Origin: a virus
Virus record (IMG/VR): IMGVR_UViG_3300048571_000088
Span: 62,001-126,000 of that record
Direction: 5' to 3' (one strand)
Length of the DNA: 64,000 nt
Part shown: in pieces, positions 1 to 64,000 of the stretch
How positions within the stretch are numbered: position 1 is the stretch's first letter
Layout: each line of letters starts with the position of its first letter
Notes under the pieces: model-generated
Database searches by the model: none
What the model saw: only the letters and a program-made list of their open reading frames with translations
What the model was told of the DNA's origin: nothing
Translations under genes and position numbers: made by a program

Positions 1-23
1 GCAAACGGTATGGGATGAGGCAT
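1..23 (-). CDS. possible 5' end of a gene leaving the window
   Basis: An ATG on the minus strand at 21-23 follows a TAGGA-type ribosome binding site about ten bases upstream and stays open to the window edge. Only seven codons are visible, so nothing can be said about the product. It would be the next gene of the leftward array. Confidence 0.22.
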
Positions 24-50
24 TGAATTGATTCCTATTTAGCCAGTTTT

Positions 51-75
51 AAAAATAACTTGTTTTGTTATTTTT
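51..75 (-). terminator. AT-rich hairpin after the leftward gene at 74-298
   Basis: A 9-bp perfect stem (AAAAATAAC / GTTATTTTT) with a 7-nt loop sits at the stop codon of the gene at 74-298 and ends in a U-rich arm on the minus strand. This resembles an intrinsic terminator, but the stem is entirely weak pairs. Confidence 0.35.
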
Positions 76-298
76 ACTTTTGAATTTTGTTTAAGAGATT
101 CTCATAAATTTGAACTATTGTTTTTAATTCATGATCGTACGCAGCAGAACTACAAGGACAACTAGACAGACGTGTATCGTCTATTTCCTTTTGAATATAA
201 GTCCTTAAGTTATCATTAGATTCCAATAAGGCAGTATACAAATCATATAGTTCTGTGTATTGTTGAGTTACAGTATCTGGAGAACAATTTAGAGACAT
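74..298 (-). CDS. small alpha-helical protein, unknown
   Basis: A 74-residue acidic protein predicted to be mostly helical, with a central CPC motif. I do not recognise the family. Its layout (aromatic-rich first helix with LYDLY, then an acidic second helix) resembles the upstream 80-residue neighbour at 312-554 (LYFDY), so the two may be a diverged tandem duplication. A purine-rich RBS precedes the ATG. It is the promoter-distal gene of this stretch. Confidence 0.7.
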   Translation of the reverse strand: MSLNCSPDTVTQQYTELYDLYTALLESNDNLRTYIQKEIDDTRLSSCPCSSAAYDHELKTIVQIYENLLNKIQK

Positions 299-311
299 TT
301 TTAATCTCCTA

Positions 312-554
312 TTAATCTTCCAATTCTTTTAGATCTGGAAGATTATTTTTGAAAATAATGTTGTTGTTATTTTCAAAGGTTTTAATTTGATTGAGGATGT
401 CTTGATGTGCGCAAAATTCTTTTATTTCTAAGGTATGATTTTGTGTGGCAGCAGTTAAATAGTCTTTTAAATTAGTAACAAACTCTTTTAACATGGTGTA
501 ATCAAAATAAAGTGTAGCAAAATCTGCTCGCAATTCTTTAGGGTAATCTGACAT
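312..554 (-). CDS. small alpha-helical protein, unknown
   Basis: An 80-residue acidic, probably helical protein with one CAH motif and an Asn run near the C-terminus. No recognised domain. It lies 13 nt from the similar protein at 74-298, and weak similarity in the N-terminal helix (FATLYFDYTMLKEF versus YTELYDLYTALLES) suggests they are paralogues. An AGAGGT-type RBS precedes the start. Confidence 0.7.
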   Translation of the reverse strand: MSDYPKELRADFATLYFDYTMLKEFVTNLKDYLTAATQNHTLEIKEFCAHQDILNQIKTFENNNNIIFKNNLPDLKELED

Positions 555-593
555 TTATACCTCTGTATAATACATAATTAACTTCAAACCTTG

Positions 594-670
594 TGCACCA
601 GTTGCAAGAATCGAACTTGCTATCTCTTCACAATTTTCTTGTGAGTGCTCTACCTTGAGCTACCTGATGA
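594..670 (-). tRNA. degenerate tRNA-like sequence (probable tRNA relic)
   Basis: Read on the minus strand, this spacer contains a canonical D-arm (GCTC AAGGTA GAGC preceded by TA) and a canonical T-arm (GCAAG TTCGATT CTTGC). The flanking acceptor strands CATCAGG and ACTGGTG form six of seven pairs. The anticodon arm is abnormal: the best stem is TCACA/TGTGA with loop AGAAAAT, which lacks U33, and one extra base sits between T-arm and acceptor. A decayed tRNA is the likeliest reading; a tRNA-like processing or regulatory element is possible. Confidence 0.4.
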
Positions 671-698
671 CTTATTTAGGTTTGAAAACTTTGAATGA

Positions 699-1424
699 TT
701 AAGATAATTTTGACTTAATCAGTAATTTAATTGAATCTAAAAGAAATGGACAACCAAACCACTCTGTGCCAAGTTTTTTGTTAAATTGTAAAACTTCTCC
801 ATTATTAAAATGAAAATACATATTTTCAAAAAACTCGGTATCTTTATTACTATTAACTAGAGAATAGTCTAATAAAGATAATTGAGTAGTATGTACTTTA
901 CTAGGATACCAATAACCATCTAAGCAAGCTTTAATAGTCTCTGTGTACCCTGTAAGAAGTTCTTTACAATCTCTAGGAGGATCTTCATAGAAATGAATAG
1001 AACGTCTTTTTATAACAATTGGTTTAGTAAGGATTGGTAAAATTGTACACTCATGTATCATTGATTGATAACAAAAATAATAACCTTTATATTGATAAAT
1101 AACGGAAGCATCTATAATATCTTTCTTATAGAACTTCTTTACTTGCCAATTTTTTAAAATTACAGCTTCTGTTGAAGAATGTAAAAAACTATGAAAAGCA
1201 CTAGAAAATCTATAAGAAATTTTCTCTTTTGTTTGATACAATTTAACAAAATAATCAAATTGTTCTTTTGTTAAAGAATTAATTTGTTTTGTTAGCCGCT
1301 TTTTTTGATGTTCAGGTAATATTAAATTATCAAAATGCTCTTTTTCCCAGTAATCGTCCGGTAAAGAATCAAAATGAGTTTCGATTAATCCTAGAGAAAT
1401 TTCTTCAGGAGTTTTACTCATCAC
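699..1424 (-). CDS. hypothetical protein, 241 aa
   Basis: A soluble, aromatic- and Lys-rich protein of 241 residues that I do not recognise. No signal peptide, membrane segment or catalytic motif is visible. Its first codons overlap the last codons of the upstream gene at 1414-1845 by 11 nt, so the two are probably translationally coupled. Codon usage is AT-rich like the neighbours. The tRNA-like element lies just downstream of its stop. Confidence 0.8.
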   Translation of the reverse strand: MMSKTPEEISLGLIETHFDSLPDDYWEKEHFDNLILPEHQKKRLTKQINSLTKEQFDYFVKLYQTKEKISYRFSSAFHSFLHSSTEAVILKNWQVKKFYKKDIIDASVIYQYKGYYFCYQSMIHECTILPILTKPIVIKRRSIHFYEDPPRDCKELLTGYTETIKACLDGYWYPSKVHTTQLSLLDYSLVNSNKDTEFFENMYFHFNNGEVLQFNKKLGTEWFGCPFLLDSIKLLIKSKLS

Positions 1425-1845
1425 GTGTACCTCTGGTTATTAGTGAATGATAATCATCAAAAATATCATCTAATAAAGTTTCAGTAAGAAATTCTAAAAC
1501 TTCTTTAAAAGATTCTTTACTTTGCCAATAGTAATCAAAATATGAAGTCAAACCTTTATGTTCTTCTTCAAGATATTTATAATGAGAAACACCGATACAT
1601 TTACCTTTTAAGATAATTGCATAAGCTAAGTCTCCGTCAAAGTTTTCACACCATTGACTTTCAGAAGAATATTGAGTTGTATCTAATATTTCTAAAGCAT
1701 AGAGATGTTGTAAAATTTTAGTTTTACTTGTATCCCAATAGTAATTTAAGTTAAATATTTCATGAGGTATAGCATTTTTATATTTTAATAATTCTTGATT
1801 TGTGGAAGCTTCGATACCTTTTTGAAATAACTCTTGAATATTCAT
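1414..1845 (-). CDS. hypothetical protein, 143 aa
   Basis: An acidic 143-residue soluble protein with no recognised domain. It has many Trp/Tyr residues in its middle and a C-terminal acidic stretch (LLDDIFDDYHS). It overlaps the following gene by 11 nt, which suggests coupled expression. Confidence 0.8.
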   Translation of the reverse strand: MNIQELFQKGIEASTNQELLKYKNAIPHEIFNLNYYWDTSKTKILQHLYALEILDTTQYSSESQWCENFDGDLAYAIILKGKCIGVSHYKYLEEEHKGLTSYFDYYWQSKESFKEVLEFLTETLLDDIFDDYHSLITRGTRDE

Positions 1846-1884
1846 TGAATTAGCTCCAAAGTTTCTTGTTGTTTACGTTCTTTT

Positions 1885-2133
1885 TTAAAAATATCCTTTA
1901 GTTTTGATAAGTTTAAATTGTGCTATTGTTATAGACTCTTCTGTTTCTTCTAGTTCATATTCTGTAGCATATAAGATCACATCTGGAAAGTTTTTATGAA
2001 AATTCCAAATTTCTTTAGGGTTTGTAGGAAGAGTTTCTAGAGTAAATACTCCTAGATTTTTTTCTGTACTGCACAGAGTTTCAAAAGCTGTAGTTGTATT
2101 AGAAACATAAACAACAATATATACATCTCTCAT
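1885..2133 (-). CDS. hypothetical protein, 82 aa
   Basis: A small acidic protein beginning with a hydrophobic beta-strand-like stretch (VYIVVYVS) and ending with alternating beta-like segments. No recognised family. It lies 2 nt from the neighbouring gene at 2136-2345, consistent with one transcript. Confidence 0.72.
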   Translation of the reverse strand: MRDVYIVVYVSNTTTAFETLCSTEKNLGVFTLETLPTNPKEIWNFHKNFPDVILYATEYELEETEESITIAQFKLIKTKGYF

Positions 2134-2135
2134 TT

Positions 2136-2345
2136 TTAAAGTTCTGTAATTTGATTATAAGTAAGATAGGTTTGAATTTGATCAATACATTTTTGATGAT
2201 CAGGCTGGTAGAATAATTTTTTTAGATTTGGATCATTATTAATACTTTCATTGTATTTTGGACAATAAGTGTTGATAAACCACTGACCAAATCTTTCTGG
2301 AGTTTGTTTAATTTTCCACTGGTTTAATAGTTTGTTGATCAGCAT
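2136..2345 (-). CDS. hypothetical protein, 69 aa
   Basis: A 69-residue Lys/Gln/Asn-rich protein. An AAGGA RBS sits 7 nt before the ATG. The 5' end overlaps the 3' end of the gene at 2308-2490 by 38 nt in another frame; both have good RBSs, so the overlap looks genuine. No family recognised. Confidence 0.68.
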   Translation of the reverse strand: MLINKLLNQWKIKQTPERFGQWFINTYCPKYNESINNDPNLKKLFYQPDHQKCIDQIQTYLTYNQITEL

Positions 2346-2490
2346 TTTTTAATCCTTGTTTAAAAAATTTGTTTAGATTGGTTGTTAGTGTAATTGTTGG
2401 ATTTTTATTTTTACCAACCAGATTAATACCTACAGTGCCTTTAAAAGCACCAATATTAAATGTTAGTTTTTTACGAACTTGAACTTTCAC
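2308..2490 (-). CDS. hypothetical basic beta-rich protein, 60 aa
   Basis: Starts with GTG after an AAGGA box. The short basic protein has alternating beta-like segments (VRKKLTFNIG, GTVGINLVG), loosely reminiscent of DUF4236-type N-termini, but the similarity is too weak to name. It overlaps the downstream gene at 2136-2345 by 38 nt. Confidence 0.6.
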   Translation of the reverse strand: MKVQVRKKLTFNIGAFKGTVGINLVGKNKNPTITLTTNLNKFFKQGLKNADQQTIKPVEN

Positions 2491-2535
2491 AAGAGATCCT
2501 TTTTAAAAAGGGGAAAGAACTTCCCTCCAAATTAA

Positions 2536-2727
2536 TCAACCAATACTATAAGTAGCACCACGCTTATTAACACCAAGTCGCTCCAATTCTTGTTGAATTA
2601 CAGAATATGGGACAACTGTAGTACCATTAACAGGATCAGTGCAAAGACCTTGTACAAAACATTGTGTCTTACGACCATTTGCTTTAATAGTAACAGCAGT
2701 AAGTTTTAAACGAGGATTGGTGTTCAT
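2536..2727 (-). CDS. hypothetical protein, 63 aa
   Basis: The ATG at 2725-2727 is chosen because it follows an AAGGA box; the reading frame stays open further upstream but has no better site there. The 63-residue basic protein has two Cys (CFVQGLC) and probably a compact alpha/beta fold. No family recognised. Confidence 0.68.
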   Translation of the reverse strand: MNTNPRLKLTAVTIKANGRKTQCFVQGLCTDPVNGTTVVPYSVIQQELERLGVNKRGATYSIG

Positions 2728-2744
2728 AACAATTTCCTTAGTGA

Positions 2745-3173
2745 TTAAGGTGCAGTGAAGGATAAAAGAGCTTTTGCATGTGCAATTGCATCTTCTTTGG
2801 TGGCGTGACAAATACCTTTTTCGATATAATGATTAGTCAGTGTTGGATTACGTCGATATGAAAGCTGAAAACACAAATCATCTGAAATGAGAGTTACAAT
2901 ATAATACTTATCTTGACAGTGTGAGAAAGAAGTTAATGGTTTTTTAATTTTATGACCATTAATTTCAATGTACACTGGTTCAGAAGGAGAAGTTTCTCCA
3001 ATATAATATTCTGTAGTAATATCCCAACATGGCTGGTATGGCTTTTTAAGTTTAATCCACAATTGATTATCCGGATAAAATGACTTATACCAGACAGTCG
3101 TGCCTTCTGGATTAATAGCCCATTTCATAATTAAGTCGTAGTGGGGATGTTTTGTGTTCATATTATTTTCCAT
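2745..3173 (-). CDS. stand-alone 'module C' protein, 142 aa
   Basis: The whole protein matches the C-terminal half of the 207-residue protein at 12964-13587. Shared landmarks in the same order are a KWA(I/L)xP helix, a WY pair, EYYIGE, KPLTS and a C-terminal EDAIxHxKAL helix. A more diverged relative is at 25656-26078. The function is unknown. It shows that this region is built from reused modules (see module A at 11705 and 12964, module B at 11109 and 11705). Confidence 0.75.
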   Translation of the reverse strand: MENNMNTKHPHYDLIMKWAINPEGTTVWYKSFYPDNQLWIKLKKPYQPCWDITTEYYIGETSPSEPVYIEINGHKIKKPLTSFSHCQDKYYIVTLISDDLCFQLSYRRNPTLTNHYIEKGICHATKEDAIAHAKALLSFTAP

Positions 3174-3384
3174 AGAGTTTAAAATACCTGTAAGTATCTT
3201 TAGTTAAAACAACTTTCATTTGTTTTGCTTCTTTTCTTAATCTAGTCATTTGATATTTTCTACATAGAAAAGAAGAAATGTTTTTAAACTTGTTTGGAAA
3301 ATAAGCACTACTTACACCAATAAATGCAATGGAGATAGAAATTAAAAGCAGGATGCTTAGTTGTGTTACGCTTGGATCAGTCAT
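3163..3384 (-). CDS. small single-span membrane protein, 73 aa
   Basis: An N-terminal hydrophobic segment (about residues 9-28) is followed by a strongly basic tail rich in Lys and Arg, which predicts a short periplasmic N-terminus and a cytoplasmic C-terminus. It overlaps the neighbours by 8-11 nt. No family is recognised; inner-membrane accessory protein is an inference. Confidence 0.65.
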   Translation of the reverse strand: MTDPSVTQLSILLLISISIAFIGVSSAYFPNKFKNISSFLCRKYQMTRLRKEAKQMKVVLTKDTYRYFKLYGK

Positions 3385-3622
3385 TAAGGTATCTTTTTAA
3401 ACCAGTAAGGGTTTGAATTGGTATTGCAACTTTATGAGAGTAGCCATCAAGATCAATAAACCCAAGTTTTTTATTATATTCAGAAATAATAAAAAACCCT
3501 TCACTACCTCCTAAACGATGATCTTTACAATCTAAATAGCAATCACAAAGAATAAAATTTTCTTTTTTAAGGGAGCATTTTAATTTTTTGTGTTGTTTTT
3601 TAACTTCATCTTTTAAACTCAT
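3377..3622 (-). CDS. hypothetical protein, 81 aa
   Basis: A basic N-terminal helix is followed by a Cys-containing segment (CDCYLDC) and a beta-rich C-terminus. Three closely spaced Cys could bind metal, but there is no second pair. It overlaps the next gene by 8 nt. Function unknown. Confidence 0.68.
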   Translation of the reverse strand: MSLKDEVKKQHKKLKCSLKKENFILCDCYLDCKDHRLGGSEGFFIISEYNKKLGFIDLDGYSHKVAIPIQTLTGLKRYLND

Positions 3623-3625
3623 ATT

Positions 3626-3874
3626 TTAAATCTCCATTAATAAATACTGATAAGCGTTTACTAAATCTTCAGCATCCTGCTCAGAAAAAAAGGGATAGGA
3701 ATATTTATATTCTTCCCGCGAGTTTAAGACTACAAAGTAAACATAGTTTTCAGTGTGCCTTCCTACTGATTCGACATGTTTTAAAGTGGGATGTAATAAG
3801 TAAGCATAGCCTGCTTTTTCATGGATGTCTACAATACTAGCGTAAGCTGCTTCACGACTTTTGAAACTCATCAT
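3626..3874 (-). CDS. hypothetical protein, 82 aa
   Basis: A small alpha/beta protein with a central beta-like stretch (YVYFVVLNS) and a C-terminal acidic helix (SEQDAEDLVNAYQYLL). No recognised domain. Confidence 0.7.
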   Translation of the reverse strand: MMSFKSREAAYASIVDIHEKAGYAYLLHPTLKHVESVGRHTENYVYFVVLNSREEYKYSYPFFSEQDAEDLVNAYQYLLMEI

Positions 3875-3887
3875 AATTTATACTCTT

Positions 3888-4073
3888 TTACCTAGTATTT
3901 AAAAACTCTTCTAGACTGTTAAGCCAATCTTTAAAATCTTGTTTATCAAGGAATTCTGAAGGCTCGTCTGGCCATGAAGTACTAATGTCTTTATCAACAT
4001 AAGCTTCAAAAGACTCCAATTCATCCAAAAGTTGTTTTTTAAACTTTCCGAAAGACATATTTGATTTACTCAT
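3888..4073 (-). CDS. small acidic protein, 61 aa
   Basis: A highly acidic, Trp-containing helical protein of 61 residues with a 4-nt ATGA-type overlap with the upstream gene at 4070-4456. Small acidic early proteins in phages are often inhibitors or DNA mimics; nothing in the sequence specifically supports that here. Confidence 0.65.
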   Translation of the reverse strand: MSKSNMSFGKFKKQLLDELESFEAYVDKDISTSWPDEPSEFLDKQDFKDWLNSLEEFLNTR

Positions 4074-4456
4074 ACTTTTAACTCATTTGGTTCGAAACAA
4101 ATTCCATCTTCAATTGGAAAAACAATTTCTGCACGATGTAAAGTTTCAAAGTAACCTACATAAGGAAGCTCGTAGGTTGTATCTTTAAAAATAAAATAAT
4201 GTTGTGTTGCATAAGTTTTTGTCTTATCAAACCAAGGTTCATTATAGTATTTATCTTTAATTTGCTGCGGTGTAGCTTTTGGATGACTTTTAAAAAGTAT
4301 CGAATCTAGTTCTTGTACAAAGCAATAATGTGCTTTAAGAGTACGAAGAAATTCTTTAGCTTCTTCTAGAGTAGGAAAAGTTGCAAAATTATCTTCAGTT
4401 TTAGAATAAGAAGAACAGTCAGTACCTGTTTGATATTGAATTGTAATTGAATACAT
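4070..4456 (-). CDS. hypothetical protein, 128 aa
   Basis: A 128-residue protein with two beta-like hairpins around a helix (TLEEAKEFLRTLKAHYCFVQEL). It has a 4-nt overlap with 3888-4073 and a 1-nt gap to 4458. No family recognised. Confidence 0.75.
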   Translation of the reverse strand: MYSITIQYQTGTDCSSYSKTEDNFATFPTLEEAKEFLRTLKAHYCFVQELDSILFKSHPKATPQQIKDKYYNEPWFDKTKTYATQHYFIFKDTTYELPYVGYFETLHRAEIVFPIEDGICFEPNELKV

Positions 4457-4457
4457 A

Positions 4458-4718
4458 TTATTTAAATTCTGGATTTTGTTGGTAGCCTAAAAGTATACAC
4501 TCTACTGTACCAATAACATAAGAAAATGATTCAACTTTAGGACGAGTAGGAAAAACAAGAGAACAAAATGTAGAGCGACCTTCTACAGGTAGAATTTGTA
4601 CACCGTATGTTTCTTGTAGTTGAATTACATCATTACCATTAAAAATATTAATTTTACGTGTCAAGAATTTATTTAATTCGTCTTGAAGGTTTAACATTTT
4701 TTGTTCAATTTGTTGCAC
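4458..4718 (-). CDS. hypothetical protein, 86 aa
   Basis: The N-terminal half is a probable coiled-coil helix (residues 1-25, IEQKMLNLQDELNKFL) followed by a compact beta-rich half. No family recognised. A strong hairpin (4741-4774) lies upstream of its start. Confidence 0.72.
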   Translation of the reverse strand: MQQIEQKMLNLQDELNKFLTRKINIFNGNDVIQLQETYGVQILPVEGRSTFCSLVFPTRPKVESFSYVIGTVECILLGYQQNPEFK

Positions 4719-4740
4719 AGTAATTACTCTTTAAATATGA

Positions 4741-4774
4741 ATGAGAGAGTTATAGTCAAGTATAACTCTCTCAT
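4741..4774 (-). terminator. perfect 14-bp intergenic hairpin
   Basis: ATGAGAGAGTTATA and its exact complement flank a 6-nt loop between the genes at 4458-4718 and 4784-5731. It could end transcripts of the upstream gene or protect the 5' end of the downstream message. There is no long U-tract, so a Rho-independent terminator is not certain. Confidence 0.5.
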
Positions 4775-4783
4775 GTATTAGAT

Positions 4784-5731
4784 TTAATCTTCAATAGTAG
4801 TGATTAGATCATCAGGTACTGATGTAATTAGATTACTTACAAATTTAGGAATCTGTAAAGTACCAATTGCTTTTGAATACCCTACAACAAGAACTGCTTT
4901 TGAAATTGCAATAGCTTTCTTGTCTGTAGGTTTTACAGCGGTAAGAATTACAGCAATACCTGAAGCGACTACAAGATCAGCTAAAGCATGATCAATAAAC
5001 ATAGCAGCAATTGGAGGTAGATGTGGTTTAACCATTTCTTTTGTTGCTTGGATAGCAATCTTACCTACTTCTTGCAGTGAAGCTTGAATTACTGCATCTT
5101 TGTGTAGGTTTGGTTGCGAAGCAATGCTAGTGGTTGCAGTATTAAGCAGAGTGTTCATTTTGTTTGTTTCCTGTTTGTTTGAGGTTGGTAAAACAGAGGG
5201 TTGTTTGAGATTTTTAGATATAAAATCTAAAATAATATTAGTATCGATTTTGTCGTGTTCTGGGAAATCATACCTAGAGCTAGTCTCCCAAAGGAGCTTT
5301 TCATTTGTTGGAAAATATGTTTCTTTAAGTGTATTTAAAAGAAATTTTTCGGATGTGTATATACCACTATTTCTACAATGTTTTTTAATAATTGTTAAAA
5401 TAATTTCTAGTGTGTTTAAATCAAAAGGATCTTTAATATGAAAAAAGAAATCTTTTCCTATCTTTCTGCCTAGTTGGTCATACGTACTTAAATAGTTGCT
5501 TAAACTTAGTATTATACTGTTTGTTGACTTTACGCCTGAGGGTGTACAGGATGTATGACCTAAAACAAACAAACTTAAAAGTTCTTGTTGGAAACTTAAG
5601 TTACTTTTGCCTTCTAAAGCAAAATAAAAAGGTTCCTCAGTCGCGAGATAATACTTGTTAAAAGCTTTAAAAGTCTCTACTGAAAAACAATCAAGCTCAA
5701 ATTCTTTAAACAGTGTTAGTAAAGTTGGCAT
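4784..5731 (-). CDS. hypothetical 315-aa protein with a hydrophobic C-terminal domain
   Basis: Residues 1-190 are a soluble region of unknown type. Residues 190-315 form a distinct Ala/Val/Ile-rich region with two hydrophobic helices (AMFIDHALADLVVASGIAV and a KAVLVVGYSKAIG segment). An in-frame ATG at 5156-5158 at the domain junction has its own AGGAAA box, so a separate 124-residue C-terminal product may also be made. The upstream gene is 2 nt away, suggesting one transcript. No family recognised. Confidence 0.75.
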   Translation of the reverse strand: MPTLLTLFKEFELDCFSVETFKAFNKYYLATEEPFYFALEGKSNLSFQQELLSLFVLGHTSCTPSGVKSTNSIILSLSNYLSTYDQLGRKIGKDFFFHIKDPFDLNTLEIILTIIKKHCRNSGIYTSEKFLLNTLKETYFPTNEKLLWETSSRYDFPEHDKIDTNIILDFISKNLKQPSVLPTSNKQETNKMNTLLNTATTSIASQPNLHKDAVIQASLQEVGKIAIQATKEMVKPHLPPIAAMFIDHALADLVVASGIAVILTAVKPTDKKAIAISKAVLVVGYSKAIGTLQIPKFVSNLITSVPDDLITTIED

Positions 5732-5733
5732 GC

Positions 5734-6162
5734 TTACACTCCTAAATAAGCTTTAATTTCTGCATAAAGCTCTGTGTTGTATTCCCAAAATTCAGAATGA
5801 GTTTCAGTCAGAAGATAGGAGTAGTGAAGGAACTGAAGATAAGTTCCTTCAGGGGTTAAAGTTTTATTTTCAGGGAATAAACACTCTGTACCTACTGGAA
5901 GAACATAAGCATCGACTAAAATAGGATTATCAATAGCTGAATAATCCATAATAGAGAATTTAAGTTCAGTTGGAATACTACTGATGTCTACTCCAGTTTC
6001 TTCTAAGACTTCACGATTTAAAGCTGCGCGTGAATTTGAGTCTGTTTCATCAATCTTTCCTCCCACAAGTCCAAAATTGAATTCATTACCTTTACGAGTA
6101 ATACTAAGAATTTCTCCTTTAGCATTAGTAATAAAGAGTACGACAGCAGACGGTTTGATCAT
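5734..6162 (-). CDS. Nudix hydrolase
   Basis: A 142-residue Nudix-fold protein: a beta-rich start, a Nudix box around residues 34-57 containing GGKIDE and REVLEETGV, and a C-terminal helix. Nudix enzymes hydrolyse nucleoside diphosphates linked to another moiety (dNTPs, NDP-sugars, ADP-ribose, capped RNA) using Mg2+ held by the REUxEE glutamates, which are present. The loop before REVLEE is one residue longer than usual and the upstream acidic position is Asp rather than Glu. The substrate cannot be predicted. Confidence 0.85.
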   Translation of the reverse strand: MIKPSAVVLFITNAKGEILSITRKGNEFNFGLVGGKIDETDSNSRAALNREVLEETGVDISSIPTELKFSIMDYSAIDNPILVDAYVLPVGTECLFPENKTLTPEGTYLQFLHYSYLLTETHSEFWEYNTELYAEIKAYLGV

Positions 6163-6174
6163 TGGGTTTCTCTT

Positions 6175-6465
6175 TTATGTGTTACTTTTGTGGTGTTTTA
6201 AAAATTCCATAATATTAGAAAACACATCTTTATGGTTTGAAGGTAGTTTGTGCTTATTAGGCTGTGACTTGCATGTATTAGTGCGATAAATAGCAAGGCC
6301 AGCACAACGACTACCAGAATGAACGTGGCATTCAACAATTGCATCGGAATGACAAATACGCGAATAGTGCTCTGGTGTAGAACCACCTAACCAACCTTTA
6401 AGTGAATCGCGGCGCATTGGGCAATCACTACAAGGGCTGGTTAATTGTTTACTGGCTGCTGACAA
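6175..6465 (-). CDS. Cys-rich CxxCPMR protein of a phage/bacterial hypothetical family
   Basis: 96 residues with an N-terminal CSDCPMR motif, GWLG, then CH, ECHVH, CAG and a late Cys. The order CxxCP - GWLG - CH - CAG matches a recurrent family of uncharacterised phage proteins that probably bind zinc or an Fe-S cluster; that metal is an inference. A Lys/His-rich C-terminal tail follows. Confidence 0.65.
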   Translation of the reverse strand: MSAASKQLTSPCSDCPMRRDSLKGWLGGSTPEHYSRICHSDAIVECHVHSGSRCAGLAIYRTNTCKSQPNKHKLPSNHKDVFSNIMEFLKHHKSNT

Positions 6466-6493
6466 AGTACCAGAGATAATTAACTTATTAATT

Positions 6494-6595
6494 TTAAACT
6501 TCCTTTTTTTGCTTTAAGAATTTGAAATGCTTACACTCAATATAGTTACCGTCAGATATTTGAATAAAAGCACGAGAATCAATACTAATCCACAT
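6494..6595 (-). CDS. possible 33-aa protein
   Basis: A short frame starting MWISIDSR and ending in a basic helix (KHFKFLKQKKEV). The RBS is weak (AAAGA). It fills the gap between its neighbours and uses the same codon style, but at this length it could be chance. Confidence 0.35.
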   Translation of the reverse strand: MWISIDSRAFIQISDGNYIECKHFKFLKQKKEV

Positions 6596-6603
6596 TCTTT
6601 GTA

Positions 6604-6729
6604 TTACACCGATTTGTCTACGTTACCTTCGTTTGCGTTATAATCAGCGACGGGTTTCTCGGTGTTTTTATAGCGCTTTAACAGCCAACTAATATATTTA
6701 GCACTGCCGTCAATGTTTTTTGGTTTCAC
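6604..6729 (-). CDS. small protein, 41 aa
   Basis: Starts with GTG, preceded by AAGGAGC 5 nt upstream, and reads 41 codons. The product is a basic helix (KYISWLLKRYKN) followed by an acidic tail. Its GTG lies just after the stop of the upstream gene at 6731-7144, the usual arrangement here. Function unknown. Confidence 0.5.
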   Translation of the reverse strand: MKPKNIDGSAKYISWLLKRYKNTEKPVADYNANEGNVDKSV

Positions 6730-6730
6730 T

Positions 6731-7144
6731 TTACGCTCCTTCAATGTCACGGATAATACCCACCTTGCGGTGGACTCCTACATACCATGAATGATCATTG
6801 CCAGTACGACAGTACACACCGCCATCAAAATTCACTAGCAGACTTTCTTTTCCTACATACCGCACAATACCTGTAGCGCCAATCTCATACCAATTAGTTG
6901 GTTTGCTTAACGTCACAATACGGTCACCAACCTCTGGCTTTTCATCTGACAGCTTGATTGATGTTGGTTTTAGTTGAACATTACCTTTAAAAAAACCATC
7001 ATAACCATCAATCTTGATCAGCACCCTGCCACACCCCCTCAAACTATTGGACATCACCGTACCATACTTATCTCGATGCATCTTACTGTCACAACATTGT
7101 TTAACCTTTATACGCAAACCTTTACGCAGATGAGTTACTTTCAT
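6731..7144 (-). CDS. tandem SH3/KOW-like small-barrel protein, 137 aa
   Basis: Two beta-barrel-like repeats: residues 1-55 start MKVTHLRKGLRIKVK and residues 70-125 contain PEVGDRIVTLSKP, with the GATGIVRYVG turn typical of KOW/SH3-like folds. It heads a group of paralogues at 7141, 7350, 7784, 8505, 8868 and 33161 that open with a 'K.KNVKVG..V.VK' strand. Such barrels often bind nucleic acid or protein. It overlaps the next gene by 4 nt. Confidence 0.7.
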   Translation of the reverse strand: MKVTHLRKGLRIKVKQCCDSKMHRDKYGTVMSNSLRGCGRVLIKIDGYDGFFKGNVQLKPTSIKLSDEKPEVGDRIVTLSKPTNWYEIGATGIVRYVGKESLLVNFDGGVYCRTGNDHSWYVGVHRKVGIIRDIEGA

Positions 7145-7353
7145 ACAACATCCTCTTTAATAAGTTTCAAATCTGTATGATGGCCGCAATCTGACTCACC
7201 ATCACCGAAACACACACCCACATTCACTAAATAAGTGTTTGATGTAACCCATTTAACAACTCCAATTTTACCTCGATTGTGAGGATAGAATCTACTATCC
7301 TCTTTATCCTTCACTAACACCTTCATCCCGATTTTTACATTCTTCAACTTCAT
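7141..7353 (-). CDS. SH3/KOW-like small-barrel protein, 70 aa
   Basis: Opens with MKLKNVKIGMKVLVKDK, then GKIGVVKWVTSNTYLVNV, the strand-turn-strand pattern of a KOW/SH3-like barrel. It is a paralogue of its neighbours, with 4-nt ATGA overlaps on both sides, which indicates translational coupling. Function unknown; nucleic-acid or ribosome contact is only a possibility. Confidence 0.7.
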   Translation of the reverse strand: MKLKNVKIGMKVLVKDKEDSRFYPHNRGKIGVVKWVTSNTYLVNVGVCFGDGESDCGHHTDLKLIKEDVV

Positions 7354-7787
7354 TCGTCATTCTTCTTTAAGAATTTACATTCCTTGTAATGTGCCCAACC
7401 ACAGGTGTTAGTAGCTTGTTGGTGCTTAGCAATATGACCACCATTGTGTCCGATGAATCCATCACCATAATCAACCAATAAATATAAGTCAGTCAATTTG
7501 CTACCTGTGGAGACAACAAACCCTCGACCAAGTGTAGTGATGACTTCTTTACCTAAATGCTTCTGCATTGGGTGGGTATATTGAATAGGTACTTGTTCAA
7601 TATCTTTGTGATGGATATCCCACTTCCTGCCACTATCATTCAGAAAGGTTACCGTATTACCCCCCGAACCAGATAAGCCATCTACGGTATGGATATCACC
7701 AATCTTAAAAGGTGCTAATCCAACATAGCTATGCTCTAAACTCTTGATGATATATTGCTCATTGACCTTTACATTCTTTAGCTTCAT
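7350..7787 (-). CDS. SH3/KOW-like small-barrel protein, 145 aa
   Basis: Begins MKLKNVKVNEQYIIK, almost the same opening as the downstream paralogue, with a central GDIHTVDGLSG turn and a second barrel-like half containing several His and Gly (GHNGGHIAKHQQ). It overlaps both neighbours by 4 nt. Confidence 0.7.
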   Translation of the reverse strand: MKLKNVKVNEQYIIKSLEHSYVGLAPFKIGDIHTVDGLSGSGGNTVTFLNDSGRKWDIHHKDIEQVPIQYTHPMQKHLGKEVITTLGRGFVVSTGSKLTDLYLLVDYGDGFIGHNGGHIAKHQQATNTCGWAHYKECKFLKKNDE

Positions 7788-8263
7788 TTCGAACCCTCCA
7801 AGATTCTGTCAAGTGAATATTTAATCTTATTCACTTCGTATTCCGGTGTATTGCCTTCTTTTCCACCACCACATTTGATTTCATATAAACGCTTCAAACT
7901 CGTGAAGGCATTCCCGAAGTCAAAATCATTACCAAACCCGTGGGTAATGATATCTTGTGTCTCTAGTTTTTCAGTTGAGACAACCTTGTCCACCAGAACC
8001 TTAGGGAAGGTGTAATAACCACTACTACCACCATCACTCTTGATTACTGCTGATTGGTCTTTAATGTCCACTTCGAGGATGTCCCATCTTGTATCCCCGT
8101 CAACATCACGACCATTTGCAAAGACGGCCAAGCCACTACCCCAATCATCCGTAACTCGATATTTACCATCCCCAATATCCAAAACCCACCCAACCACCAC
8201 CCAACCTTCTTTTGTAGACCGGTAGCGATCACCTTTTTTCAGCTTACTTACATCAATGCTCAT
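7784..8263 (-). CDS. SH3-like protein with helical C-terminus, 159 aa
   Basis: Residues 1-75 resemble the neighbouring small barrels (VSKLKKGDRYRS, then VVVGWVLDIGDGKYRV). Residues 95-159 are a separate charged helical tail ending NKIKYSLDRILEGSK. It overlaps 7350-7787 by 4 nt. Function unknown. Confidence 0.7.
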   Translation of the reverse strand: MSIDVSKLKKGDRYRSTKEGWVVVGWVLDIGDGKYRVTDDWGSGLAVFANGRDVDGDTRWDILEVDIKDQSAVIKSDGGSSGYYTFPKVLVDKVVSTEKLETQDIITHGFGNDFDFGNAFTSLKRLYEIKCGGGKEGNTPEYEVNKIKYSLDRILEGSK

Positions 8264-8495
8264 AATTATGTTCCTTTTTTGCGGTAGCGATTAAAGTGTC
8301 AATCGAGTGTGTATTGACTTCACCACCGTTCATTTCGTAAGCCCATACCCATTCTCGAGTTATTATTAATGCTGCCAACAACTCTGCATTCTACTGTTTG
8401 AGTTGAGATATCTTATTTGTTTGTATGCAAGCCTCTTGCTCAAATTTTATAACTGTATCTATTGTGTTTATTTTCAGCCAACCCCATAGTGACAT
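8253..8495 (-). pseudogene. 80-codon gene interrupted by one in-frame amber codon
   Basis: From the ATG at 8493-8495 the frame reads 34 codons to a TAG at 8391-8393 and then continues open for 45 more codons to a TGA. The join (ISQLKQ - stop - NAELLAALIITREW) falls inside a pattern, 'QLK.QNAELL.AL', common in a family of short phage proteins; after the stop comes EWVWAYEMNGGEV. Either the gene is broken by a nonsense mutation or the amber is read through. Elsewhere in this window TAG ends genes normally. Confidence 0.5.
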
Positions 8496-8504
8496 TTTTA
8501 TGCT

Positions 8505-8708
8505 TTATGGTTTAAGTTTCTTTAGCTCAGAGATGTGAGCAATCACAGACCGCTTGTGAGGTTCAAACTGGACGAAAACAAATGCTACCTTTTCACCTGA
8601 CCCTAACGATTCGATTTCCCCATGTTGCCCCACATAATGCGATAGTGCTTGTGTGGCATTTCGCTTAACTTGCACGGGTAATCCTACCTTAATATTCTCA
8701 GCTTTCAT
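8505..8708 (-). CDS. SH3/KOW-like small-barrel protein, 67 aa
   Basis: The ATG at 8706-8708 is chosen because it gives the family opening MKAENIKVGLPVQVK and has AAGGAA upstream. The pattern YVGQHGEIESLGSG closely parallels YIGQKGEI-type turns in the paralogue at 8868-9062. It overlaps the end of the upstream gene (8698-8871) by 11 nt. Confidence 0.68.
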   Translation of the reverse strand: MKAENIKVGLPVQVKRNATQALSHYVGQHGEIESLGSGEKVAFVFVQFEPHKRSVIAHISELKKLKP

Positions 8709-8871
8709 ACCAAGGTTTCCTTCTGGGGTTTTTTTCGTTGTATTCATCCATTTGTTCATCCCACGACTGTTGCTTTGAGGTGGGTTTGTCAGACAGCTTA
8801 GCATTAGCTTCACTAAGAGCTTCTGATCCACCAGCCCAACCATCTTCAGTATCCCAATCACATCTATTCAT
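8698..8871 (-). CDS. small acidic Trp-rich protein, 57 aa
   Basis: The ATG overlaps the stop of 8868-9062 as ATGA, with an AGGTGA box upstream. The product is acidic and Trp/Gly-rich at the start (CDWDTEDGWAGG) and ends with a basic patch (NPRRKPWYES). The precise coupling supports a real gene. Confidence 0.6.
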   Translation of the reverse strand: MNRCDWDTEDGWAGGSEALSEANAKLSDKPTSKQQSWDEQMDEYNEKNPRRKPWYES

Positions 8872-9062
8872 ATCTTCACCTTTTTGATTTCATAGTGCAT
8901 ACATAGAATGGATGTGTTATCTTTTCCTACTACTACATAGCAAGCTTTTGGACTATCCACTTTTACAATCTCACCTTTCTGACCGATAAAATCAGCAGCA
9001 TTGCCTAATGCGTTAGGTTTGATGATTACCTCCAAACCGACCTTCATGTTTTTAGCTTTCAT
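8868..9062 (-). CDS. SH3/KOW-like small-barrel protein, 64 aa
   Basis: MKAKNMKVGLEVIIKPNALG is followed by FIGQKGEIVKVDSPKACYVV, the same strand-turn pattern as 8505-8708. This is the clearest pair of paralogues in the array. 4-nt overlaps occur at both ends. Confidence 0.72.
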   Translation of the reverse strand: MKAKNMKVGLEVIIKPNALGNAADFIGQKGEIVKVDSPKACYVVVGKDNTSILCMHYEIKKVKI

Positions 9063-9472
9063 ACCACAACCTCTTTATTATACGATTGACAAATGAAATA
9101 CCAAATCCCCGTTCTTTCCCCAACACCAGAAACACTGTGTGCCGATGTGTGATCAAACAAAAATACATCACCACTTCTGACTCTCATAAAGTCAGCTCCA
9201 ACACAAAAATTAAGTGGGAGATTGACTTTTGGAAACCACAGAAGTGTCAAGTCTGAACCTTCGTCATCAACGTGCTGTCTAACATGCCTACTCATTCGAC
9301 CACCAATGATGAGGTCTTCATGTTTAACTTCCACCAGGCCATCCTTAGCCTGTAACTTCTGAATTTCAATAGGCCATTCAACATTCAATACATCAGTGAA
9401 GCACCTGTCATCATTGTTTACAGCCAGTTGCTTCAGAAAACCTTTTACTGGCTTTACATTACCAATTTTCAT
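9059..9472 (-). CDS. probable 2OG-Fe(II) oxygenase-like protein, 137 aa
   Basis: The C-terminal half has the layout of a double-stranded beta-helix dioxygenase: an HxD candidate in RQHVDDEGSD, the hydrophobic strands of DLTLLWFP, then SGDVFLFDHTSAHSVSG with a distal His, and ERTG with a candidate 2-oxoglutarate-binding Arg. This matches the usual HxD...H...R order. At 137 residues it is short, so it may be a minimal or partly degenerate version. A clearer dioxygenase (AlkB type) is at 24623. Confidence 0.5.
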   Translation of the reverse strand: MKIGNVKPVKGFLKQLAVNNDDRCFTDVLNVEWPIEIQKLQAKDGLVEVKHEDLIIGGRMSRHVRQHVDDEGSDLTLLWFPKVNLPLNFCVGADFMRVRSGDVFLFDHTSAHSVSGVGERTGIWYFICQSYNKEVVV

Positions 9473-9501
9473 AATTCTCTCCGTTGTTATAGACCTACTG
9501 A

Positions 9502-9660
9502 CTATTCTGAATCATCATATTCATTCACTAAATCCTGAATAGTCTGGTTAGCTTGAGTAAGCTCCTCATTCAACTCTGTAAGGTAGTAAACAGCTTCAGA
9601 GATTTCTTGATCACTATCTGCACCATCAGTAAGCATACGAATTACAGTGTTGATGCTCAT
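9502..9660 (-). CDS. small acidic coiled-coil protein, 52 aa
   Basis: ATG preceded by a GGGTGA box; 52 residues with heptad-like spacing (LTELNEELTQANQTIQDL) and an acidic C-terminus. No family recognised. Confidence 0.5.
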   Translation of the reverse strand: MSINTVIRMLTDGADSDQEISEAVYYLTELNEELTQANQTIQDLVNEYDDSE

Positions 9661-9710
9661 GATTCACCCTGTGCCTTTACGGTTGCTTTCGGTGTTGGTG
9701 GAAGTGGCTG

Positions 9711-9977
9711 TCAGAATTTTGGGCGCCAAACTCCCTCCGGTGTGTTTGAATGAGTTTTCCAATGACCACCAATCTTTCTGGACGCAACAGCCTGATTCAC
9801 GCCGAATTCGTCAATAATAAGCACGCGCTTATCGGGTGGCGCGCTCTCAATTGGCCGCCAAAAAAACGCAGCCAACAACTCTGAATTCTGCGCCTTGAGC
9901 TTCTTGATTTCGGCTTGCGCTAAAGCAAGCATCAAAATAAAAACCAATACAAGAGTATACGTAAAGAATGTTAACAT
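9711..9977 (-). CDS. membrane-anchored DUF551-like protein, 88 aa
   Basis: One N-terminal membrane segment (about residues 5-22) and a short Lys/Ala helix precede a WRPIESAPPDKRVLI segment and a closing GVWRPKF. That is the arrangement of DUF551, a small domain frequent in enterobacterial prophages. Base composition is richer in G+C than the surrounding phage DNA, suggesting recent acquisition together with the next three genes. Confidence 0.6.
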   Translation of the reverse strand: MLTFFTYTLVLVFILMLALAQAEIKKLKAQNSELLAAFFWRPIESAPPDKRVLIIDEFGVNQAVASRKIGGHWKTHSNTPEGVWRPKF

Positions 9978-10165
9978 GCTGTTTTTCCTTTTGAGTCGGC
10001 GACTGTTGCTTTCAACTCAGCATTTTCAGCTTCTAATCGGTCGATTTTGTGTAACAGGTTAACGACATTTGCAGATGTGATTTGCTGTGTAAACCACCGC
10101 TTTATGTCTTTGTCTTTAAATTCGCACTGCTTGTGCAACTGCCATGCTTCCATTAGTTCTGTCAT
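9971..10165 (-). CDS. small helical protein, 64 aa
   Basis: Helical throughout, with a coiled-coil stretch (LHKIDRLEAENAELKATV) similar to helices found beside 'AQNAELLAAL' phage proteins. It overlaps the neighbours by 4-7 nt. Function unknown. Confidence 0.62.
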   Translation of the reverse strand: MTELMEAWQLHKQCEFKDKDIKRWFTQQITSANVVNLLHKIDRLEAENAELKATVADSKGKTAC

Positions 10166-10461
10166 GTTTTACCTTGTGCTTTGGCAATTACTGTTTTGCA
10201 CTGTGCATCTAGCTTACAGTTTTTGCAGAAAGCGTGATTGCAGCCGCAAAAACCCTGAAATGCCATAGCTTCAAGTGCAGCTAACAACTCAGGAGCAGCA
10301 GCAATTAAATAACCATTAAGATCTTGAATTGCTTCGCCATTTGGTTGGTATTGCAACCATCCCCAGCCGCGAACATCAGCAATTGGTTGATGCTCTTTGG
10401 CAGTGCGTACCGTTTGTCGTTTTGGGCAATACACCCAGGGTGCTGGTGTGTGCTGGCTCAT
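10162..10461 (-). CDS. HTPGPW-type prophage hypothetical protein, 99 aa
   Basis: The ATG at 10459-10461 overlaps the upstream stop (ATGA) and gives MSQHTPAPW, the hallmark start of a widespread family of small prophage proteins. IADVRGWGWLQ and LIAAAPELLAALEAM follow in the family's usual order. The C-terminal part is Cys-rich (FCGCNHAFCKNCK). Function unknown in the family. Confidence 0.72.
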   Translation of the reverse strand: MSQHTPAPWVYCPKRQTVRTAKEHQPIADVRGWGWLQYQPNGEAIQDLNGYLIAAAPELLAALEAMAFQGFCGCNHAFCKNCKLDAQCKTVIAKAQGKT

Positions 10462-10844
10462 GCTTGCACCCCACACAACTCATCCGGCACATCTACATCA
10501 ACACCTAGCTGCATCTGCACGACGCCGCGGGCAACGGCTTGTTCGGGCGTGTCACCGTATTCATCCCATTCACTATCACCGGGCGTAGCGCTCCACAGCG
10601 ACGTTATGTTCCAGTATGCCAGCGCTATCTTGTGTTCTTTAATCAACTCCATGCACGTTGCGGGGTCGGTGTAGAAAAACCCGCACTTATGGTGTCTCGG
10701 GTAACCATTTGGTAAAGGTAGCGCCAATACAGCAATTGAGCTGTCATAGGGGTTTGGGCGACTCATTTCAGGTTCTAGCTTCAAAGCATCAGCCAACGCC
10801 CAATCAAGCGCCAATCCGGTCAGTTCTGCGGCTTGGATTTTCAT
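10458..10844 (-). CDS. DUF2591-like phage protein, 128 aa
   Basis: The N-terminus KIQAAELTGLALDWALADA matches the DUF2591 signature (ELTG..LDWAVA.A). The C-terminus includes the 'TPEQAVAR' helix. The family is common in enterobacterial phages and has no known function. 4-nt overlaps link it to both neighbours. Confidence 0.72.
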   Translation of the reverse strand: MKIQAAELTGLALDWALADALKLEPEMSRPNPYDSSIAVLALPLPNGYPRHHKCGFFYTDPATCMELIKEHKIALAYWNITSLWSATPGDSEWDEYGDTPEQAVARGVVQMQLGVDVDVPDELCGVQA

Positions 10845-11116
10845 CCCACAGCCTCCAATTGCAGCTTACGTAACCGTTTACGGGTTTTAACAGAAGGTAG
10901 TACTACAGGAGCTACATTGGTTCGAGTGTACCGACAGGCAAATGCATGTGGGTAGTTCTGGATCCACACTTCAGTATCTCCAAACTTAACTGTATACATG
11001 TCAACAACAACTAATGGGTGCGTATCCATTAGTGTATTAAGAACTGTATCCCACTCTTTTGAAGTTGGGTAGTTCTGGAACCAATAATCAGGGTATAACC
11101 GATACCAATCAATCAT
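10841..11116 (-). CDS. hypothetical protein, 91 aa
   Basis: The ATG at 11114-11116 is preceded by GGAGAG. The product has a beta-rich core with two related WFQNYP / WIQNYP segments and a basic C-terminal tail (VKTRKRLRKLQLE). No family recognised. It overlaps the next upstream gene by 8 nt. Confidence 0.68.
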   Translation of the reverse strand: MIDWYRLYPDYWFQNYPTSKEWDTVLNTLMDTHPLVVVDMYTVKFGDTEVWIQNYPHAFACRYTRTNVAPVVLPSVKTRKRLRKLQLEAVG

Positions 11117-11558
11117 TTTGAATCTCTCCAGTGTAAGGGACTGCATACTTCCAATTACAACCTGCAATACATACAAACCAGTTGCAGTCATTTTTGTAGT
11201 TTACAATGAGACGGACGCTACTAGAAGCAAGTGCTGCTCTATCTGAAGCATCACTGCAATAACAGAGAATTGGTTTTTTAGAGTCTGTTAGCTTCTGTTG
11301 AGTTAAAGCACTTCCAACTAAAGGTAAGCCTTCAAACGCAAAACCATATAAAGTTTCTAATGCAGCTTTGTTCTCGGGTGTTGCAAGGAACAATGAAGGT
11401 AAGCTACTGGTTACTACATTCTTACCTCCCAGAGTAAAGCATCTGATCGAATTAACTAAAGATAATGGGTAGTTGTTTGAAGGATGTTTAGTGACTGTAT
11501 AAATCTCTGTTCCACGAACAGGACAGTAAACCAAATCACCTACTTTGAATGGAGCCAT
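11109..11558 (-). CDS. stand-alone 'module B' protein, 149 aa
   Basis: The protein aligns along its length with the C-terminal two thirds of 11705-12385: FK(V/A)GDLVYxP at the start, YPLS, a CFT(L/V)xGK strand, LFxATxENxxxLxxLYG, PILC and a final (Y)A(V/T)PY(T/V)Gxxxx. The opening GDLVY strand resembles an SH3-like barrel. Function unknown. Confidence 0.72.
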   Translation of the reverse strand: MAPFKVGDLVYCPVRGTEIYTVTKHPSNNYPLSLVNSIRCFTLGGKNVVTSSLPSLFLATPENKAALETLYGFAFEGLPLVGSALTQQKLTDSKKPILCYCSDASDRAALASSSVRLIVNYKNDCNWFVCIAGCNWKYAVPYTGEIQND

Positions 11559-11559
11559 G

Positions 11560-11721
11560 TTAGTTACCCTCTTGGTGTATTGGTTTGAATTTGGTGCGCC
11601 TAACTGGATTCAAATTAGTGACCATCCACGTATATTGTGATTCAATCTTTGGTGGCATTGTTTCAGTGTATCCATGATCTTCTTGATTAAAGAGACGAAT
11701 CAATTCAGAGCATGTGTGCAT
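11560..11721 (-). CDS. small protein, 53 aa
   Basis: The ATG at 11719-11721 lies inside the 3' end of the upstream gene (17-nt overlap), with GGATGG ahead of it. The product ends in a basic stretch (RRTKFKPIHQEGN). No family recognised; it fills the space between module-B genes. Confidence 0.5.
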   Translation of the reverse strand: MHTCSELIRLFNQEDHGYTETMPPKIESQYTWMVTNLNPVRRTKFKPIHQEGN

Positions 11722-12385
11722 TATTTTCCCATCCTTTCACAGTTTGTACTTGACCAACATAAGGTGTTGCATAATTCCATTCTTGGTCATGGTAATCAAC
11801 AAAGTAGCCACCTTCCACTCGTACAACCAATCGAAGATAGCTACTATTAATCCCCACCAACCCATCTCTCATATTAGTTACATGGCATAAGATTGGCGTA
11901 TCACACTCCGTGAACATCTTACGCGTTAAATCACTACCTGACAGCTCTACAGGTGGCGATTCAAACTCCACGCCATATAGTTGATCTAGTAGTTTTTGGT
12001 TTTCTTGTGTTGCATGGAACAGCGCAGGTAGGGTATCAATTTTATTGCACTTGCCATCTACAGTGAAGCAGGTGTTACGGTCAGCTATTGACAAGGGATA
12101 GCTTTGTGAATTGTAATCAACGGTCGAAAATACACTTGTTCCATAATTAGGCCAGTAAACCAAGTCACCAGCTTTGAATTCATTCTGTTTCATTACAACA
12201 CTCTCTTTAGGTCTTTCAACAATGTACATGCCTTCCATTACCTCAACCATGTGATCATTAACAATGACCCATTGTCCACCGATGAACCACTCCCATGCGC
12301 CATCATGGATTTTGACACACCATTCAGGCTTCACCACAAAGTGCGTTGTACCTTGAGGAAGGGAATCCCAATCAATTTTCTTCAT
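11705..12385 (-). CDS. modular protein A+B, 226 aa
   Basis: Residues 1-62 are 'module A': IDWDSLPQGTTHFV, then a Trp-rich strand pair and YIVERPKE. The same module opens the 12964-13587 protein (IDWKNAPEGATHY ... FIERP). Residues 66-226 are 'module B', a paralogue of 11109-11558. The family with the opening 'DW...P.GATH' recurs in phages without known function. Confidence 0.75.
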   Translation of the reverse strand: MKKIDWDSLPQGTTHFVVKPEWCVKIHDGAWEWFIGGQWVIVNDHMVEVMEGMYIVERPKESVVMKQNEFKAGDLVYWPNYGTSVFSTVDYNSQSYPLSIADRNTCFTVDGKCNKIDTLPALFHATQENQKLLDQLYGVEFESPPVELSGSDLTRKMFTECDTPILCHVTNMRDGLVGINSSYLRLVVRVEGGYFVDYHDQEWNYATPYVGQVQTVKGWENNAHML

Positions 12386-12431
12386 TACACACCCTCCAGT
12401 TGAAATGTGGCTGAGTTGATACCGTACCTAA

Positions 12432-12524
12432 TCACTGGCGGAGCGCCCGCGCAATAATTGCATAGCCAGTCAACAAAAACAATACAATACACACGACTTG
12501 TGTAAACACATCGAAAAAATCCAT
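12432..12524 (-). CDS. tiny membrane protein, 30 aa
   Basis: MDFFDVFTQVVCIVLFLLTG begins a single hydrophobic span ending in a basic tail. AAAGGTG lies 7 nt upstream. Tiny single-span proteins are frequent in phage accessory regions; the function is unknown. Confidence 0.42.
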   Translation of the reverse strand: MDFFDVFTQVVCIVLFLLTGYAIIARALRQ

Positions 12525-12558
12525 TACAACACCTTTCTGAAAAACGTCACAGCTATAA

Positions 12559-12645
12559 TCATAAATCCAAGTAAGCTAGGTAGCACACCCAAACTGCTAC
12601 AAGGAGGACAAACCCTAAAACGCACAAGCAAAATGCCATCATCAT
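12559..12645 (-). CDS. tiny membrane protein, 28 aa
   Basis: Three consecutive ATGs follow a GGAGAT box. The product is nearly all one hydrophobic span (FCLCVLGFVLLVAVW). It lies 2 nt from the similar-sized upstream frame at 12648-12743. Confidence 0.4.
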   Translation of the reverse strand: MMMAFCLCVLGFVLLVAVWVCYLAYLDL

Positions 12646-12647
12646 TT

Positions 12648-12743
12648 CTACAAATCTCCTGAATACGAACGGGCAGAGAGTATAAAACCTCCGATAATAC
12701 AACCCAACAACAACAGAGGAAAACCCACAAGGAATACTTTCAT
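12648..12743 (-). CDS. tiny membrane protein, 31 aa
   Basis: MKVFLVGFPLLLLGCIIGGF is a hydrophobic span with a Gly-Cys pair; a lipoprotein-like reading (LLLLGC) is possible. A longer hydrophobic frame overlaps in another phase on the same strand and is considered less likely. Confidence 0.38.
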   Translation of the reverse strand: MKVFLVGFPLLLLGCIIGGFILSARSYSGDL

Positions 12744-12801
12744 CACACCATCACGAGCAGATTGAAAGTGAGAACACGCCACAGTTTTACACTGTCAAGC
12801 T

Positions 12802-12942
12802 CTATTTCAGGAATGAGCAGTAAAGACGCTGTACACGACAACAGCACCCCAACAGTGATTGCCAACCCATTGAAGCGAGTAGGTCTTTTGCCTTGTGAAA
12901 CTCTTCCTCGTTTTTAACATGAATAAACACGTTTTCTGTCAT
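12802..12942 (-). CDS. small protein, 46 aa
   Basis: MTENVFIHVKNEEEFHKAKD is a plausible small alpha/beta start; the second half is Cys-rich (LLGCCCRVQRLYC). A different frame over the same DNA encodes a two-span hydrophobic stretch (LAITVGVLLSCTASLLL) but lacks a clear start, so a frameshifted or overlapping gene is possible here. Confidence 0.38.
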   Translation of the reverse strand: MTENVFIHVKNEEEFHKAKDLLASMGWQSLLGCCCRVQRLYCSFLK

Positions 12943-12963
12943 TTCAATTCTCTTTACTGTTGT

Positions 12964-13587
12964 TTAGTTTACTGTTTCACTGAGACTTCTCAATGCTTTG
13001 GAGTGTAAAATTGCATCTTCACGGTTAGTGTGTAGGTTCTTGTATGCGTCTTTATTTGACTCGCTTAAAGACACACATTTGCTATTTATATTATTATTTA
13101 GGTGTACGATTGGATAGTAATATAATTTACCTAATTGCAACTCACTAGATGTTAGTGGTTTTGGTACGTTGTACCTACCGATACAAATTGTTTCTCGTGG
13201 TGGGAACTCTCCAATGTAGTATTCAAATTGATCAGACCACACATTAATAAACGATATTGCAGTTAACCAAGATCTGTCGAGGTTAGGTCGTCGGTACCAT
13301 ATTGTTTGGGAGGGATCTAAAGCCCACTTTACTATTGAATCGTGATGTACATGTTTTTTGCTTGGTTCTTTGGTTTCTTGTTGGTTAGGGCGTTCGATGA
13401 ATGTATGTTTGCTGCTAATACTTAATTTTTCTTTCATATTGTATATAGACGGCAACCAAACAGAGTTATCGTCATCGAAAAACCTTATAGTTGGCTCGTT
13501 TTTATTTCCTGGCTTGTAGTAACTTTTCACTTGCGTACAATAGTGTGTAGCTCCTTCTGGTGCATTTTTCCAATCAATTTCACTCAT
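12964..13587 (-). CDS. modular protein A+C, 207 aa
   Basis: Residues 1-68 are module A (EIDWKNAPEGATHY ... TFIERP), shared with 11705-12385. After a polar linker, residues 80-207 are module C, shared with 2745-3173 (KWALDP, TIWYRRP, EYYIGE, KPLTS, EDAILHSKAL). The same N-terminal module on two different C-terminal modules is direct evidence of domain shuffling within this phage. Function unknown. Confidence 0.78.
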   Translation of the reverse strand: MSEIDWKNAPEGATHYCTQVKSYYKPGNKNEPTIRFFDDDNSVWLPSIYNMKEKLSISSKHTFIERPNQQETKEPSKKHVHHDSIVKWALDPSQTIWYRRPNLDRSWLTAISFINVWSDQFEYYIGEFPPRETICIGRYNVPKPLTSSELQLGKLYYYPIVHLNNNINSKCVSLSESNKDAYKNLHTNREDAILHSKALRSLSETVN

Positions 13588-13659
13588 TTTGACTCTCTTT
13601 GTTTTGTTATTAGTATTAAACTAGCCTTAAAAAGAACTGGCCGTCAGTGTTAAAAAAAT

Positions 13660-13687
13660 ATGAGTGGAGAATTAATTCTCCACTCAT
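13660..13687 (-). terminator. intrinsic terminator of the RNA-polymerase-like operon
   Basis: A perfect 28-nt palindrome (ATGAGTGGAGAATT and its complement) is followed on the minus strand by ATTTTTTTAA. It lies 9 nt beyond the stop codon at 13696, so it probably ends the leftward operon. The stem core GAGTGGAGA recurs in the hairpin at 14970-14996. Confidence 0.65.
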
Positions 13688-13695
13688 GGGTTAGA

Positions 13696-14949
13696 TCAAG
13701 CTAGTAACTGATTAAAGCTGTCTGACAAACTTTTCAGTTTAGCAGTAGCTTCTTCTTTACTCGCCTGTTTGTTTGTTTCGGCAATACGGCTGATTTGATA
13801 GATTGGTTCTACCAGTTCACCAAAGAATGAATTCTCTTGGATGAAGTTTTCATGTTGCTTGTAGTTGACTAGTTTGTCACCTACTGGGAAAACTCCTTTA
13901 TTATGGACGCGAAGAAAATCACTACAAGCTTGAAGAATACCTGTTGTGTTTGCCCAATTAATAATTGAGAACATCATTGCAACTTGATCAGGACTTAATT
14001 CTAAATCTTTAGAAAGAATTCGACTGATCTCTTTTTGGTGTTGTGGTTTTGCCATGTTTCGTAAGTACAGTAATTCGAAACTGGAAGAACCTCCTGCGGT
14101 ATGTTTAACACTATCCATTACAAAGTCTTGAAGACCTCGAATATAGATAAATGTTAGTGTTTGATACATTTTATCGGTCAGGCGTAACATTGGAAACTCT
14201 AACTTATCTTGCTTAAAGTTTCCTTTACATTTGATTGCAGTTTTCTGGTACATTTCTGCACACATTGCAAAAACCCAACCATTATTTGTTGCTGGTCCGA
14301 TAGCTGCCTTAGCGTCGCGAGCGTTTAACAGACAATCCATGTAGGAGAGTTTGTATGAACGCTCCTTGAGGTTTAATTCTCTTGCATAAGGCATTTCATG
14401 TAATTGATATACCATTTCTTTGTCGAATAAAGAATCTGCTTCGTATTCGCCTTCTAGGAAGTTTTTATTCCAGTTTAATTCTTCTTGGCAAGGGATCATT
14501 TTAATGTAATCTGGACGATCATCTGCTTGTTTGAAGCAGTAAATGGGCGCTAAATCGCCATCACTATCCGCATGCGAAAAATAGACAATAGATTCTTTGT
14601 CTATTAATATGATATCTTTATTTTTCTCTGTGTCTAGGTAGTTATCAATCAGAATCTTGTGATTATTTGCTAAGTGGTTAGCAAAATCATCTCGACTCCA
14701 GACTCGTAACTCACGGAACATACTCATCCATAGACAAGGGTGTCGCATGAAGTTAAGCTTGAAACCACGAGTTAATTCTGTATACTCTGGTGATTCACAT
14801 TCAGAGAAACAGTATTTATATAACTTTTGATATAATTTACTATCAAAGATTACACATGTGTCTGGCGGAATCAACGCATCTGTTGATTGTTTCTTACTAA
14901 ATCCCATTACTTGTGGGGTTAGCAATGCGTATGTTCCGGTCAAAATCAT
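13696..14949 (-). CDS. putative second (beta'-like) subunit of a divergent DPBB RNA polymerase
   Basis: The key segment (codons at about 14551-14572) is HADSDGDLAPIY. It carries the D-x-D-G-D triad of the catalytic double-psi beta-barrel of two-barrel RNA polymerases (NADFDGD in bacterial beta'). About 58 residues earlier lies LNFMRHPCLWMSMFREL, in the position and style of the beta' NRAPTLHR element, followed by RVWSR. After the triad, AKAAIGPATNNGW resembles the conserved helix after the active site in YonO/QDE-1-type enzymes. The gene directly follows 15004-17184, the candidate first-barrel subunit. Start: ATG 14949 is used; an upstream GTG at 14994 has no RBS and lies in a hairpin, and a TTG at 14943 is better spaced from AAGGAG. 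417 residues from ATG. Confidence 0.6.
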   Translation of the reverse strand: MILTGTYALLTPQVMGFSKKQSTDALIPPDTCVIFDSKLYQKLYKYCFSECESPEYTELTRGFKLNFMRHPCLWMSMFRELRVWSRDDFANHLANNHKILIDNYLDTEKNKDIILIDKESIVYFSHADSDGDLAPIYCFKQADDRPDYIKMIPCQEELNWNKNFLEGEYEADSLFDKEMVYQLHEMPYARELNLKERSYKLSYMDCLLNARDAKAAIGPATNNGWVFAMCAEMYQKTAIKCKGNFKQDKLEFPMLRLTDKMYQTLTFIYIRGLQDFVMDSVKHTAGGSSSFELLYLRNMAKPQHQKEISRILSKDLELSPDQVAMMFSIINWANTTGILQACSDFLRVHNKGVFPVGDKLVNYKQHENFIQENSFFGELVEPIYQISRIAETNKQASKEEATAKLKSLSDSFNQLLA

Positions 14950-14969
14950 TCTCCTTGGTTTTGAAAGAT

Positions 14970-14996
14970 GAGTGGAGACATCATAAATCTCCACTC
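14970..14996 (-). promoter_or_regulatory. hairpin between the two polymerase-like genes
   Basis: GAGTGGAGA and TCTCCACTC form a 9-bp stem with a 9-nt loop between 15004-17184 and 13696-14949. The stem sequence repeats that of the operon's terminal palindrome at 13660. It may set the ratio of the two products or mark an RNA processing site. Confidence 0.5.
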
Positions 14997-15003
14997 TGTT
15001 GGA

Positions 15004-17184
15004 TTACAGTTCTGCACCTTGGTACAGTAACTTGTTAACTTCGTTCAAGTAAGCATTTAACTCTGTGTAACGCTTTTTACTTGGGTCTTGTTCAAACACA
15101 AATAAATAACGTGGAGTACCCATGCAATACTTTAAGATGTTAGAGATACGGATAATAACTTGATGGTAAGTCCAAGTTTTATCAGGGAGTTGGTTTACAA
15201 ACATGTTCAGTGTCTGAGCAGATGGTACTCGGATAACTGGTGCATTGTTGTAATTCATACCTTTAAACGATAACAAGAAGCCGTTTGGATTCCATTCAGG
15301 ATCGAGTAGTTTTGATGTACTCTTGAATGTACTGATTGCTGTTTCAATAAGGTCTTGTTGGGAGAAAACAGAACCTTTTGTTACTGATTTAGCAGAGTAC
15401 ATAGGAAGTTTATCCGTAGGGAACAAACTACCAGTGAGATCAGTTTTGATTTTCATCAATTCATCTACACACTTTTTGTCTGTTTCTGAGACGTACTTAT
15501 CCCAAATGTGCTTCTGTAGAGCTTTGTTACCGTTCTGCGCTAGAAAACGTCCTGTTTCAAACATGAAAGACATTGGTTTTGCTTTACCATAAGTCTGAGC
15601 TAACTCTGTGAAACGAGTATAGACTAGGCCGATGAAGACTTCCGTTTCGAGACCAAATTCGTCAACATAACGAAACTTTGGCAAAGATTTGAAAGCAGCG
15701 TTAACCATCTCCACATTGTTAGCATCAAGAATTCCCCATTTGTTTTTGGGTTTGTAAGTACCCATTTTGACAGCCAATGTAGCTCCAGCCAGTACAATTG
15801 TATTGACTTTAGCTTTGATTGCATTAGCACCTACAGCAAGATCAGGAGTAAGAGAAGGATATGAGCCTTCAAGGAACTCAATGAAACCTAGATTAGGTTT
15901 ACATTTTGTTACTCCCTTTAAACCTGTGTTAGAGTCTATACGTGCATTTCCTGCTGTTTTAGTGAGCAGAAGACGTAGCTTTCTTGCACCTAGGGTACCA
16001 GAATGAGTGAGAGACTCTAACTTGATTTCATTGATATTTTTGACCTCGATTGGTTTATCTTGGACATCAACACCAACAACAAATTTACCTGAAGGACAAT
16101 GGACAGACTCTCCAATCTTCAAGTTGATTTCATTGAACATGTCAGTAATACTAACAGACTGCATAATCTGTTGAGAGACATATTTAGGTGAAGCTTCAAT
16201 TTCACCAGCTAAGAATCGGCCATGACTGGACATACGACAGAATACAACAACAGATTCAGAAAGACAATCATCTCGAGAGACATAAGAATCTGTTGTTGGA
16301 TCGTATAGACAATCTTGAGCGATTACTGAAGTTGCTGGATTTCTTAAAGCAATTGCATCTGAGATTAAATGAGTTTTTAAGCGAGCTACAATGTTCTGAG
16401 CAGGAGGAAAGATTGAAAAGAAACTCTTTCCAGTCTCTTTATATCCTGGCGAACGATATAATGGATTTGATGGGTTATAAGGATGTACGACAAGTTTACC
16501 AGTCATAGAGAAAGAAGACTCTGATGAGGGATGGACTGGTAAGTCTTTAATGACCATTCGACAGGTTTCTGAAGAAGGTTTATAAGCATTTTGTCGTAGA
16601 ATTTCACCTAGTAACCGTAGAGGATGAGTATCTAAGAGTACAGGTTTGAGTTGAGTTGAGTTTAGTCGATCCCAAGGAGACAGGATGACGAAAGTATTTG
16701 ATACTTTCTTGAAGGCATTATAAGCTTTAGGAGTATTGTAATCCATGAAGGCTTGTAAAGCTCCAATGTCACCAGAGAGAAGATAACCGAAAGCTTTTTG
16801 ATCACTTTTGGCGTACTCTGAAAACATGTAAAGACGATGCTGTAATAGCATGTATAGAAGTTGATTCTGGTTAAGAATGCAATTTGAGTTTGTTGAAAAA
16901 TAATCAATCTTTTTGGATGATTTGAAAGATGAAATTTCAAAGAGGAATTTGGGAAATTGGGTTTTTGAAGCTTTTGGATTGTAAATTGAAGCTGAAATTT
17001 CGATTTCAGTGTTTTCTTGATCTGAATTGAAAAGACTCAAAACAAGAAATGTCTGCATTTTTAATTCCCATTTGAATAAAGATTCAAATCCTTTTGGGAT
17101 TAAAAGATCAATTTCAGAAGCATCAAGATTTTCTGGAATAAACGGAACTTCAGAAAAATCGATTGGGCGATTTGTGATTGCCAT
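15004..17184 (-). CDS. putative first (beta-like) subunit of a divergent DPBB RNA polymerase
   Basis: 726 residues. Residues 405-426 read LLLTKTAGNA...TGLKGVT, which matches the K-x-AG ... G-x-KGV element of the first double-psi barrel in beta subunits (KMAGRHGNKGV), whose two Lys contact the nascent RNA. The N-terminal 400 residues are unrecognised. Gene order (this gene, then the DxDGD gene) mirrors rpoB-rpoC. The 1144-residue protein at 46179 has a comparable TGLANKGSVTK element. If correct, this is a minimal split polymerase lacking most accessory domains; structure prediction of the two chains together would be the decisive test. The start follows an AGGAGT box. Confidence 0.58.
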   Translation of the reverse strand: MAITNRPIDFSEVPFIPENLDASEIDLLIPKGFESLFKWELKMQTFLVLSLFNSDQENTEIEISASIYNPKASKTQFPKFLFEISSFKSSKKIDYFSTNSNCILNQNQLLYMLLQHRLYMFSEYAKSDQKAFGYLLSGDIGALQAFMDYNTPKAYNAFKKVSNTFVILSPWDRLNSTQLKPVLLDTHPLRLLGEILRQNAYKPSSETCRMVIKDLPVHPSSESSFSMTGKLVVHPYNPSNPLYRSPGYKETGKSFFSIFPPAQNIVARLKTHLISDAIALRNPATSVIAQDCLYDPTTDSYVSRDDCLSESVVVFCRMSSHGRFLAGEIEASPKYVSQQIMQSVSITDMFNEINLKIGESVHCPSGKFVVGVDVQDKPIEVKNINEIKLESLTHSGTLGARKLRLLLTKTAGNARIDSNTGLKGVTKCKPNLGFIEFLEGSYPSLTPDLAVGANAIKAKVNTIVLAGATLAVKMGTYKPKNKWGILDANNVEMVNAAFKSLPKFRYVDEFGLETEVFIGLVYTRFTELAQTYGKAKPMSFMFETGRFLAQNGNKALQKHIWDKYVSETDKKCVDELMKIKTDLTGSLFPTDKLPMYSAKSVTKGSVFSQQDLIETAISTFKSTSKLLDPEWNPNGFLLSFKGMNYNNAPVIRVPSAQTLNMFVNQLPDKTWTYHQVIIRISNILKYCMGTPRYLFVFEQDPSKKRYTELNAYLNEVNKLLYQGAEL

Positions 17185-17229
17185 TTTTACAACTCCTAGA
17201 GAATTTGGAAAGATTTGAAACTCCGATTT

Positions 17230-17373
17230 TTAAGATCGGAATTTGTTCCAGAGGAATTTTACACCTAAAAACAATCCGTAAATGGAAATTGCATCAAGAA
17301 TTCCGATTATAATTGCTGCAGCTATCGGAGAAAATCCTGTAACGCCAAGAATTGTATACCAAAATTCGATCAT
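17230..17373 (-). CDS. small two-span membrane protein, 47 aa
   Basis: ATG at 17371-17373 with AAGGTG upstream. MIEFWYTILGVTGFSPIAAA leads into a hydrophobic span and a basic tail (KFLWNKFRS). It is a tandem paralogue of 17378-17518 (MIEFWNTILTVAISATGFSP). Function unknown. Confidence 0.6.
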   Translation of the reverse strand: MIEFWYTILGVTGFSPIAAAIIIGILDAISIYGLFLGVKFLWNKFRS

Positions 17374-17377
17374 GCTT

Positions 17378-17518
17378 TTACACCTTAAGTGAGAGAAGAT
17401 AAAAGAATACGGCAACGGAAATTACTACAAGAATTCCGATCAGAATTGTTGCAGTCATCGGAGAAAATCCTGTTGCAGAAATTGCAACAGTAAGAATTGT
17501 ATTCCAAAATTCTATCAT
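17378..17518 (-). CDS. small two-span membrane protein, 46 aa
   Basis: Shares MIEFWxTIL and a GFSP motif with the adjacent 17230-17373, so these are a tandem duplication. Two hydrophobic stretches are separated by GFSPMTA. The start overlaps the upstream stop (ATGA). Confidence 0.58.
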   Translation of the reverse strand: MIEFWNTILTVAISATGFSPMTATILIGILVVISVAVFFYLLSLKV

Positions 17519-17688
17519 GCTGGTACACCTTGAGTGAGAATCAATGTTACTACTAATAAAGGCAAATAAGCAACAATTGAGAGAAAAGAATACAATACAA
17601 AATGTATTGTTCCGGCTGAAGAGAAAATATACAATCCGAGAATCAATAAACAGAATGCATAAATTGCTATTTGCTTGGTTGAGAACAT
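17515..17688 (-). CDS. small two-span membrane protein, 57 aa
   Basis: Two hydrophobic segments (IAIYAFCLLILGLYIF and FLSIVAYLPLLVVTLIL). It overlaps the downstream gene by 4 nt and the upstream gene by 22 nt. It belongs to a run of five small membrane proteins between the 412-aa gene and the polymerase-like pair. Confidence 0.55.
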   Translation of the reverse strand: MFSTKQIAIYAFCLLILGLYIFSSAGTIHFVLYSFLSIVAYLPLLVVTLILTQGVPA

Positions 17689-17813
17689 TTTCGGAATCCT
17701 ATTTCTGCAAGAACAATTGACAAAAGGATTCCATAAAATCCTGTCCAGATTGAAATCAATGCTACGCCAATAATTGCAGCATACAATTTCAATCTAAAAG
17801 TTAAATCGAACAT
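17667..17813 (-). CDS. small membrane protein, 48 aa
   Basis: MFDLTFRLKLYAAIIGVALI starts one or two hydrophobic spans with a basic C-terminus (FRKCSQPSK). It ends in TAG, showing that TAG is a normal stop codon in this phage. Confidence 0.52.
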   Translation of the reverse strand: MFDLTFRLKLYAAIIGVALISIWTGFYGILLSIVLAEIGFRKCSQPSK

Positions 17814-18126
17814 TTTTCAAGTCTCCTAGTTTCCATTCAGGTTCGAAAGTTTGCCATTTTCCTTTTACTTTCTTTCTGTATCCGAACAGTTTTGCTGTTA
17901 CGAAAAGACAAAGAGAAAACATTACACCGGAAAAAGCAGAAATTATGATGCCAGAAATTGTTCCTGTTAAAGCCATATAAGCTGTAATTCCGAAACCAAA
18001 AAAGGCATCGAGATATGCTTTATAGCCTAAAGCTGTTAGAAACAATTTCTTATCCATGCTGTACAGAATATAGAAAAACTCGACAGCAGTGATAATTCCA
18101 ACGAGTAATAATGTTGATAAAGACAT
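17794..18126 (-). CDS. three-span membrane protein, 110 aa
   Basis: The ATG at 18124-18126 follows GGAGAT. Three hydrophobic segments (LSTLLLVGIITAVEFFYIL, an AYMALTGTISGIIISA region and VMFSLCLFVTA) precede a basic soluble tail with several Trp and Phe. No family recognised. It is co-directional with the polymerase-like pair. Confidence 0.65.
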   Translation of the reverse strand: MSLSTLLLVGIITAVEFFYILYSMDKKLFLTALGYKAYLDAFFGFGITAYMALTGTISGIIISAFSGVMFSLCLFVTAKLFGYRKKVKGKWQTFEPEWKLGDLKNVRFNF

Positions 18127-18187
18127 TATAATCTCCTTTTGGGATTGAAGTGTGAACTTTTGATCATTCACACTTCAAGAAAGAATC

Positions 18188-19426
18188 TTAAATGATTTCT
18201 GCTGAATTGTAATTTTCTGATTCAACAGTTTCATCAAGAATTGTTTGTTCGTTGATTGATTCTTCATTCAAACTTGCAAGCATGGCTTCCAATGAATCTG
18301 GAATTGAATCAATTGCATTGGAATGCAAAGATAAACCGTTACTTGGATTTGCATTCTGAGTGTAAGAATTGATTCGAACGCCAACAAAAGAATGTCCATT
18401 TCGAGCACTGTTGTTTCCAACTGTTGCAACGAATGTTTGAACTTGACCTTGAACGAACATTTCTGTTGGTGTTTCTGTCACTTCTTCAAAGACCATTGAA
18501 CGAGTTCGAGCATCTTCTTTGCCAGTATTGAATGCTGTATCCATTACTGTTGCAATGATTGCTGTTTGATGTCCTTGGGAATCTTGAGCAGTTGCCATTG
18601 TTGAAGTTGCGTGCATTCCTTTTTCAGTGTTGGTTAAAGAATTGCGACCAATATTCAATCCTGTTTCATCTGGAGCAGAAGAAGTATTGGTAACAATGAA
18701 TCCATTTACACTGTTTACTGTTGGACAGTAAGTAAACTTGAATCGTTCTGCTAGACCTTTTAGATCACCCCAAGGATTTGTTGCACTTTGAGATGCTGGT
18801 GATAAAGCGTAAACAGGAACGATATTTTCAGTCAGGAAAACTTGTGAACGACGAAGTAAACCTTTTGCAATCACTTTCTTACGGATTTCTTGATATTGCT
18901 CAAATGCTTGTTTGGTTGCATCTTTAGCCAATTCTTCATCAGTGATTGTTGCTTCAATTTCACTGATCGCTTTCATCAAGATTTCGTAAGCTTGAGTTGT
19001 TACTGTGTTTGGTACATCTAGAGCTGGTAAATGTACATCACGGAATTGACAGTCTGAAGCTAATAAAGCATTGAATGAGTTTGCTTTACCATCAATCTTA
19101 AGAGACTGAAACATATCAAACACACCTTTTGCTGTGTTACGATATACTGATTCACCTTTATTCGTAATGCTTAATTCAGCTCGTCCGTTAACTGCTACCC
19201 AAATTGTACGAGTTGCATTGAGTCCACTAGAGTATGGTTCAATGATGTACATTGGAATGCAATGATAGGTTGTTACTTTACCTTTACTATTAAGTAATGG
19301 GATATTTTCTACGATTCGTGAGGAATGACGAAAAGCCAATACTGTTGCTAGTAGTTGGCAAGGAGTCGACCGTTGATTGGTTTGGACTTTTGCTTGTGTT
19401 GCTTGAGAGAGGTCTAGAGAAGACAT
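18188..19426 (-). CDS. hypothetical protein, 412 aa, first gene of the polymerase-like operon
   Basis: A soluble protein with an Asn/Ser/Thr-rich middle and a long acidic C-terminal tail (about residues 370-412). Acidic tails of this kind occur on ssDNA-binding proteins and chaperones, but the end is not the SSB tip. Not recognised. It precedes the small membrane proteins and the two polymerase-like subunits, so a role in the same process (a DNA-binding or assembly partner) is a reasonable guess only. Confidence 0.75.
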   Translation of the reverse strand: MSSLDLSQATQAKVQTNQRSTPCQLLATVLAFRHSSRIVENIPLLNSKGKVTTYHCIPMYIIEPYSSGLNATRTIWVAVNGRAELSITNKGESVYRNTAKGVFDMFQSLKIDGKANSFNALLASDCQFRDVHLPALDVPNTVTTQAYEILMKAISEIEATITDEELAKDATKQAFEQYQEIRKKVIAKGLLRRSQVFLTENIVPVYALSPASQSATNPWGDLKGLAERFKFTYCPTVNSVNGFIVTNTSSAPDETGLNIGRNSLTNTEKGMHATSTMATAQDSQGHQTAIIATVMDTAFNTGKEDARTRSMVFEEVTETPTEMFVQGQVQTFVATVGNNSARNGHSFVGVRINSYTQNANPSNGLSLHSNAIDSIPDSLEAMLASLNEESINEQTILDETVESENYNSAEII

Positions 19427-19485
19427 GGTTTAGATCCTGTAGTGGATGGATGGGTTTTGTAACAGTGCTATCAAGGAGTAGAGAG

Positions 19486-19527
19486 CACTGGTATAAGATT
19501 TTGTTTGTGTTTAATCTTATACCAGTG
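19486..19527 (-). promoter_or_regulatory. perfect 15-bp hairpin
   Basis: CACTGGTATAAGATT pairs exactly with its distal complement across a 12-nt loop. It lies about 60 nt upstream of the first gene of the polymerase-like operon. No U-tract follows on either strand, so leader structure or processing is more likely than termination. Confidence 0.55.
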
Positions 19528-19605
19528 ATATCTTTTACTGTGTATATTAATATGAAAAGACAGCTTTTGGTTTGTTTTAAAACAATAAGTATTGAGAGTG
19601 TAAAA

Positions 19606-19641
19606 GAGGTGTTTATCGAGTTGAAGCGAGATAAACACCTC
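19606..19641 (-). terminator. perfect 12-bp hairpin
   Basis: GAGGTGTTTATC and its complement flank a 12-nt loop. With the hairpin at 19486 it brackets the spacer. It could end the upstream minus-strand message from 19793-22121. Confidence 0.45.
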
Positions 19642-19792
19642 ATAAGTTCATTGGATGGTTTGTTGTGTTGCTTATATATTATATATTGCTATATCTGTTG
19701 TTAGTATTTATAGCTTTAGCTTCTGTATTCTAAGATTTGGGTACAGTAAGGAAGAAAAGTTAAGGTCTGTGGTTAGCAGATTAAGTAGCCAT

Positions 19793-20377
19793 TTATACCT
19801 GATTTGACTGTTTTAGTTTTATCTCTAAAGTCATGTACATCTTATTCGAGCAAAAACTATTTGGTGCCCTGTGGAAATCTGACACACTATAGAGAAAACT
19901 ATCATGATTTTTTAATTCATTGTCTTCACAACTTACTAATAAACTAATACTGTTAGTATTATATTTTGAAAAGTCACATCCTGCATATGTAGCACCCATT
20001 ATTATAATACTGTCTTCGTATGTGTAACTATCATGTAATATTTCACTCGTTAAGAGTTTAATGTATTCATTTTCTTTAATGACTTTTTGAATGTTTTCTG
20101 ATTTATGTTGTTCATAATTAGCCGCAGGGTCATCAAGATAAATATTTTTAATTCTTAAATTATTTCTAAGATTGTTTAAACTTAGTGCTAGATCTATACT
20201 TAGTTGTTCCGAGCTTGGTAATATAATTACACTATTAGGTTTTAAATGGAAAAGACCTTCTTTATTTGTTTTATTAATAACTTGTATAATTACTGATAAA
20301 ATATTCTCTGCGTATTCGATTGAAGTTGTTTTTTCTATTTCTGATTCAAATTTATTAAGTAACATATTATTAAACAT
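19793..20377 (-). CDS. hypothetical protein, 194 aa
   Basis: An AT-rich 194-residue soluble protein with alternating helices and beta segments (SVIILPSS, DSIIIMGATYAG), possibly a Rossmann-like fold, but no motif is diagnostic. It overlaps the upstream gene by 8 nt. Confidence 0.72.
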   Translation of the reverse strand: MFNNMLLNKFESEIEKTTSIEYAENILSVIIQVINKTNKEGLFHLKPNSVIILPSSEQLSIDLALSLNNLRNNLRIKNIYLDDPAANYEQHKSENIQKVIKENEYIKLLTSEILHDSYTYEDSIIIMGATYAGCDFSKYNTNSISLLVSCEDNELKNHDSFLYSVSDFHRAPNSFCSNKMYMTLEIKLKQSNQV

Positions 20378-20783
20378 TAGTTTCTTCTTTAGTTAAAGTT
20401 ATGGTTAATACAAAAGTTGTTGTTAATAACTCAAAAAAGTTATTACGAATTTTTGAAGGAATTTCTTCTGAATCTAGTATCAGTGTGATAGCGTCTTCTT
20501 CACCTAATTCATCTTTTAAATAATCTAAATTTAATGTATCTAATTTATTTATATCTATTACAGTGAGTCTTGATTTATTTATGCTTAATTTTTCGGAGTA
20601 ACGTTGTTTTTCAGAACCTTCTAAATATTGTTCTGGATTATTCGTAAGTATGAATGTACTTACATTTTTCATTTTAAGCATTTGAATATATTTTCGTATA
20701 TAAGTAATAAAATCTTTTTCTGCTGGTTTAATGTTTAAGTTACTTTTAATAAATTGTATATTTTTGTATGTATATCGATACAT
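20370..20783 (-). CDS. hypothetical protein, 137 aa
   Basis: A Lys/Asn-rich protein with beta-like segments (VSTFILTNNPEQ, AITLILDSEE) similar in style to the next gene. The pair (20370 and 19793) may act together; no family recognised. It sits downstream of the frameshifted helicase-like gene. Confidence 0.72.
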   Translation of the reverse strand: MYRYTYKNIQFIKSNLNIKPAEKDFITYIRKYIQMLKMKNVSTFILTNNPEQYLEGSEKQRYSEKLSINKSRLTVIDINKLDTLNLDYLKDELGEEDAITLILDSEEIPSKIRNNFFELLTTTFVLTITLTKEETNV

Positions 20784-20803
20784 GTTATTTATCCTTTATG
20801 TTA

Positions 20804-22121
20804 TTATTTAGATATTTCGTATTTATCTTCTAGCCAATTTTTTAAAAAGGTTCTCATTCTTTTGGAAGGTATATACAGATTAATCTCTTCATTGTTTCTT
20901 ATTGCTGATCTCCAAATAAACTGTACCATCTCAGATATAGCATATACATCTTCTTTAACACTAAAGCCCCTAGCTGATGAGGCTTTAACTAATTCAGGAT
21001 TAGGGTAAAGATTAAGAAGGTAAGCTACTGTATGTCGATCTCCATAGTTATTAGTAGCTTTAGTATTCATTGGTAACCATTCATTTGAATAATTGTTGAC
21101 ACCGTTCTTCTGTACTCTTGTTTTACAATCTTTAAAACAAGTCCAGAGTAAATCTGATTTTTTACATTTGGCTTTATTTCTAATGTAATTGTCTAAGTTA
21201 GCAGAAAGTGTGTCTTTGACTGCTGTTTGTTTGCAGTTAGTAGAAGATAAAGCAGATTCTTTACTGCCTGTTTCATTTAATTTCCCTCTTAAAGTGTCTT
21301 CGTAGACATTAATTAGATGTTTTATTTCTGAAGGTTTTTTACCAAATCTGATAACTTCATAATCTAAGCCATGAGCTTTTAAGTAAGTAGCCATGATATT
21401 ATCTTCGAACATGTATGTGGCAATCCATACTTCTTTAAAAGCTTTTAAAGCATTAATTGCAAGTTCCCATATCACTACTTTTCCGTCTATCAGCATTAAC
21501 TGCCCTAAGTCACACAAAGTAGCAAATGTTTCGTAATAAGTATCTTTAGTAGTATCTCTTCCGTTAGAAGTGTCTCCATAATTTTCTCTGTGAAATTTAA
21601 GAGTAATCCCGTCTGTTTCTTCTAGTGTGATCCAACCATTATCAAACATAGCTTTTATTTCTTTCTCATTGTAGACATCATAGATCTCATACACACTTAA
21701 CATCTCATCAATTACTAAGATATAATCTCTAGCCTGCTTAAGTATTTCTGGTGTTAAGTTAACAAAGAGTTGATGAGTACTTACTATGTTATCATTATTC
21801 TTTAATAACTGAGGAAGAGATTCAGCCTTACCTCCTTTATTCGAGAAATAAGGATGTTTGAACACTCTATCTTTAAGAGGAGTTTCTTCTGCTTCGTTAT
21901 ATTGGTACAGTAAAGAAGAATCATCACTCTCTACAATGATCGGCCTTTTATATAAGTCTTCAGGATCATACACTGTTCCTGCAATTCTGTGACACTCTGT
22001 GAGTAGTGGTGTTATAAATATGTACTTTTGAGACATGTCAGAGTTTTTAATATTTTCAATAACCTTAGTTGTTTTGCCTGACCCGCATCATTGCATCGTA
22101 CACTTTAATGTTTGTTTTCAT
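20804..22121 (-). pseudogene. helicase-like ATPase interrupted by a 1-nt frameshift in Walker A
   Basis: The true start is the ATG at 22119-22121 (AAGGA upstream). It reads MKTNIKVYDAMM and goes out of frame at about 22084. Shifting by one base gives GSGKTTKVIENI, then a continuous open frame (from about 22083 to 20804) with ITPLLTECHR, LVIDEML and MVQFIWRSAIR, collinear with the plus-strand ATPase at 23251-24576 (IDAIMGAGKSS ... ITPLLSECHR ... LIVDEAL ... MIQFIWRSAIR). One surplus base in ATGATGCGGGTC explains it. It may be a real mutation, a sequencing indel or a programmed shift; without it the protein would be about 438 residues. Confidence 0.7.
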
Positions 22122-22183
22122 AGTTGTAATTCCTTAGTTAGTGGGTTGATGCACACAAGAGAGGTACACACCATTACCTCTCT

Positions 22184-22212
22184 ATTATAACAAGTTAGAG
22201 TTAACTTGTCAA
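22184..22212 (-). promoter_or_regulatory. consensus sigma70 promoter, leftward
   Basis: On the minus strand TTGACA (22207-22212) is separated by exactly 17 nt from TATAAT (22184-22189). Both hexamers match consensus. Transcription would start near 22177 and run into the frameshifted ATPase gene. This predicts early expression by host RNA polymerase. Confidence 0.82.
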
Positions 22213-22215
22213 CTC

Positions 22216-22262
22216 CCTCTCTAGCTAAATCGTATTGAGAGAAAAACCTCTCTAGCTAAATC
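22216..22262 (-). repeat. two direct repeats upstream of the -35 box
   Basis: GATTTAGCTAGAGAGG occurs twice (complement of 22216-22231 and 22247-22262) with a 31-nt period, 3 nt upstream of the TTGACA box. Three helical turns apart on one face of the DNA, they look like a binding site for a regulator. Confidence 0.6.
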
Positions 22263-22341
22263 AAAAAAACCCTATTTTTTAGCGCTCTAATTGAGATTAA
22301 CCTTAAGAAGAATAAGTTTAAAAATATAAAAGAGTAGTTCT

Positions 22342-22379
22342 AGTTTACTCGTACTCCCTTTCGGTCGTAGTCGTAAACT
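22342..22379 (-). ncRNA. structured inverted-repeat element 1
   Basis: AGTTTAC ... GTAAACT enclose a conserved core that, on the minus strand, contains CTACGACCG and GGGAGTACGAG. The same architecture with compensating stem changes is seen at 22722-22758, and with the same stem at 22895-22932 on the other strand. Likely an RNA element; function unknown. Confidence 0.42.
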
Positions 22380-22721
22380 CCAAGATTCTTTCTTAGCTTC
22401 CTATCGTTTCCAGTCATATATCTGTGTACTTCGTACCCATCTATATTTCTTACCACTTATAGTTATTATTGTAGTAGTACTTAATCTTTAAAAGAAAGTA
22501 AGTAAAGAGAAGAAGGTACTAATACTTAATAATGTCTAGGAAAGATCTATGTAGTTTCTTATTTCTTATAGCTAGTATTTGTACATCCATCTTTTTTACT
22601 TATCTTTTCATAGGTATGTACTTTTCTTTGCTAAGTAAGTATTTTTATTAAATGTTTATTTCTTAAAAGGTACTAAGAAACTATAGGAAGGAAAGAGAAA
22701 ATTAAAGAATTTCTTGTTACC

Positions 22722-22758
22722 AGATTATTCTTACTCCTTCCAGTCGTACTCATAATCT
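22722..22758 (-). ncRNA. structured inverted-repeat element 2
   Basis: AGATTAT ... ATAATCT enclose, on the minus strand, GAGTACGACTGGAAGGAGTA. Relative to element 1 the outer stem differs at two positions on both sides in a pairing-preserving way, which supports conserved RNA structure. Confidence 0.42.
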
Positions 22759-22894
22759 TACAGATATTTATCAAATAGGTACCTAATCTGAAGAGAATAC
22801 TAGGAAACAAGAGGAGACCGAACCGGAGGTTTGGGGTACGAGTGTTTAGCTAGCTGGAAGCTAGACAATAAGATACCTTTCAAAGAGAACTTTA

Positions 22895-22932
22895 GTTTAC
22901 GAATGCGATGCGTCAGCGGAGCAAGAGTAAAC
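22895..22932 (+). ncRNA. structured inverted-repeat element 3
   Basis: On the plus strand GTTTAC ... GTAAAC enclose GAATGCGATGCGTC and AGCGGAGCAAGA, matching the TRCGA ... GGAGYA core of elements 1 and 2 in the opposite orientation. Outer AAAGAG/CTCTTT arms could extend the stem. Confidence 0.4.
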
Positions 22933-22952
22933 AGAGAACTACTCTTTTAATG

Positions 22953-23110
22953 TAGGGCTTTAAAAAATAATTCTTTTAAAATTAAATACTTGGAAGCCAT
23001 TTTACTCAATTTCTAGGAGATTAGACCCCCCCCCCTTAGGGCTTTCCAGGGAAAGGTTCGTAAAATCAAATACTTGGAAGCCATTTTAGAGAATTTATAG
23101 GAACATATAA
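22953..23110 (+). repeat. 84-nt diverged direct duplication
   Basis: Two copies with an 84-nt period share TAGGGCTT at the start (22953 and 23037) and the near-identical block AAATACTTGGAAGCCATTTT (within 22977-23004 and 23061-23088), followed by a related AATTTnTAGGA. A poly-C run separates them. It may be binding sites or a duplicated leader upstream of the ATPase promoter. Confidence 0.6.
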
Positions 23111-23164
23111 ACATTGATGTTTATATGTATGCAGTTCTCTGTTTTATTCCTATGAATAAACTTA

Positions 23165-23193
23165 TTGCATTTTCCTAGGACATATGTTATATT
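23165..23193 (+). promoter_or_regulatory. sigma70-like promoter, rightward
   Basis: TTGCAT (23165-23170), 17-nt spacer, TATATT (23188-23193). It lies about 57 nt upstream of the start codon of the ATPase at 23251. Good spacing and four to five of six matches per box. Confidence 0.6.
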
Positions 23194-23250
23194 AAATAGT
23201 AAGCTACTAAAAATGTCTTTGGTAGCATATTAAGGAGAGCCACACAACAG

Positions 23251-24576
23251 ATGACTAAAATTACAGTAATAGATGCAATAATGGGAGCAGGAAAGAGTTC
23301 TTATATTACCCATCTTATTCATAAAGCACCACATGATCAATCTTTTCTTTACATCACTCCGTTACTAAGTGAATGTCACAGGGTAGCTTGTACTACTTCA
23401 ACAAGATCTAAAGGAGAACCACCAAAGAGAGATTCTAATAATAATATTATCTATACAGAAACTACTAATCCTAATGCAGTAGATATAAGATATAGAAAGT
23501 TTAAACACCCTGAAGTGAAGAGTAGTGGAGGTAAGATTGATAGTTTAAAATATCTAGTTGAGCATAAGCATAATATTACTTCTACCCACTCATTACTCCT
23601 AAGACTAGAAGCGCAAAAAACAGAGTTATTTAATCTTAAAGATTATATATTGATAGTAGATGAAGCTTTAAATGCTTACTCTGAATATGATCAACTCAGT
23701 GCTTATACTGTTAAGCAACAGATTAAGAATGGATTATTTAGTATAGATCCAGATGGGTTTACACTTTTATTTCATCCAGAAGTTATAGGTACAACAGGGA
23801 GTATAGAAGGTTTAACTCAGTTAGAAGAGTATGCTGAACTTTGTAACAGGAGAGTATTACTTTTTGTGGGAGGTAAGATTATAGTTTGGGAGTTAAGTCC
23901 TGATTTATTAAACTCATTTAAAGAGGTGTGGTTTTGCACGTACCAATATAAAGGTACAGTATTGGATACTTATTTAATATCCAATGGATTTCAAGTACAG
24001 ATTACAACAATACCTACTAATAAGAAACCTTCTGACTATAAGCCTCTTATTACTATTATTGAAGAAGATAAACTGAATGCTATAGGCGCAGAAAAATACT
24101 CTTTAAGCTACACTGCTATGGAAGAGGTAGAAACTTTAGAAGTACTCAGAAAGAATTTGATGAATTTTTTTATCACTAAATGCTGTAACGCTACAGCGAA
24201 AGATCGTATCTGGACTTCCTATAAAGAGAAAAGAGATGTTAATAATAGAATTATTATTGTTAATAAAGTTATAGCAGGCAAAAATTACTTTAAACAATGG
24301 TTACCATTTAATACTAAAGCAACTAATGAATATTCTAATTGTCACAACGTAGCTTACCTTTGTAATATATTTCTTAATGTAGATATTAAGACTGTTGCTA
24401 GTAAGAAAGGTCATCCAGTTGATGAAGACATGCATGCGTTAAACGAGATGATCCAGTTTATCTGGAGATCTGCAATTAGAAACCAAGAACCAATTAATTT
24501 ATATATACCTTCTGCAAGAATGAGAAATCTCTTCAAGAGTTGGTTAAATGATGAGTACGAAATTAAGGAACTCTAA
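23251..24576 (+). CDS. SF2 helicase-like ATPase (phage replication/origin-binding type)
   Basis: 441 residues. Walker A MGAGKSS at 11-17, LIVDEAL (DExx Walker B) at 134-140, STHSLL (motif III-like) near 111, and a C-terminal QFIWRSAIR resembling motif VI with its arginine finger. This order is that of DEAD-like superfamily 2 translocases used in phage replication or origin melting. It is the lone plus-strand gene in this part and has a frameshifted minus-strand paralogue at 20804-22121. The AAGGAG box lies 13 nt from the ATG, further than usual. Confidence 0.72.
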   Translation: MTKITVIDAIMGAGKSSYITHLIHKAPHDQSFLYITPLLSECHRVACTTSTRSKGEPPKRDSNNNIIYTETTNPNAVDIRYRKFKHPEVKSSGGKIDSLKYLVEHKHNITSTHSLLLRLEAQKTELFNLKDYILIVDEALNAYSEYDQLSAYTVKQQIKNGLFSIDPDGFTLLFHPEVIGTTGSIEGLTQLEEYAELCNRRVLLFVGGKIIVWELSPDLLNSFKEVWFCTYQYKGTVLDTYLISNGFQVQITTIPTNKKPSDYKPLITIIEEDKLNAIGAEKYSLSYTAMEEVETLEVLRKNLMNFFITKCCNATAKDRIWTSYKEKRDVNNRIIIVNKVIAGKNYFKQWLPFNTKATNEYSNCHNVAYLCNIFLNVDIKTVASKKGHPVDEDMHALNEMIQFIWRSAIRNQEPINLYIPSARMRNLFKSWLNDEYEIKEL

Positions 24577-24584
24577 TCTAAACA

Positions 24585-24614
24585 GAGAAGTTTGCAACTT
24601 ACTACAAACTTCTC
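24585..24614. terminator. bidirectional hairpin between convergent genes
   Basis: GAGAAGTTTG and CAAACTTCTC form a perfect 10-bp stem with a 10-nt loop, placed between the rightward ATPase and the leftward AlkB-like gene. The position suggests termination from both sides. Confidence 0.6.
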
Positions 24615-24622
24615 TCAACAAC

Positions 24623-25168
24623 CTAGTTAAACTTTCTGAAGGTTAAAGAAATTCTTCCACCTTTATGTACCTTCTTTTCTATTCCATGTGTATAGAGTTT
24701 TTGACATCCAGCACCCATTACTAAGACATCTCCATCTTTAAGAGGAATACTTACAACTTCACAGTCTTTCTTATTCTTTAGTATGAAATCACAACTATCT
24801 CCTAAAGATACAGATACTACTACTGGATCTATACCTAACTCTCGTTCATCATCTGAGTGTTGAGAAATCCCTGCATTAGCACCATCTGGATAGTAGTTTA
24901 ATAAGCAAGCATTGAAACTCGTACCATTTTGCTCATTGATCACTCCCATCAATTGTAAGAGACGTTTATCCCAAGGTTGAGCTTTCATTACTAAACCACT
25001 GAAAGCATAATCTTTTCCCATGCTACAGACACCTCGACTAATCTGTCTTCCGTAGAAGGTAGGATATACCCAAGGTACTGTCTTTATGAGACGTTGTAAG
25101 TGGTGTTGAGTATTCTTAACTTTTAGCTCAGAAAAGAATACATCACACTTGGATACTAAGGAAGTCAT
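24623..25168 (-). CDS. AlkB-family 2OG-Fe(II) dioxygenase
   Basis: 181 residues from the ATG at 25166 (AGAGAG upstream). Family landmarks in order: NACLLNYYPDGANAG (substrate/2OG lid), QHSDDE with the HxD iron ligands (H104, D106), GDVLVMGAG, the distal ligand H161 in YTHGI, and the 2OG-binding R-x-S-x-x-x-R (RISLTFR). AlkB enzymes oxidatively remove alkyl groups from DNA or RNA bases. In a phage it may repair its DNA or edit modified bases. All catalytic residues are present. Confidence 0.85.
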   Translation of the reverse strand: MTSLVSKCDVFFSELKVKNTQHHLQRLIKTVPWVYPTFYGRQISRGVCSMGKDYAFSGLVMKAQPWDKRLLQLMGVINEQNGTSFNACLLNYYPDGANAGISQHSDDERELGIDPVVVSVSLGDSCDFILKNKKDCEVVSIPLKDGDVLVMGAGCQKLYTHGIEKKVHKGGRISLTFRKFN

Positions 25169-25234
25169 ATTTCTCTCTCTGTTGTAAACACACATGTATG
25201 ATTTGATAATACAATCCAAATCATACAAGTTTAT

Positions 25235-25651
25235 TTACTCAGTTACACCTAGTAAAGAAAGAATATACATACCTTTGATAGTTGCAGCTTCTTTACTTTT
25301 GTAGATTAAACCAGCCAGACAAAGATGGGCTTTTGCTAAGCTACTACTGTTCCTTGTTTGAGCAATGGTTGGGTTAGTGATATCTACAATCCAAACGTCA
25401 CCGTAGACATCCTCAATATTTCTTATCGGTTTGACGTTAACTAGATTCCCTACGTATTCATACTCTGGGAGCCGTTCTTTCTTACATACTAGCACCTCAA
25501 CGTCATAAGGATCTACTGTGAGTGCAGAAAGGTCACCGAACGTAATCTCTTCAAAAGACAATTCATTCTTTTTACGAATGAAAATACCCTTTGAAGTATC
25601 CTTACAATGAATAATGATTGGATCGATGAAAGGATGGGTTTGTTGTGTCAT
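25235..25651 (-). CDS. hypothetical protein, 138 aa
   Basis: A soluble alpha/beta protein with a C-terminal helix containing LAKAHLCLAGLIYKSKEAA. No family recognised. A GAGTAAT-type RBS precedes the start. Confidence 0.72.
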   Translation of the reverse strand: MTQQTHPFIDPIIIHCKDTSKGIFIRKKNELSFEEITFGDLSALTVDPYDVEVLVCKKERLPEYEYVGNLVNVKPIRNIEDVYGDVWIVDITNPTIAQTRNSSSLAKAHLCLAGLIYKSKEAATIKGMYILSLLGVTE

Positions 25652-25655
25652 TACA

Positions 25656-26078
25656 TTACTCCATTACAACAGGGCTGAGATTGATTTTGGAACGAAGGTG
25701 TAAAGCCACCCGTTGAGCTTCAATTTCGTCTATATACAACAAGCCTTCTTTTAGAAGACGTTGAATGTAAGTAGAGTGTTTATTCCATTTGATACGTGTC
25801 CATCCAGTTGCTGAGATGATAGATGGAGTAACTAGAACAGTTTTGGGATCTTCAGGTAATTCTTCAATACCTGAGAATAATGGAAGTTCATACTTATCCA
25901 TTACACCTACATAGAACTGATAACTTAGTACCCGATGTAAGTTATCAATACGTAGGGACATATTAACGAAAGGACGAAAACGATCATTTCCTTCCTTAGA
26001 TTCTCGATACCAGACCTTTGAGTCCCCTGCTACAGCTAACTCACAAGCTTCTTGAAAGCTAATGTACTTCATAAGCAT
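25656..26078 (-). CDS. diverged 'module C'-like protein, 140 aa
   Basis: Starts at an ATG preceded by AGGAGTAACACC. KVWYRES, then VLSYQFYVG, resemble WYRRP...FEYYIGE of the module C proteins at 2745 and 12964; the remainder has drifted. The relationship is weak. Function unknown. Confidence 0.65.
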   Translation of the reverse strand: MLMKYISFQEACELAVAGDSKVWYRESKEGNDRFRPFVNMSLRIDNLHRVLSYQFYVGVMDKYELPLFSGIEELPEDPKTVLVTPSIISATGWTRIKWNKHSTYIQRLLKEGLLYIDEIEAQRVALHLRSKINLSPVVME

Positions 26079-26091
26079 GGTGTTACTCCTG

Positions 26092-26241
26092 TTAGATTTT
26101 GTTGCTTAAGAGAAACAAAAAAGCTTCTTTAATAAATGGAGTTTCTAAAAATACTCCATTCCGATACATGCAGCGAAACATAATTTTACTACGATAAAAT
26201 ATACGAACGCTTGCATTCCCATTGGTAACTTTCATACGCAT
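26092..26241 (-). CDS. small basic protein, 49 aa
   Basis: The ATG at 26239-26241 follows AGGAGTAACAAC, the RBS spacing seen at neighbouring genes, and is preferred to the upstream in-frame start. The product is basic and beta-rich with a hydrophobic C-terminus (KEAFLFLLSNKI). Function unknown. Confidence 0.6.
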   Translation of the reverse strand: MRMKVTNGNASVRIFYRSKIMFRCMYRNGVFLETPFIKEAFLFLLSNKI

Positions 26242-26255
26242 GTTGTTACTCCTGG

Positions 26256-26465
26256 TTAAACTTGAGGTTTTATCCACTTGTGGAAATCCATTTCAACTTG
26301 ACGGGATTGAGAAATCCACCCAAAAGCAGTTTCAATATCATAAAGAGTAACTGGAACATCTTTATGTCCAAGTTCACACATTTTGTTTGAAAGCTGAGGA
26401 TAATTTACAATGTCAGGATTTTCAGATAAAACCTGACACATTAATTCATAAGCAGGACTAGTCAC
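26256..26465 (-). CDS. hypothetical protein, 69 aa
   Basis: Starts with GTG. A small helical protein whose pattern (CQVLSENPDIVNYPQLSNKM ...) resembles a short winged-helix or helix-turn-helix fold but lacks a decisive motif. Confidence 0.58.
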   Translation of the reverse strand: MTSPAYELMCQVLSENPDIVNYPQLSNKMCELGHKDVPVTLYDIETAFGWISQSRQVEMDFHKWIKPQV

Positions 26466-26476
26466 ATTAGGCGCCC

Positions 26477-26659
26477 CTAGAAAAAGGTTAGGTACACGAT
26501 GATATATGCTACATAAGCAAATGCCATACGTGAGGGATAATCAAGCTTCTCTTTAGTGCCTAGCAGAACAAGCAAAGCTGCTACAGTTGTGAGTGAAACA
26601 ACTAGTACTGAGTACCAAAAGAGGAACTGTAGTACCATTACAAGAAGGAGTGTAAGCAT
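26477..26659 (-). CDS. two-span membrane protein, 60 aa
   Basis: The ATG at 26657-26659 follows GGAGAT. Hydrophobic spans LTLLLVMVLQFLFWYSVLVV and MAFAYVAYIIVYLTFF flank a short basic loop. Unknown function. Confidence 0.62.
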   Translation of the reverse strand: MLTLLLVMVLQFLFWYSVLVVSLTTVAALLVLLGTKEKLDYPSRMAFAYVAYIIVYLTFF

Positions 26660-26678
26660 TTCAGTGATCTCCGTGGGG

Positions 26679-27128
26679 TTAATACAACAATCCAGTAAGT
26701 TCTGGATATAACGTTTCAAAAGGAATCTCTCTTACTACACGAGTATGTGCTTCAATACCAGATTCAGTAAATAACAGAACTTGTTTAGTAAGCTCTACAA
26801 CATCTTCATCTTTTATATCCAGTTCACTAAGAACACATTCATTAACGAACATATCAATGCAATCATCAACGTCAAACCAATCCTTAGCTTGCTGTCTACT
26901 AGAGAAAGCAAAATAAACTTGCTTTCCCGCGTCATGTCTGTTGCCGATAAAGGATTGAAATCTTTTTTCAGAGTCTCTACATGGTTTTGCTACGCTTTCA
27001 CGCGCAACTATCAGACGTGTTTCACTATCAACATCATGACCATCTTTCAATGCTAGTCGTGTGTGTTTGTCGGCTCTGTAGCAACCAACATCAAGCTTAC
27101 CTTTCTGATGAAATCGAAAAACTCTCAT
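26679..27128 (-). CDS. hypothetical protein, 149 aa
   Basis: The ATG at 27126-27128 (AGAGGT box) is chosen over the further upstream frame. A charged alpha/beta protein with an acidic helical middle (DVDDCIDMFVNECVLSELD). No family recognised. Confidence 0.7.
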   Translation of the reverse strand: MRVFRFHQKGKLDVGCYRADKHTRLALKDGHDVDSETRLIVARESVAKPCRDSEKRFQSFIGNRHDAGKQVYFAFSSRQQAKDWFDVDDCIDMFVNECVLSELDIKDEDVVELTKQVLLFTESGIEAHTRVVREIPFETLYPELTGLLY

Positions 27129-27192
27129 AACAATACCTCTCTTAGTGAAACCATACATATGAGTACTCAATTACGAATACTCATAAGTCTGA

Positions 27193-27720
27193 TTACAGTT
27201 CTTGATCAATACAGAAATGATCTTTCAACTCTTGAAGAGTGTCAACAGCATGGTACTTCAATTCCGTTGGTACGAAATCAAGACCTTTAACTTCTTTCAA
27301 AGCAGTAATAAAGTTAGTGATAGGACAGTAAGCATAAAGATAATACGAGTTACAACTCTCATCAGCTTCTATCCAACCTAAGATAGTATTAAAATGTTCT
27401 GTCTTTACAACAGCTATGTTCGTACCATCTTGAAAGATACCAATATACTGAACAGGTGTAGGAGCACCATTGAAAGCTAACTGTTTGGTAAGTTTCTCAA
27501 CCTTACCTTTTCGTCCTTTCTCAATAAGCTCTGCATTCAACATTCGACGTTCAATCATCATATCAATGATACCTAGTACCTGACCAATCTCCACATCTAC
27601 AGGATTGTTCTGCAGATGAATTGATTCAGTACCAAAACGAGCTAACTTGTGGAAACAAGTCGATACTTCAAGACATTCTTCACTCAAATTCATGAGCAAC
27701 ACTTGATAAAGATCTTTCAT
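27193..27720 (-). CDS. MazG-like nucleotide pyrophosphohydrolase with C-terminal extension
   Basis: Residues 1-65 carry the MazG signature: EECLE (E14, E15, E18) in helix 1, KLARFG, then EIGQVLGIIDMM. MazG-type enzymes cleave (d)NTPs to monophosphates and pyrophosphate. The Asp of the usual EIGDVL is Gln here (Q47), so metal binding and activity may be altered. Residues 75-175 are an unrecognised extension. Confidence 0.68.
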   Translation of the reverse strand: MKDLYQVLLMNLSEECLEVSTCFHKLARFGTESIHLQNNPVDVEIGQVLGIIDMMIERRMLNAELIEKGRKGKVEKLTKQLAFNGAPTPVQYIGIFQDGTNIAVVKTEHFNTILGWIEADESCNSYYLYAYCPITNFITALKEVKGLDFVPTELKYHAVDTLQELKDHFCIDQEL

Positions 27721-27750
27721 AACAATGTTCCTTACAGTGTGGAGTGATTA

Positions 27751-28311
27751 CTACTCTTGCTTCTCAATAACTACATAATCACCTTCTTGCGTGATCTTAT
27801 AGCCTTCTTTATACAACTGAGAAGTCTTCTTACCATCAATCTTTAAGTAAGCCAACTGATCTTGTATGGGCTGTTCTTGTACCTGAATTACATCAATTTC
27901 TTCAAGTATCACAGAACAGTATCCAACAGGCTTACTTGAGATAGCTAAAGCAATATCTACAGGATTACCAGTAAAGAACCCAATCAGCTCTTTACTTTCA
28001 CCTTCTGGTTTATAATGAGCAGCATAGACTGGAGAAGACAGAGTAGGGATCATCCACTCTGCAATCAATTTATCCTGTGCATCTTGTAGTGCCTCTACAA
28101 ACTCGTCTATGGTTTTGTATCCGCAGACACTCTCACCGAAGAGAGTACACTGGAGTAGATACATACTTTCTGTATCATACTTCCAAGCAACTGACTTACC
28201 CAATATGTGAGTAATTTCAACACTAGTGTACGGTTCAAGATCCACTCCTGTCAAAACACACGTTGACTTCTCATGGTTAGTCACCACAGCAATCACTGAC
28301 TTTGTTTTCAC
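27751..28311 (-). CDS. hypothetical protein, 186 aa
   Basis: A soluble acidic protein with a central helical part (TIDEFVEALQDAQDKLIAEW) and a C-terminal beta-rich part ending YVVIEKQE. No recognised domain. Confidence 0.72.
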   Translation of the reverse strand: MKTKSVIAVVTNHEKSTCVLTGVDLEPYTSVEITHILGKSVAWKYDTESMYLLQCTLFGESVCGYKTIDEFVEALQDAQDKLIAEWMIPTLSSPVYAAHYKPEGESKELIGFFTGNPVDIALAISSKPVGYCSVILEEIDVIQVQEQPIQDQLAYLKIDGKKTSQLYKEGYKITQEGDYVVIEKQE

Positions 28312-28327
28312 AGTCTATTACTCCTTA

Positions 28328-28711
28328 CTAAGAAATATCGTAATCGACATCAAAGTCGTATTCTTGTTCACACCATTCAAGATTCTGGATATGATCAATC
28401 AGAGACTGAACAATCGGTTCTTTCTCACAATACTTCAAGAACTGTTGAGCATGTTTCAGATTATGGAAATAACCTTCCAACCGATTGTATTCATTGCCAG
28501 CACAGAACTCACTGAGATAAACACAAGTCTTGAAACCAGCATAAGGAAGTTCACAACGAGCATCAACCGCAGAACTTTCGTAGCCTGTAGTTCTGAAAGT
28601 ACCTAAACATACAACCTTCATAATAGTCTCAGTGTAAGCATCAACATGATACATAACCTTACCATGATGAACGTCTTTAGCACGGATACGAATTTTCTTA
28701 AGTTTCGCCAT
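28328..28711 (-). CDS. hypothetical protein, 127 aa
   Basis: A basic N-terminus, a WC-rich helical middle and an acidic Asp/Tyr tail (EQEYDFDVDYDIS). AAAGGAG lies 8 nt before the ATG. Function unknown. Confidence 0.72.
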   Translation of the reverse strand: MAKLKKIRIRAKDVHHGKVMYHVDAYTETIMKVVCLGTFRTTGYESSAVDARCELPYAGFKTCVYLSEFCAGNEYNRLEGYFHNLKHAQQFLKYCEKEPIVQSLIDHIQNLEWCEQEYDFDVDYDIS

Positions 28712-28713
28712 GA

Positions 28714-28947
28714 TTACTCTCCTTTACTTTTAGGACAATTTGATTCAATCTCAATCAAATCATCAGTGATTGCTTTCTGTACGTGAGGATCTGCTTCTAA
28801 GTCAGCTAAGAGTTTACAAACAGGGCTAGGTGTAACAACAACTTTAACTGGTTCTACCATAGTTGTCCTTAGTGGGTTGCAAAGAACAATAACGACGGTA
28901 GTAGCAAACAGTGCAGTAAGGACTACTGCTACAGCAAATGATTTCAT
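28714..28947 (-). CDS. small membrane-anchored protein, 77 aa
   Basis: The ATG at 28945-28947 follows AAAGGTAAT. MKSFAVAVVLTALFATTVVI is an N-terminal signal-anchor; the acidic remainder would face the periplasm and has two Cys. Function unknown. Confidence 0.65.
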   Translation of the reverse strand: MKSFAVAVVLTALFATTVVIVLCNPLRTTMVEPVKVVVTPSPVCKLLADLEADPHVQKAITDDLIEIESNCPKSKGE

Positions 28948-29036
28948 ATTACCTTTCCAAACCAATAAAGAATTTTAAAAGGATTCTTTGGAACCTTGAC
29001 AGATCTTGGACGGTCTTTTTAAAACTGATGACAATA

Positions 29037-29080
29037 AAAAAGGTACTCAAAGAAATTAATCTAAGAGTACCTTTTTTTAG
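29037..29080 (-). terminator. intrinsic terminator, leftward
   Basis: On the minus strand AAAAAAAGGTACTC pairs with GAGTACCTTTTTT across a loop of about 16 nt, just after the stop of 29083-29595. The U-rich 3' arm fits Rho-independent termination. Confidence 0.65.
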
Positions 29081-29082
29081 TT

Positions 29083-29595
29083 TTACAGCTTCGTACAGTA
29101 CTTAGAGAAGCTATGAATATCTTTCTTACGATGCCAACAGTCTACAAGAAACTCTAGATCTTGTAACTCTTCTGGAAGAGATGGATAATGTACAACAACA
29201 AAGAATACATCACCAAACATTATTGAATCATCATTGAGTTCGTTAACAACGTGAACTGAGATATTAGTAACCACTACAGTATCACATTGTTTCAAGAACT
29301 CAATGACAAAGTCAAGCAACTCCCAACGATTCCGTCCATATACAGTATCTTTATCCCACAAAGAATTTTCTCTTTCAGCATTATAATATGCGTTTAACTG
29401 GTAATTAGCGTGTTCACCTCGAACAGGATACGTAATATCACCTGAAAATTTAGGCCAGTTTTGAAATGCCAACGCAAGGATCTTCCTGCATGCGCCGGAG
29501 CGGACACTGCCACAAATCCCTTGTGTTTTTTGTGAAGGAGTGTCATTCTCTTTCAGTCTCACCAGAGTTCCAATTGTCTCTTCAAGAATACTCAT
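29083..29595 (-). CDS. phage hypothetical protein, 170 aa
   Basis: Landmarks GICGSVR, FQNWPKFSGDITYPV, a W-containing segment and YGRNRWELLDFVIEFL match a recurrent phage hypothetical family ('GIC...W...SG...PV...YG..R..LL') of unknown function. It lies 6 nt from 29602. Confidence 0.68.
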   Translation of the reverse strand: MSILEETIGTLVRLKENDTPSQKTQGICGSVRSGACRKILALAFQNWPKFSGDITYPVRGEHANYQLNAYYNAERENSLWDKDTVYGRNRWELLDFVIEFLKQCDTVVVTNISVHVVNELNDDSIMFGDVFFVVVHYPSLPEELQDLEFLVDCWHRKKDIHSFSKYCTKL

Positions 29596-29601
29596 GATAC
29601 A

Positions 29602-30294
29602 TTACTCCATGTTTGCTACGGTAAGCATAACGATTGTGTGACAGAAATGATCACTTCCTTTACAGTAGCAACCTAATACCTTTCCTTTCATACTCTTGAT
29701 CTCAGCCTTAAAAGCAGGATCAAATAGAGCATGAATGAAATCAAAGCGATGTTGAGCTACAGCTTCATCAACTGTATCAACTTTAACAGTTCTTGGAATA
29801 CCAGACAGATGAGTATAAGGATTACCATACTTAGATCCCCTTCCTCGGCCGCAGTATATATCACATTTCTCTTTCTTTCCTACGTTTGCCATCAAGTGAT
29901 AATACTTGTCCTGATTAGCTTGCATAAGACGAAGAGAGTCTTTAATCCAAATACGATAAACTTCTGTAGCTTGGCAAGCACTTCCTGTCTTGCCAAAGAT
30001 ATCAGAGAATCCTCGATACTTACGAATTGTCTTCAATAAGTCAGGATTCTCTTGGAAGTATAAATCCCACAGAGAAGAATACAGCTCTCGTACCTCTTCC
30101 TGATTTATAGCTTGTTTCCCTTTGGCTTGAGAAACACTTAGTCCTGTTGTACCATCAGAGAATACCTTTGCAGCTTGGTATATCTCTTCGATTGATTTTC
30201 CATTGTAAGCTTTAAGTCTTGCAAAAAACGCCGAGAAAAGCTTATTCCCTTTCGAACTGCATTCTAACATTGGCTTGAAACCATGTTGTAACAT
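29602..30294 (-). CDS. DUF4326-containing protein, 230 aa
   Basis: The ATG at 30292-30294 follows AGGAGATGTGTC. The C-terminal domain has the DUF4326 order: IYCGRGRGSKYGNPY, a helical stretch, then MKGKVLGCYCKGSDHFCHT. The N-terminal 120 residues are helical and unrecognised (GLSVSQAKGKQA). DUF4326 is common in phages and is of unknown activity; a nucleotide-related role is suspected from its neighbours (SLOG-like and SSB genes nearby). Confidence 0.7.
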   Translation of the reverse strand: MLQHGFKPMLECSSKGNKLFSAFFARLKAYNGKSIEEIYQAAKVFSDGTTGLSVSQAKGKQAINQEEVRELYSSLWDLYFQENPDLLKTIRKYRGFSDIFGKTGSACQATEVYRIWIKDSLRLMQANQDKYYHLMANVGKKEKCDIYCGRGRGSKYGNPYTHLSGIPRTVKVDTVDEAVAQHRFDFIHALFDPAFKAEIKSMKGKVLGCYCKGSDHFCHTIVMLTVANME

Positions 30295-30374
30295 GACACA
30301 TCTCCTAACGATGATTAACAACTCATATACATGATGGAACTCAATTAAGAATTCCATCAAGTCTATAAGCTTAC

Positions 30375-31091
30375 TTACGTTGTAACTGGTTTAGTCTCTT
30401 CGTCATCACCGAAGACTTTATTCCACCCTGCATACGCTTTATCAGATACCCAATTCCACAGAACACCACCTGCAGCAAGAATGTAACTAATGACAAACTT
30501 CAGCCAGTCTTTCCCTAAGTCCCAAGAAGAGTGAAACCAAGTTACCGTACCAGTCTTTTTATCAACTGTTCCGATCTCATTAGTTTCACGATCAATGATA
30601 GCTTCTGAACCATCATTAAACTTCACTGTTACTTGTTTATCTTCTGTATCTAACAGCATAGCAGCAGAAGTAGGTGATACATTCTCACCTTCAGGAGCAT
30701 CAGGTTGTACTTGCTTAGAGTCAATATACTCTTTAGCAGCATCAGTAACAGCATTGCAGTATGAGTAACGCTTTCTCATATTTTCTGAATGCCAAATAGA
30801 AGTACCAGAGAAGATTCCGCTAGGATCTTTCTGGAACCCACCCCCCTCTCCTTTCGTATTGAGAAGAATTCCAGCTTCGATATACTCCATCATACCGTGA
30901 ACTGAAGCTTTTAACTCTGCAGTTAGCTTGGCTCGACGCAAAGCAATAGGATCTTTCTTTGCTTTCTCAAGCTCAGTCAGCAATTCAGTAATCCGAGTTG
31001 TAGCTTTACCCAACGCAGAGAACGGATCAGTTTGAAGTTGAGTGGCTACACGCGCAGCCAATACTTCTTGATTACGAACATCAGTCTTCAT
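30375..31091 (-). CDS. hypothetical membrane-associated protein, 238 aa
   Basis: The ATG at 31089-31091 follows AGAGGTTTTATC. A long helical N-terminal region (RITELLTELEKAKKD) and a beta-rich middle (VTVKFNDGSEAIIDRET) lead to one hydrophobic segment near the C-terminus (FVISYILAAGGVLWNWV). No family recognised. Confidence 0.7.
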   Translation of the reverse strand: MKTDVRNQEVLAARVATQLQTDPFSALGKATTRITELLTELEKAKKDPIALRRAKLTAELKASVHGMMEYIEAGILLNTKGEGGGFQKDPSGIFSGTSIWHSENMRKRYSYCNAVTDAAKEYIDSKQVQPDAPEGENVSPTSAAMLLDTEDKQVTVKFNDGSEAIIDRETNEIGTVDKKTGTVTWFHSSWDLGKDWLKFVISYILAAGGVLWNWVSDKAYAGWNKVFGDDEETKPVTT

Positions 31092-31105
31092 GATAAAACC
31101 TCTTG

Positions 31106-31402
31106 TTAAAGGAGTACATACCGTATTACAGGTACAAGACTCACAGGATTGTATAAAGGGATAAAGAGAGGAGAGGCAGATACAACACACCAGAGTCCAA
31201 TCTTCTCCATTAACCAAACATCAAACCATTGCAGTGGTACAGTATGATCTTCCTGATTAAACCATACAAGACCAGCACCATATACTAAGATAGCAATATA
31301 AATATCACCACCAAAACTAGACTGAGGGTCTAGAGGGAACAATACAAACACAAACAAGAACCAAGCAATATTCAATGTAAGTTGCTTACCATCAGCACTC
31401 AT
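31106..31402 (-). CDS. three-span membrane protein, 98 aa
   Basis: Hydrophobic spans at about residues 10-24, 32-48 and 70-95. It overlaps the upstream gene by 11 nt. Size and topology fit a holin-like or inner-membrane accessory protein; no specific evidence for either. Confidence 0.62.
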   Translation of the reverse strand: MSADGKQLTLNIAWFLFVFVLFPLDPQSSFGGDIYIAILVYGAGLVWFNQEDHTVPLQWFDVWLMEKIGLWCVVSASPLFIPLYNPVSLVPVIRYVLL

Positions 31403-31880
31403 TTTTCAAATACTCCTTTAATCCTGTCTGATATTTCTCTTCAGTACAGAATACTTTCTGAGTAAAGAGATCTTTATAACGATTTAAGAATCCCTTGTCT
31501 GTACACAGAATGATTGTGCTAGGTACTACAGACTTATACCCATAAACTACAAAGACTAATGAAAGATTAGTATCTGTGATAGGAAGCTTATGTTTCTTTA
31601 GTTCTTCTTCAGCCCATTCGATAACTTCAACTGGAGGAGGATAAGCAACTGACTCACTTTCAATCTTCCAATCCTCAGCCCATGTTGTATCTGGTAGATA
31701 TAGAATCTTCCGTACATCAGGAATAGAATTGCCAACATACTTATTACCTCCAGTCATACAATTGGTACGAAGAATCCAACCAGCATTAGAGAATGTCTTG
31801 ACAAGTAATGACAATTCAATCTCTTTTTGCTTAGTTAGTGTCTTTGGGATCACTAGTCCAAGAATCTTAGGTTTACTCAT
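31392..31880 (-). CDS. possible SLOG-related protein, 162 aa
   Basis: ILGLVIPK at the start, then GWILRTN and KYVGNSIPDVRKILYLP resemble the aG(x)LRSG...LP layout of SLOG/DprA-like Rossmann domains, but the match is partial. It lies near a clearer SLOG-like gene at 32419. Function unknown. Confidence 0.55.
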   Translation of the reverse strand: MSKPKILGLVIPKTLTKQKEIELSLLVKTFSNAGWILRTNCMTGGNKYVGNSIPDVRKILYLPDTTWAEDWKIESESVAYPPPVEVIEWAEEELKKHKLPITDTNLSLVFVVYGYKSVVPSTIILCTDKGFLNRYKDLFTQKVFCTEEKYQTGLKEYLKNEC

Positions 31881-31902
31881 AACAGGAATCCTAAATGGGT
31901 TA

Positions 31903-31931
31903 AAAGAGGGTACATATCTAGTACCCTCTTA
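31903..31931. terminator. intergenic hairpin
   Basis: AAGAGGGTAC and GTACCCTCTT (10 bp, about 7-nt loop) between the SSB gene and the downstream 31392 gene. Possibly a transcript 3' end or processing site. Confidence 0.45.
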
Positions 31932-31942
31932 GTTAATCTACA

Positions 31943-32413
31943 TCAGAATGGAAGATCATCGTCTTCGTCTGAGTAGACGCTAGGCGTAGGAGTAGGAGAC
32001 AACTTAGGGATAGGTGCAAATCCATCAGTTGTACTTGCACCTGTACGTTTCTTACGGGCTGCACCACCTGTATACATATCTTTGTTCGCATATTCTGGGT
32101 TACGCTGATCCAGAATATCAAAGCTTTTTACAGCGATGTGTGGCGATGCTTTCCAGTTTCCACTCTGATCTTGATAGTTACCAGTACGAGGAGTACCAGT
32201 AATGGTAATCAGGTTTCCAACATAGATACGATTGTGCATCATGTTGTACGCTTCTTCACTGCGAGGCCACAACTGGCATACCCAAGAATCAACAATTTCT
32301 TGATCTTGATACAATTCCTTGAACATCACTACAAACTTGAAGGGTTTACCTTCAACGTAACCTTGCGTCAGTACTTGAGCGATACGACCTGTGTTCTGAA
32401 TGATAGGTAACAT
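31943..32413 (-). CDS. ssb: single-stranded DNA-binding protein
   Basis: 156 residues. The N-terminal 105 fit an OB fold (RIAQVLTQGYVEG, FKFVVMFKELY, GNLITITGTPRTGNY). A Pro/Thr-rich linker and an acidic tip, DEDDDLPF, close the protein; this is the classic SSB tail that recruits replication and repair partners. The tip resembles gammaproteobacterial SSBs (DDDIPF). It probably coats phage replication intermediates. Confidence 0.85.
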   Translation of the reverse strand: MLPIIQNTGRIAQVLTQGYVEGKPFKFVVMFKELYQDQEIVDSWVCQLWPRSEEAYNMMHNRIYVGNLITITGTPRTGNYQDQSGNWKASPHIAVKSFDILDQRNPEYANKDMYTGGAARKKRTGASTTDGFAPIPKLSPTPTPSVYSDEDDDLPF

Positions 32414-32418
32414 GTTTG

Positions 32419-33018
32419 TTACTCCTTGAAAATCTGTGGGTTATTACGGATGAAGTCACGAAACTCTTCCATCATCTCTGGACGACGAGAGTTAAACACT
32501 GGAATACTAAACTCAGATGCTAAGTTAATAGCTGTAGCAGTACCACCCGTCTTAATAGAGGTGTCTGCACTTGTCTGCGCACCATCTCGTGTATAACAGA
32601 TTACAAAGTCTACAGGAGTTTCTAAGTCCTGTCCTAGAATCTGAAATATATTACGAGTGTGGGCTTTCTTTGAGAAGCCGTACAGACGTTCAGGATGAGG
32701 ATGAACCATCTTAACGTACTCTTCAGCTTCCTTTTGTTTCTCTACTCCGTCGGTAACCAGATACGTACCATTCAGTAATCCAACACGTTTCATGTTGAAT
32801 CCCTCTTCTGGAAGATATATTTCCAGTTGAGTAGGTAATGCAACACCACCTTGAATTGCATGATGAGCACCAGATTGGCAGTAGAAATCACAGCCAGTAG
32901 CATTACCAGAGCGAAGCGTACCACCTTGAGTTACCAGTTTTTCACTGATAGACATCAAATGATGAAGATGCAACTCTGATACACCTTCACGGTTTCCAAT
33001 ACCTGCGAAACTGAACAT
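32419..33018 (-). CDS. SLOG/DprA-like Rossmann protein, 199 aa
   Basis: FAGIGNREG at the start, GGTLRSGNATGCDFYCQSGA, LEIYLP, TRNIFQILGQDL, PVDFVICYT, KTGGTATAINLA and IPVFN follow in the order typical of phage SLOG-type proteins, which bind nucleotides or nucleotide-derived ligands. Whether it has enzyme activity is unknown. It lies next to ssb and near the DUF4326 gene. Confidence 0.72.
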   Translation of the reverse strand: MFSFAGIGNREGVSELHLHHLMSISEKLVTQGGTLRSGNATGCDFYCQSGAHHAIQGGVALPTQLEIYLPEEGFNMKRVGLLNGTYLVTDGVEKQKEAEEYVKMVHPHPERLYGFSKKAHTRNIFQILGQDLETPVDFVICYTRDGAQTSADTSIKTGGTATAINLASEFSIPVFNSRRPEMMEEFRDFIRNNPQIFKE

Positions 33019-33161
33019 TAGAAATCTCCTTGGATTGAGTCAAGTTCATCTAGATCTTCAATCCTTTGTTTATCTTTAGGTGTCATATCGGAATTAGACA
33101 CCTGTATGATGTTACTGCAAATCACAACAATAATGAAGATGACAGCAACGATTGTTCTCAT
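33018..33161 (-). CDS. small membrane-anchored protein, 47 aa
   Basis: MRTIVAVIFIIVVICSNIIQ is a membrane segment followed by an acidic tail rich in Asp. Its stop overlaps the ATG of 32419-33018 (TAATG), and an AAAGGTG box precedes its start. Function unknown. Confidence 0.55.
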   Translation of the reverse strand: MRTIVAVIFIIVVICSNIIQVSNSDMTPKDKQRIEDLDELDSIQGDF

Positions 33162-33355
33162 CACATCACCTTTACAATATCATGATTCTGTGTACCATAA
33201 TGATGAGTAAGCTTCTCAGTATAAGAACGCTTAGTACCATCTTCGAAACTCAGACTTACCGTATAAAACTGATTACTATGCTTTCCAACCGCTGCCACTT
33301 TCTTTTTCTTACCGTTACCAAACACAACGGTACTACCACGTTTAACTGCCATCAT
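33161..33355 (-). CDS. SH3/KOW-like small-barrel protein, 64 aa
   Basis: The ATG at 33353-33355 follows AAGGAGCC. KRGSTVVFGNGKKKKVAAV, then a second strand pair, match the small-barrel family expanded at 6.7-9.1 kb, and the protein is strongly basic. Nucleic-acid binding is plausible. Confidence 0.62.
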   Translation of the reverse strand: MMAVKRGSTVVFGNGKKKKVAAVGKHSNQFYTVSLSFEDGTKRSYTEKLTHHYGTQNHDIVKVM

Positions 33356-33425
33356 AATAGGCTCCTTGACAAACAATAAGAATGGTGGTGTGTGAGCATA
33401 AGTACTCACACACCATGTTACTTTT

Positions 33426-33803
33426 CTAGAAGAACCAACGCTTGACTAGTGCTTTCTGAATGCGAGTAGACAGCTTATTATAATGCGCGAAGCTGACCCA
33501 GGCATTGATAAAACTGCTAGCTGTCTTCTCGCAGCTCATCAGAAACTCTGAAATGAATAGATCGCTAATGAGGATCTCTGCTTCTGTTCCAGCACTACCA
33601 TCTACCAAAGTAACCGTCATTACTTTGTTTTCGAAGATCTTACCTTCTTCAACAAAGAATTCATAGATAGGAGGAAGTTCAGAGGGATTGAAAGGAGAAT
33701 CATTTGACTTGGTAGCCAACTCAGATGCATTGATCTCATCTGCCAGACGGCTAATAAGGGAGTGAACTGCTGCGACAGTCGAACGGGCGATTTGGATTTT
33801 CAT
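33426..33803 (-). CDS. hypothetical protein, 125 aa
   Basis: A mostly helical start, a beta-rich middle (VMTVTLVDGSAGTEAEILI) and a basic C-terminus. No recognised family. A GTGTGTGAG/CTCACACAC hairpin lies beyond its stop (about 33390-33412). Confidence 0.7.
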   Translation of the reverse strand: MKIQIARSTVAAVHSLISRLADEINASELATKSNDSPFNPSELPPIYEFFVEEGKIFENKVMTVTLVDGSAGTEAEILISDLFISEFLMSCEKTASSFINAWVSFAHYNKLSTRIQKALVKRWFF

Positions 33804-33814
33804 GATAACTTTCC

Positions 33815-34105
33815 TTACAGGGTGATGGTGTTTTGGTTGTTAAGGTCGCTGCATACAACATGAGCAACACAATAACAAACCAGTTCAGTGATGGTACGTT
33901 TCACAACATGACGAATCATCTTTTTCTGCTTGTACGCTTCGTAGGTCTTTACAGCTTCCAGACCGGTACTCAGCACAAATGCAGACTTATGCCATCCTTT
34001 CTGATGTAACATAATTCCAGAAAGTGTTGCAATTTTGTGATTCCCTGCTAATTGAGTCACAAGGAATAACCGGTTTGTTGTAACGCTTTTTTCAATAATG
34101 CTCAT
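33815..34105 (-). CDS. hypothetical protein, 96 aa
   Basis: The ATG at 34103-34105 is preceded by AGTGAAG. A basic, partly hydrophobic helical protein (HVVKRTITELVCYCVAHVVC) with three Cys near the C-terminus. Unknown function. Confidence 0.62.
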   Translation of the reverse strand: MSIIEKSVTTNRLFLVTQLAGNHKIATLSGIMLHQKGWHKSAFVLSTGLEAVKTYEAYKQKKMIRHVVKRTITELVCYCVAHVVCSDLNNQNTITL

Positions 34106-34252
34106 AACTTCACTCTTTTGAAAATAGTTCAGGTAGGGTAGCACCAGAACACAGTGTTTAAACGAAAATAACCAAAAAGAGCCTTGTAAGCATTTGATCC
34201 TAAAGAAGAATAAAACACTAATTTAACTCTTTCTGATCCTCTCACTAACTTT

Positions 34253-34639
34253 TTATACGACTGTCTTAAGTTTGTCTCGACAGTAACTCAATACCAAACA
34301 GGAGTGAGTATCAAGCTTGACATTAGAATCTTGAATCATACAAAGAGACTCTAATGCAGCTTCAACACACTCAATTGCATTCTTCTGCTTCATCAGCTTA
34401 CTACCTGAAGAAGAAAAGATTTCGTACACACCCTTCTGGATGATAGAAAGATGATACTTGAGGTCATTTAGTGACATTGTCTGGATATTGGTACGAACAT
34501 ACGTACCTGCACGATGCAGCATATTCAGGTTGGTGTACTCTTTGTTGTTCTTCTCAAGTTCAACCCAAGTTTCAAACAAAGATGCTAGACCTTCACTCCA
34601 GTCTAACTGAGTACCTTTTAGTTTCACTGTAGCATTCAT
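34253..34639 (-). CDS. hypothetical helical protein, 128 aa
   Basis: Predominantly helical with no diagnostic motif. It overlaps the upstream gene by 4 nt (ATGA), so the two are co-translated. Unknown. Confidence 0.72.
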   Translation of the reverse strand: MNATVKLKGTQLDWSEGLASLFETWVELEKNNKEYTNLNMLHRAGTYVRTNIQTMSLNDLKYHLSIIQKGVYEIFSSSGSKLMKQKNAIECVEAALESLCMIQDSNVKLDTHSCLVLSYCRDKLKTVV

Positions 34640-34944
34640 GCTTTGTTCTCCTTGTTTACTTCAGCACGAGCAAAACCAGCATAGTGCCCGTACTTAAACT
34701 TCTTTTTGAATCGCCCTGTGTTCTGATTTGCTACACGCAGTTGCTCAACGTAGAAAGAATCATCGTGTGGCTTGAAAGGAAGCTCACTTTTACTTTTCTT
34801 TGCACCTGGATCAAATGGTTGATCATATGCGTACCGTTCTTTAGATTCTTCTTCCACATAACGAGGAACAGGTTCTGAAGGGTACAGTTCAACAGAGGAT
34901 TCAAGATCGTCTGCGATTTTGCGTGCTAAGTCTTTAATGTTCAT
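34636..34944 (-). CDS. hypothetical protein, 102 aa
   Basis: The ATG at 34942-34944 follows AGGAGTTGCATC. A helical N-terminus (IKDLARKIADDLE) and a basic, disordered C-terminus (GRFKKKFKYGHYAGFAR). Unknown. Confidence 0.68.
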   Translation of the reverse strand: MNIKDLARKIADDLESSVELYPSEPVPRYVEEESKERYAYDQPFDPGAKKSKSELPFKPHDDSFYVEQLRVANQNTGRFKKKFKYGHYAGFARAEVNKENKA

Positions 34945-35015
34945 GATGCAACTCCTAATGTGCATACTAAGGGAATGAAGGTTTTAGAAGAGATCCTTCA
35001 ACTCTTAAATCTAAA

Positions 35016-35573
35016 TCAGTACTGAGATAGCAGATTAGCAATCCGGTGATTTAACACCTGAATAACTTTCCGCTCAGTTACAGAAAACTGCATGGATACC
35101 AGCCATTCAGTTACAGCTTTCAATCCCATTTTCTGTACTGCATACATGTCAGCTTCCAATTCATTCTGGAAGTACAGACCTTTACCTGTCTTAATCTCGT
35201 CTTGACTAGGACGGAGTTGAGAATTCAGGTAATGCCGAGCATTGATATGACCCATTTCATGGAAGTATACAACCTTCTTGAAAGTTTCATTCCAATCTAA
35301 GAATGCCTGATTAATAACAATCGCAAAGACAGGCTCTTGTGTTGCTGGATTGTACAACGCTACCTGAAGTGCATTTGGAACACGAGGATGTAAACCAAGA
35401 GCACCTGTCACCAGAAAATCATTCTGATACACATTGACACCTTCGAACATCTCTACAACAGAAGACTCGCGAATAACACTAGTAAAGTCTTTCTGTTTGA
35501 GTTGCGCCATTGTCGTTTGAATTTCAATAGTATCTTTGAAATTCCGTACCAACTTGGTAATAAAGTTCATCAT
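35016..35573 (-). CDS. zinc metallopeptidase-like protein (HExxH)
   Basis: 185 residues. HEMGH at 105-109 supplies two zinc ligands and the catalytic Glu; NELEAD at 137-142 supplies the third ligand in the style of M48/ImmA-like gluzincins. In phages such proteases may process proteins or cleave regulators; the target is unknown. A 4-nt overlap links it to 35570-35839. Confidence 0.75.
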   Translation of the reverse strand: MMNFITKLVRNFKDTIEIQTTMAQLKQKDFTSVIRESSVVEMFEGVNVYQNDFLVTGALGLHPRVPNALQVALYNPATQEPVFAIVINQAFLDWNETFKKVVYFHEMGHINARHYLNSQLRPSQDEIKTGKGLYFQNELEADMYAVQKMGLKAVTEWLVSMQFSVTERKVIQVLNHRIANLLSQY

Positions 35574-35839
35574 GCTTCTCCTAATAGAGCAGTGATTGTG
35601 GCTTCAAGGTTTGTTATGCCACCAGAAATCCGTATATAACACTCATGTGAGCTATACAGATCTTCAGTGGCATGACGAGTAAACTTAGTACATGCAATGA
35701 TAGCACTGTAAGTACCAGTTCGTTTCTTACCTACAGCGTCTTGATCAGTAAGGAAAGTAAACCGACACATTCCTTTGTACTTCCTCATCAACTTATGAGT
35801 TAAAGCTGATCGTACACCTACTACAAGAATGTGTTTCAT
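35570..35839 (-). CDS. DUF2325-like small Rossmann protein, 89 aa
   Basis: The ATG at 35837 follows GGGAAG. HILVVGVRSALTHKLMRKY, a second strand FTFLTDQD, then SAIIACTKFTRHATEDLY resemble the DUF2325 pattern (VxVVGG ... D ... t.xxsH). The family has no firm function. Assignment is tentative. Confidence 0.5.
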   Translation of the reverse strand: MKHILVVGVRSALTHKLMRKYKGMCRFTFLTDQDAVGKKRTGTYSAIIACTKFTRHATEDLYSSHECYIRISGGITNLEATITALLGEA

Positions 35840-35859
35840 TTGTCTTCCCTTCCTGTATC

Positions 35860-36111
35860 TTACATACCTAATAGGTAACGTAATAATGCTTCTTTGACAC
35901 ACTCTTGAAATAGAGTACGCCCCCAGTTTGTCTTACTTTCAGCTACACGAATCAAAATTTCTTTCAATTCAGTGTCTAAGTCCTCCCAGTAAGGATTCTT
36001 CAGTGTTTCCAAAGCTACAGTACGATTAAATGTCGCTCCACAACTTGCTACCTGTTCAAGAAACAACAAGTAGAACTCACGACGTGTTTCTTGAATCTCT
36101 TTCATACTCAT
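35860..36111 (-). CDS. hypothetical helical protein, 83 aa
   Basis: All-helical, no motif. The start follows an AGGAGTTGTATC box, the same RBS context as its neighbours. Unknown. Confidence 0.68.
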   Translation of the reverse strand: MSMKEIQETRREFYLLFLEQVASCGATFNRTVALETLKNPYWEDLDTELKEILIRVAESKTNWGRTLFQECVKEALLRYLLGM

Positions 36112-36178
36112 GATACAACTCCTAATAGAACATCACACACATATGTACCCCATAAGAGAGATACATAAGTTTGGGATG

Positions 36179-36625
36179 TTATTTAAGTTTCTTGTGCATT
36201 ACCTTAGCTACTTTCATAGCATCTTTGTAACGCAAGAACAACAAACCATTCTCTAATAAATGAGCATACACCGGATCACCCGGATTCACACAGACCTGAG
36301 TAAAGAAAGCATTCTGATCCCAAATCTCTTTGGTTGGTAGCTTAGGTGTGTAGACAAATACAATTGACTTACCTAGTACCGTATCCTTAGTGATTGGAGC
36401 GATGACAGTGCCACCGTCTCCAATGTAAGCTGTCTTAGGTTGTGTCTCGTAGCACACAAGATCACAACCATCTGAAATCTGAGCTAACAGACTCTCAATC
36501 GTCTTGACCTCTGTGTACTCCTTCTTCTTTGTAGGCCGAATCCACAGTTTAAACTCACTACTGGATAACCACAATGTGATCTGCTCTTTGTGTTTAGCAA
36601 AAAGCTCGCGTTTTGAAAGTGCCAT
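36179..36625 (-). CDS. hypothetical protein, 148 aa
   Basis: A basic alpha/beta protein with a Gly-rich turn (AYIGDGGTVIAPITKD) and a closing basic helix (KVAKVMHKKLK). No family recognised. A hairpin with a CCATAAGAGA loop lies beyond its stop (about 36137-36167). Confidence 0.7.
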   Translation of the reverse strand: MALSKRELFAKHKEQITLWLSSSEFKLWIRPTKKKEYTEVKTIESLLAQISDGCDLVCYETQPKTAYIGDGGTVIAPITKDTVLGKSIVFVYTPKLPTKEIWDQNAFFTQVCVNPGDPVYAHLLENGLLFLRYKDAMKVAKVMHKKLK

Positions 36626-36697
36626 GATGCAACTCCTCTGAGAAATTCCTTTATTATTGATACCATTTCCTAAGAAGATAGTACCAATGTAAAAGAA

Positions 36698-36946
36698 CTA
36701 GGTTGTATGATCGTCGTTGATAATCTGGCGAAGAAGGTGCATAACTGTCTCACACTCTTCTCGTGTCAGTTTCCCAATGATCATCGGATTTGCCGGTACG
36801 GTAACCCGGCAAATATACATCCGAATGCTACCGTCACCACGTTCAGTAAGGCTCCAATCAATGATGTGATTGAAAGCATAATTGAATGGACGACCAAACT
36901 CTTTTTTCCAGAGTTCATTCAACTTACGAATCGATTCTTCACGCAT
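36698..36946 (-). CDS. hypothetical protein, 82 aa
   Basis: A small alpha/beta protein with RMYICRVTVPANPMIIG as its central strand pair. Unknown. Confidence 0.65.
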   Translation of the reverse strand: MREESIRKLNELWKKEFGRPFNYAFNHIIDWSLTERGDGSIRMYICRVTVPANPMIIGKLTREECETVMHLLRQIINDDHTT

Positions 36947-37021
36947 TATCGCTCTCCTTATTGAGCAGTAGAAAAACCTTTACTGTTGCTACCCTACTGT
37001 AAGAGTAGCAATATAAAGATT

Positions 37022-37471
37022 CTATTTACGGTGAATACGATCTTCATCGTACTGTCGCTGTACTACTTGCGCAATGTATTCAAGATCTACACTAGGAAGT
37101 AATTCAGAAACATGTATAACAACATCATTAACTGTTGCACGAGACATACAGTCAAACATGAAGTCAGCATATTCAAGTTGAATACTAACCTCAAGGATGC
37201 GATTCATACTCTGTTCTAGACTCAATGAAGTATCTACAACAATAGGTACTAACAGCCGATGTATGTGACGTTCGACTGCAATAATACCCATCCGGTTTTC
37301 AGCTACGTTCGAGATTCCTTTGTCGAACCATTTCAAACCAAACCAACCTTGTTTGGCAACCCAGCCTACAACATCAGTCGTTCCTTCGGCTTCATTGTAC
37401 CAGCTACCATTTGAGAATTTTTGTACTGGATTCTCAACCAGTTTCGTGTACAACTCAATCATTTTGTTCAT
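37022..37471 (-). CDS. hypothetical protein, 149 aa
   Basis: A Trp-rich N-terminal third (VVGWVAKQGWFGLKWFDKG) and a helical remainder. No family recognised. It overlaps the upstream tiny membrane gene by 4 nt. Confidence 0.7.
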   Translation of the reverse strand: MNKMIELYTKLVENPVQKFSNGSWYNEAEGTTDVVGWVAKQGWFGLKWFDKGISNVAENRMGIIAVERHIHRLLVPIVVDTSLSLEQSMNRILEVSIQLEYADFMFDCMSRATVNDVVIHVSELLPSVDLEYIAQVVQRQYDEDRIHRK

Positions 37472-37587
37472 TGTTTCATCCCCTTACGGATATAAAGAAA
37501 TACAACCAGACTCACAGACATAACCACACAGGCTGTCATGAAAAAGCACAGGAATAGTCCAATACCAATCAACTCAAGAATCGTCAT
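37468..37587 (-). CDS. tiny membrane protein, 39 aa
   Basis: MTILELIGIGLFLCFFMTAC continues into a single long hydrophobic region with a basic tail (IRKGMKQ). A GGAGTTAAGAG box precedes it and a 4-nt overlap links it to 37022-37471. Confidence 0.55.
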   Translation of the reverse strand: MTILELIGIGLFLCFFMTACVVMSVSLVVFLYIRKGMKQ

Positions 37588-37590
37588 CTC

Positions 37591-37731
37591 TTAACTCCAA
37601 ATCAAAGTCGATAATGTAAAGCTCATCCCTAGTACAAACAGGATAGCCAGCCATAACACCACTTGAGAATGAAACGCAGACTCATAAAGTCTTTGTTCCT
37701 TCTCAAACTTATACAGTTCAATCAAATCCAT
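37591..37731 (-). CDS. tiny membrane protein, 46 aa
   Basis: A charged amphipathic N-terminal helix (ELYKFEKEQRLYES) followed by a single span (VVLWLAILFVLGMSFTL). The start overlaps the stop of the lipoprotein gene at 37731. With its two neighbours it forms a small envelope-protein cluster, perhaps related to lysis. Confidence 0.52.
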   Translation of the reverse strand: MDLIELYKFEKEQRLYESAFHSQVVLWLAILFVLGMSFTLSTLIWS

Positions 37732-38024
37732 TAACGAATCACCGAATTAGCAATCAAGGTTGCCTTTTGGAACTTACTTTCATCGGCAACAGGAATGATG
37801 CTGAATACACGCACAAGTGTCCGCATTGATGTTTGTGCATGTACGAGGATACGATTTTCACCTTCTTGCATCCAAACGCAAGAGATGTTTTTTCCGTTGT
37901 TTCGCACCACTGTGAATGGATTATCTGTGTAGACCACTACTCCAGCCTTACAGGCATCATAAGTACCCTTTGCAGAGCTACAACCTGACAAGAGAATAAC
38001 ACAAAGAACTAATAAAGCTCGCAT
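37731..38024 (-). CDS. putative lipoprotein, 97 aa
   Basis: MRALLVLCVILLSGCSSAKG is a textbook lipoprotein signal with lipobox LLSGC. The mature part contains two Cys and beta-like segments. With the adjacent single-span proteins (37468, 37591) it could form a spanin-like set, but its mature part is longer than a typical o-spanin. Confidence 0.65.
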   Translation of the reverse strand: MRALLVLCVILLSGCSSAKGTYDACKAGVVVYTDNPFTVVRNNGKNISCVWMQEGENRILVHAQTSMRTLVRVFSIIPVADESKFQKATLIANSVIR

Positions 38025-38071
38025 AACAAAACCTCACAAATAATAGAAAAGGAATTGAATAGTTTACTGAC

Positions 38072-38107
38072 TTATTCAGGTCGTATAGTTCTGCGCTTAC
38101 GTTTCAC
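38072..38107 (-). CDS. possible Arg/Lys-rich micropeptide (11 aa)
   Basis: GTG at 38105 with AGGAGTAAAGT upstream, then KRKRRTIRPE and a stop. DNA and peptide closely resemble the 45210-45296 gene (KRRKRRAIRPRHVSK). Real translation is uncertain at this length. Confidence 0.25.
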   Translation of the reverse strand: MKRKRRTIRPE

Positions 38108-38110
38108 ACT

Positions 38111-38398
38111 TTACTCCTTAAGAGTACAAGGATAACCATAGTGAAGAATAGTCCTCAACATCTTATCAACTTCTTTCTCAACTGGCAGTCCATACTCGTC
38201 AATTTCAAGCATCCGTTGCATGAGGTACTTCTTACACAACCGCATCTGACGTGTAACCATAAGGTCTTCGCGTGCCTTCAGGATCGCAGTTGGTTCATCC
38301 AAGATGTCAGCATCGTGCAACTGATCTCCAATTGCACGAATACCTTCAGCGTTGAACTGAAGATCAAACAAGATCTCCTCGGATTTGTACTTTGCCAT
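38111..38398 (-). CDS. hypothetical protein, 95 aa
   Basis: The ATG at 38396-38398 follows GGAGGATATCTA and overlaps the upstream stop. A charged helical protein. Unknown function. Confidence 0.68.
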   Translation of the reverse strand: MAKYKSEEILFDLQFNAEGIRAIGDQLHDADILDEPTAILKAREDLMVTRQMRLCKKYLMQRMLEIDEYGLPVEKEVDKMLRTILHYGYPCTLKE

Positions 38399-38733
38399 TA
38401 GATATCCTCCCATGTGTCAGCTTTCTTAGCCTGCCGTAGTACACGGTAATCAGAATAAGCCTCTTCGTTCTCTTGAACCCATTCTTTCAGATTCATCAGC
38501 TTACCTTCCAAACCACCACGGAATGTATCCGCAGTAATCTGAACTTGCAAACGTACATCTGGTTGAGTGTACTCTGCAAATGGATCACAGAGAAGAGATG
38601 CTACGTGATCAATCTCAGCTTGGTCTTTCTTTGTCAGACTCACCTTAACCTTCCGTCCGTTACTCAACAGTCTCATGGAACGGGTGACTTCAACAACATC
38701 ACCAACAGCTTGACGAGTATTCTTGAACAACAT
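38398..38733 (-). CDS. phage protein, paralogue of 40175-40483 (111 aa)
   Basis: Aligns with the 102-residue protein at 40175-40483: VGDVVE(V/I)TxSM near the start, NGR(K/P)V, and the strongly conserved VQIT(A/S)DTFRGGL(E/T)GKL at about residues 64-82, then NLKEW. The two differ mainly in the middle and tail. Function unknown; small barrel-like fold likely. Confidence 0.72.
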   Translation of the reverse strand: MLFKNTRQAVGDVVEVTRSMRLLSNGRKVKVSLTKKDQAEIDHVASLLCDPFAEYTQPDVRLQVQITADTFRGGLEGKLMNLKEWVQENEEAYSDYRVLRQAKKADTWEDI

Positions 38734-38784
38734 GGTGATACTCCTGAGATTTTACAAGGGATCTCTTCATTAACCCTTTTTTGC

Positions 38785-38821
38785 TATTCCTATAAAATCC
38801 ATAAAGAATCTCATAGGAATA
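38785..38821. repeat. intergenic hairpin of the recurring long-stem family
   Basis: TATTCCTAT/ATAGGAATA flank an 18-19-nt loop containing ATCCATAAAGAA. One of several intergenic hairpins with similar layout (see 40527, 41481, 41852, 45194). Confidence 0.5.
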
Positions 38822-38859
38822 TCAAAGCAGTTTATACTCTTACTAAGGAGTACCTAATT

Positions 38860-38955
38860 ATGAATGAAAAAGGTACCTGTTTTTATGTACTAGAGACAGG
38901 ATTATGTGAACCTTTCAGTTCACAAACTCTAGATAAGTGGCATATACTTATCTGA
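38860..38955 (+). CDS. possible 31-aa plus-strand microprotein
   Basis: AAGGAG lies 9 nt before an ATG that opens 31 codons (MNEKGTCFYVLETGLCEPFS...). It is plus-strand within an otherwise minus-strand region, ending just inside the 3' end of 38948-39469. The RBS is better than chance expectation but length is marginal. Confidence 0.3.
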   Translation: MNEKGTCFYVLETGLCEPFSSQTLDKWHILI

Positions 38956-39469
38956 TATATAAATGTATAAAGTTAGGTGAAAGTTTCTTGAACTGTGTCA
39001 AGAGGGATTCAATATGATCCCAAGCCTCTTCACTATAAGGCATTTCAGTATTTAGAATTACCTCGGAAGATTTACCTTCAAACAAGTGCATAATTAGCTT
39101 AATGTTACCTGACACCATTTGATACATATAATATTTTACAGTGAAGTACTCATTTTTATAAGTATTATTCATGATGGAGCCTGTACTCTTTTCGTACTTG
39201 TGGACTCCACCAGTTCTTTTACATATATTCTTTTTTCTTGGATACTTATCTCTGAATGTACGTTTAAACTCCCGTGTGGACAGGATCTCACCTGTTTCAC
39301 GAATGACAATGGTATGGAAGGTGCGATCTTTATAATCAGCAACTTCCGCCATTGCCGGAGTCATCTTGTACGCCTCTGCCGGTTTATTCCAGCGATTTGT
39401 AAAAGCTAACTCGTAAATGGCGCCAAGATCAACTGACAGTTGTCTTGAGTGTTGTGTGGTCATCGTCAT
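38948..39469 (-). CDS. hypothetical protein, 173 aa
   Basis: A basic middle (RTFRDKYPRKKNICKRTGG) and a beta-rich C-terminal half. No recognised motif. The start is followed by a second in-frame Met (MTMTTQHS); either could be used. Confidence 0.7.
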   Translation of the reverse strand: MTMTTQHSRQLSVDLGAIYELAFTNRWNKPAEAYKMTPAMAEVADYKDRTFHTIVIRETGEILSTREFKRTFRDKYPRKKNICKRTGGVHKYEKSTGSIMNNTYKNEYFTVKYYMYQMVSGNIKLIMHLFEGKSSEVILNTEMPYSEEAWDHIESLLTQFKKLSPNFIHLYIR

Positions 39470-39507
39470 TATAGTCTCCTTATAGACTGACGGTGGGTGG
39501 GTACTAT

Positions 39508-39556
39508 CTTTAAATCTATGAATACTAGAGAGATACTAATACCCATAGATTTAAAG
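39508..39556. repeat. intergenic long-stem hairpin
   Basis: CTTTAAATCTATG and CATAGATTTAAAG form a perfect 13-bp stem with a 23-nt loop. A second, smaller stem (GAGGGTA/TACCCTC) follows at about 39556-39575. Confidence 0.5.
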
Positions 39557-39615
39557 GAGGGTAACTTAATACCCTCACATCTGATTTAGAATTCTAAATA
39601 ACCAAGAAAACTACT

Positions 39616-39729
39616 TTAAATACGTACAAGGTTACCAAATTCATCTTGTACGTAAGGGATACATAGAGTCTTAGTCCATGAGCTATTAGCCCAAGAACCA
39701 ACCCAGTATACACCATTGATATATTCCAT
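39616..39729 (-). CDS. possible small protein, 37 aa
   Basis: MEYINGVYWVGSWANSSWTK reads as a compact Trp-rich peptide and the frame is otherwise the only one in this spacer. The RBS is weak (AGAGT). Confidence 0.4.
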   Translation of the reverse strand: MEYINGVYWVGSWANSSWTKTLCIPYVQDEFGNLVRI

Positions 39730-39796
39730 AATAATACTCTACAGTCAACCTAAAGCTAATATTTAGAGAGGCTAGCTTATGAATCCTCTTTGGAGA

Positions 39797-40012
39797 CTAT
39801 TCGCCTGCGTACTCTGCTTCCTCAAGTACGAGGAAGACAATCTGGACGAGGCCTAGAGCCTTATCATGCTGCTCCAGACGATATTCCACATCCTCTGGGA
39901 TCTTCCCGAGGATGGTGTCATCCCCGATGTAGAAGCAATCAGAAGCAGGGATAACAACACCTGCTTCTGCCAGTTGGGTACGGATCGCTGCAGCATTGGT
40001 TTGCGCGTTCAT
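39797..40012 (-). CDS. hypothetical protein, 71 aa
   Basis: An acidic small protein preceded by the leader motif TGGGGTCATGCCCATC and an AGGAG box. Higher G+C than the left part of the window. Unknown function. Confidence 0.65.
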   Translation of the reverse strand: MNAQTNAAAIRTQLAEAGVVIPASDCFYIGDDTILGKIPEDVEYRLEQHDKALGLVQIVFLVLEEAEYAGE

Positions 40013-40174
40013 GTATTTTCTCCTAATAGATGGGCATGACCCCAGGAAGGTTTGAGAGTTTCAACTGCTCTCACAGACTCTATATTATTTAGTGTGCATT
40101 AAGAGTTCGCACAGACTACAAGAGTTAGGTACACTCAATATCACGTACCTTCGTCCTGTAGGACTTTCTGTCTA

Positions 40175-40483
40175 TCAGCAGTTGTACTCAACCCAGGCTT
40201 GGCTGTACGCAGCTTGTCGTGCGTCGTGCCACTCTTTCAAGTTCACCAATTTCCCCGTCAAACCACCCCGGAAGGTGTCAGAGGTGATCTGAACTTCCAG
40301 TGGCGAATCCGCCGGTGTCTTGAATGTCACAAACCCACAGTTGTACATCTCGGACACCGAGTCCAGCAAGTCGCGGTCTGACTTGCTAACAGCTACGGTA
40401 ACGGGGCGGCCATTGAAGGCCAACTTCATTGAAGAAGTTATTTCGACCACGTCCCCAACTCTCTGAGTTGTATTCTTGTACAT
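40175..40483 (-). CDS. phage protein, paralogue of 38398-38733 (102 aa)
   Basis: The ATG at 40481-40483 follows AAGGAGAATACATC. It shares the VQITSDTFRGGLTGKLVNLK block and the VGDVVEITSSMK start with 38398-38733. Between its stop and the next gene lies a 4-bp GTCC/GGAC hairpin. Function unknown. Confidence 0.72.
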   Translation of the reverse strand: MYKNTTQRVGDVVEITSSMKLAFNGRPVTVAVSKSDRDLLDSVSEMYNCGFVTFKTPADSPLEVQITSDTFRGGLTGKLVNLKEWHDARQAAYSQAWVEYNC

Positions 40484-40526
40484 GATGTATTCTCCTTGAT
40501 TGATGGGCAGCACCCCAAGCTTAAAA

Positions 40527-40572
40527 CTTCTTTACATATAAAACCCATAAGAGAGTCTCATATGTAAAGAAG
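40527..40572. repeat. intergenic long-stem hairpin
   Basis: CTTCTTTACATAT and its exact complement (13 bp) flank a 20-nt loop with ACCCATAAGAGAG. The loop motif recurs at about 36143 (CCCCATAAGAGAG) although the stem there is different. Confidence 0.55.
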
Positions 40573-40595
40573 GGGCGCAGGAGCACCCCAACTTT

Positions 40596-40785
40596 TTAAC
40601 ACACCTTCAATTCGTCCCCACAGTCAATACAAGCATAATACTCGTATTGATTTGTCATCCGGGAGAAGACACAGACGTGTCCGCAATGACAACGGAAGAA
40701 GTTACCCTCTTCGTTGATCTCTGCTACGGTCTGCACCTCTCCTTCGAGCTTTGCAGGTATTTTGGTGTACATGACGTTAGCCATA
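40596..40785 (-). CDS. small zinc-ribbon protein, 62 aa
   Basis: Two Cys clusters near the C-terminus (FRCHCGHVC and YYACIDCGDEL) have the spacing of a zinc ribbon. The start is uncertain: ATG 40785 has a distant GGAG, and an alternative in-frame ATG lies upstream. It may bind nucleic acid or protein; unknown partner. Confidence 0.55.
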
Positions 40786-40809
40786 TAGTAAAGTAACTCC
40801 ATTAACAAT

Positions 40810-40834
40810 GTGAGAAATTAAAAAGGTTTCTCAC
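40810..40834 (-). promoter_or_regulatory. leader hairpin, GTGAGAA type
   Basis: GTGAGAAA/TTTCTCAC stem in the 5' leader of the zinc-ribbon gene. It is a variant of the leader hairpins at 42535, 43351 and 45158. Confidence 0.5.
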
Positions 40835-40840
40835 TTACCT

Positions 40841-41092
40841 TTAAACAATCTCAGTGAATGACTTTTCAGTCGTATCATAAGAGAATGTCTTAATACCTTG
40901 ATGACGGAGTGTCTGTAGTGCCTCATCAGCAGTACCAGCACTCATTACCACATTTTTCACCCCGAAGGATGAAATCTCTTCGGCGAACTTAATCGCTGCT
41001 TCAGAAGAATCAAGACGAACTTGATCCATCGAGACCACTTCCACCTCTACAGCAGAAGAAATTTCAACACCAAGAAAAACATAGATCTTCAT
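40841..41092 (-). CDS. hypothetical protein, 83 aa
   Basis: A small alpha/beta protein with a possible Rossmann-like core (VKNVVMSAGTADEALQTL). No family recognised. Confidence 0.68.
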   Translation of the reverse strand: MKIYVFLGVEISSAVEVEVVSMDQVRLDSSEAAIKFAEEISSFGVKNVVMSAGTADEALQTLRHQGIKTFSYDTTEKSFTEIV

Positions 41093-41103
41093 AATGACCC
41101 CCC

Positions 41104-41460
41104 TTAGTACTGATAAGCAGTGAGTCGGAGCAGATCTTCAACCACTTCAGAATCAATTACATCTGAAGGGAGAAAACATACATCCCACCCTTGTACACCT
41201 ACAATCTCCCCGTACTTAATATGTAACAGGGAAACATAGGCTCCGTAATTACGAGCAAACTCTTTCTTCTCAGCTACAGAGAGGTCAGAGTAGTACTCAA
41301 AGGTCATAGCATGAAGCCATTGACCTTCTGCTACAGAATTACCTACTGTAGCATCTGGAGTCTTAGAGAAACGAACAACGTAAACATCGTTCAATTTCTC
41401 ACCAACACCCCAAGGATGTCCTATTGCGGAGTCCATCCAGTCATGGTCATGAGCGTACAT
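41104..41460 (-). CDS. hypothetical protein, 118 aa
   Basis: Trp/Tyr-rich soluble protein with beta-like strands (DVYVVRFSKTP, GEIVGVQGWDVCFLP). No family recognised. A very strong hairpin (41481-41525) lies upstream. Confidence 0.68.
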   Translation of the reverse strand: MYAHDHDWMDSAIGHPWGVGEKLNDVYVVRFSKTPDATVGNSVAEGQWLHAMTFEYYSDLSVAEKKEFARNYGAYVSLLHIKYGEIVGVQGWDVCFLPSDVIDSEVVEDLLRLTAYQY

Positions 41461-41480
41461 AACAGTACTCCGACAAAAAG

Positions 41481-41525
41481 AATCAAACTTATAAGTACTA
41501 ACCAGGAATACTTATAAGTTTGATT
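41481..41525. repeat. intergenic long-stem hairpin, 17 bp
   Basis: AATCAAACTTATAAGTA and its exact complement flank an 11-nt loop (CTAACCAGGAA). This is the longest perfect stem in the spacer family. A GAGGG..CCCTC element follows. Confidence 0.58.
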
Positions 41526-41556
41526 GAGGGTTTCTTATAACCCTCAAAATACCAGC

Positions 41557-41808
41557 TTAGCTATGATTAGGGTGTATAGCGGTTGATCCGTCAGTGGCAG
41601 TCACTTGTACGTACCACGAGCGAGGACAATCCTCTGCATCTGCCATCACTTCGTAAGGCACGGCAATCGCCTCGCATGTGTCGACGAACATGGATTGATG
41701 AATGACGGCGGCATCCTTGTAGTCGCCGTCGAATCCCATGAAGTACTCATCATGGTACTTCTGCGCCTCTACTTCTATTTTCGAGACCAACTGCTCTGCC
41801 ATGTTCAT
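41557..41808 (-). CDS. hypothetical protein, 83 aa
   Basis: An acidic protein with an N-terminal helix and a WYVQVTATDGST strand pair. The start follows GGAGATGTAGT. Unknown. Confidence 0.66.
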   Translation of the reverse strand: MNMAEQLVSKIEVEAQKYHDEYFMGFDGDYKDAAVIHQSMFVDTCEAIAVPYEVMADAEDCPRSWYVQVTATDGSTAIHPNHS

Positions 41809-41851
41809 ACTACATCTCCAAGACCAAAGAAAGGTGGTCAGCCTGTAATAC

Positions 41852-41895
41852 TTCTTTATAGTTTATATCCATAGAAGAATACAATCTATAAAGAA
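41852..41895. repeat. intergenic long-stem hairpin
   Basis: TTCTTTATAG/CTATAAAGAA (10 bp) with a 24-nt loop containing ATCCATAGAAGAA. A second stem (GGTGAGAGAA/TTCTCTCACC) follows at about 41902-41941. Confidence 0.5.
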
Positions 41896-41953
41896 ACATG
41901 AGGTGAGAGAAACTGATCAAAAAGTAACCAGTTCTCTCACCTCCTCCTTAGAT

Positions 41954-42058
41954 TCATCCTACCAACATCCAGTAGAACAAACCTAAAAATAATAAGAAAA
42001 TAATAAGAACAGATAACCATCCATTATTACTTTCTATCTTATCCTGATAATTCTTCAT
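41954..42058 (-). CDS. tiny membrane protein, 34 aa
   Basis: A charged N-terminus (MKNYQDKIESNNGW) and one hydrophobic span (LIIFLLFLGLFYWMLV). AGGTG lies upstream. Unknown function. Confidence 0.45.
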   Translation of the reverse strand: MKNYQDKIESNNGWLSVLIIFLLFLGLFYWMLVG

Positions 42059-42127
42059 AAGAACACCTAAGATTAAGAAAGAGACTAATACATTTAATTA
42101 TACAGGCTGTATTCCCACCTGTAACCC

Positions 42128-42523
42128 TTACTTTACTGACATCAAGTACTCAATAACGTCAGCGAGGAGTTGTGGGTGCTCCTCAAGTTTGATCATACGG
42201 TGTCCGTACTCAACGAAGTCTTCCAACTTCAAAGATACGAGTGCAGCAGCACGCTCAACAATACCTTCATAGGAATTGCTGTCCACGACGTCTCCGTGGA
42301 AGTAGACTGCCATCGCAACGATAGCAAATTCTACTTCCATCTCTGCATGTACAGCAGAACTGCACCCATGTACCAGACGGTCAGACTGCACGTACACATT
42401 AAGCATACGTGCAGAAGTCCCAAATCCGTATACGAATTTATCATATACGGCAATTGGGGTATCCCCTACTACAGGGGCGTACGGGTCGTTGGTGACCCCA
42501 GCCATGTATCCCATATTGGACAC
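42128..42523 (-). CDS. hypothetical protein, 131 aa
   Basis: A Val/Ala-rich soluble protein with a central helix (EFAIVAMAVYFHG). The start follows AAGGAGTGTCC, downstream of a GTGTGAGA-type leader hairpin. No family recognised. Confidence 0.68.
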   Translation of the reverse strand: MSNMGYMAGVTNDPYAPVVGDTPIAVYDKFVYGFGTSARMLNVYVQSDRLVHGCSSAVHAEMEVEFAIVAMAVYFHGDVVDSNSYEGIVERAAALVSLKLEDFVEYGHRMIKLEEHPQLLADVIEYLMSVK

Positions 42524-42534
42524 TCCTTAACTCT

Positions 42535-42559
42535 GTGTGAGATTCAAAGGTTCTCACAC
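42535..42559 (-). promoter_or_regulatory. leader hairpin, GTGTGAGA type
   Basis: GTGTGAGA/TCTCACAC stem with a 9-nt loop immediately before the RBS of 42128-42523. Nearly identical hairpins precede 42651-43331 and 44585-45136. Confidence 0.55.
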
Positions 42560-42650
42560 TCTACCTTATTACATACTCTATATGTACTAAACACTAATAC
42601 ACATAAGTATATAAGATCAGTTTATACACTTGATCAGGTGTTGATCTGTT

Positions 42651-43331
42651 TCAGGAATGATCCCAAAACAGATCTGCGAACCACTCGGCAGTTGCTTGGA
42701 AGCTGCCATCTTCCTTACATCCGGCAATGTCTGCGCGGATGGCAGCTTCGGCTGCTTTGTTCCGGCCGACAACTCGCTGCCCTTTACGAGCAGCCATGTA
42801 GCTAGTGACAGCCGCAGGGACTGTCCATCCAGCTTTCTTATCTTCCCACTCGCACAGGAAGAGCTTGTAGCCTTCTTCGCGAGCAGCAGTTTCCACCCCC
42901 TCTGCTACTACAGGGGATGATGAAGGGATCACCACTTCTTGGTGATCTTTTCCTGCTGCCATTGCTTCGAATTTCTCGACAATGGCAAAGAATGCCTTCC
43001 GAGACACAGCAATTTCAGTCGTGTCATACTTGGACTCGCTAGTGCAAGCCCATAAGGTGAATCCGACTTTCCAGCCTGTGTCGGATTGATCACAAGGGAC
43101 ACTGATTTGCATCCCCTGTGCGAAGGTGAATGGTGCATTGTGATCAACAATGCGCACCTTGTTGCCCAGCATCTCTGCTGGCGTCAAGGCCATTACAGCC
43201 TCATTTGTTGCCAACACGGCAACAAGTTTGGCAGCTTTTTTGGCCGCCAGTTCGTCTTCGGTCGGCGGAGCAACATAGCTCTCATCCGCCACCCGACAAC
43301 CATAACGGTCATCGTACTGAAAATATGCCAT
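42651..43331 (-). CDS. hypothetical protein, 226 aa
   Basis: An Ala-rich soluble protein: an N-terminal helical part (ELAAKKAAKLVAVLATNEAV), a beta-rich middle (GWKVGFTLWACTS) and a helical C-terminus. Not recognised. Higher G+C than the 20-40 kb part. Expressed from a leader with GGAGAATACATT before the ATG. Confidence 0.72.
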   Translation of the reverse strand: MAYFQYDDRYGCRVADESYVAPPTEDELAAKKAAKLVAVLATNEAVMALTPAEMLGNKVRIVDHNAPFTFAQGMQISVPCDQSDTGWKVGFTLWACTSESKYDTTEIAVSRKAFFAIVEKFEAMAAGKDHQEVVIPSSSPVVAEGVETAAREEGYKLFLCEWEDKKAGWTVPAAVTSYMAARKGQRVVGRNKAAEAAIRADIAGCKEDGSFQATAEWFADLFWDHS

Positions 43332-43350
43332 AATGTATTCTCCAAAACTT

Positions 43351-43377
43351 GTGTGAGATTAATGAGGGTTCTCACAC
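43351..43377 (-). promoter_or_regulatory. leader hairpin, GTGTGAGA type
   Basis: GTGTGAGA/TCTCACAC with an 11-nt loop, 20 nt before the start of 42651-43331. Same stem as 42535-42559. Confidence 0.55.
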
Positions 43378-43482
43378 TTAACCCTAAACAAATATATAAA
43401 TACCAGTAAGTACCTGATACTCATATATTTATTAACTCTAATTAGAAGGATAGAGTTAATCCTTTGTTCAAGTGTACCGAGC

Positions 43483-43857
43483 TTATACAGCCCAGTACAT
43501 ACCAACGTGTTTAAAGACCGAAGTCTTACGCACACCTCCATTACCATCAGGCACGTCAACTGACACTCGGTCAGTGCAAGCGTACCCAACCCGATATCCA
43601 GCAGCTTGCAAAACTTCTTGCAGAACTGGCATGAAACTTGGCATGCCTCCGATCATAACGTGCCCACAGTCAATCCGCGCATCTTTCACAAGCCCAAGAA
43701 CCCGCTTAGCACGGGAGACAAGCTCCTCGTGGTCATAAATCGCAGGGAAGGTGATTGCCGCAACAAGCGCAGCTTTCAAATCACCTTGAAGATCGATGAC
43801 ACCAGACGCCAGTTGATCTTCAGTCGCGGCGTGTTGAGTCAGATTCAAAATGTTCAT
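43483..43857 (-). CDS. LNLTQHAAT-type phage hypothetical protein, 124 aa
   Basis: MNILNLTQHAATEDQLASGV, DLQGDLKAALVAAITF, VMIGGMPSFMPVLQEVL, YACTDRVSV and KTSVFKHVGMY match a widespread prophage/phage family in order. Function unknown. The RBS context (GGAGAATACATT) and leader motif GGGGTGATGCCC are shared with 40175 and 39797. Confidence 0.75.
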   Translation of the reverse strand: MNILNLTQHAATEDQLASGVIDLQGDLKAALVAAITFPAIYDHEELVSRAKRVLGLVKDARIDCGHVMIGGMPSFMPVLQEVLQAAGYRVGYACTDRVSVDVPDGNGGVRKTSVFKHVGMYWAV

Positions 43858-43985
43858 AATGTATTCTCCATAATGACGGGCATCACCCCGAGTACTTTTA
43901 GATGAGGGAGTAATAAAACCCTCTAGGAATTATTCCACATATAGGTACTAGATTTCTCCAATACCTATAAATTGAATAATTAAGC

Positions 43986-44501
43986 TCATTGAGTAATAAA
44001 GGAGAGCTTTACACCTTCAGATGACGTCTCGCTTAAAGAAGATAAAGCATCAAAGCAAGCCTTAGCTTTACTCTTATACTTTAAAGCTTCTTTCTCAGGA
44101 TCAAGTCCAAGTATGGTACGAGTAAACTCAGCACCATACTCAGTAATCCGAGAATTATCAAGAGCATCATATGCTTTAACCAACAAAGCAATACGATTAC
44201 CACTTGATAACAAGCGATTCAATGCAGTCTCAGAAGTTTCACCTTCCATCTTAGTAACAAGACGTAAAGCTTCCTTCCCTTCATCTGTACTCAAGAACTT
44301 ATAACAGTCCTCAAATACATATGAAGTATCCTCGACTACATCATGAAGAACAGCTACAACTAGTGAATCACCAGTGTAACCATCCTTCCTCATCAGACCA
44401 TACACCCTAAGAGGATGATTGATGTATGGTTCTTCATCTCCTCTTCTCATCTGACCTTCATGTGCCAGACGAGAAAAAGAGATAACTTCTTGTATTCCCA
44501 T
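43986..44501 (-). CDS. SpoT-like HD-domain hydrolase
   Basis: 171 residues with the HD signature of RelA/SpoT (p)ppGpp hydrolases: AHEGQMRR (H14), YINHPLRV (H29), AVLHDVVEDT (H53-D54, E57-D58) and a later YDALDN Asp. Mn2+-dependent removal of pyrophosphate from (p)ppGpp is the usual reaction. It lies directly downstream of a RelA/SpoT synthetase-like gene (44585), which makes a functional pair likely. Start ATG 44501. Confidence 0.75.
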   Translation of the reverse strand: MGIQEVISFSRLAHEGQMRRGDEEPYINHPLRVYGLMRKDGYTGDSLVVAVLHDVVEDTSYVFEDCYKFLSTDEGKEALRLVTKMEGETSETALNRLLSSGNRIALLVKAYDALDNSRITEYGAEFTRTILGLDPEKEALKYKSKAKACFDALSSLSETSSEGVKLSFITQ

Positions 44502-44584
44502 AGTACCTCCAAGGGATAAACAAGAAACTCGAACATTTAATTACCCAGAGGCTGTTCAACCACCTCTGTCAGATTCAGACACTA

Positions 44585-45136
44585 CTAACTACGTTTCCAC
44601 GCATCAGTGTAAATCTGAATCTGACGACGAACAAGGCGTTCCATTGCCTTAAATTCGTCGGAGTCAAGCTCATCAGCATACAAATGAGCTTGAGCCACGA
44701 GGGAACGCTGTCCCTCGTACAACCGATGTCCATAATCCTTGGCCTGGATCATGGCAACGGTATTGATTTGCAGCTCGCAGATCATACCGTCAATCGTGAC
44801 ATATACCAAAATGTCACGGTACATCGGAGCAGGGACATTCACCCCTGCTCGGAGCCAGTTTCTCTTAACCGTAACTGGTAAAACGGTGGTGATTGCAGCC
44901 AGCACTTCCTGTGCTTCTGCCGCTGTGGTTACCACTAGGGTTCCACGAACAGCATCTTTCAGGCGACTGCAATCACCTTTGTAGTCCGCCAGAACCTTTT
45001 CCATGGCTCTGGCGTAGCTTTTGATCGGTGCCAACATAACATCAGCACCAATCTGCCCGGCAACCTTGGTGACCACGGAGTCAAACTCCGCTTTAACCTT
45101 AGCTGCCGAAGCTAGCAAATCAATCAGTTCTTGCAT
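44585..45136 (-). CDS. RelA/SpoT-type (p)ppGpp synthetase-like protein
   Basis: 183 residues. IKSYARAMEK (K39, R43, K47), DCSRLKDAVRGTLVV with D61 and R64, YRDILVYV and MICELQINTVAM with catalytic-type E121 and Q123, then KDYGHRLYE follow the RelA/SpoT nucleotidyltransferase order. These enzymes move pyrophosphate from ATP to GDP/GTP, and toxic relatives (ToxSAS) target ATP or tRNA. With the adjacent HD gene it looks like a split alarmone enzyme. The start follows AGGAGG, after a GTGTGAGA leader hairpin. Confidence 0.72.
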   Translation of the reverse strand: MQELIDLLASAAKVKAEFDSVVTKVAGQIGADVMLAPIKSYARAMEKVLADYKGDCSRLKDAVRGTLVVTTAAEAQEVLAAITTVLPVTVKRNWLRAGVNVPAPMYRDILVYVTIDGMICELQINTVAMIQAKDYGHRLYEGQRSLVAQAHLYADELDSDEFKAMERLVRRQIQIYTDAWKRS

Positions 45137-45157
45137 AGAACCTCCTGATCAATTGTA

Positions 45158-45183
45158 TGTGAGATTTACAAAAGGTTCTCACA
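45158..45183 (-). promoter_or_regulatory. leader hairpin, GTGTGAGA type
   Basis: TGTGAGA/TCTCACA with a 12-nt loop in the leader of the alarmone synthetase-like gene. Same family as 42535 and 43351. Confidence 0.52.
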
Positions 45184-45193
45184 CATAACCTAA

Positions 45194-45242
45194 TTTCTTA
45201 CTTTTATAATCACCCAAAAAGGATAAGTATAAAAGTAAGAAA
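45194..45242. repeat. intergenic long-stem hairpin, 15 bp
   Basis: TTTCTTACTTTTATA and its complement flank a 19-nt loop (ATCACCCAAAAAGGATAAG). It overlaps the 3' part of the micro-gene at 45210-45296. Confidence 0.55.
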
Positions 45243-45296
45243 AGACAGTTTACTGACATGTCTAGGTCGTATGGCTCTGCGTTTACGACGTTTCAT
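45210..45296 (-). CDS. Arg/Lys-rich small protein, 28 aa
   Basis: ATG with AGGAGTTTCTC upstream; MKRRKRRAIRPRHVSK then a hydrophobic tail (FLTFILILFG). A shortened relative lies at 38072-38107. The highly basic head plus hydrophobic tail could associate with membranes or nucleic acids; unknown. Confidence 0.42.
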   Translation of the reverse strand: MKRRKRRAIRPRHVSKLSFLTFILILFG

Positions 45297-45397
45297 GAGA
45301 AACTCCTGCAGAGGGATAGAGTGTTTAATAAGGTACACTCTAATGAGACCTAATTACTTTAATATTTAATGAGGTAAAGTAAGAAAACCTCAAGAAA

Positions 45398-45478
45398 TCA
45401 ATTCTGCTCTGCATCTAGCGCGGTGAGCACCAGAACATGAAGCAGAATTGAAATCAAAACATAAGCGAGAACGCCCAT
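45398..45478 (-). CDS. tiny membrane protein, 26 aa
   Basis: MGVLAYVLISILLHVLVLTA is a single hydrophobic span. A GGAGTTTTTAAT box precedes it. Function unknown. Confidence 0.42.
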   Translation of the reverse strand: MGVLAYVLISILLHVLVLTALDAEQN

Positions 45479-45549
45479 ATTAAAAACTCCAAAACAACAA
45501 TAAGGTTCTCTACTTAAAAAGGTGAGAGAACACAACCTACGTCTCAAGC

Positions 45550-45753
45550 TTAACGACCAAGAATCTCGTTAAGCTTGAGACGGCAACGATTTGCCTTACG
45601 ATGAAGACGGTCACGATCTTCATCGTCTTCCTGGGAGTTGCAATCCCAAGAGTCTTCCCATCCGTGGGAAGAGGTAGTTTCGAGATCCTCGCGAACCTCG
45701 TGGATCTGTCTTACCAACAGATCCGAATACTCTAGGCGAGTCACGGAAGACAC
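45550..45753 (-). CDS. small acidic protein, 67 aa
   Basis: A strongly acidic middle (DSWDCNSQEDDEDRDRLH) and a basic C-terminal helix (RKANRCRLKLNEILGR). No family recognised. Confidence 0.6.
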   Translation of the reverse strand: MSSVTRLEYSDLLVRQIHEVREDLETTSSHGWEDSWDCNSQEDDEDRDRLHRKANRCRLKLNEILGR

Positions 45754-46178
45754 TCCATAAGAAGGTAAGCGGAGATTATGGCTTCCGCTTGTAGCCGTCA
45801 GAGAGCATTTGACTCCAGTAGGTAAAAGAACCTACAAAGAGAAAATGCCTCCAAGAGGATAAACCTCAAAAGAACCATAAGGCTCTTTCGGAGTCAACCC
45901 TCAAGAAGGGCATGATGGTCGCGCCAAACCCAGACCACCCCAAGTGAGGAATCGGAGGCGCGACCGCGAGCGCACGAGCACAATATGACACTAAGCCATA
46001 AGACGGTCGAGGCACGGAGTCACCAGTCCACATTTGTCTGGTGTATAGCGAGTAGCGAGCGGAGTAAGTGTTTTCTTTAACTACAACCCAACTCAGTACT
46101 TGTTCTTTTGGCTGCCATCTTCAGTACTAGGGAACCACCACTAGTAGACTGCCCCTCCCAGGGCAGTTTCGGCTTGTA
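45754..46178. other. 425-nt spacer with structured sequence, no gene seen
   Basis: Higher G+C than average. Contains an element at 46043-46070 (TAGCGAGTAGCGA ... GCGGAGTAAG) resembling the core of the 22.3-22.9 kb structured elements, and a terminator-like hairpin at 46148-46167. No open frame with a good RBS was found. Confidence 0.5.
46148..46167 (-). terminator. GC-rich hairpin downstream of the 1144-aa gene
   Basis: ACTGCCC/GGGCAGT with a 6-nt loop, 11 nt beyond the stop codon at 46179. The stem is stable; the following U-tract is short. Confidence 0.5.
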
Positions 46179-49100
46179 TTAAGGTTTAATTGCTACCGCT
46201 GCATTCAAGAGATACGCTTGAATGCTTTGGTTAACAACTACCTCAGGTCTTGACATCAGCTCAGTCACGTCACCGATCTTCGATACCTTATTCAGGTTAC
46301 CAAAGACCAGCTCCATGGCATCTACGTTGACTTTTGCATCATGCCCAACAGCAGCAAGTGCATGTACCATCAACGTAAGGATGATGATGTCCATCCCTTT
46401 GGCAGAAACGTTATACTCTTTCTGCAATTCCGCCGAGTAGAACATCTTCTCGAACGAAATCTGATAAGCTTCGCGCAAGCTTACAACTTCTGCTACCTTT
46501 TCAGATAACATTTTAGCTTGACGTTGCTTAATTACAGTGAGTAACGCTCCTGCATTATTGGCAAGGAGTTCCTCGGAATCCCATGCATACATTTGTACCC
46601 AAGCTTTCGCTTCAGCTTCAGTATACACAGGGGCGATACGGGCACAACTTTGGGGTGACATTACCTTCGCCAACATCTTGGCTGCCATCTCCCCAATTGC
46701 CCGTTTGATTCGATCCATCGAATCGCTTTGGGTTGCTCCACCCTGCAGATTTACCAGTGAGCGTACAACAGCCTTCACTAGTTTATCATACACATGTGCC
46801 ATACCAGCCACATTCTTACGGATACCTACCCGCATCAGCATAGTTGCTGGCAGATAGGAACCCGAAAGGAGCACCTCTTTTACAACTTTACGTGCCAAGT
46901 CCTCACGGCTCTGCGTCAATTGTTGCGCATGGGTGAAGAGTCCGACGTTACCACGTGCCAGACCAGCCTTTACAACAGCCTTGGTGATGTCTTCCCATGT
47001 ATGCAACACATGGGTAACCACTTTCGGCACCAATGGTGTCCACAAACCTTCCAATTCCGCTTTCACGAAATCAATGGTAGCTTGAGCCACTGGGTTGACA
47101 CTTTCGTCCAACGGTGCATCTTGTTGAACGACCTTACCAAGCCCATCCTTCAGAATAGACTTGTTTGGAACAAGGTAGACGCTACCTGTGTCCCCGTCAC
47201 CGTCATCCTGCCCATGCAATACGAACATTGCATTGTGCAGTTGTGCAGTACCCATCAAGATTGCATCTAAAGAAGACTGAACCTTGTTTCGCACTACCCA
47301 CACACGGCGAACAGCATTGGCCATGATGGTTGGAGGCTTGGCGAACACCGCACCAACACCTGAAGAGTAGCTCTTGCAGGCGCTGTGGTACTGCTCATCA
47401 AGCACAGGAGATGCAACTTCACCGTACCCGAGACTCCACGACGAGACGATCAGACCCGTCGACCCGTGGGCATGAACCTGCCCAAGTTGCTTGCCAAGAA
47501 CACTGTTCCGACATTCCAAGATACTCTCTTTCAAGATACCCCAGACTGTCTCTGTTCTTCCTGAAGCGTCGATAGTGGTAGTGTACCACACCGCCTCAAG
47601 TATGGCAGCAAGCAGACCTTGCGTTTTGATCAGAGTGCCTTTGTTGGACACACTGACCAGTTTTTCCAATACCTTGGTACCAGGGAAGATCATCTCAGTC
47701 CCGTCTGGGAACTGAAGATTTGCCCACTCGGCATCACCAAGTTGGAACAACTGCGCAATGACAATCTCGCCATGCAGGGTCATTCCATGGTCACGCTCCA
47801 ACCAGTTCTTTTCCTTACGAACTTCGTGAAGCGTGTTTACCATATCTTCCATATTAACATCGAAGATGTCTTTACGGTCGATGGTGCCCGGGTGTAGCAA
47901 CTTGAAAGCCAGTTGCAGTTGCTCAACATCAGCTCCTGCTTTCTCACCTTCAAGTACAGCATTTACAAATGCTTCAGCTTGGTCAGTACCATAGTTGGAG
48001 CTGATAGACTGAAGCATTTGTACGTTAGTTTTGACGCTAACGTTTTTACGACGGATTTCTCCGGCTCCAACTAACTCTAGCAGGCTTTCTGCTAGAGTTA
48101 TTCCTCTTTGCTGCGACAACGCAAAGGCTCGTTTTGTAACCGAACCCTTGTTTGCAAGGCCAGTGCAACGATGCACAGCAACTTGACAGAACGACTCAAA
48201 CCCTACCGATTCTTCTGGTACGAGTTCGAACACTGCGCAAGCTGCTGACTCAGTGATGCGGTAATCAGCATCACGTACTATCGCAACAGAGATAACATCT
48301 CCATTGGTCAGTGTTGCATCTTGCCACGGAAGGCTGGCTTTTGACGCAGCAGCTTTCACCGCTGTGTACGGCAGAATGACAATGTTAGTGTCACACTCCA
48401 TCGTCAACAACTCAGCCACCACATCAGCTTCGCGGATCAATGGATCAACCACATCTTCCACGTAGGCTAGACCAACCTTCTGACCCAGCACAGCAAACCC
48501 AACACAGCGAACTGCACCGAATTGATGCCAAGCGTGGGTGTTGAAGCCACCTGAGCCGATTGCACCACTAGCTTCAACCGCCTTGACGGTCTCTGCTTGG
48601 TACTGGCCTCGCTTGGTGCTATCTAAAGCGTACACCACCGTTGTAGCAGTGAACGGGATAGTACCATCATCCGTCGTGCCTTTCACTTGCTTCGATAGAC
48701 GAGCAATCAGTTTTTCAACCGACTCTGCCGAAACAATCCCATCTGCATCTGGTGCTGCGAATACGTTCGCTTTCCGGATATACGAATCCAGTTTTTGAAC
48801 GTACCCATGCTTTTCATGATTTTCAGCATGAAGGCTTGCACCGAAGCCTTTCTTACTGAGAGTCTCTGTTACAGCAGACTCTCCTTCATTCCAGATACCT
48901 TTCAGGACAGTTCCTGTTGGGCCATCTAGAACAACACACATGGCAGGATTAGCTCTTAATCCTGCCAGTTCCACACCGGCCTTATGCGCTAACAGAGCGT
49001 CAATAACGACTCCATTTTTGCTAGGCTGTGCGTTTTTGTCCAGCACAATGATCTGCTCTTTTTCAGCGATCAGGATAAGTTTGGTCATCTTTTCGACAGG

Positions 49101-49613
49101 CAAGATGACCCCAGCCTTCTTGCTATCCTTCCTTACGACCCGCAGATTGAATCCGTTAGGATGCCCGATGTGGAAGTCCCAGACAGACTTGTGTTGCTCA
49201 AGCCCTGCTTCTGGTTGGAGCAACTGCATAGCAGCAAGGAGGATCTGTGGCAACGCTGTTTCCAGCTCTAACGGCAACCCCAAAGCTAGCGACTCACCAG
49301 CTTTCACTGATTCCCATGCCTGTCTCAGAGGTGTCTTGATGTAACGTTTCTCTCCTTTTAGTCCAAGAGTTGTTGCACGATCTTGGAGCAGACTACGAAC
49401 CCGGATACGACAGGCATTCCGAAGCGATACAACTTGCTCCGATTGCGTACCCAGGTTCTGGGTGGTTGTGACCAACTCAGCCAGGTTATGGCAATGAGTG
49501 ATCAATGATACCAAAGCCCGGTTACGGTCTTCTGCCGCTGTATCGTGAGACGTTGTCTCATCGATGTAAGCGACCAGAGCCTCGAGGGTCTTGATGTTGG
49601 TGTTAGTAGTCAT
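46179..49613 (-). CDS. putative single-chain DPBB RNA polymerase, 1144 aa
   Basis: Residues 801-812 read GQDDGDGDTGSV, a D-x-D-G-D triad (D804, D806, D808) as in two-barrel RNA polymerases. About 40 residues before it, AKPPTIMANAVRRVWVVRN parallels the NRAPTLHR element and also the RHPCLWMS...LRVWSR region of the 13696-14949 protein. Residues 484-493, TGLANKGSVTK, parallel TGLKGVTK of 15004-17184 (the KG loop of the first barrel). Order and spacing (about 320 residues) suit a single-chain enzyme of YonO type. It is larger and more G+C-rich than the split pair. Without a structural search the call stays tentative. Confidence 0.52.
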   Translation of the reverse strand: MTTNTNIKTLEALVAYIDETTSHDTAAEDRNRALVSLITHCHNLAELVTTTQNLGTQSEQVVSLRNACRIRVRSLLQDRATTLGLKGEKRYIKTPLRQAWESVKAGESLALGLPLELETALPQILLAAMQLLQPEAGLEQHKSVWDFHIGHPNGFNLRVVRKDSKKAGVILPVEKMTKLILIAEKEQIIVLDKNAQPSKNGVVIDALLAHKAGVELAGLRANPAMCVVLDGPTGTVLKGIWNEGESAVTETLSKKGFGASLHAENHEKHGYVQKLDSYIRKANVFAAPDADGIVSAESVEKLIARLSKQVKGTTDDGTIPFTATTVVYALDSTKRGQYQAETVKAVEASGAIGSGGFNTHAWHQFGAVRCVGFAVLGQKVGLAYVEDVVDPLIREADVVAELLTMECDTNIVILPYTAVKAAASKASLPWQDATLTNGDVISVAIVRDADYRITESAACAVFELVPEESVGFESFCQVAVHRCTGLANKGSVTKRAFALSQQRGITLAESLLELVGAGEIRRKNVSVKTNVQMLQSISSNYGTDQAEAFVNAVLEGEKAGADVEQLQLAFKLLHPGTIDRKDIFDVNMEDMVNTLHEVRKEKNWLERDHGMTLHGEIVIAQLFQLGDAEWANLQFPDGTEMIFPGTKVLEKLVSVSNKGTLIKTQGLLAAILEAVWYTTTIDASGRTETVWGILKESILECRNSVLGKQLGQVHAHGSTGLIVSSWSLGYGEVASPVLDEQYHSACKSYSSGVGAVFAKPPTIMANAVRRVWVVRNKVQSSLDAILMGTAQLHNAMFVLHGQDDGDGDTGSVYLVPNKSILKDGLGKVVQQDAPLDESVNPVAQATIDFVKAELEGLWTPLVPKVVTHVLHTWEDITKAVVKAGLARGNVGLFTHAQQLTQSREDLARKVVKEVLLSGSYLPATMLMRVGIRKNVAGMAHVYDKLVKAVVRSLVNLQGGATQSDSMDRIKRAIGEMAAKMLAKVMSPQSCARIAPVYTEAEAKAWVQMYAWDSEELLANNAGALLTVIKQRQAKMLSEKVAEVVSLREAYQISFEKMFYSAELQKEYNVSAKGMDIIILTLMVHALAAVGHDAKVNVDAMELVFGNLNKVSKIGDVTELMSRPEVVVNQSIQAYLLNAAVAIKP

Positions 49614-49656
49614 ATTGATATAACTAATTCTAACTGGTTTCTAACTACGACCAAGC

Positions 49657-50124
49657 TTACGCTTGAGCCGTCGCAACCAGTTTTGCTGCTTTGCGAGCAG
49701 CGTGACGTGCACGGCGATCCGCTACACGAGCGGTCTTCCCTGTTACACGGACAACTGCTGTTGCAGGGAGGGTTGCAGCAGGAGCGGTCTTTGGAGCAGC
49801 TTTCGCCACTCCTTTCCCGGCCAGGAGCATCAGCCGCAGGGATGTTCTCCCTGCGACATAACTAGCCTGAACATTGGCACGACGGCGTGCCTCTTTGGCT
49901 AGCCGACCTTGCCGAGCTGTTTCCAGCTCTTGTTTCGTGGCAAGGTGAGCACGAAGCTCTGCTTTGGCCTCGGCCAAAGCCAACGCGTTGGAGGCACGGG
50001 TTTCAACCCAACGGCTCACGCCGTAGCCAGGCTTCACGTTCAAGGAGGCAACGCGTGCCTCCAGGGTCGAGATTTGTGTCTCACGGCTTACGCCGTGAGC
50101 TGGCCGTGATTTGATTGCCTTCAT
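49657..50124 (-). CDS. basic coiled-coil protein, 155 aa
   Basis: Ala/Arg/Lys-rich and mostly helical. Two related segments (HGVSRETQ..LEARV and YGVSRWVETR..ALA) suggest an internal repeat. The C-terminal third (ADRRARHAARKAAKLVA) is histone-H1-like. It probably binds DNA or RNA. The DNA holds two CGGCTYACGCCG palindromes. It lies upstream of the 1144-aa gene and downstream of the hammerhead ribozyme, in one transcription unit. Confidence 0.65.
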   Translation of the reverse strand: MKAIKSRPAHGVSRETQISTLEARVASLNVKPGYGVSRWVETRASNALALAEAKAELRAHLATKQELETARQGRLAKEARRRANVQASYVAGRTSLRLMLLAGKGVAKAAPKTAPAATLPATAVVRVTGKTARVADRRARHAARKAAKLVATAQA

Positions 50125-50282
50125 GATTTATCTCCTGTATGGATAGGCTCATTACACCTACTCTGCCTAGTACAGAGAAAAGAGGGAATAACTAGAATGT
50201 ACAGCAGGGTACTTAAACCCATGTAGACCTGTGCTACATACACACCTTTCTTTTATTAAATAGTGAGTAAAGGATCTCACTA

Positions 50283-50333
50283 GCTGTTTCGTCCTTTTGG
50301 ACTCATCAGTGTTACCTCACAGTAACAGACAGC
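50283..50333 (-). ncRNA. type III hammerhead ribozyme
   Basis: On the minus strand all core elements are present in order: stem III GCTGT, cleavage base C (50328), stem I TGTTAC with loop TGTGAG and GTAACA, the conserved CTGATGA (50303-50309), stem II GTCC-AAAA-GGAC, then GAA (50288-50290) and ACAGC closing stem III. Stems are 5, 6 and 4 perfect pairs. Predicted self-cleavage is 3' of C at 50328, in the leader of the operon with the basic protein (49657) and the 1144-aa polymerase-like gene. Hammerhead motifs are known in some phage genomes; here the placement suggests 5' processing of that message. Confidence 0.9.
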
Positions 50334-50391
50334 AGCACACTATATTTTATATCCTGTGTGCTATAGGATAAGACAATGGAACGCTCAGCTC

Positions 50392-50580
50392 TTACAGAAC
50401 GTTCCACATACGCCGCAACTGCACCACCATGTTGAACTCAACCTGGCTCAAGCCTGGGAAAGTTGCACCGTCGCCCAGGCGTACAACTTCCACGACGGTG
50501 CAACCACATGGCACGAATGCCATGTCTGCGACTTCCAGGACAACGAACCCTTGCTTATCCAGCATATTCATACGATCCAT
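50392..50580 (-). CDS. small protein, 62 aa
   Basis: ATG with AAGGAGAATATC upstream. Beta-rich with a central CGC motif (FVPCGCTVVEVVRLG). It is the most upstream gene of the minus-strand transcript that carries the hammerhead. Function unknown. Confidence 0.62.
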   Translation of the reverse strand: MDRMNMLDKQGFVVLEVADMAFVPCGCTVVEVVRLGDGATFPGLSQVEFNMVVQLRRMWNVL

Positions 50581-50777
50581 GATATTCTCCTTAAAGACAG
50601 GCTCATTACACCTGTTGGTATATGTACAAGGGCTAACCTATATACATATACCATTACTGCCTAGTACAGTAGATAATAACTAGGATGACTACCTTGTATA
50701 TACGTCCTACTGATAGGGTGGAGGGTGCTTAGATGCCACCCCATACCATAACCATATAGTACTCTTATATACATCTA

Positions 50778-50928
50778 GTCAGCTTGATAGGAATGAATAA
50801 AAAAGTCAGCTTGATAGGAATGAATAAAAAAGTCAGCTTGATAGGAATGAATAAAAAAGTCAGCTTGATAGGAATGAATAAAAAAGTCAGCTTGATAGGA
50901 ATGAATAAAAAAGTCAGCTTGATAGGAA
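50778..50928 (+). repeat. 27-nt tandem repeat array, 5.6 copies
   Basis: The unit GTCAGCTTGATAGGAATGAA + TAAAAAA is repeated exactly five times, with a sixth partial copy. Because 27 is divisible by three, the array encodes (MNKKVSLIG)n on the plus strand, but no good RBS precedes it, so an iteron-like protein-binding array (replication origin or packaging) is more likely. Identical copies imply recent expansion. Confidence 0.85.
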
Positions 50929-51018
50929 CTTACTACCATTACCTACCCCCGGGGGTGCGCAAACAACACTATCAATAAAATATAGACACACTTCCAAAAA
51001 TTAAAAATATATATTTTA

Positions 51019-51048
51019 TGGACTAATAGCATCATTTTATGTTATAAT
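51019..51048 (+). promoter_or_regulatory. promoter for the rightward late region
   Basis: TGGACT (51019-51024), 18-nt spacer, TATAAT (51043-51048). The -10 is consensus. It precedes the first rightward gene by about 70 nt. Confidence 0.6.
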
Positions 51049-51120
51049 AGAGTGTGCATGATTGAGGCATATTATTATTCTTTATCATGTATTAATTTAT
51101 ATTATATAAGAGTAAGAGAT

Positions 51121-51330
51121 ATGAGTATATTTACAGATGCTGCTGTTGTAGGAACAATTGTTGGTGGTAGTACTTTATTAGGTGTTACTACCGAAGCTGT
51201 ATTACATCCTACTAATGGTGATGATAAAGATTTTAGTAATACTATAGAATCTTCTGCTGAAGTTGGATTAGGATTAGGGCTTGCGTACCTTGGTATTAAG
51301 TATCGGAAAATTAGGTGCGAAAAAGTTTAA
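51121..51330 (+). CDS. small Gly-rich membrane-associated protein, possibly frameshifted
   Basis: From ATG 51121: MSIFTDAAVVGTIVGGSTLL, then a Gly/Ala/Leu segment (GLGLGLAYLGIKY). The frame ends at 51330, but a +1 frame from about 51305 to 51424 continues with IGKLGAKKFNAAMESRGMSS, which looks like a natural C-terminus. A 1-nt indel or frameshift may split one gene of about 100 residues. Function unknown. Confidence 0.5.
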   Translation: MSIFTDAAVVGTIVGGSTLLGVTTEAVLHPTNGDDKDFSNTIESSAEVGLGLGLAYLGIKYRKIRCEKV

Positions 51331-51494
51331 TGCTGCTATGGAAAGTAGAGGTATGTCTAGTGCTGAGAGGTTCACTCAAGGTGCTACTACAGGCACTCCT
51401 ACTAGAGTCACACCTTATCCTTAGATTATTTCTTATCTTATGTGTATAGATTTTCAAATATCGTTTACATTTATAAGAGGTTTTAAGATTACAT

Positions 51495-51812
51495 ATGAAT
51501 ATAAATAAAGACGAACCGGACACTAGTGTTAAGTTTAAGTTAGGCTCTTCTATTCCTTTTGGTACTTTAATAACTATTATTATTCAGACTATTATTATTA
51601 TTGCTACTACTGTTGGTGTATTTAGTACGTATATGGGTAAGATAGATAAGTTAGCTGATGACCAAGAGATTATAAGAAAAGAACTACAAATAATGAGAAC
51701 TGAAGTTATTACTAGAAATGAAGCTTCTGTTCAGTTTACTTTTATTAATGATCAGTTACGTAGACAAGATGGTGAAATTAGAGATTTACAATCTCAGGTC
51801 TATACTAAGTAA
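51495..51812 (+). CDS. membrane-anchored coiled-coil protein, 105 aa
   Basis: One hydrophobic segment (about residues 25-48, TIIIIATTVGVFSTYMG) is followed by a coiled coil (KLADDQEIIRKELQIMRTEV and DQLRRQDGEIRDLQ). The layout is that of an inner-membrane-anchored spanin or a small structural anchor. It lies just before the late tail genes. Confidence 0.65.
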   Translation: MNINKDEPDTSVKFKLGSSIPFGTLITIIIQTIIIIATTVGVFSTYMGKIDKLADDQEIIRKELQIMRTEVITRNEASVQFTFINDQLRRQDGEIRDLQSQVYTK

Positions 51813-51823
51813 GGAGAGATGGT

Positions 51824-51961
51824 GTGGGTGGAAAAGACTTATATACACCTAAAAATATATTTACAGTATTATTAACTATTGTCAGTATATTTTTACTTTC
51901 TTTTGGTATTATAGATGAAAAAGTATTTAAAGATATTATTATCTTTATCTACACAAATTAA
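51824..51961 (+). CDS. small one-span membrane protein, 45 aa
   Basis: GTG start 7 nt after AAGGAG. One hydrophobic span (IFTVLLTIVSIFLLSFGI) and an acidic/Lys tail (DEKVFKDIIIF). With the preceding coiled-coil protein it could form a small lysis set (holin-like), but this is only inferred from size and position. Confidence 0.5.
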   Translation: MGGKDLYTPKNIFTVLLTIVSIFLLSFGIIDEKVFKDIIIFIYTN

Positions 51962-51985
51962 ATTTATTTAAAAGGAAATAATATT

Positions 51986-52471
51986 ATGAATTTATTTACA
52001 GGTGCAAGTAAAGAAGCTCTTACGGCAGTAAAGAGCCTAGGAGGTGGACGAACAGGATTGGACGAAGCGGCTTTAAAAACCTACGATAAATCTTCGTTCT
52101 CAGATACTGCAGGACTATATGCTCACAACGCTATGGCAAATATTGCTTCTTCTAGTTGGAGCAAATCGATTGGCGCGGGCGCTGGTATCGGAGCAGTATG
52201 GGGAGGTGGTAGTGGGTACTTGGATGGTCAAGGAGTTCTTGGTTCTGCTGCAGCAGGTGCTTTCACTGGAGGTATGATGGGTGCTGGTGTACGCTTTGGT
52301 GCTGGTGCTTATGCAAAAAATGCTGCTTCTTTAGGAGCAGACAATGGATTTATGCATCAGTATGCAGACACAGTAGGAGGAAAGTCAGTAAAGAGATATG
52401 CAACTTCTCTTCAAGCAAATTCAGAACCAGGTGTAAACCCATTCAGTTGGGATAACTTCTTCGGAGCTTAA
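51986..52471 (+). CDS. Gly/Ala-rich hydrophobic protein, 161 aa
   Basis: Residues 60-115 form Gly-zipper-like helices (SIGAGAGIGAVWGGG, SAAAGAFTGGMMGAGVRF). Such helices pack in membranes or act as ejection/tail-internal proteins. It may be an internal virion protein. No specific family recognised. Confidence 0.65.
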   Translation: MNLFTGASKEALTAVKSLGGGRTGLDEAALKTYDKSSFSDTAGLYAHNAMANIASSSWSKSIGAGAGIGAVWGGGSGYLDGQGVLGSAAAGAFTGGMMGAGVRFGAGAYAKNAASLGADNGFMHQYADTVGGKSVKRYATSLQANSEPGVNPFSWDNFFGA

Positions 52472-52474
52472 ATA

Positions 52475-52765
52475 TTGATCACTATTGCAACTCTTAAGAA
52501 CGCTTGGTACTTTGTTGGATCTGTTTCTGTACCTCCAAATACTCTTGTCACTTGTGATGAAGTTCTATTTACAGTTTCACAACTAGAGCAATTACTTCAT
52601 AGTTTAAATAGTGACATCATAGCACTCACTTATACACATACTCAACAAGTTAAGAATACCCTTTTAACAAAGAAAGGGTATTTAAGTGAAAACAATTTTA
52701 GAAATATAAATGGAACTTCTGTGCTAGGCTACGGGTCTGTTTCACAATTAGGAGATGTTTCTTAG
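52475..52765 (+). CDS. stand-alone N-terminal 'tail-anchor' module, 96 aa
   Basis: TTG start. The first 45 residues (LITIATLKNAWYFVGSVSVP...LVTCDE) are homologous to the N-termini of 52765-54015 (VITIRTINKSWYFINTT) and 55254-58745 (MITITTINKSYYFINNT). The shared module suggests a common attachment domain; here it occurs with only a short tail. The stop overlaps the next GTG start. Confidence 0.68.
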   Translation: MITIATLKNAWYFVGSVSVPPNTLVTCDEVLFTVSQLEQLLHSLNSDIIALTYTHTQQVKNTLLTKKGYLSENNFRNINGTSVLGYGSVSQLGDVS

Positions 52766-54015
52766 TGATCACAATAAGAACAATTAACAAATCTTGGTAC
52801 TTTATTAACACTACAATGATCCGTCCAGATACTTCTGTTGTGTATGACGAGACATTACTAACTAGTATTCAAGCTAGAGATATAATTATTTCAGTAGAAT
52901 CTAATCGTCTTTTTGTAACTCCTACTGATCTTATTAAACTAGAAGTAATAAGAAATGGAGGTACTTCTTCAGGTGGGAATACAGGAGGGTCAGGTTCTGT
53001 TGCAGGTGTAAGTTTTGTAAACGGAAGACAAGGTAATGTAATCCTAGGGAAAACAGACGTAGGATTGTCATTTGTAGATAATACTTCAGACTTGAATAAA
53101 CCAATATCATCTTCCACTCAGAGTGCACTTAATTTAAAACAGGATGCTCTTACTTTAAAGACGATTAATTCTTTGTCTATTTTAGGTGCAGGTAATATTG
53201 ATATCTCTGGTACTCCTGCTTCTGTCACTCCATTAGTTTCTAGTGGTTCTGGCGTAACAGGAACTTCAAGTAAGTTTGCAAGAGAAGATCATAAGCATCC
53301 AATTACACCAATCTCATCAGATCTTACTAACTTACTATCATACGGTACTGATGGACTGTATAGAATGCTCCCTGAGATATATCTTAGTAATGGACCTATT
53401 ACTGGTTCTGCAGCTTCTAATTATAAGATCGGGCTTGACACTTTAAATCAAACCTTATACTACAAGAATTCAGGTAATTGGGCGAAAGCACCTATTAGTG
53501 TTGATATTTCTTTTACAGTCTCCGATCACTCTGCAAGTCTGCCTGGTGTGCTGCCTCTTAGTGCTCCAGTCACACCTTCAGTAGGAGATGTGCATCTTGA
53601 GATATATTCTACAAACTTGATATATTGGATTAGGGGTGCTACCTCTTGGGTTCAGGGTCCTGTATTACTTACTAATCCAAATGGCGCTGTGACAGTCTCA
53701 CCTGCCTCTACAAATACAGTAGGTTCAGTAGGTATTTCTAACTTATACGCCAGACAAGATCATAAACATCCTGCCCAAGGAATATCTTCAGATAATCTCA
53801 ATGAAATTACTGTAGGTTCGGATGGACTACATTACTTTAAGGCAAAGACGTATGTATACGAATATGCAGACTTAGGTACATTACAAGCAACGCCGTCACA
53901 ATATAAAAAGTATGGTGTGATTTACATTACAACTGATACTGACACTATTTATCGTTGGGATGGAACTAATTTTAAACAACTAACTAAAAATATAATTGAT
54001 GGAGGGGGTGCTTAA
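52765..54015 (+). CDS. tail-fibre/needle-type protein, 416 aa
   Basis: GTG start overlapping the previous stop. The shared N-terminal module (residues 1-45) is followed by fibre-like repeats: GLSFVDNTSDLNKPIS...TQSAL, an FAREDHKHP motif twice, and closing strands with YVYEYADLGTL. These 'VDNTSD.NKPIS..TQ.AL' repeats are typical of phage tail fibres and fold as triple beta-strand shafts. Likely a structural fibre component. Confidence 0.75.
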   Translation: MITIRTINKSWYFINTTMIRPDTSVVYDETLLTSIQARDIIISVESNRLFVTPTDLIKLEVIRNGGTSSGGNTGGSGSVAGVSFVNGRQGNVILGKTDVGLSFVDNTSDLNKPISSSTQSALNLKQDALTLKTINSLSILGAGNIDISGTPASVTPLVSSGSGVTGTSSKFAREDHKHPITPISSDLTNLLSYGTDGLYRMLPEIYLSNGPITGSAASNYKIGLDTLNQTLYYKNSGNWAKAPISVDISFTVSDHSASLPGVLPLSAPVTPSVGDVHLEIYSTNLIYWIRGATSWVQGPVLLTNPNGAVTVSPASTNTVGSVGISNLYARQDHKHPAQGISSDNLNEITVGSDGLHYFKAKTYVYEYADLGTLQATPSQYKKYGVIYITTDTDTIYRWDGTNFKQLTKNIIDGGGA

Positions 54016-55232
54016 TGGCCGATGTAATTCAAATAAGAAGAGACTATCCAGGCGCTTGGAGTACAATCAATCCGACTCTTCGTTCTGGAGAACTGGGAGT
54101 AGAGTTAACAACCTTACGTCTTAAAATTGGAGACGGAAGTACCAATTGGAATATTCTTCCTTATGTCGGAGGAGGTGCTTCAATAAGCAACCTTACCGAT
54201 TTAACAGATGTTCAGGTATCTTCTGAAGCAATAGAAGATATTCTTAGTTTCAACGGAACTTCCTGGGAAAACACACCTTTCAATCAACTAGAATCACGTT
54301 GTGTACTAACCTACAACTCAGGCACTAGAGTTTTCACTTATACAAACGAGTCAGGAATTACTGAAATCTTTAATCTAGGTCTTGCTAATATTAATAATAC
54401 ATCTGACATTAACAAGCCTATATCTACGGCTACTCAAACAGCTTTAGACGGGAAGCAAACTACTTTAGTCTCAACTAGTAATATTAAAAGTTTAAATAGT
54501 ATTAGTCTCCTAGGGTCAGGAAATATTGAAGTAGCATCTGTTATCAGAGGTACTAATTTAGCTGCACTTAATTCTCTTCCTGCAGGAAGTAAAAGTATTG
54601 CAAATATCTATATCACACTAGATACAAACTATACTTACAGATGGGATACAACTACTAGTACATTTATACAAACAAGTCCTAGTACAGGAGTGCCTACAGG
54701 TACAATCTTACAAGGTGTTTGGGGTATTGCATCTATAGGTAATCTATCAGTACCTTCTGGCTATTGGCCTTTAGACGGAACTGTAGTTAATAGTGCAGGT
54801 AGTCCGTTACATGGTATTACCATGCCAGATACAAGAGGAAAAGTACTAGCAAATGCTAAAGTAAGTGGAGGGGCAGCAGGTACTTCATCAGGTAGTGAAA
54901 CAACTACACTATCTCAATCTAATCTACCTAATGTTGTTATTAGTCCTACAGCTACTTATACCCCTACAGGTTCAATTACTATTAATTCTACTAACGTAGA
55001 TGATACTTATCCTGCTGCGGCACCATTCAACTTTGATGGTACAGGTTCAAGCTCGAATATTGGAAGAACTGGTAATCAACTAGATAAAACCAGAAGTCAC
55101 TCACACACAGGTAGCTTTACAGGTACTTCAACTACAATTACATCTTCTTTCAATTTGAATAACAATGTTACTCAGACTACTATAGACAACAGACAATTAA
55201 CTTACTACATAACTCAAATTATTAAGTTATAA
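54015..55232 (+). CDS. tail fibre with hyaluronidase-like N-terminus and collar domain, 405 aa
   Basis: The N-terminus VIQIRRDYPGAWSTINPTLR and LGVELTTLRLKIGDGSTNWN matches the N-terminal segment of phage fibre/hyaluronidase-like proteins (R.G....W...NP.L..GE.G.e......kiGDG...W). INNTSDINKPISTATQTAL fibre repeats follow. Residues 235-300 hold a phage tail collar domain (VPSGYWPLDGTVVN, MPDTRGKVLAN, AGTSSG). It is joined to 52765 by a TAATG overlap. Confidence 0.82.
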   Translation: MADVIQIRRDYPGAWSTINPTLRSGELGVELTTLRLKIGDGSTNWNILPYVGGGASISNLTDLTDVQVSSEAIEDILSFNGTSWENTPFNQLESRCVLTYNSGTRVFTYTNESGITEIFNLGLANINNTSDINKPISTATQTALDGKQTTLVSTSNIKSLNSISLLGSGNIEVASVIRGTNLAALNSLPAGSKSIANIYITLDTNYTYRWDTTTSTFIQTSPSTGVPTGTILQGVWGIASIGNLSVPSGYWPLDGTVVNSAGSPLHGITMPDTRGKVLANAKVSGGAAGTSSGSETTTLSQSNLPNVVISPTATYTPTGSITINSTNVDDTYPAAAPFNFDGTGSSSNIGRTGNQLDKTRSHSHTGSFTGTSTTITSSFNLNNNVTQTTIDNRQLTYYITQIIKL

Positions 55233-55253
55233 CGTAAAGGAGTAAGTCAACTT

Positions 55254-58200
55254 ATGATTACAATTACAACAATAAATAAATCCTATTATTTTATTAATAA
55301 TACTGTGATACAACCTGATTCATCTTTACAAGTAGATGAATCAGTTCTTTCTTACAGAAAATTAAGAGATCTTAAAAAAGCGGAAGAAAGTAAAAGAATC
55401 TCTTTATCTGCTGGAGATAAGATTCTAGTAGAGAACGGAATAGCTAGCAAAGATAATAATTTAAGTCCTTCAGAATTTAAGACTGTATTTGGCGAATCTA
55501 TAGTCGGATCAGGAAATATTGAAGGCGGCACTGTATCTGAAGAAGATACAAGTCTTTCAGATCTTGGCTCGTCTGTTCATATTTCCGGTGGAAATATCAC
55601 ACCTACAGGTGGAGTAAGTTTTACAGTAAGTTCTGGAGTAGGCTATGCAAGAGACTCAACAGATAAGTTAATTAAGATTATTTGGGATGATTTATCAGGC
55701 AGTGCGCTATATAGTGAAGATAACTATATCTCTATAGATTACACTGGAAGTTTAGTACTCAACAACTCTGCAGCTACTAGCACAGGCGTACCGATAGGTT
55801 ACATATATACAGGAAGCTCTAATACTATTATTCTTGGTTACGCTAACTCTAGGCTTACCGGTAAGAATAGTCTTGCACGTATTGCTGATCTATTTAGAGG
55901 TACTCTAGGCTCTCTAGTAGAAAGCGGATGTTCTACCGCTATGAAACCATCTCCTGACGGATTAGAGTTAATTATTTCAGAAGGTAAGGTATGGAGTTTA
56001 CTAAATAAGTATAATCTCCCAGAGAAATCTACATTTTATAAACTGTACAAGAATAGTGTAAGCTTTGCATTTGACGACTCAGTACCTAATAAGGTAAATA
56101 ACACTCAATGGAATAACACTTCACTCTCAGGTTCTTCAGCTCTAGTAACAATGACTTCTGGTTACTACAAGAAAGATATGATAGCTATTACTCCTACAGG
56201 TACTGCTTACTATTTATTTGGTACTACTGAAGTCGCTACTCTAGAAGAAGCAAGAGAGATTCCTTTACCTTTAGTTCCAGAGAACATTAAGACTTCTGTT
56301 ATTAGAAGCGCTGCTTTGATTATTCAAAAAGATGCTTTAGAAGTCTCAACAGTACTTGACATAAGACCTGTATTTCAAAGAATATTTGAAACGGGGGCTG
56401 CCGCTAGTAATGCCACTGTAATTAGCCACAATGACCTAGTAGATTTGTCGGACGATACCCATCAACAATACTTAAACGAAACAAGAGCGGACATACGTTT
56501 CTACAAGAAAGCTGACATTGATAATTTACTACTGTTGAAATCTAATAGTGATCATACACATCCACTAGTTACTACTAGTGCAGACGGATTACTCAGTTCT
56601 TCAGATAAAGTTAAACTTAATTCCGTACAAAACAATGCAACTCAGAACTCAACAGATGCTCATTTGCTGAGCCGTACTAACCACACAGGTACCCAAACTG
56701 TAAGTACAATTAGTGATTTTACATCTTCTGTTGTAAGCCAAATAAGTAACAGAATACAAGATCAGATCCAAGACGGGAACACTCTAAACGCTCCGTCACA
56801 AAATGCTGTATTTGATGCTTTAGCAACCAAAGCAGGAACTACTCATACACATTCTATTGCAGACACTCCAGGACTTCAATCTACACTTGACGGAAAAGCA
56901 CCTACAAGTCATTTGCACACTGCTTCTCAAGTCAGTGATTTTTCAGCAGCAGCAAGAACTGCCGTAGTTGTAGATAGTGTAGTAGATGGAGTGACAGATA
57001 GGTCTCCATCTCAGAATGCAGTCTTTGACGCACTCACTACAAAAGCTGAAACTATTCATTCTCATACTAGTGCAAGCATTACAGACTTTACATCATCAGT
57101 TGACAGTAGAATTACAACTAAAATTGCTTCAACTGTGCTTGACGATTTATCAGATGTTAATACAACAGGCAAGGCAAATGGACAAGTTCTGACTTACTCT
57201 TCTGCTAGTGGTTTGTTTACTCCTGTAACACCTGCAACTCACGGCGATATGTATAAAACTACATACGATACAAACAATACAGGTGTCGTAGACGACAGTG
57301 AGAAACTAGGTAATAATTTACCTACTTACTTTACTAACAGAAGTAATCATACTGGTACTCAAGATGTAAGTACAATTACAGGACTATCTAAAACAACTAT
57401 AGGTCTTGGTAACGTCGATAATACATCTGATGTTTCTAAGCCGATCTCGACAGCTACTCAAACAGCACTAAACACTAAAGAGAATACGCTGCCTGTAGGT
57501 AGTAGTACAGACTACTTGGCCGGTGATAAAACACTAAAGCAACTAGTAACAAACAATGTTACTGAAAGTACTGATAAGAGATATTTAACTGATGCTCAAA
57601 AAGCAGTTGTAGTAGGAATTTCTGGTACTAATACAGGAGACGAAACAACCTCAAGCATTAAGACTAAGCTTGGTGTCGCTAGTACTACAGTAGATGGTTA
57701 CTTAAGTTCTTCAGCTTATAATACTTTTAATAGTAAAGAGCCAGCCTTACCGACAGGTACAGGAACTCAATATATTAAAGGAGATAAAACATTAGGTACA
57801 CTAGATAAAGCAGCAGTAGGGCTTGAAAACGTAGCTAACACTGATACTTCTAATGCGGCAAACATTACAACTGGTTTATTACCTATTGAAAGACTAAGTA
57901 CAAATCTACAAGAATTGAATGTGTACACTCCTCTTCCAGGCAGTTTTCCATATTTTGACGGGTCTAACTATGTAGCGAAATCATTTATTAGTCCTTACGA
58001 GACTATCGGTTTAGTTCATAATGGAGGAAATCTAGAGTTAGATGTTCGACGCCCTATGCACCCTACAAGCCCGTACTTTAGTTTTCTAGAGAATTTTGTT
58101 GGTGTCACTAGCACAGCAGTATCACCATACCTTAACAGAACAGTTACAGGCGGGGCTACAAGCGCCGTGTTACCTAACTTAGGTGATTTCAGGCACGGAG

Positions 58201-58745
58201 TTGTCAGTTTAAATACAGGTACTACTACAACAGGTAGTGCAACTCTAAGTACAGTATTGATGCAAGTGTTAAATTTCGCTAACGTACCTGTTGGTGGGTA
58301 TTGTGAGGTTGGTTGCTCATTCCTTCTGCCTATTGTATACGATGCTACTAACGCTTACAGCCTATACTTAGGATTTGGCGATCAAACACTGGCCTTACCC
58401 ACCGATGGCGCTTATTTCTGCTACACAGGTGGCGCTGTAACTGCAAGAGTAGTAAACAACAGTACTGTAACTTCTACTACTTTCCCTGGCCTTGCAAATT
58501 TAGTTGCAAATACTCAGTATAATTTAAGAATAAAAGTTACACGAATAACATCCACAACATACTCTGCTGTGTTTACTATTAACGGAGGATTTTCAACAAC
58601 AGTCACTACTGGCTTTCCTGTAGTCTTAGGCAGAGAGACTGCTTTACAGTTTACTATTCTCAAAGCAGCAGGAACGGTAGCAAGAACAATAGAGATGGAT
58701 TGGGTATACTATGAACACTACTACCCAAGAACTGTATTATATTAA
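55254..58745 (+). CDS. large tail fibre, 1163 aa
   Basis: The shared N-terminal module is followed by many shaft repeats (DHTHPLV, KLNSVQNNATQN, NRTNHTGTQ-type and GLGNVDNTSDVSKPISTAT...), including 'ESTDKRYLTDAQKAVV' and 'DVNTTGKANGQVLTYSS' units. The C-terminal 200 residues form a jelly-roll or lectin-like head (GVTSTAVSPYLNRTV ... MDWVYYEHYY), the likely receptor-binding tip. It is the largest plus-strand gene. Confidence 0.8.
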   Translation: MITITTINKSYYFINNTVIQPDSSLQVDESVLSYRKLRDLKKAEESKRISLSAGDKILVENGIASKDNNLSPSEFKTVFGESIVGSGNIEGGTVSEEDTSLSDLGSSVHISGGNITPTGGVSFTVSSGVGYARDSTDKLIKIIWDDLSGSALYSEDNYISIDYTGSLVLNNSAATSTGVPIGYIYTGSSNTIILGYANSRLTGKNSLARIADLFRGTLGSLVESGCSTAMKPSPDGLELIISEGKVWSLLNKYNLPEKSTFYKLYKNSVSFAFDDSVPNKVNNTQWNNTSLSGSSALVTMTSGYYKKDMIAITPTGTAYYLFGTTEVATLEEAREIPLPLVPENIKTSVIRSAALIIQKDALEVSTVLDIRPVFQRIFETGAAASNATVISHNDLVDLSDDTHQQYLNETRADIRFYKKADIDNLLLLKSNSDHTHPLVTTSADGLLSSSDKVKLNSVQNNATQNSTDAHLLSRTNHTGTQTVSTISDFTSSVVSQISNRIQDQIQDGNTLNAPSQNAVFDALATKAGTTHTHSIADTPGLQSTLDGKAPTSHLHTASQVSDFSAAARTAVVVDSVVDGVTDRSPSQNAVFDALTTKAETIHSHTSASITDFTSSVDSRITTKIASTVLDDLSDVNTTGKANGQVLTYSSASGLFTPVTPATHGDMYKTTYDTNNTGVVDDSEKLGNNLPTYFTNRSNHTGTQDVSTITGLSKTTIGLGNVDNTSDVSKPISTATQTALNTKENTLPVGSSTDYLAGDKTLKQLVTNNVTESTDKRYLTDAQKAVVVGISGTNTGDETTSSIKTKLGVASTTVDGYLSSSAYNTFNSKEPALPTGTGTQYIKGDKTLGTLDKAAVGLENVANTDTSNAANITTGLLPIERLSTNLQELNVYTPLPGSFPYFDGSNYVAKSFISPYETIGLVHNGGNLELDVRRPMHPTSPYFSFLENFVGVTSTAVSPYLNRTVTGGATSAVLPNLGDFRHGVVSLNTGTTTTGSATLSTVLMQVLNFANVPVGGYCEVGCSFLLPIVYDATNAYSLYLGFGDQTLALPTDGAYFCYTGGAVTARVVNNSTVTSTTFPGLANLVANTQYNLRIKVTRITSTTYSAVFTINGGFSTTVTTGFPVVLGRETALQFTILKAAGTVARTIEMDWVYYEHYYPRTVLY

Positions 58746-58761
58746 TTAAGAGGATTCAAAA

Positions 58762-59601
58762 ATGGTATATGTTGACATTCTAACATACAAATACGTAGAC
58801 AATGCTGCCAATCTCCCAGAAGATTGGCCTGCTCAACTATCTTATGTCTATGACAATAAAGAACCGGTCGAAAAAGACTGGATACGACTAGAAGAAGTGG
58901 ATTACTTACTTTACATACAAGAAGAAGAGCGAATAGCAAGATACGAAGCTGCGCTTTTAAAATATGAAAACAGCAAGACACTTAAGATCACTGATATCAT
59001 AGATGATAATTTTAGTCACTTACCTCCAGACAAAATAGACTTTAGGCGCCATTTAAAAAATAATGTCTACTTGAACAAAACCATTACCATGTTAAAAAAT
59101 GGTCGACCAGATGTGTGTGAATACACTTACAACGGAGAAATATATGCTAAAGTTAGATTTGAGTTTTTGACTAATCATTTCAATCTAGTATATAATAAAA
59201 AGACATTGTTAGGATATCTAAATAAAAATGGAGAAATCCTGCATGAGTACTTATTGACTGCAGAAGACACAGATTTAGGAAGTCCTTACGGATTGCAGAA
59301 GGGAGTACAAGAGCGATTCCAAGCTCGATCTTATATCTTTGACGAGATTAAATCTTATGTGAATGCAGTGATTCTTCAGGTATACATGGGTAAAGGTCTC
59401 TCATACGAGGAGGTACTAGCTGATGGTGGTAATTTCTGGAAAGATTATTCCGCTGAGATTAGTTCTTGGTGTAATATTGGCGGTATGGCTGTTATCAGCG
59501 ATAAGCTACTCTCTGATACAAAATACTCATTTCTTAATTTACCGTCAGGAGTCAAGTCACTCACAATCAGAGAATGGATTCTCGACAGGATCACCTACTA
59601 A
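58762..59601 (+). CDS. hypothetical protein, 279 aa
   Basis: A charged, Tyr/Asp-rich protein between the fibre and lysis-type genes. The N-terminus resembles small tail-assembly proteins only vaguely (LPEDWPAQLSYVYDN). A virion-associated or fibre-assembly role is inferred from position alone. Confidence 0.65.
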   Translation: MVYVDILTYKYVDNAANLPEDWPAQLSYVYDNKEPVEKDWIRLEEVDYLLYIQEEERIARYEAALLKYENSKTLKITDIIDDNFSHLPPDKIDFRRHLKNNVYLNKTITMLKNGRPDVCEYTYNGEIYAKVRFEFLTNHFNLVYNKKTLLGYLNKNGEILHEYLLTAEDTDLGSPYGLQKGVQERFQARSYIFDEIKSYVNAVILQVYMGKGLSYEEVLADGGNFWKDYSAEISSWCNIGGMAVISDKLLSDTKYSFLNLPSGVKSLTIREWILDRITY

Positions 59602-59602
59602 T

Positions 59603-59911
59603 ATGTCAACTGAAGAAAAATCCGTAAATGGTGTAGGGCCTTCTTGGTTCTCTCCGTCTCTTAGGAGAAAGTTAACCACTTTCTCCAAAGTGTTCTTTGA
59701 TGAGCAGTGCTGGGTTTCTCATGATATACAGTACACTACAGGTGGAACACAAAAAGATAAAGAAAGAATTGATAAAGAATTCCTTCGAGATATGATTGCT
59801 TCTGTCAACAAACGAAGCATCCACAAACGAATTGTTGGGTACCCATTAGCTACTTTTTATTATATTAATGTTGCTTTATTTGGACACCCTTCATTCAACT
59901 TTAATACTTAA
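59603..59911 (+). CDS. phospholipase A2-like protein, 102 aa
   Basis: The ATG at 59603 directly follows the previous stop. Residues 36-60 contain CWVSHDIQYTTGGTQKD and IDKEF. The C..HD..Y..GG....D...D pattern is that of small bacterial/phage phospholipase A2-like domains (H40-D41 catalytic dyad). It could act on the host membrane during entry or lysis. Parvovirus-type PLA2 supplies the analogy; activity here is untested. Confidence 0.62.
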   Translation: MSTEEKSVNGVGPSWFSPSLRRKLTTFSKVFFDEQCWVSHDIQYTTGGTQKDKERIDKEFLRDMIASVNKRSIHKRIVGYPLATFYYINVALFGHPSFNFNT

Positions 59912-59931
59912 TAAATTAAAAGGTAATCAAA

Positions 59932-60465
59932 ATGATTTTAAATACAAAATATACATTCTTAACTAAAGAAAAAGGGCCAAAAGTAATTCTCAATGCTGTA
60001 CAATTATACGGTGTAAAAGAGATTGCAGGTAATTTACACAACCAGCAGATATTAGATTGGGCTAAGGAAATTAATGTCTCTAGGCTCTACACAAAAGATG
60101 AAATTCCTTGGTGTGGTCTGTTTGTAGGTGTCTGTGTTAAACGCTCAGGCTATCCCATAGTTGATAATCCTTTATGGGCTAGAAGCTGGGCTTCCTTTGG
60201 TAAAAAACAGGAAGTAGCTATGTTAGGTGATATACTTGTATTTAAAAGAGGAGTTGGAGGTCACGTAGGTTTTTATGTCGCTGAAGATAACTTGTGCTAT
60301 CACGTACTAGGCGGGAATCAAAACAATGAGGTAACAGTGATGCGAATAGAAAAGGATCGTTGTATTTCTATCAACAGGTGTGATTGGAAAATAGGCCAAC
60401 CTGATAACGTAAGACAAATTAAAGTTAAATACAATAACGGAGTTATCTCTAAAGATGAATCATGA
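59932..60465 (+). CDS. TIGR02594-family peptidoglycan-active protein, 177 aa
   Basis: PWCGLFVGVCVKRSGYP (C61), a short loop, GDILVFKRGVGGHVGFYV (H111) and YHVLGGNQNNEV follow the TIGR02594 pattern (WC...G..H.g.......GGNQ), a Cys/His papain-like (NlpC/CHAP-related) fold in phage wall-degrading proteins. Another copy opens the 62732 gene. It probably cleaves peptidoglycan in tail or endolysin context. Confidence 0.75.
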   Translation: MILNTKYTFLTKEKGPKVILNAVQLYGVKEIAGNLHNQQILDWAKEINVSRLYTKDEIPWCGLFVGVCVKRSGYPIVDNPLWARSWASFGKKQEVAMLGDILVFKRGVGGHVGFYVAEDNLCYHVLGGNQNNEVTVMRIEKDRCISINRCDWKIGQPDNVRQIKVKYNNGVISKDES

Positions 60466-60901
60466 ACTAAGTACAATAGAGTTCATAAAATCCACTCGAG
60501 AGTATGTTACTACCCCCTTACCAAACGTAAGGGGTGATTTAGTTTTAGGCTGGCAGCATAAGTTATCACCTTCGGAAATAAATAGTGAATTGCTTACGTG
60601 GTCAAGTGAATACTCAGATTATGTACTTGTAAACGATTTGATAAAAATAGACAAAGCATTAAAGAAGTTAATAACTACAGATTTAACTCAAAGCAGATAT
60701 AATGCGATTGTATCTCTAGTCTATGATATAGGTATACTTAGATTTAAATTGTCAGGAATTGTAGAACTACTGAATAAAGTAGACCATCTAAGTGTAGAAT
60801 CACAATTTAAAAGATGGGGTGGATACTTAAAAAATAAAAATTATACGTTAGTGAAACTAAGAAAACTCGAAGCTGAACTGTACGTCAAAGGTAATAAATA
60901 A
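60455..60901 (+). CDS. GH24-like lysozyme with altered active site, 148 aa
   Basis: GWQHKLSPSE, a Leu/Lys-rich middle, YNAIVSLVYDIGILRFKLSG, and FKRWGGYLKNK...KLRKLEAELYV follow the T4-lysozyme (GH24) order. The catalytic Glu segment (normally ..EGLRL..Y.D..G..TIGyGH) reads IKSTREYVTTPLPNVRG, so the Glu position appears to be Ser and the Asp loop differs. It may be inactive, a binder or a diverged enzyme. Overlaps the previous gene by 11 nt. Confidence 0.6.
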   Translation: MNHELSTIEFIKSTREYVTTPLPNVRGDLVLGWQHKLSPSEINSELLTWSSEYSDYVLVNDLIKIDKALKKLITTDLTQSRYNAIVSLVYDIGILRFKLSGIVELLNKVDHLSVESQFKRWGGYLKNKNYTLVKLRKLEAELYVKGNK

Positions 60902-62170
60902 ATGGACAAGAATACACAGATTCAAGATATATTTAAAAAAGCTGAATTACTAGCTGGTAAGAAAGTAGAAACAAAAGAAGAGACGTTACCAGACCCCAAG
61001 AAGATTCAGTTACCTAGTGAGTATGTAACTCTTTCAGGGATTATGTTAGATTCTAAAGATGTAATGACAAATACAAACTTCCTATCGAAGCTGACACTAA
61101 ACGATCAGAACTACAAAGACATGACGTTTACACCAGAACAAGCTAAAAAGATTCAAAGAGAACTTACTAAATCTACAGCAGGCGTTATAAGTGCAACACC
61201 ATTAACATGCTTAGGTCCTAATTGTACTTTTGCTTCTACTTGTATTGCAAAAGGTACTGAAGTCTTGACATACACTAGCAAAAATGGTGTTAAACATATT
61301 GAAGATTTAGTTGCTGGAGATATTATATATTCCTTTAACTCTAAAACTAAAGAAATAGAGCACGATCCAGTAGTCGCAGTAAAATTCATGGGTAGTAAAG
61401 AAGTATATAATGTCGTTACCACGACTGGCTTATCTTTACTTTGTACTATAGATCATCTAGTACTTACAGAGAGGAATGATGACCTTGTTTACCTAACTAT
61501 TCAAGACGGTTTACAAGTAGGGGATAAATTATTCTTGGCAGACACTGAAGACTACTTAGAGAATATTTATGAATCTTATGGAGATCTATTAGTAGACACT
61601 ATAGAATCAATACAAAAACAAGACGTAACTGATGTCTATGATATAGAAGTAAGAAAGAATCATAACTTCTTTGCTAATAACATATGTGTACATAATTGTG
61701 TATTTCAGCAAGAAGGTAAGGCACCAATCGGACAAGACTGTATCATTGAAACGAACCAAATTAAATATTGGATGGAAAGGTATATCCAAGAGTTTGAAGT
61801 TGATGGTTCTTCATTAACTGATCTGCACATGATTGCTAGATTATGTGAGTATGATGTCCTAGAGATGAGGGCTACTAAATATCTTAAACTTAATGATCAG
61901 AATTTACTTACGGATTTTATTTCATCTTTTGACGAGAATGGCAACCCAATAACAAATAAAGTTCTATCTCCTGCATTCGAACTAAAAGAAAGAGTAGACA
62001 GGATGCGTTCTAAGACATTAAAAGAATTAATGGCTACAAGAGAAGCTAAAGCTAAGATCCTTACTGCTAATGGAAAAACAAGTACACTCCACTTAAGCGA
62101 TCTAAAAGAACAATTAGATGCGATAATTAAAAACAAATCTAAAATAATTGATGTCACACCAGTAGAGTAA
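60902..62170 (+). CDS. Cys-rich phage protein interrupted by a mini-intein, 422-codon precursor
   Basis: Residues 114-265 are an intein (see separate entry). The spliced product would be 270 residues. The joined region (CLGPNCTFASTC + VFQQEGKAPIGQDC) is a four-Cys cluster likely to bind zinc. The rest is helical with no recognised domain. Its place between cell-wall genes and a TnsA-like nuclease could suit a DNA-packaging or virion-DNA protein, but that is a guess. Confidence 0.72.
   Translation: MDKNTQIQDIFKKAELLAGKKVETKEETLPDPKKIQLPSEYVTLSGIMLDSKDVMTNTNFLSKLTLNDQNYKDMTFTPEQAKKIQRELTKSTAGVISATPLTCLGPNCTFASTCIAKGTEVLTYTSKNGVKHIEDLVAGDIIYSFNSKTKEIEHDPVVAVKFMGSKEVYNVVTTTGLSLLCTIDHLVLTERNDDLVYLTIQDGLQVGDKLFLADTEDYLENIYESYGDLLVDTIESIQKQDVTDVYDIEVRKNHNFFANNICVHNCVFQQEGKAPIGQDCIIETNQIKYWMERYIQEFEVDGSSLTDLHMIARLCEYDVLEMRATKYLKLNDQNLLTDFISSFDENGNPITNKVLSPAFELKERVDRMRSKTLKELMATREAKAKILTANGKTSTLHLSDLKEQLDAIIKNKSKIIDVTPVE
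61241..61696 (+). mobile_element. mini-intein, 152 aa, in the 60902 gene
   Basis: Begins CIAKGTEVLTYTSKNG (block A with Cys1), contains GLSLLCTIDHLVLTE (block B, TxxH type), and ends VYDIEVRKNHNFFANNICVHN (blocks F and G) followed by Cys+1. All splicing residues (Cys1, block B His, penultimate His, terminal Asn, Cys+1) are present. At 152 residues it has no homing endonuclease. It interrupts a Cys of the host protein's probable metal-binding cluster. Confidence 0.9.
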
Positions 62171-62176
62171 CAAGAC

Positions 62177-62698
62177 ATGTTAAGAAAGCCTATCCAGTCT
62201 CAAGAAGAACGAATTCTTGTAAACTCACTAAAGAAGAAAAGCAAAAAAGTTAATGTTTATTTTAATAAGAAAACGAAAGGAAAATCTAAGTACTTGATCG
62301 GTGATTTCTATAGTAAGAAGAATGACGAGACTTTTAAATATCGTTCTTCTTATGAGTTGGCTTTCTTTCATCAACTCGAAGCGGATAGTAATGTCGTAAA
62401 CTATATGTACGAACCTTTTGAAGTCGCATATATTGACTTCCACAAACAAGAAAGAAACTATAGACCAGACTTACTAATTCTTAATGCAGATGGTAGTGTT
62501 ATCGTTGCTGAAATTAAACCTAGTGCTATGCTAGGAGATTTTGATGTGCAAGCTAAGGCAACTGCCGCCAGGAAATACATTCAAAACAATTATAAAGACT
62601 ACAGAATAGAATATAAATTTATTACAGAGAAGCACATATTTAGCAATAATACTGAATATGTTAAGTTCGTAGCAGAAACTAAAAACAGACAATTTTAA
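62177..62698 (+). CDS. TnsA-like endonuclease, 173 aa
   Basis: YRSSYELAFFHQLE, NYRPDLLI and VIVAEIKPSAML supply the E...D...ExK catalytic triad of TnsA/restriction-like nucleases, in the right order and spacing. In phages such nucleases may act in head completion, DNA processing or attack on host DNA. The start follows the previous stop by 6 nt. Confidence 0.68.
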   Translation: MLRKPIQSQEERILVNSLKKKSKKVNVYFNKKTKGKSKYLIGDFYSKKNDETFKYRSSYELAFFHQLEADSNVVNYMYEPFEVAYIDFHKQERNYRPDLLILNADGSVIVAEIKPSAMLGDFDVQAKATAARKYIQNNYKDYRIEYKFITEKHIFSNNTEYVKFVAETKNRQF

Positions 62699-62731
62699 TG
62701 TAACCACGCGCAAAAATAGGAGATATACTCT

Positions 62732-64000
62732 ATGATTGGAAAACCAAATATACATGCTACATGGGATAATATTTTCTCGATCATAGAGCATCATAAATCG
62801 ACTAGCAAAAATGATTTTCCTTTGTTATCGCCAGACCAAGAAATTGTACAGCCTAGTCTGAGTGCAGGATCAATAGCCACTGTAAGTCCGCTCAGTACAT
62901 CTTCAGTATCAATACCAAACATAAAGAAGAAAGTATCTTCTATCGCGGGCGCCACCATATTAGCAGCCTCTGGGTTACTAGGTTTTGCCTCTCATTCTAA
63001 TATAGGGTTACTTAGTGCTGCAAGAGAAGCACCTGTCGTACTTCCAGTAGTCACTAAAATAAGTGACACTGTAAAAACTGGAAAAATAACTACTCCGACT
63101 ACTAGTAAAGCTTCGATTGTGAATCTAAGTGCCACAGAAGCCACGAAGAATGCTCCTTCTGTTCGATACGAAAACAGACTTATAGGTACCCCAGAGCAAA
63201 TTAATAATCTAGGTGCAAAAGGGATTCTAGACCTCTTTCAGACGTCAGGTAACTACCAAAATAATCTAGGTATACACTTAATGAGTCCAAAAGGAATAGA
63301 TAGTCAAGTAATAAAAGACTTAGCTGACCAGACCTCACAACAAGTAAGATACTACGATGATGACCAATTGCAAGTTTGGTTTAACCCTCAAGGGGAAGGA
63401 GGTGTATTTAAGTACTCAGAGAAAGATAAAAAGAATCACAGGGTAAACAGTACTATATATACATCTGATAAGTACAAACCTTTGACGCAGCGACCTTTGA
63501 CTACAACAACACAAACGCCTTGGATGGAGCATGTGGAGAAACTAGTCAATCAAGTATCCGAGTCAGGAATGGCCTCACTTGAAGAAGGAACAAACAATAG
63601 TCTCGAGATTTCCGATATGCTGAAGACCGTACATCTTAAATCAGGAAATGAGTGGTGCGGCGCAACAATTGGGTACGGTTTTTCTAGAGCTGGGATAACT
63701 CCTCACAAATCAGGTGCTATTAGTTTAGCATGGAGAGGATTCGGAACAAAACTAGATCGTCCAGCCATCGGTGCAATTGCAACATACCCACATGGAAAAG
63801 GAAAAGGCCACGCTGGATTTGTAAAAGGCTTTGTAAAAGGATCTACAAGTAAGCTTGTACTTGTAGGTGGAAATCAACTTGACACAGTCAACTACATGGT
63901 AAAAGATATTGCAGACTTAAAATTCAATTACCCCTCAGGTTATAAACCAGAATACAATCTTCCGTCTTACTCGGTACCTAACGACACCAATACATTTATG
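62732..64000 (+). CDS. large TIGR02594-domain protein, 3' end outside window
   Basis: At least 423 codons, open to the right edge. The N-terminal 300 residues are Ser/Thr/Pro-rich with a hydrophobic stretch near residues 75-92 (SSIAGATILAASGLLGFA). Then GNEWCGATIGYGFSRAG (Cys at about residue 309), GKGKGHAGFVKGF (His about 360) and VLVGGNQLDTV repeat the TIGR02594 signature seen at 59932. This could be a tail-associated lysin. An AGGAGA box precedes the start. Confidence 0.72.
   Translation, partial: MIGKPNIHATWDNIFSIIEHHKSTSKNDFPLLSPDQEIVQPSLSAGSIATVSPLSTSSVSIPNIKKKVSSIAGATILAASGLLGFASHSNIGLLSAAREAPVVLPVVTKISDTVKTGKITTPTTSKASIVNLSATEATKNAPSVRYENRLIGTPEQINNLGAKGILDLFQTSGNYQNNLGIHLMSPKGIDSQVIKDLADQTSQQVRYYDDDQLQVWFNPQGEGGVFKYSEKDKKNHRVNSTIYTSDKYKPLTQRPLTTTTQTPWMEHVEKLVNQVSESGMASLEEGTNNSLEISDMLKTVHLKSGNEWCGATIGYGFSRAGITPHKSGAISLAWRGFGTKLDRPAIGAIATYPHGKGKGHAGFVKGFVKGSTSKLVLVGGNQLDTVNYMVKDIADLKFNYPSGYKPEYNLPSYSVPNDTNTFM

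Follow-up and report, generated by a model that had tools for sequence, protein, structure and literature searches.

Do two adjacent open reading frames in a 64,000-nucleotide stretch of viral DNA (the window) together encode an RNA polymerase and, if so, how does it relate to the enzymes already known? Such an enzyme would be very unusual, a distant relative within the two-barrel superfamily of the one that makes RNA from DNA in all cells. The window belongs to a 242,588-bp virus record that contains both frames on the minus strand, gene A (15004..17184; 726 aa), the beta-like half with a predicted first barrel, and gene B (13696..14949), the beta′-like half with a predicted metal-binding triad. 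The initial annotation had proposed from their motifs that these adjacent genes encode a small, divergent polymerase of the two-barrel type in beta-then-beta′ order; the two frames and the quoted motifs are indeed present, and evidence from motifs and homologs supports the proposal. A and B are likely to represent one half each of a divergent two-barrel RNA polymerase that was ancestrally a single chain and has been split at the position that separates beta from beta′.

Only two independent relatives were found when viral contigs, genome contigs and plasmids were scanned: the Acinetobacter jumbo phage vB_AbaM_ME3 (genus Metrivirus) and the IMG/VR contig UViG_3300008122_000001 (G001). No relative of A or B was found in the plasmid collection, and in the searched collections the family consists of three homologs including that of the window. 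The G001 protein is 31–39% identical to the window proteins and, in contrast to the two ORFs found there, combines A and B in a single uninterrupted ORF of 1139 residues. In ME3 the counterpart is gp152 together with gp154, with homology over nearly the whole of A and 80% of B (33–35%, tblastn) and the same motifs and gene order. The record annotates this locus as ‘hypothetical protein’, ‘endonuclease’ and ‘hypothetical protein’, and gp152 and gp154 go unrecognised as a polymerase both there and in the genome paper. The original ME3 isolate has reportedly been lost (PMC8878043). The ME3 chain is one coding frame that is broken, inside the catalytic RxPxL motif, by an element carrying the endonuclease ORF (L001:10446-11722), which matches Rfam RF00028 with 51.0 bits. 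With splicing at 10445/11723 the exon ends in T (U) and the intron in G, and the predicted splice yields HVRNPSLWRTQLV in frame, matching HVRAPSLWRKQ of G001. Judged by its sequence the intervening element is a group I intron, with the core, the rule for exon and intron ends and the restoration of the frame all in agreement, and after the predicted splicing ME3 would make a single polypeptide, as opposed to the two ORFs of the window. PBAB25 (MG366115) was rejected as a third relative and treated as a chimeric record, because its ME3-like fragments are fused inside other genes and it is flagged UNVERIFIED.

In the window A and B share a reading frame, in which they are separated by a single TAA (15004..15006, minus strand) and three codons, with no other stop. 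A start for gene B at GTG 14994 would give 432 residues, but this codon sits in a hairpin stem without a Shine–Dalgarno sequence; ATG 14949 (417 aa) or TTG 14943 (415 aa) is likelier, because AAGGAG, the Shine–Dalgarno sequence for B, stands at 14951..14956 on the same strand. The hairpin, GAGTGGAGA-N9-TCTCCACTC (14970..14996, minus strand), lies in a 101-nt junction with a fold z-score of -2.96. Its stem occurs in the 242-kb record only at the A/B junction and downstream of B, where the second copy (13662..13685, minus strand) is followed by a T run and is terminator-like. An origin of the split by copy-and-paste from the 3′ end of B is not claimed, because the extended similarity of the hairpin flanks is not significant (0.28 and 0.60).

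These features bear on whether the split is real. If the TAA were read through, or were an assembly error, the window would encode one chain of 1162 residues, and the common frame, the fused relatives and the hairpin after the stop, which resembles the arrangement at some read-through sites, are all compatible with this. We nevertheless consider it unlikely. A neighbour in the same frame is expected by chance in 1/3 of cases, and the junction contains some 20 codons more than that of the relatives, with the hairpin, AAGGAG and usable starts that make up a layout ordinary for the intercistronic junctions of this genome, where a 412-aa gene at 18188 has the same kind of ending as gene A. The split in the window is probably secondary, since the chains of G001 and spliced ME3 are each one continuous polypeptide. 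The ancestor would then have been one chain of about 1140 residues, in motif content nearest to the single-chain enzymes of the YonO/RDR type. Its division into two cistrons, at the boundary that separates rpoB from rpoC in cells, would have come about once a stop, together with a hairpin and ribosome-binding site, had arisen in the linker between the barrels.

The predicted active site draws on both genes. Conservation and spacing identify AGNARIDSNTGLKGVT (A411–T426; 15907..15954, minus strand) as the predicted active-site loop of the first barrel, and among the three homologs it is the most conserved 15-residue stretch of the entire protein. R415 and K423 form an invariant basic pair in this loop, eight residues apart like K1065 and K1073 of E. 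coli beta. We infer that R415 is the counterpart of the first catalytic lysine, the arginine at this position being our own reassignment. The initial annotation had instead chosen a K-x-AG element, which does not hold in detail, as the lysine of KTAG (Lys409) is replaced by arginine in G001 and by valine in ME3. In B, the aligned columns of block B1 make RHPCLW (14728..14745, minus strand) the likely counterpart of NRAPTLHR in beta′ and LRSPHLFR in YonO; the corresponding residues are RAPSLW in G001 and RNPSLW in ME3, about 60 residues before the predicted catalytic metal-binding triad, DSDGD (14554..14568, minus strand). Alignment of the triad, which had been suggested as a check, gives DSDGD, DIDGD and DVDGD, with all three aspartates (D143, D145 and D147 of B) invariant in homologs that are 31–45% identical. 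After the triad, IGPATN (14284..14301, minus strand) aligns as block B3 with the YonO-family IGxx[ST]N; this region reads AIGPATNNGW, NIGLSTNDGW and AVGLATNDGW in the three homologs, NIGEYSNN in YonO and GVGKITND and RIGEYSNY in distant YonO-like proteins.

It would seem likely that the beta-like barrel of A holds the substrate phosphates through R415 and K423, while the beta′-like barrel of B, with RxPxL and the aspartates of DSDGD, binds the catalytic Mg ions, and that the two chains pair to form one active site. The complex would most likely be a non-virion DNA-dependent RNA polymerase serving a class of phage genes. It is improbable that A and B instead form a two-barrel enzyme with a different chemistry, whether RNA-templated, primer-making or a DNA polymerase like archaeal PolD, rather than a promoter-using DNA-dependent RNA polymerase. 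The motifs are silent on the template; YonO/RDR-type proteins share DxDGD and IGxx[ST]N with this family, and the RNA-directed RDRs and PolD are also two-barrel enzymes (PMC7824862). On the other hand, the phage enzymes that have been tested, YonO (PMC5467207) and P23-45 gp64/gp96 (PMC10770324), are DNA-dependent RNA polymerases, and ME3 already carries DNA polymerase and primase/helicase annotations.

The strength of the motif resemblance was estimated with three blocks derived from YonO (RxPxL, DxDGD and [IV]Gxx[ST]N), against a background of 159 ORFs. The scores were 23.0 for the window, 28.1 for G001 and 19.8 for ME3, much of each being supplied by DxDGD, the same motif for which the locus had been picked; E. 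coli rpoC (beta′) scored 26.2, and the proven phage RNA polymerases P23-45 gp64 (24.4) and phi14:2 gp66 (23.1) were similar to the A/B family. No background ORF matched any of the three family scores (0/159), and shuffles equalled the real score in 1/400 cases for the window, 0/400 for G001 and 7/400 for ME3. With DxDGD fixed, the two flanking blocks were jointly matched at the family level by 3 of 5000 column shuffles (singly, 47/5000 for B1 and 21/5000 for B3).

Searches with profiles and models speak against the reading. Neither A nor B had a significant match in Pfam, PHROGs or PDB sequences, and a weak PHROG match of gene B (0.052) was not interpretable. The RdRP model PF05183 had no match in the virus record, and Rpb1_2 (Rpb1 domain 2, PF00623) had none in G000, G001 or ME3, against 14/14 control genomes. 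Comparison of the family with 65 YonO-like sequences by hhalign gave p = 0.59 and an alignment to the wrong place, in a test in which rpoC, gp64 and gp66 were likewise not significant, and Smith–Waterman alignment of the first-barrel region to E. coli rpoB was no better than shuffles. The AlphaFold models were of low confidence (mean pLDDT 39 for the read-through chain and 48 for B), and Foldseek and VIA-align found no polymerase for the B model above a noise that came from its helical C-terminus, an outcome that carries no weight either way. The absence of a significant profile or fold match would suit a chance resemblance, in which an unrelated phage protein with, for example, a DxDxD metal site of EF-hand-like or other type happens to contain RxP and GxxTN. 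This seems improbable, given the rarity of the ordered blocks among family shuffles and background ORFs, the coincidence of the peak of conservation of the chain with the predicted first-barrel loop, and the lack in DSDGD of the glycine that would follow the third aspartate in an EF-hand loop. Least probable is a polymerase remnant that is catalytically dead or has become structural, which the replaced first catalytic lysine and the high divergence might suggest but which sits poorly with an Asp triad, R415 and K423 that are invariant at such divergence and with a frame that ME3 apparently keeps splice-competent through its intron.

A and B are best read as representing a two-barrel RNA polymerase family that is both new and divergent. 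One or two more candidate two-barrel polymerases are present in the virus genome, a 1144-aa ORF at 46179-49613 and a protein in the tape-measure position beyond the window. More tentatively, and less likely than not to hold in every part, the locus may represent an unrecognised family of two-barrel RNA polymerases of ME3-like jumbo phages with a single-chain ancestor, whose gene in one phage broke at the linker between the barrels and so re-created the beta/beta′ layout independently of cells, alongside two more divergent two-barrel polymerases (up to three in this one virus). A survey of 224 jumbo phages found their own RNA polymerase only in the phiKZ-like group and two others (PMC7824862), and a 2026 review describes multisubunit RNA polymerases as missing from most jumbo phages (PMC13282480). 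If our reading is correct, phages of the ME3 type would be further carriers that extreme divergence has concealed, and they may transcribe their genes in part independently of the host. The family would also be a natural experiment on the interconversion of one-chain and split polymerases, with three states: one chain (G001), one chain with an intron in a catalytic motif (ME3) and two chains divided at the cellular beta/beta′ boundary (window).

Among known systems the YonO family (SPbeta and relatives) shares with A and B the order of RxPxL, DxDGD and IGxx[ST]N and a small size. YonO is a single-chain DNA-dependent RNA polymerase with few residues in common with cellular enzymes (PMC5467207). 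It differs in having about 840 rather than about 1150 residues, on one polypeptide rather than two ORFs, and in its first-barrel loop, RLPWVKG, where Arg and Lys are five rather than eight apart; its overall similarity to A and B is not significant. A and B thus resemble YonO in their motifs but are not classed with it, because of the hhalign and PF05183 results. The arrangement that marks the YonO/RDR clade, both barrels on one polypeptide, is seen in G001 and spliced ME3 but not in the window. Bacillus phage 0305phi8-36, which has structural genes in common with ME3 (PMC5000817), encodes a single-chain polymerase of the RDR/YonO type (PMC2147016; PMC7824862). This protein, orf99, which was compared by description, P23-45 gp64/gp96 and phi14:2 gp66 are likewise phage two-barrel RNA polymerases, in which most cellular domains are absent (PMC2147016, PMC10770324); no overall sequence match of A or B to enzymes of this group was detectable in the phage collection. 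The multisubunit enzymes of phiKZ and AR9 also come from jumbo phages and, as predicted for A and B, have their barrels on separate polypeptides, but they comprise four or five subunits and are nearer to the cellular enzymes (PMC7824862, PMC7598289), whereas two adjacent ORFs make up the complete chain here and single chains are found in the relatives. Cellular rpoB-rpoC, which the initial annotation saw mirrored in this locus, is far larger (about 2750 residues), its rpoB gives no significant local alignment and PF00623 is unmatched; the nearest enzymes in motif content are instead those of the YonO/RDR type, since G001 and spliced ME3 are single-chain. The beta/beta′ order does stand: the beta-like half lies upstream of the beta′-like half, the division falls at the corresponding inter-barrel position, the spacing of the basic pair in A is that of the cellular lysines, and RAPTLHR of the cellular enzyme has a close parallel in RAPSLWR of G001.

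The window covers positions 62,001-126,000 of a virus record 242,588 bases long. Genes A (15004-17184, minus strand; 726 aa) and B, downstream of it (13696-14994, minus strand; 432 aa counted from its GTG), have no convincing Pfam or PHROG family match and no sequence match in the PDB. Among 50,697 phage records, tblastn gave matches only in the Acinetobacter jumbo phage vB_AbaM_ME3 (35% across 98% of A at E 1e-100, and 33% across 80% of B at E 5e-60), plus fragments in PBAB25 (MG366115). The latter record, UNVERIFIED and visibly chimeric, was rejected as a further relative; it has ME3-like pieces fused into the ORFs of a siphophage-like sequence, probably through mis-assembly. IMG/VR contributes one contig (UViG_3300008122_000001, here G001; 183,705 bases), and a motif-seeded scan of 84,980 bacterial and archaeal genomes found no relative. 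The ME3 terminase matches those of G001 and of the record containing the window (G000) at 57% over its larger part, placing all three in one phage lineage. It also has an extra segment matching a window ORF with an intein splicing domain (60902-62170, plus strand; PF14890, 9e-16).

G001 has one uninterrupted ORF of 1139 aa, whose N-terminal part aligns with A and whose C-terminal part aligns with B. In ME3, gp152 includes the start of B and ends in HVRNPS. Between it and gp154, which picks up at LWRTQ, lie an endonuclease ORF and a group I intron (RF00028, 51.0 bits). Removal of L001:10446-11722, in the ME3 locus, yields an in-frame HVRNPSLWRTQLVRVKIWSY, the G001 counterpart being HVRAPSLWRKQNIPVKIWNQ. 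The intron thus lies inside RxPxL, the kind of site that group I introns favour. Such introns require T before the intron and G as its last base, and at the predicted borders T precedes the intron and G is its final base. Endonuclease ORFs also break up several of the YonO genes retrieved; in several SPbeta-like phages other ORFs interrupt yonO, one of which is annotated as a GIY-YIG nuclease, paralleling ME3.

Across the three homologs the DxDGD motif of the B part reads DSDGD, DIDGD and DVDGD, with RxPxLW ~60 residues N-terminal and [AN][IV]Gxx[ST]N ~90 residues C-terminal of it. The same order is seen in YonO and distant YonO-like proteins: R[SAN]P first, then in most of them DxDGD, then IGxx[ST]N. 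Three blocks were built from 65 YonO-like sequences, candidates excluded, and ordered chains of them were scored. The window chain scored 23.0 (1/400 shuffles equally high), G001 28.1 (0/400 as high) and ME3 19.8 (7/400), the program placing the third block in ME3 at a site other than the aligned one. The top score among 159 background ORFs was 19.6; accepted superfamily members scored 26.2 (rpoC), 24.4 (P23-45 gp64) and 23.1 (phi14:2 gp66), and rpoB, without the barrel concerned, 8.2. When alignment columns were shuffled with DxDGD fixed, both flanking blocks were jointly matched in 3/5000.

The 15 most conserved columns of the entire chain fall in AGNARIDSNTGLKGVT, within A. Lys409, the Lys of the KTAG element in the initial annotation, varies among the homologs; Arg415 and Lys423 are conserved and stand eight residues apart, as K1065 and K1073 do in E. 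coli beta (KMAGRHGNK). A set of 130,154 translated residues contains two instances of [KR]x5GxKG[VIL], one of them in the A loop. Overall similarity of the first-barrel region of A to rpoB was not significant. AlphaFold models had mean pLDDT of 39 (four sequences) and 48 (three sequences), and fold searches with the second gave no informative match; the two-barrel fold of A and B is predicted from sequence.

In the two-barrel superfamily the active site forms where the barrels meet: one contributes an Asp triad that binds two Mg ions, the other basic residues that stabilise the reaction (PMC7824862, PMC10770324), so the A and B chains would have to pair, building one active site between them. 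With ~1150 residues in all, they would lack most domains of the cellular enzymes, as does YonO (PMC5467207). Going by the annotation available for ME3, they do not lie in the region of the virion genes in these genomes, which suggests a non-virion enzyme.

A and B share one frame, the TAA of A being followed by three codons and then GTG. The junction is ~20 codons longer in the window than in the relatives, and the extra codons hold a hairpin (14970-14996, minus strand; stem GAGTGGAGA/TCTCCACTC; junction fold z-score -2.96), then AAGGAG and possible starts at ATG 14949 and TTG 14943; the listed GTG falls within the hairpin stem. Since a nearby 412-aa gene also ends with stop, hairpin and SD in series, the junction resembles a normal intercistronic one. 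Because YonO and both relatives are single-chain, fission of a single-chain ancestor in the window lineage would be the simpler history, judging from three sequences. A second, terminator-like hairpin with this stem and a T run lies 3' of B (13662-13685, minus strand); the 9-bp stem is identical after A and after B and occurs nowhere else in the 242-kb record. Two PHROG 2467 paralogs, whose function is unassigned in PHROG, lie near each other on opposite strands (20804-22036, minus; 23251-24576, plus).

A 1144-aa ORF (46179-49613, minus strand) has GQDDGDGD followed by GNVGLFT, and is related (E 2.7e-10; BLAST 5e-9) to a 1200-aa ORF of G001 with GNDFDGD and then AKNNVGSYT. The G001 protein passed the block test (26.0, 0/400) and the window protein did not (11.7); hhalign aligned the triad region of the pair with that of YonO (p 0.003). 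The 1144-aa ORF may encode a second RNA polymerase of the two-barrel type in this phage. A Type II hammerhead ribozyme (46106-46174, minus strand; RF02276, 56.2 bits) lies directly downstream of its stop.

ME3 gp036 (L008:33172-37983) and its homologs in G001 and, outside the window, at G000:155.9-161.1 kb are proteins of 1600-1760 aa, 28-35% identical, in which [ST]REP.QG and D.DQD are retained; their position is immediately upstream of the baseplate hub. At the matching position Bacillus phage KLEB27-3 encodes a protein of 2434 aa that contains NRYPTI...ADYDGD and matches Rpb1 domain 2 below threshold (E 7e-5 for that genome). The gp036 family did not pass the block test and is a candidate virion RNA polymerase in the tape-measure position; the parallel is worth testing because the virion RNA polymerase of P23-45 lies in its tape measure protein (PMC10770324).

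An RNA polymerase is named neither in the portion of the ME3 record covered here nor in the phage's paper, and the ME3 protein may already be among the viral two-barrel enzymes in the supplementary lists of PMC10770324. A survey of 224 genomes placed jumbo-phage RNA polymerases only in the phiKZ-like group and two others (PMC7824862). ME3 has structural genes in common with one of those two, 0305phi8-36 (PMC5000817), in which orf99 encodes a polymerase of the single-chain RDR type (PMC2147016).

Follow-up and report, generated by a model that had tools for sequence, protein, structure and literature searches.

Two hammerhead ribozymes of different topology bracket an operon in a viral record related to jumbo phage ME3

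Clustered hammerhead ribozymes in phage DNA were described by Perreault et al. in 2011, and motifs of types I, II and III were found to flank single genes or short blocks of genes (PMC3088659). Such clusters lie in phages and prophages, and the examples include the ardA gene of Agrobacterium tumefaciens, Azorhizobium caulinodans and Clostridium scindens (PMC3088659). The role proposed at the time was the cutting of long transcripts into operon-length mRNAs; cleavage by the A. tumefaciens trio of hammerheads was shown in E. coli, and 4 of the 18 consensus hammerheads that were tested proved inactive (PMC3088659). A review of 2017 likewise described closely spaced hammerheads that flank small ORFs and are linked to phages, their function being left open (PMC6155905).

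The window analysed here is a stretch of 64,000 nucleotides (positions 62,001 to 126,000) of the viral IMG/VR record IMGVR_UViG_3300048571_000088, which is 242,588 bases (242.6 kb) long. The record is akin to the jumbo phage Acinetobacter vB_AbaM_ME3, as judged from its major capsid protein (52.6% identity), and the kinship is supported by the terminase, which also has relatives. No near-identical DNA was present among the phage records searched. The window belongs with the clustered phage hammerheads, since it contains two hammerheads on the same strand, flanking a short gene block. The initial annotation of this DNA had seen a specific regulatory arrangement in a hammerhead placed before a phage polymerase-like gene; however, hammerheads flanking phage genes had already been described (PMC3088659, PMC6155905), so the arrangement is less unusual than was implied. 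The operon reported here is a well-formed further example of it, although its tidy two-ended architecture is unusual. Unlike the clusters described in PMC3088659, with which it shares the presence of several hammerheads around a gene block in phage DNA, the locus resides in a 242.6-kb ME3-related record, encloses a unit of 4.2 kb that includes a large orphan gene, and combines a type III hammerhead at the 5' end with a type II hammerhead placed at the 3' end directly past a stop codon. The record differs from those clusters also in that it encodes RNA-repair proteins.

All features of the locus are found on the minus strand. A gene for a 62-aa protein (50392..50580) is followed by a hairpin, AGCACAC...GUGUGCU (50334..50362), which was recognised from the sequence and the fold of the upstream fragment and directly precedes the type III hammerhead (50281..50335, core 50283-50333). 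Further downstream lie a leader element, AGGTGTAATGAGCCTATC (50142..50159), and the two genes of the bracketed operon, the first of which is an ORF for a 155-aa protein (49657..50124) with GGAG ahead of its ATG, and the second an orphan gene for an 1144-aa protein (46179..49613). The type II hammerhead (46106..46174) comes immediately after. A second copy of the leader element, 94% identical to the first, precedes the 62-aa gene (50596-50613), and the exact core of the element, AGGTGTAATGAGCCT, occurs only at those two sites in the whole record. The 155-aa protein is basic and rich in Ala, Arg and Lys; family searches with it gave nothing above noise.

Two compositional features were observed in the same region. 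A 27-nt repeat forms an array of 5.6 perfect copies (50777..50928, minus strand) in AT-rich DNA between divergent genes, upstream of the gene for the 62-aa protein, and is absent elsewhere in the record. Nowhere in the record is G+C higher than across the bracketed operon (window positions 46000-50500), where it is about 0.50 compared to 0.27-0.46 elsewhere; it climbs gradually over 25 kb to the peak at the operon and then drops sharply to 0.29.

Read on the minus strand from 50335 to 50281, the type III hammerhead consists of CUGCUGUC, the predicted cleavage site and UGUUACUGUGAGGUAACACUGAUGAGUCCAAAAGGACGAAACAGCUA, the portion after the cleavage site being laid out as UGUUACU-GUGA-GGUAACA CUGAUGA GUCC-AAAA-GGAC GAA ACAGC. 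Stem III has 5 bp (50333-50329 with 50287-50283), stem I has 6 bp and a U.G pair, and stem II has 4 bp. The core is complete (CUGAUGA at 50309-50303 and GAA at 50290-50288), the A15.1-U16.1 pair is present (U50329-A50287), and the cleavage nucleotide H17 is C50328, so that the RNA downstream of the predicted cut would start at U50327 with a 5'-OH. Stems I and II are closed by loops and stem III is open; loop I (GUGA) and loop II (AAAA), of the types found in the 37 other phage sequences that covary, are candidate partners for a loop-loop contact. The covariance model RF00008 aligned over its full length of 54 positions and scored 43.8 bits (E = 9.8e-7 when 22 kb were scanned with all Rfam models and 2.6e-9 with RF00008 alone over the whole record). 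Folded without constraints, the 55-mer has precisely the three-way junction of a hammerhead as its minimum free energy (MFE) structure (-16.1 kcal/mol, z = -2.2). The complete type III hammerhead with all core nucleotides, which the initial annotation had read on this strand, is thus present by sequence, model match and fold alike. Its stems of 5, 6 and 4 bp and the predicted cleavage base C50328 had been given correctly, and its placement between the 62-aa gene and the operon with the 155-aa and 1144-aa genes was borne out. RF00008 found no second match in the whole 242.6-kb record.

The same annotation had named a match above the RF00008 gathering score as one check on its proposal, with a lower score to count as refutation. 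The score obtained, 43.8, formally falls on the refuting side of the gathering score of 48.5, yet the cut-off performs poorly here. The same model was run on 50 other phage records that have a type III core; it matched in 38 of them, and only three exceeded the gathering score. Because the best hits of the remaining 35 of these 38 also fall below 48.5, we hold the cut-off rather than the motif to be at fault. The RF00008 cut-off is a poor test for the phage type III subfamily and is not a defining biochemical feature.

In viral DNA (IMG/VR), at least 119 stretches matched the stem II/core pattern of type III hammerheads. Ten of the 50 phage records contained 2-8 RF00008 matches, all on one strand in each record, and the hammerheads in these records are, on reading the sequences, intergenic and often situated 20-50 nt ahead of an ORF. 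A search with fixed geometry yielded 38 distinct type III sequences, including the one in the window, and zero matches in an equal amount (1.37 Mb) of shuffled DNA. In this set 98.6% of the cells are paired, partly by construction because the sequences were selected for pairing (at least 6/7, 3/4 and 3/4 pairs); this selection does not account for how diverse the compensated pairs are, with 164 cells changed on both sides as against 44 in shuffles and a covariation score of 0.756 as against 0.237. Members share a stem I of seven pairs closed by U.G or U.A, a loop II of the form NAAA and a loop I that is mostly GNGN or GNTT (mostly G-T/A-G-T). The type III hammerhead of the window shares this geometry and the same-strand position before an ORF, has GUGA and AAAA as its loops I and II, and is an ordinary member of this covarying subfamily; it differs in that the next ORF starts 158 nt away, compared to approximately 20-50 nt in many of the others.

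A type II hammerhead, overlooked by the initial annotation, lies on the same strand at 46174-46106 and begins 4 nt past the UAA stop codon of the 1144-aa gene. RF02276 aligned to it with all 66 model positions at 56.2 bits, 19 bits over the gathering score of 37. The E-value for the whole record was 5.8e-12, and this was the one over-threshold match when the window was scanned with all Rfam models. No second RF02276 match was found in the 242.6-kb record, and wider Rfam scans revealed no other ribozymes over their own cut-offs. RF02276 was also silent in the 50 phage records with a type III core, as it was in the controls, although the model does match in the record studied here. Cleavage is predicted after C46147. 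The MFE structure of a 75-mer is the type II fold, with a stem III of 8 bp, a stem I of 6 bp and a stem II of 3 bp. In common with Rfam Hammerhead_II (RF02276), the motif aligns over the full length. A pseudoknot between the stem I loop and the 3' tail is possible, four pairs having been picked out by eye (GGUU 46136-46133 with AGCC 46113-46110). The motif departs from the consensus in the core, where CUGAAGA is followed by one extra U (46117) between A9 and stem II, which the model alignment treats as part of a 2-nt insert. A small number of natural hammerheads, from viroids and satellites, have an extra residue at the same place, with U said to be tolerated well. When 101 nt are folded, stem II is missing from the MFE structure, and a longer RNA context can disrupt it in the predicted fold. 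The presence of both motifs, their structure, their placement on the same strand and their uniqueness in the record are established.

The extra core U, together with a stem II of only 3 bp that is lost from the 101-nt fold, would suit a reading in which either motif, or both, would be inherited or in decay, without appreciable cleavage in the cell and without a role in the operon; the operon also has no known relatives that could show selection. We regard this as unlikely, given that the type II motif stands 19 bits above its cut-off, that the type III motif is fully canonical down to the loop I and loop II types of its subfamily, and that the survival of two intact motifs on the same strand, around a single operon, would hardly be due to chance. 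Chance resemblance to hammerheads has next to no probability: the type III score is under the Rfam gathering score, but the E-values per record are 2.6e-9 (type III) and 5.8e-12 (type II), fixed-geometry matches were absent from 1.37 Mb of shuffled sequence, and these E-values and membership in a covarying family rule such resemblance out.

We consider it probable, with a likelihood of roughly three in four, that the two ribozymes cut the operon transcript at both ends and thereby produce a separate mRNA. We infer a common transcript and activity in vivo: a long minus-strand transcript would span the 62-aa, 155-aa and 1144-aa genes and the small downstream genes, and each of its two hammerheads, type III in the 155-aa leader and type II directly past the stop codon of the 1144-aa gene, would cleave in cis. 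Their product would be an mRNA of 4,181 nt (46147..50327, minus strand, computed from the two predicted cleavage sites) with a 5'-OH and a 2',3'-cyclic phosphate. The earlier proposal that self-cleavage sets the 5' end of the mRNA therefore stands as a prediction, but it was incomplete, a type II hammerhead being present at the other end, so that the two together would delimit an entire transcript unit rather than a leader alone. Type III cleavage would also part the 62-aa gene from the operon mRNA and leave the hairpin at 50334..50362 close to the 3' terminus of the mRNA for the 62-aa protein.

In the computed fold, the 5' hairpin of the released RNA is stem I of the type III hammerhead and the 3' hairpin is the 8-bp stem III of the type II hammerhead. 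The stem-loop at each end would follow from having a type III ribozyme before the operon and a type II ribozyme after it, and this choice of topologies, which leaves hairpins at both ends of the mRNA, is the addition over the known cases. In bacterial mRNA decay, RNase E senses 5' ends and 3' exonucleases stall at hairpins. A 5'-OH in a blunt hairpin would be a poor entry for the 5'-end-dependent activity of RNase E, and a GC-rich terminal hairpin would stop 3' exonucleases, so the likeliest benefit would be that expression and lifetime of the operon are uncoupled from those of the neighbouring genes. Since the type II hammerhead starts 4 nt past the stop codon, a terminating ribosome would cover its stem II strand, which may couple 3' cleavage to translation.

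What supports two-ended processing is that two covariance models matched independently on the same strand, at a distance of 4.1 kb. A promoter or terminator that would convincingly put both ribozymes on one transcript was not found, promoter-like sites being no more than in shuffles, and the searches revealed no relatives of the operon that could show the pairing and position of the ribozymes to be conserved. Neither hammerhead was detected in ME3 or in five related contigs (which, other than ME3, are short fragments), and the same was true of the 1144-aa gene. The bracketed unit therefore looks like a lineage-specific acquisition.

The initial annotation had called the 1144-aa gene polymerase-like. 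What points in this direction is motif spacing: the protein has K-x-P at residue 759 and DxDGD at 804, 45 residues apart, as in YonO-type RNA polymerases (RNAPs), the corresponding spacing in six phage two-barrel RNAPs being 38-47. A K/R-x-P...DxDGD pair at the right spacing was found in one of 686 ORFs of at least 200 aa, namely in the 1144-aa protein. Profile comparison lent the idea no support, and structure prediction was uninformative. Pfam, PHROGs, NCBIfam and the PDB contained no match, hhalign against the six phage two-barrel RNAPs returned a probability of 0.1, inside the shuffle range, and AlphaFold run without an alignment gave a pLDDT of 37 for the whole protein as well as for residues 680-930. 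The protein thus shares the K-x-P...DxDGD spacing with the single-subunit two-barrel RNAPs (YonO, crAss-like gp66, P23-45 gp64 and QDE-1) but differs from them in having no detectable profile similarity; a two-barrel polymerase is a possible reading of it. Two scans of viral contigs, tblastn against 50,697 phages and searches of seven records revealed no relatives. Two weak matches (L140 and L141), both in GC-rich contigs, were rejected as chance.

Several further features were observed in the record, of which L122, L123, L124, L129 and L130 denote stretches. Adjacent ORFs of 432 and 726 aa (window positions 13696-17184, minus strand) constitute a second RNAP-like candidate that resembles a split two-barrel RNAP; the 432-aa ORF contains RHPCLW...HADSDGD and has a relative in ME3 with 34% identity, and hhalign support for this candidate is weak (probability 5.9). 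A PolA-type DNA polymerase (L129:7822-11388, minus strand) appears, when read by eye, to be split by intein-like stretches, and a protein at L130:52 (minus strand) also looks intein-bearing by eye. Three tRNA-like RNAs of 109-120 nt (L123:6445-6563, 7839-7958 and 17735-17843, minus strand) match the tRNA model and received no ARAGORN call. The last of them is located just upstream of a gene for a DUF7788/DUF2828 protein (L123:16191-17663). These RNAs could be intron-bearing or YrlA-like tRNA mimics.

The 5'-OH and 2',3'-cyclic phosphate ends of hammerhead products are substrates for RNA repair, and the record encodes candidate repair proteins. Kinase, phosphoesterase and ligase domains are combined in a Pnkp-like protein (L124:6255-8627, minus strand), which matches PF16542 and reaches 150 bits with TIGR04075 (cut-off 750). 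It is adjoined by a Hen1-like methyltransferase (L124:8617-9888, minus strand; PF22032, TIGR04074). The minus strand at L122:5273-6331 encodes an RNA ligase of the Rnl type that is closely akin to the Naegleria/Deinococcus type and scores 128.6 bits with TIGR02306 (cut-off 151). RNA_lig_T4_1 had no match in the record, nor did it match anywhere else in that search, so this negative carries no weight. Pnkp1-Rnl-Hen1 has been reconstituted as a complex that repairs ribotoxin-cut RNA (PMC4411300). Ligation might accordingly follow self-cleavage, with the 4,181-nt RNA circularised or its flanks joined by the Pnkp-, Rnl- and Hen1-like proteins of the phage or by host RtcB. We think this quite improbable and keep circularisation as a lesser rival, because the repair of host-cut tRNAs is the simpler explanation of the repair genes, such sets being suited to tRNA repair against host ribotoxins. 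Moreover, RtcB was not found in the record, both product ends lie in hairpins, and spliced or circular products of such arrangements were sought previously and not found (PMC3088659). Base-pairing between the two product ends as an aid to circularisation was also rejected, the complementarity being no more than in shuffles. A still more elaborate outcome, in which the phage's own repair proteins (Pnkp, Hen1 and Rnl) would heal the excised RNA and close it into a circle of 4.2 kb, an mRNA for a divergent two-barrel polymerase, strikes us as very unlikely; if true, it would be a DNA-phage counterpart of the ribozyme-bearing, polymerase-coding circular RNAs.

In the case described here, one operon has ribozymes of different topology at its two ends, and proteins of a type that heals and seals RNA ends are encoded in the same record. 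The locus thus makes the partition of transcripts, the protection of their ends and their ligation into circles testable in one system.
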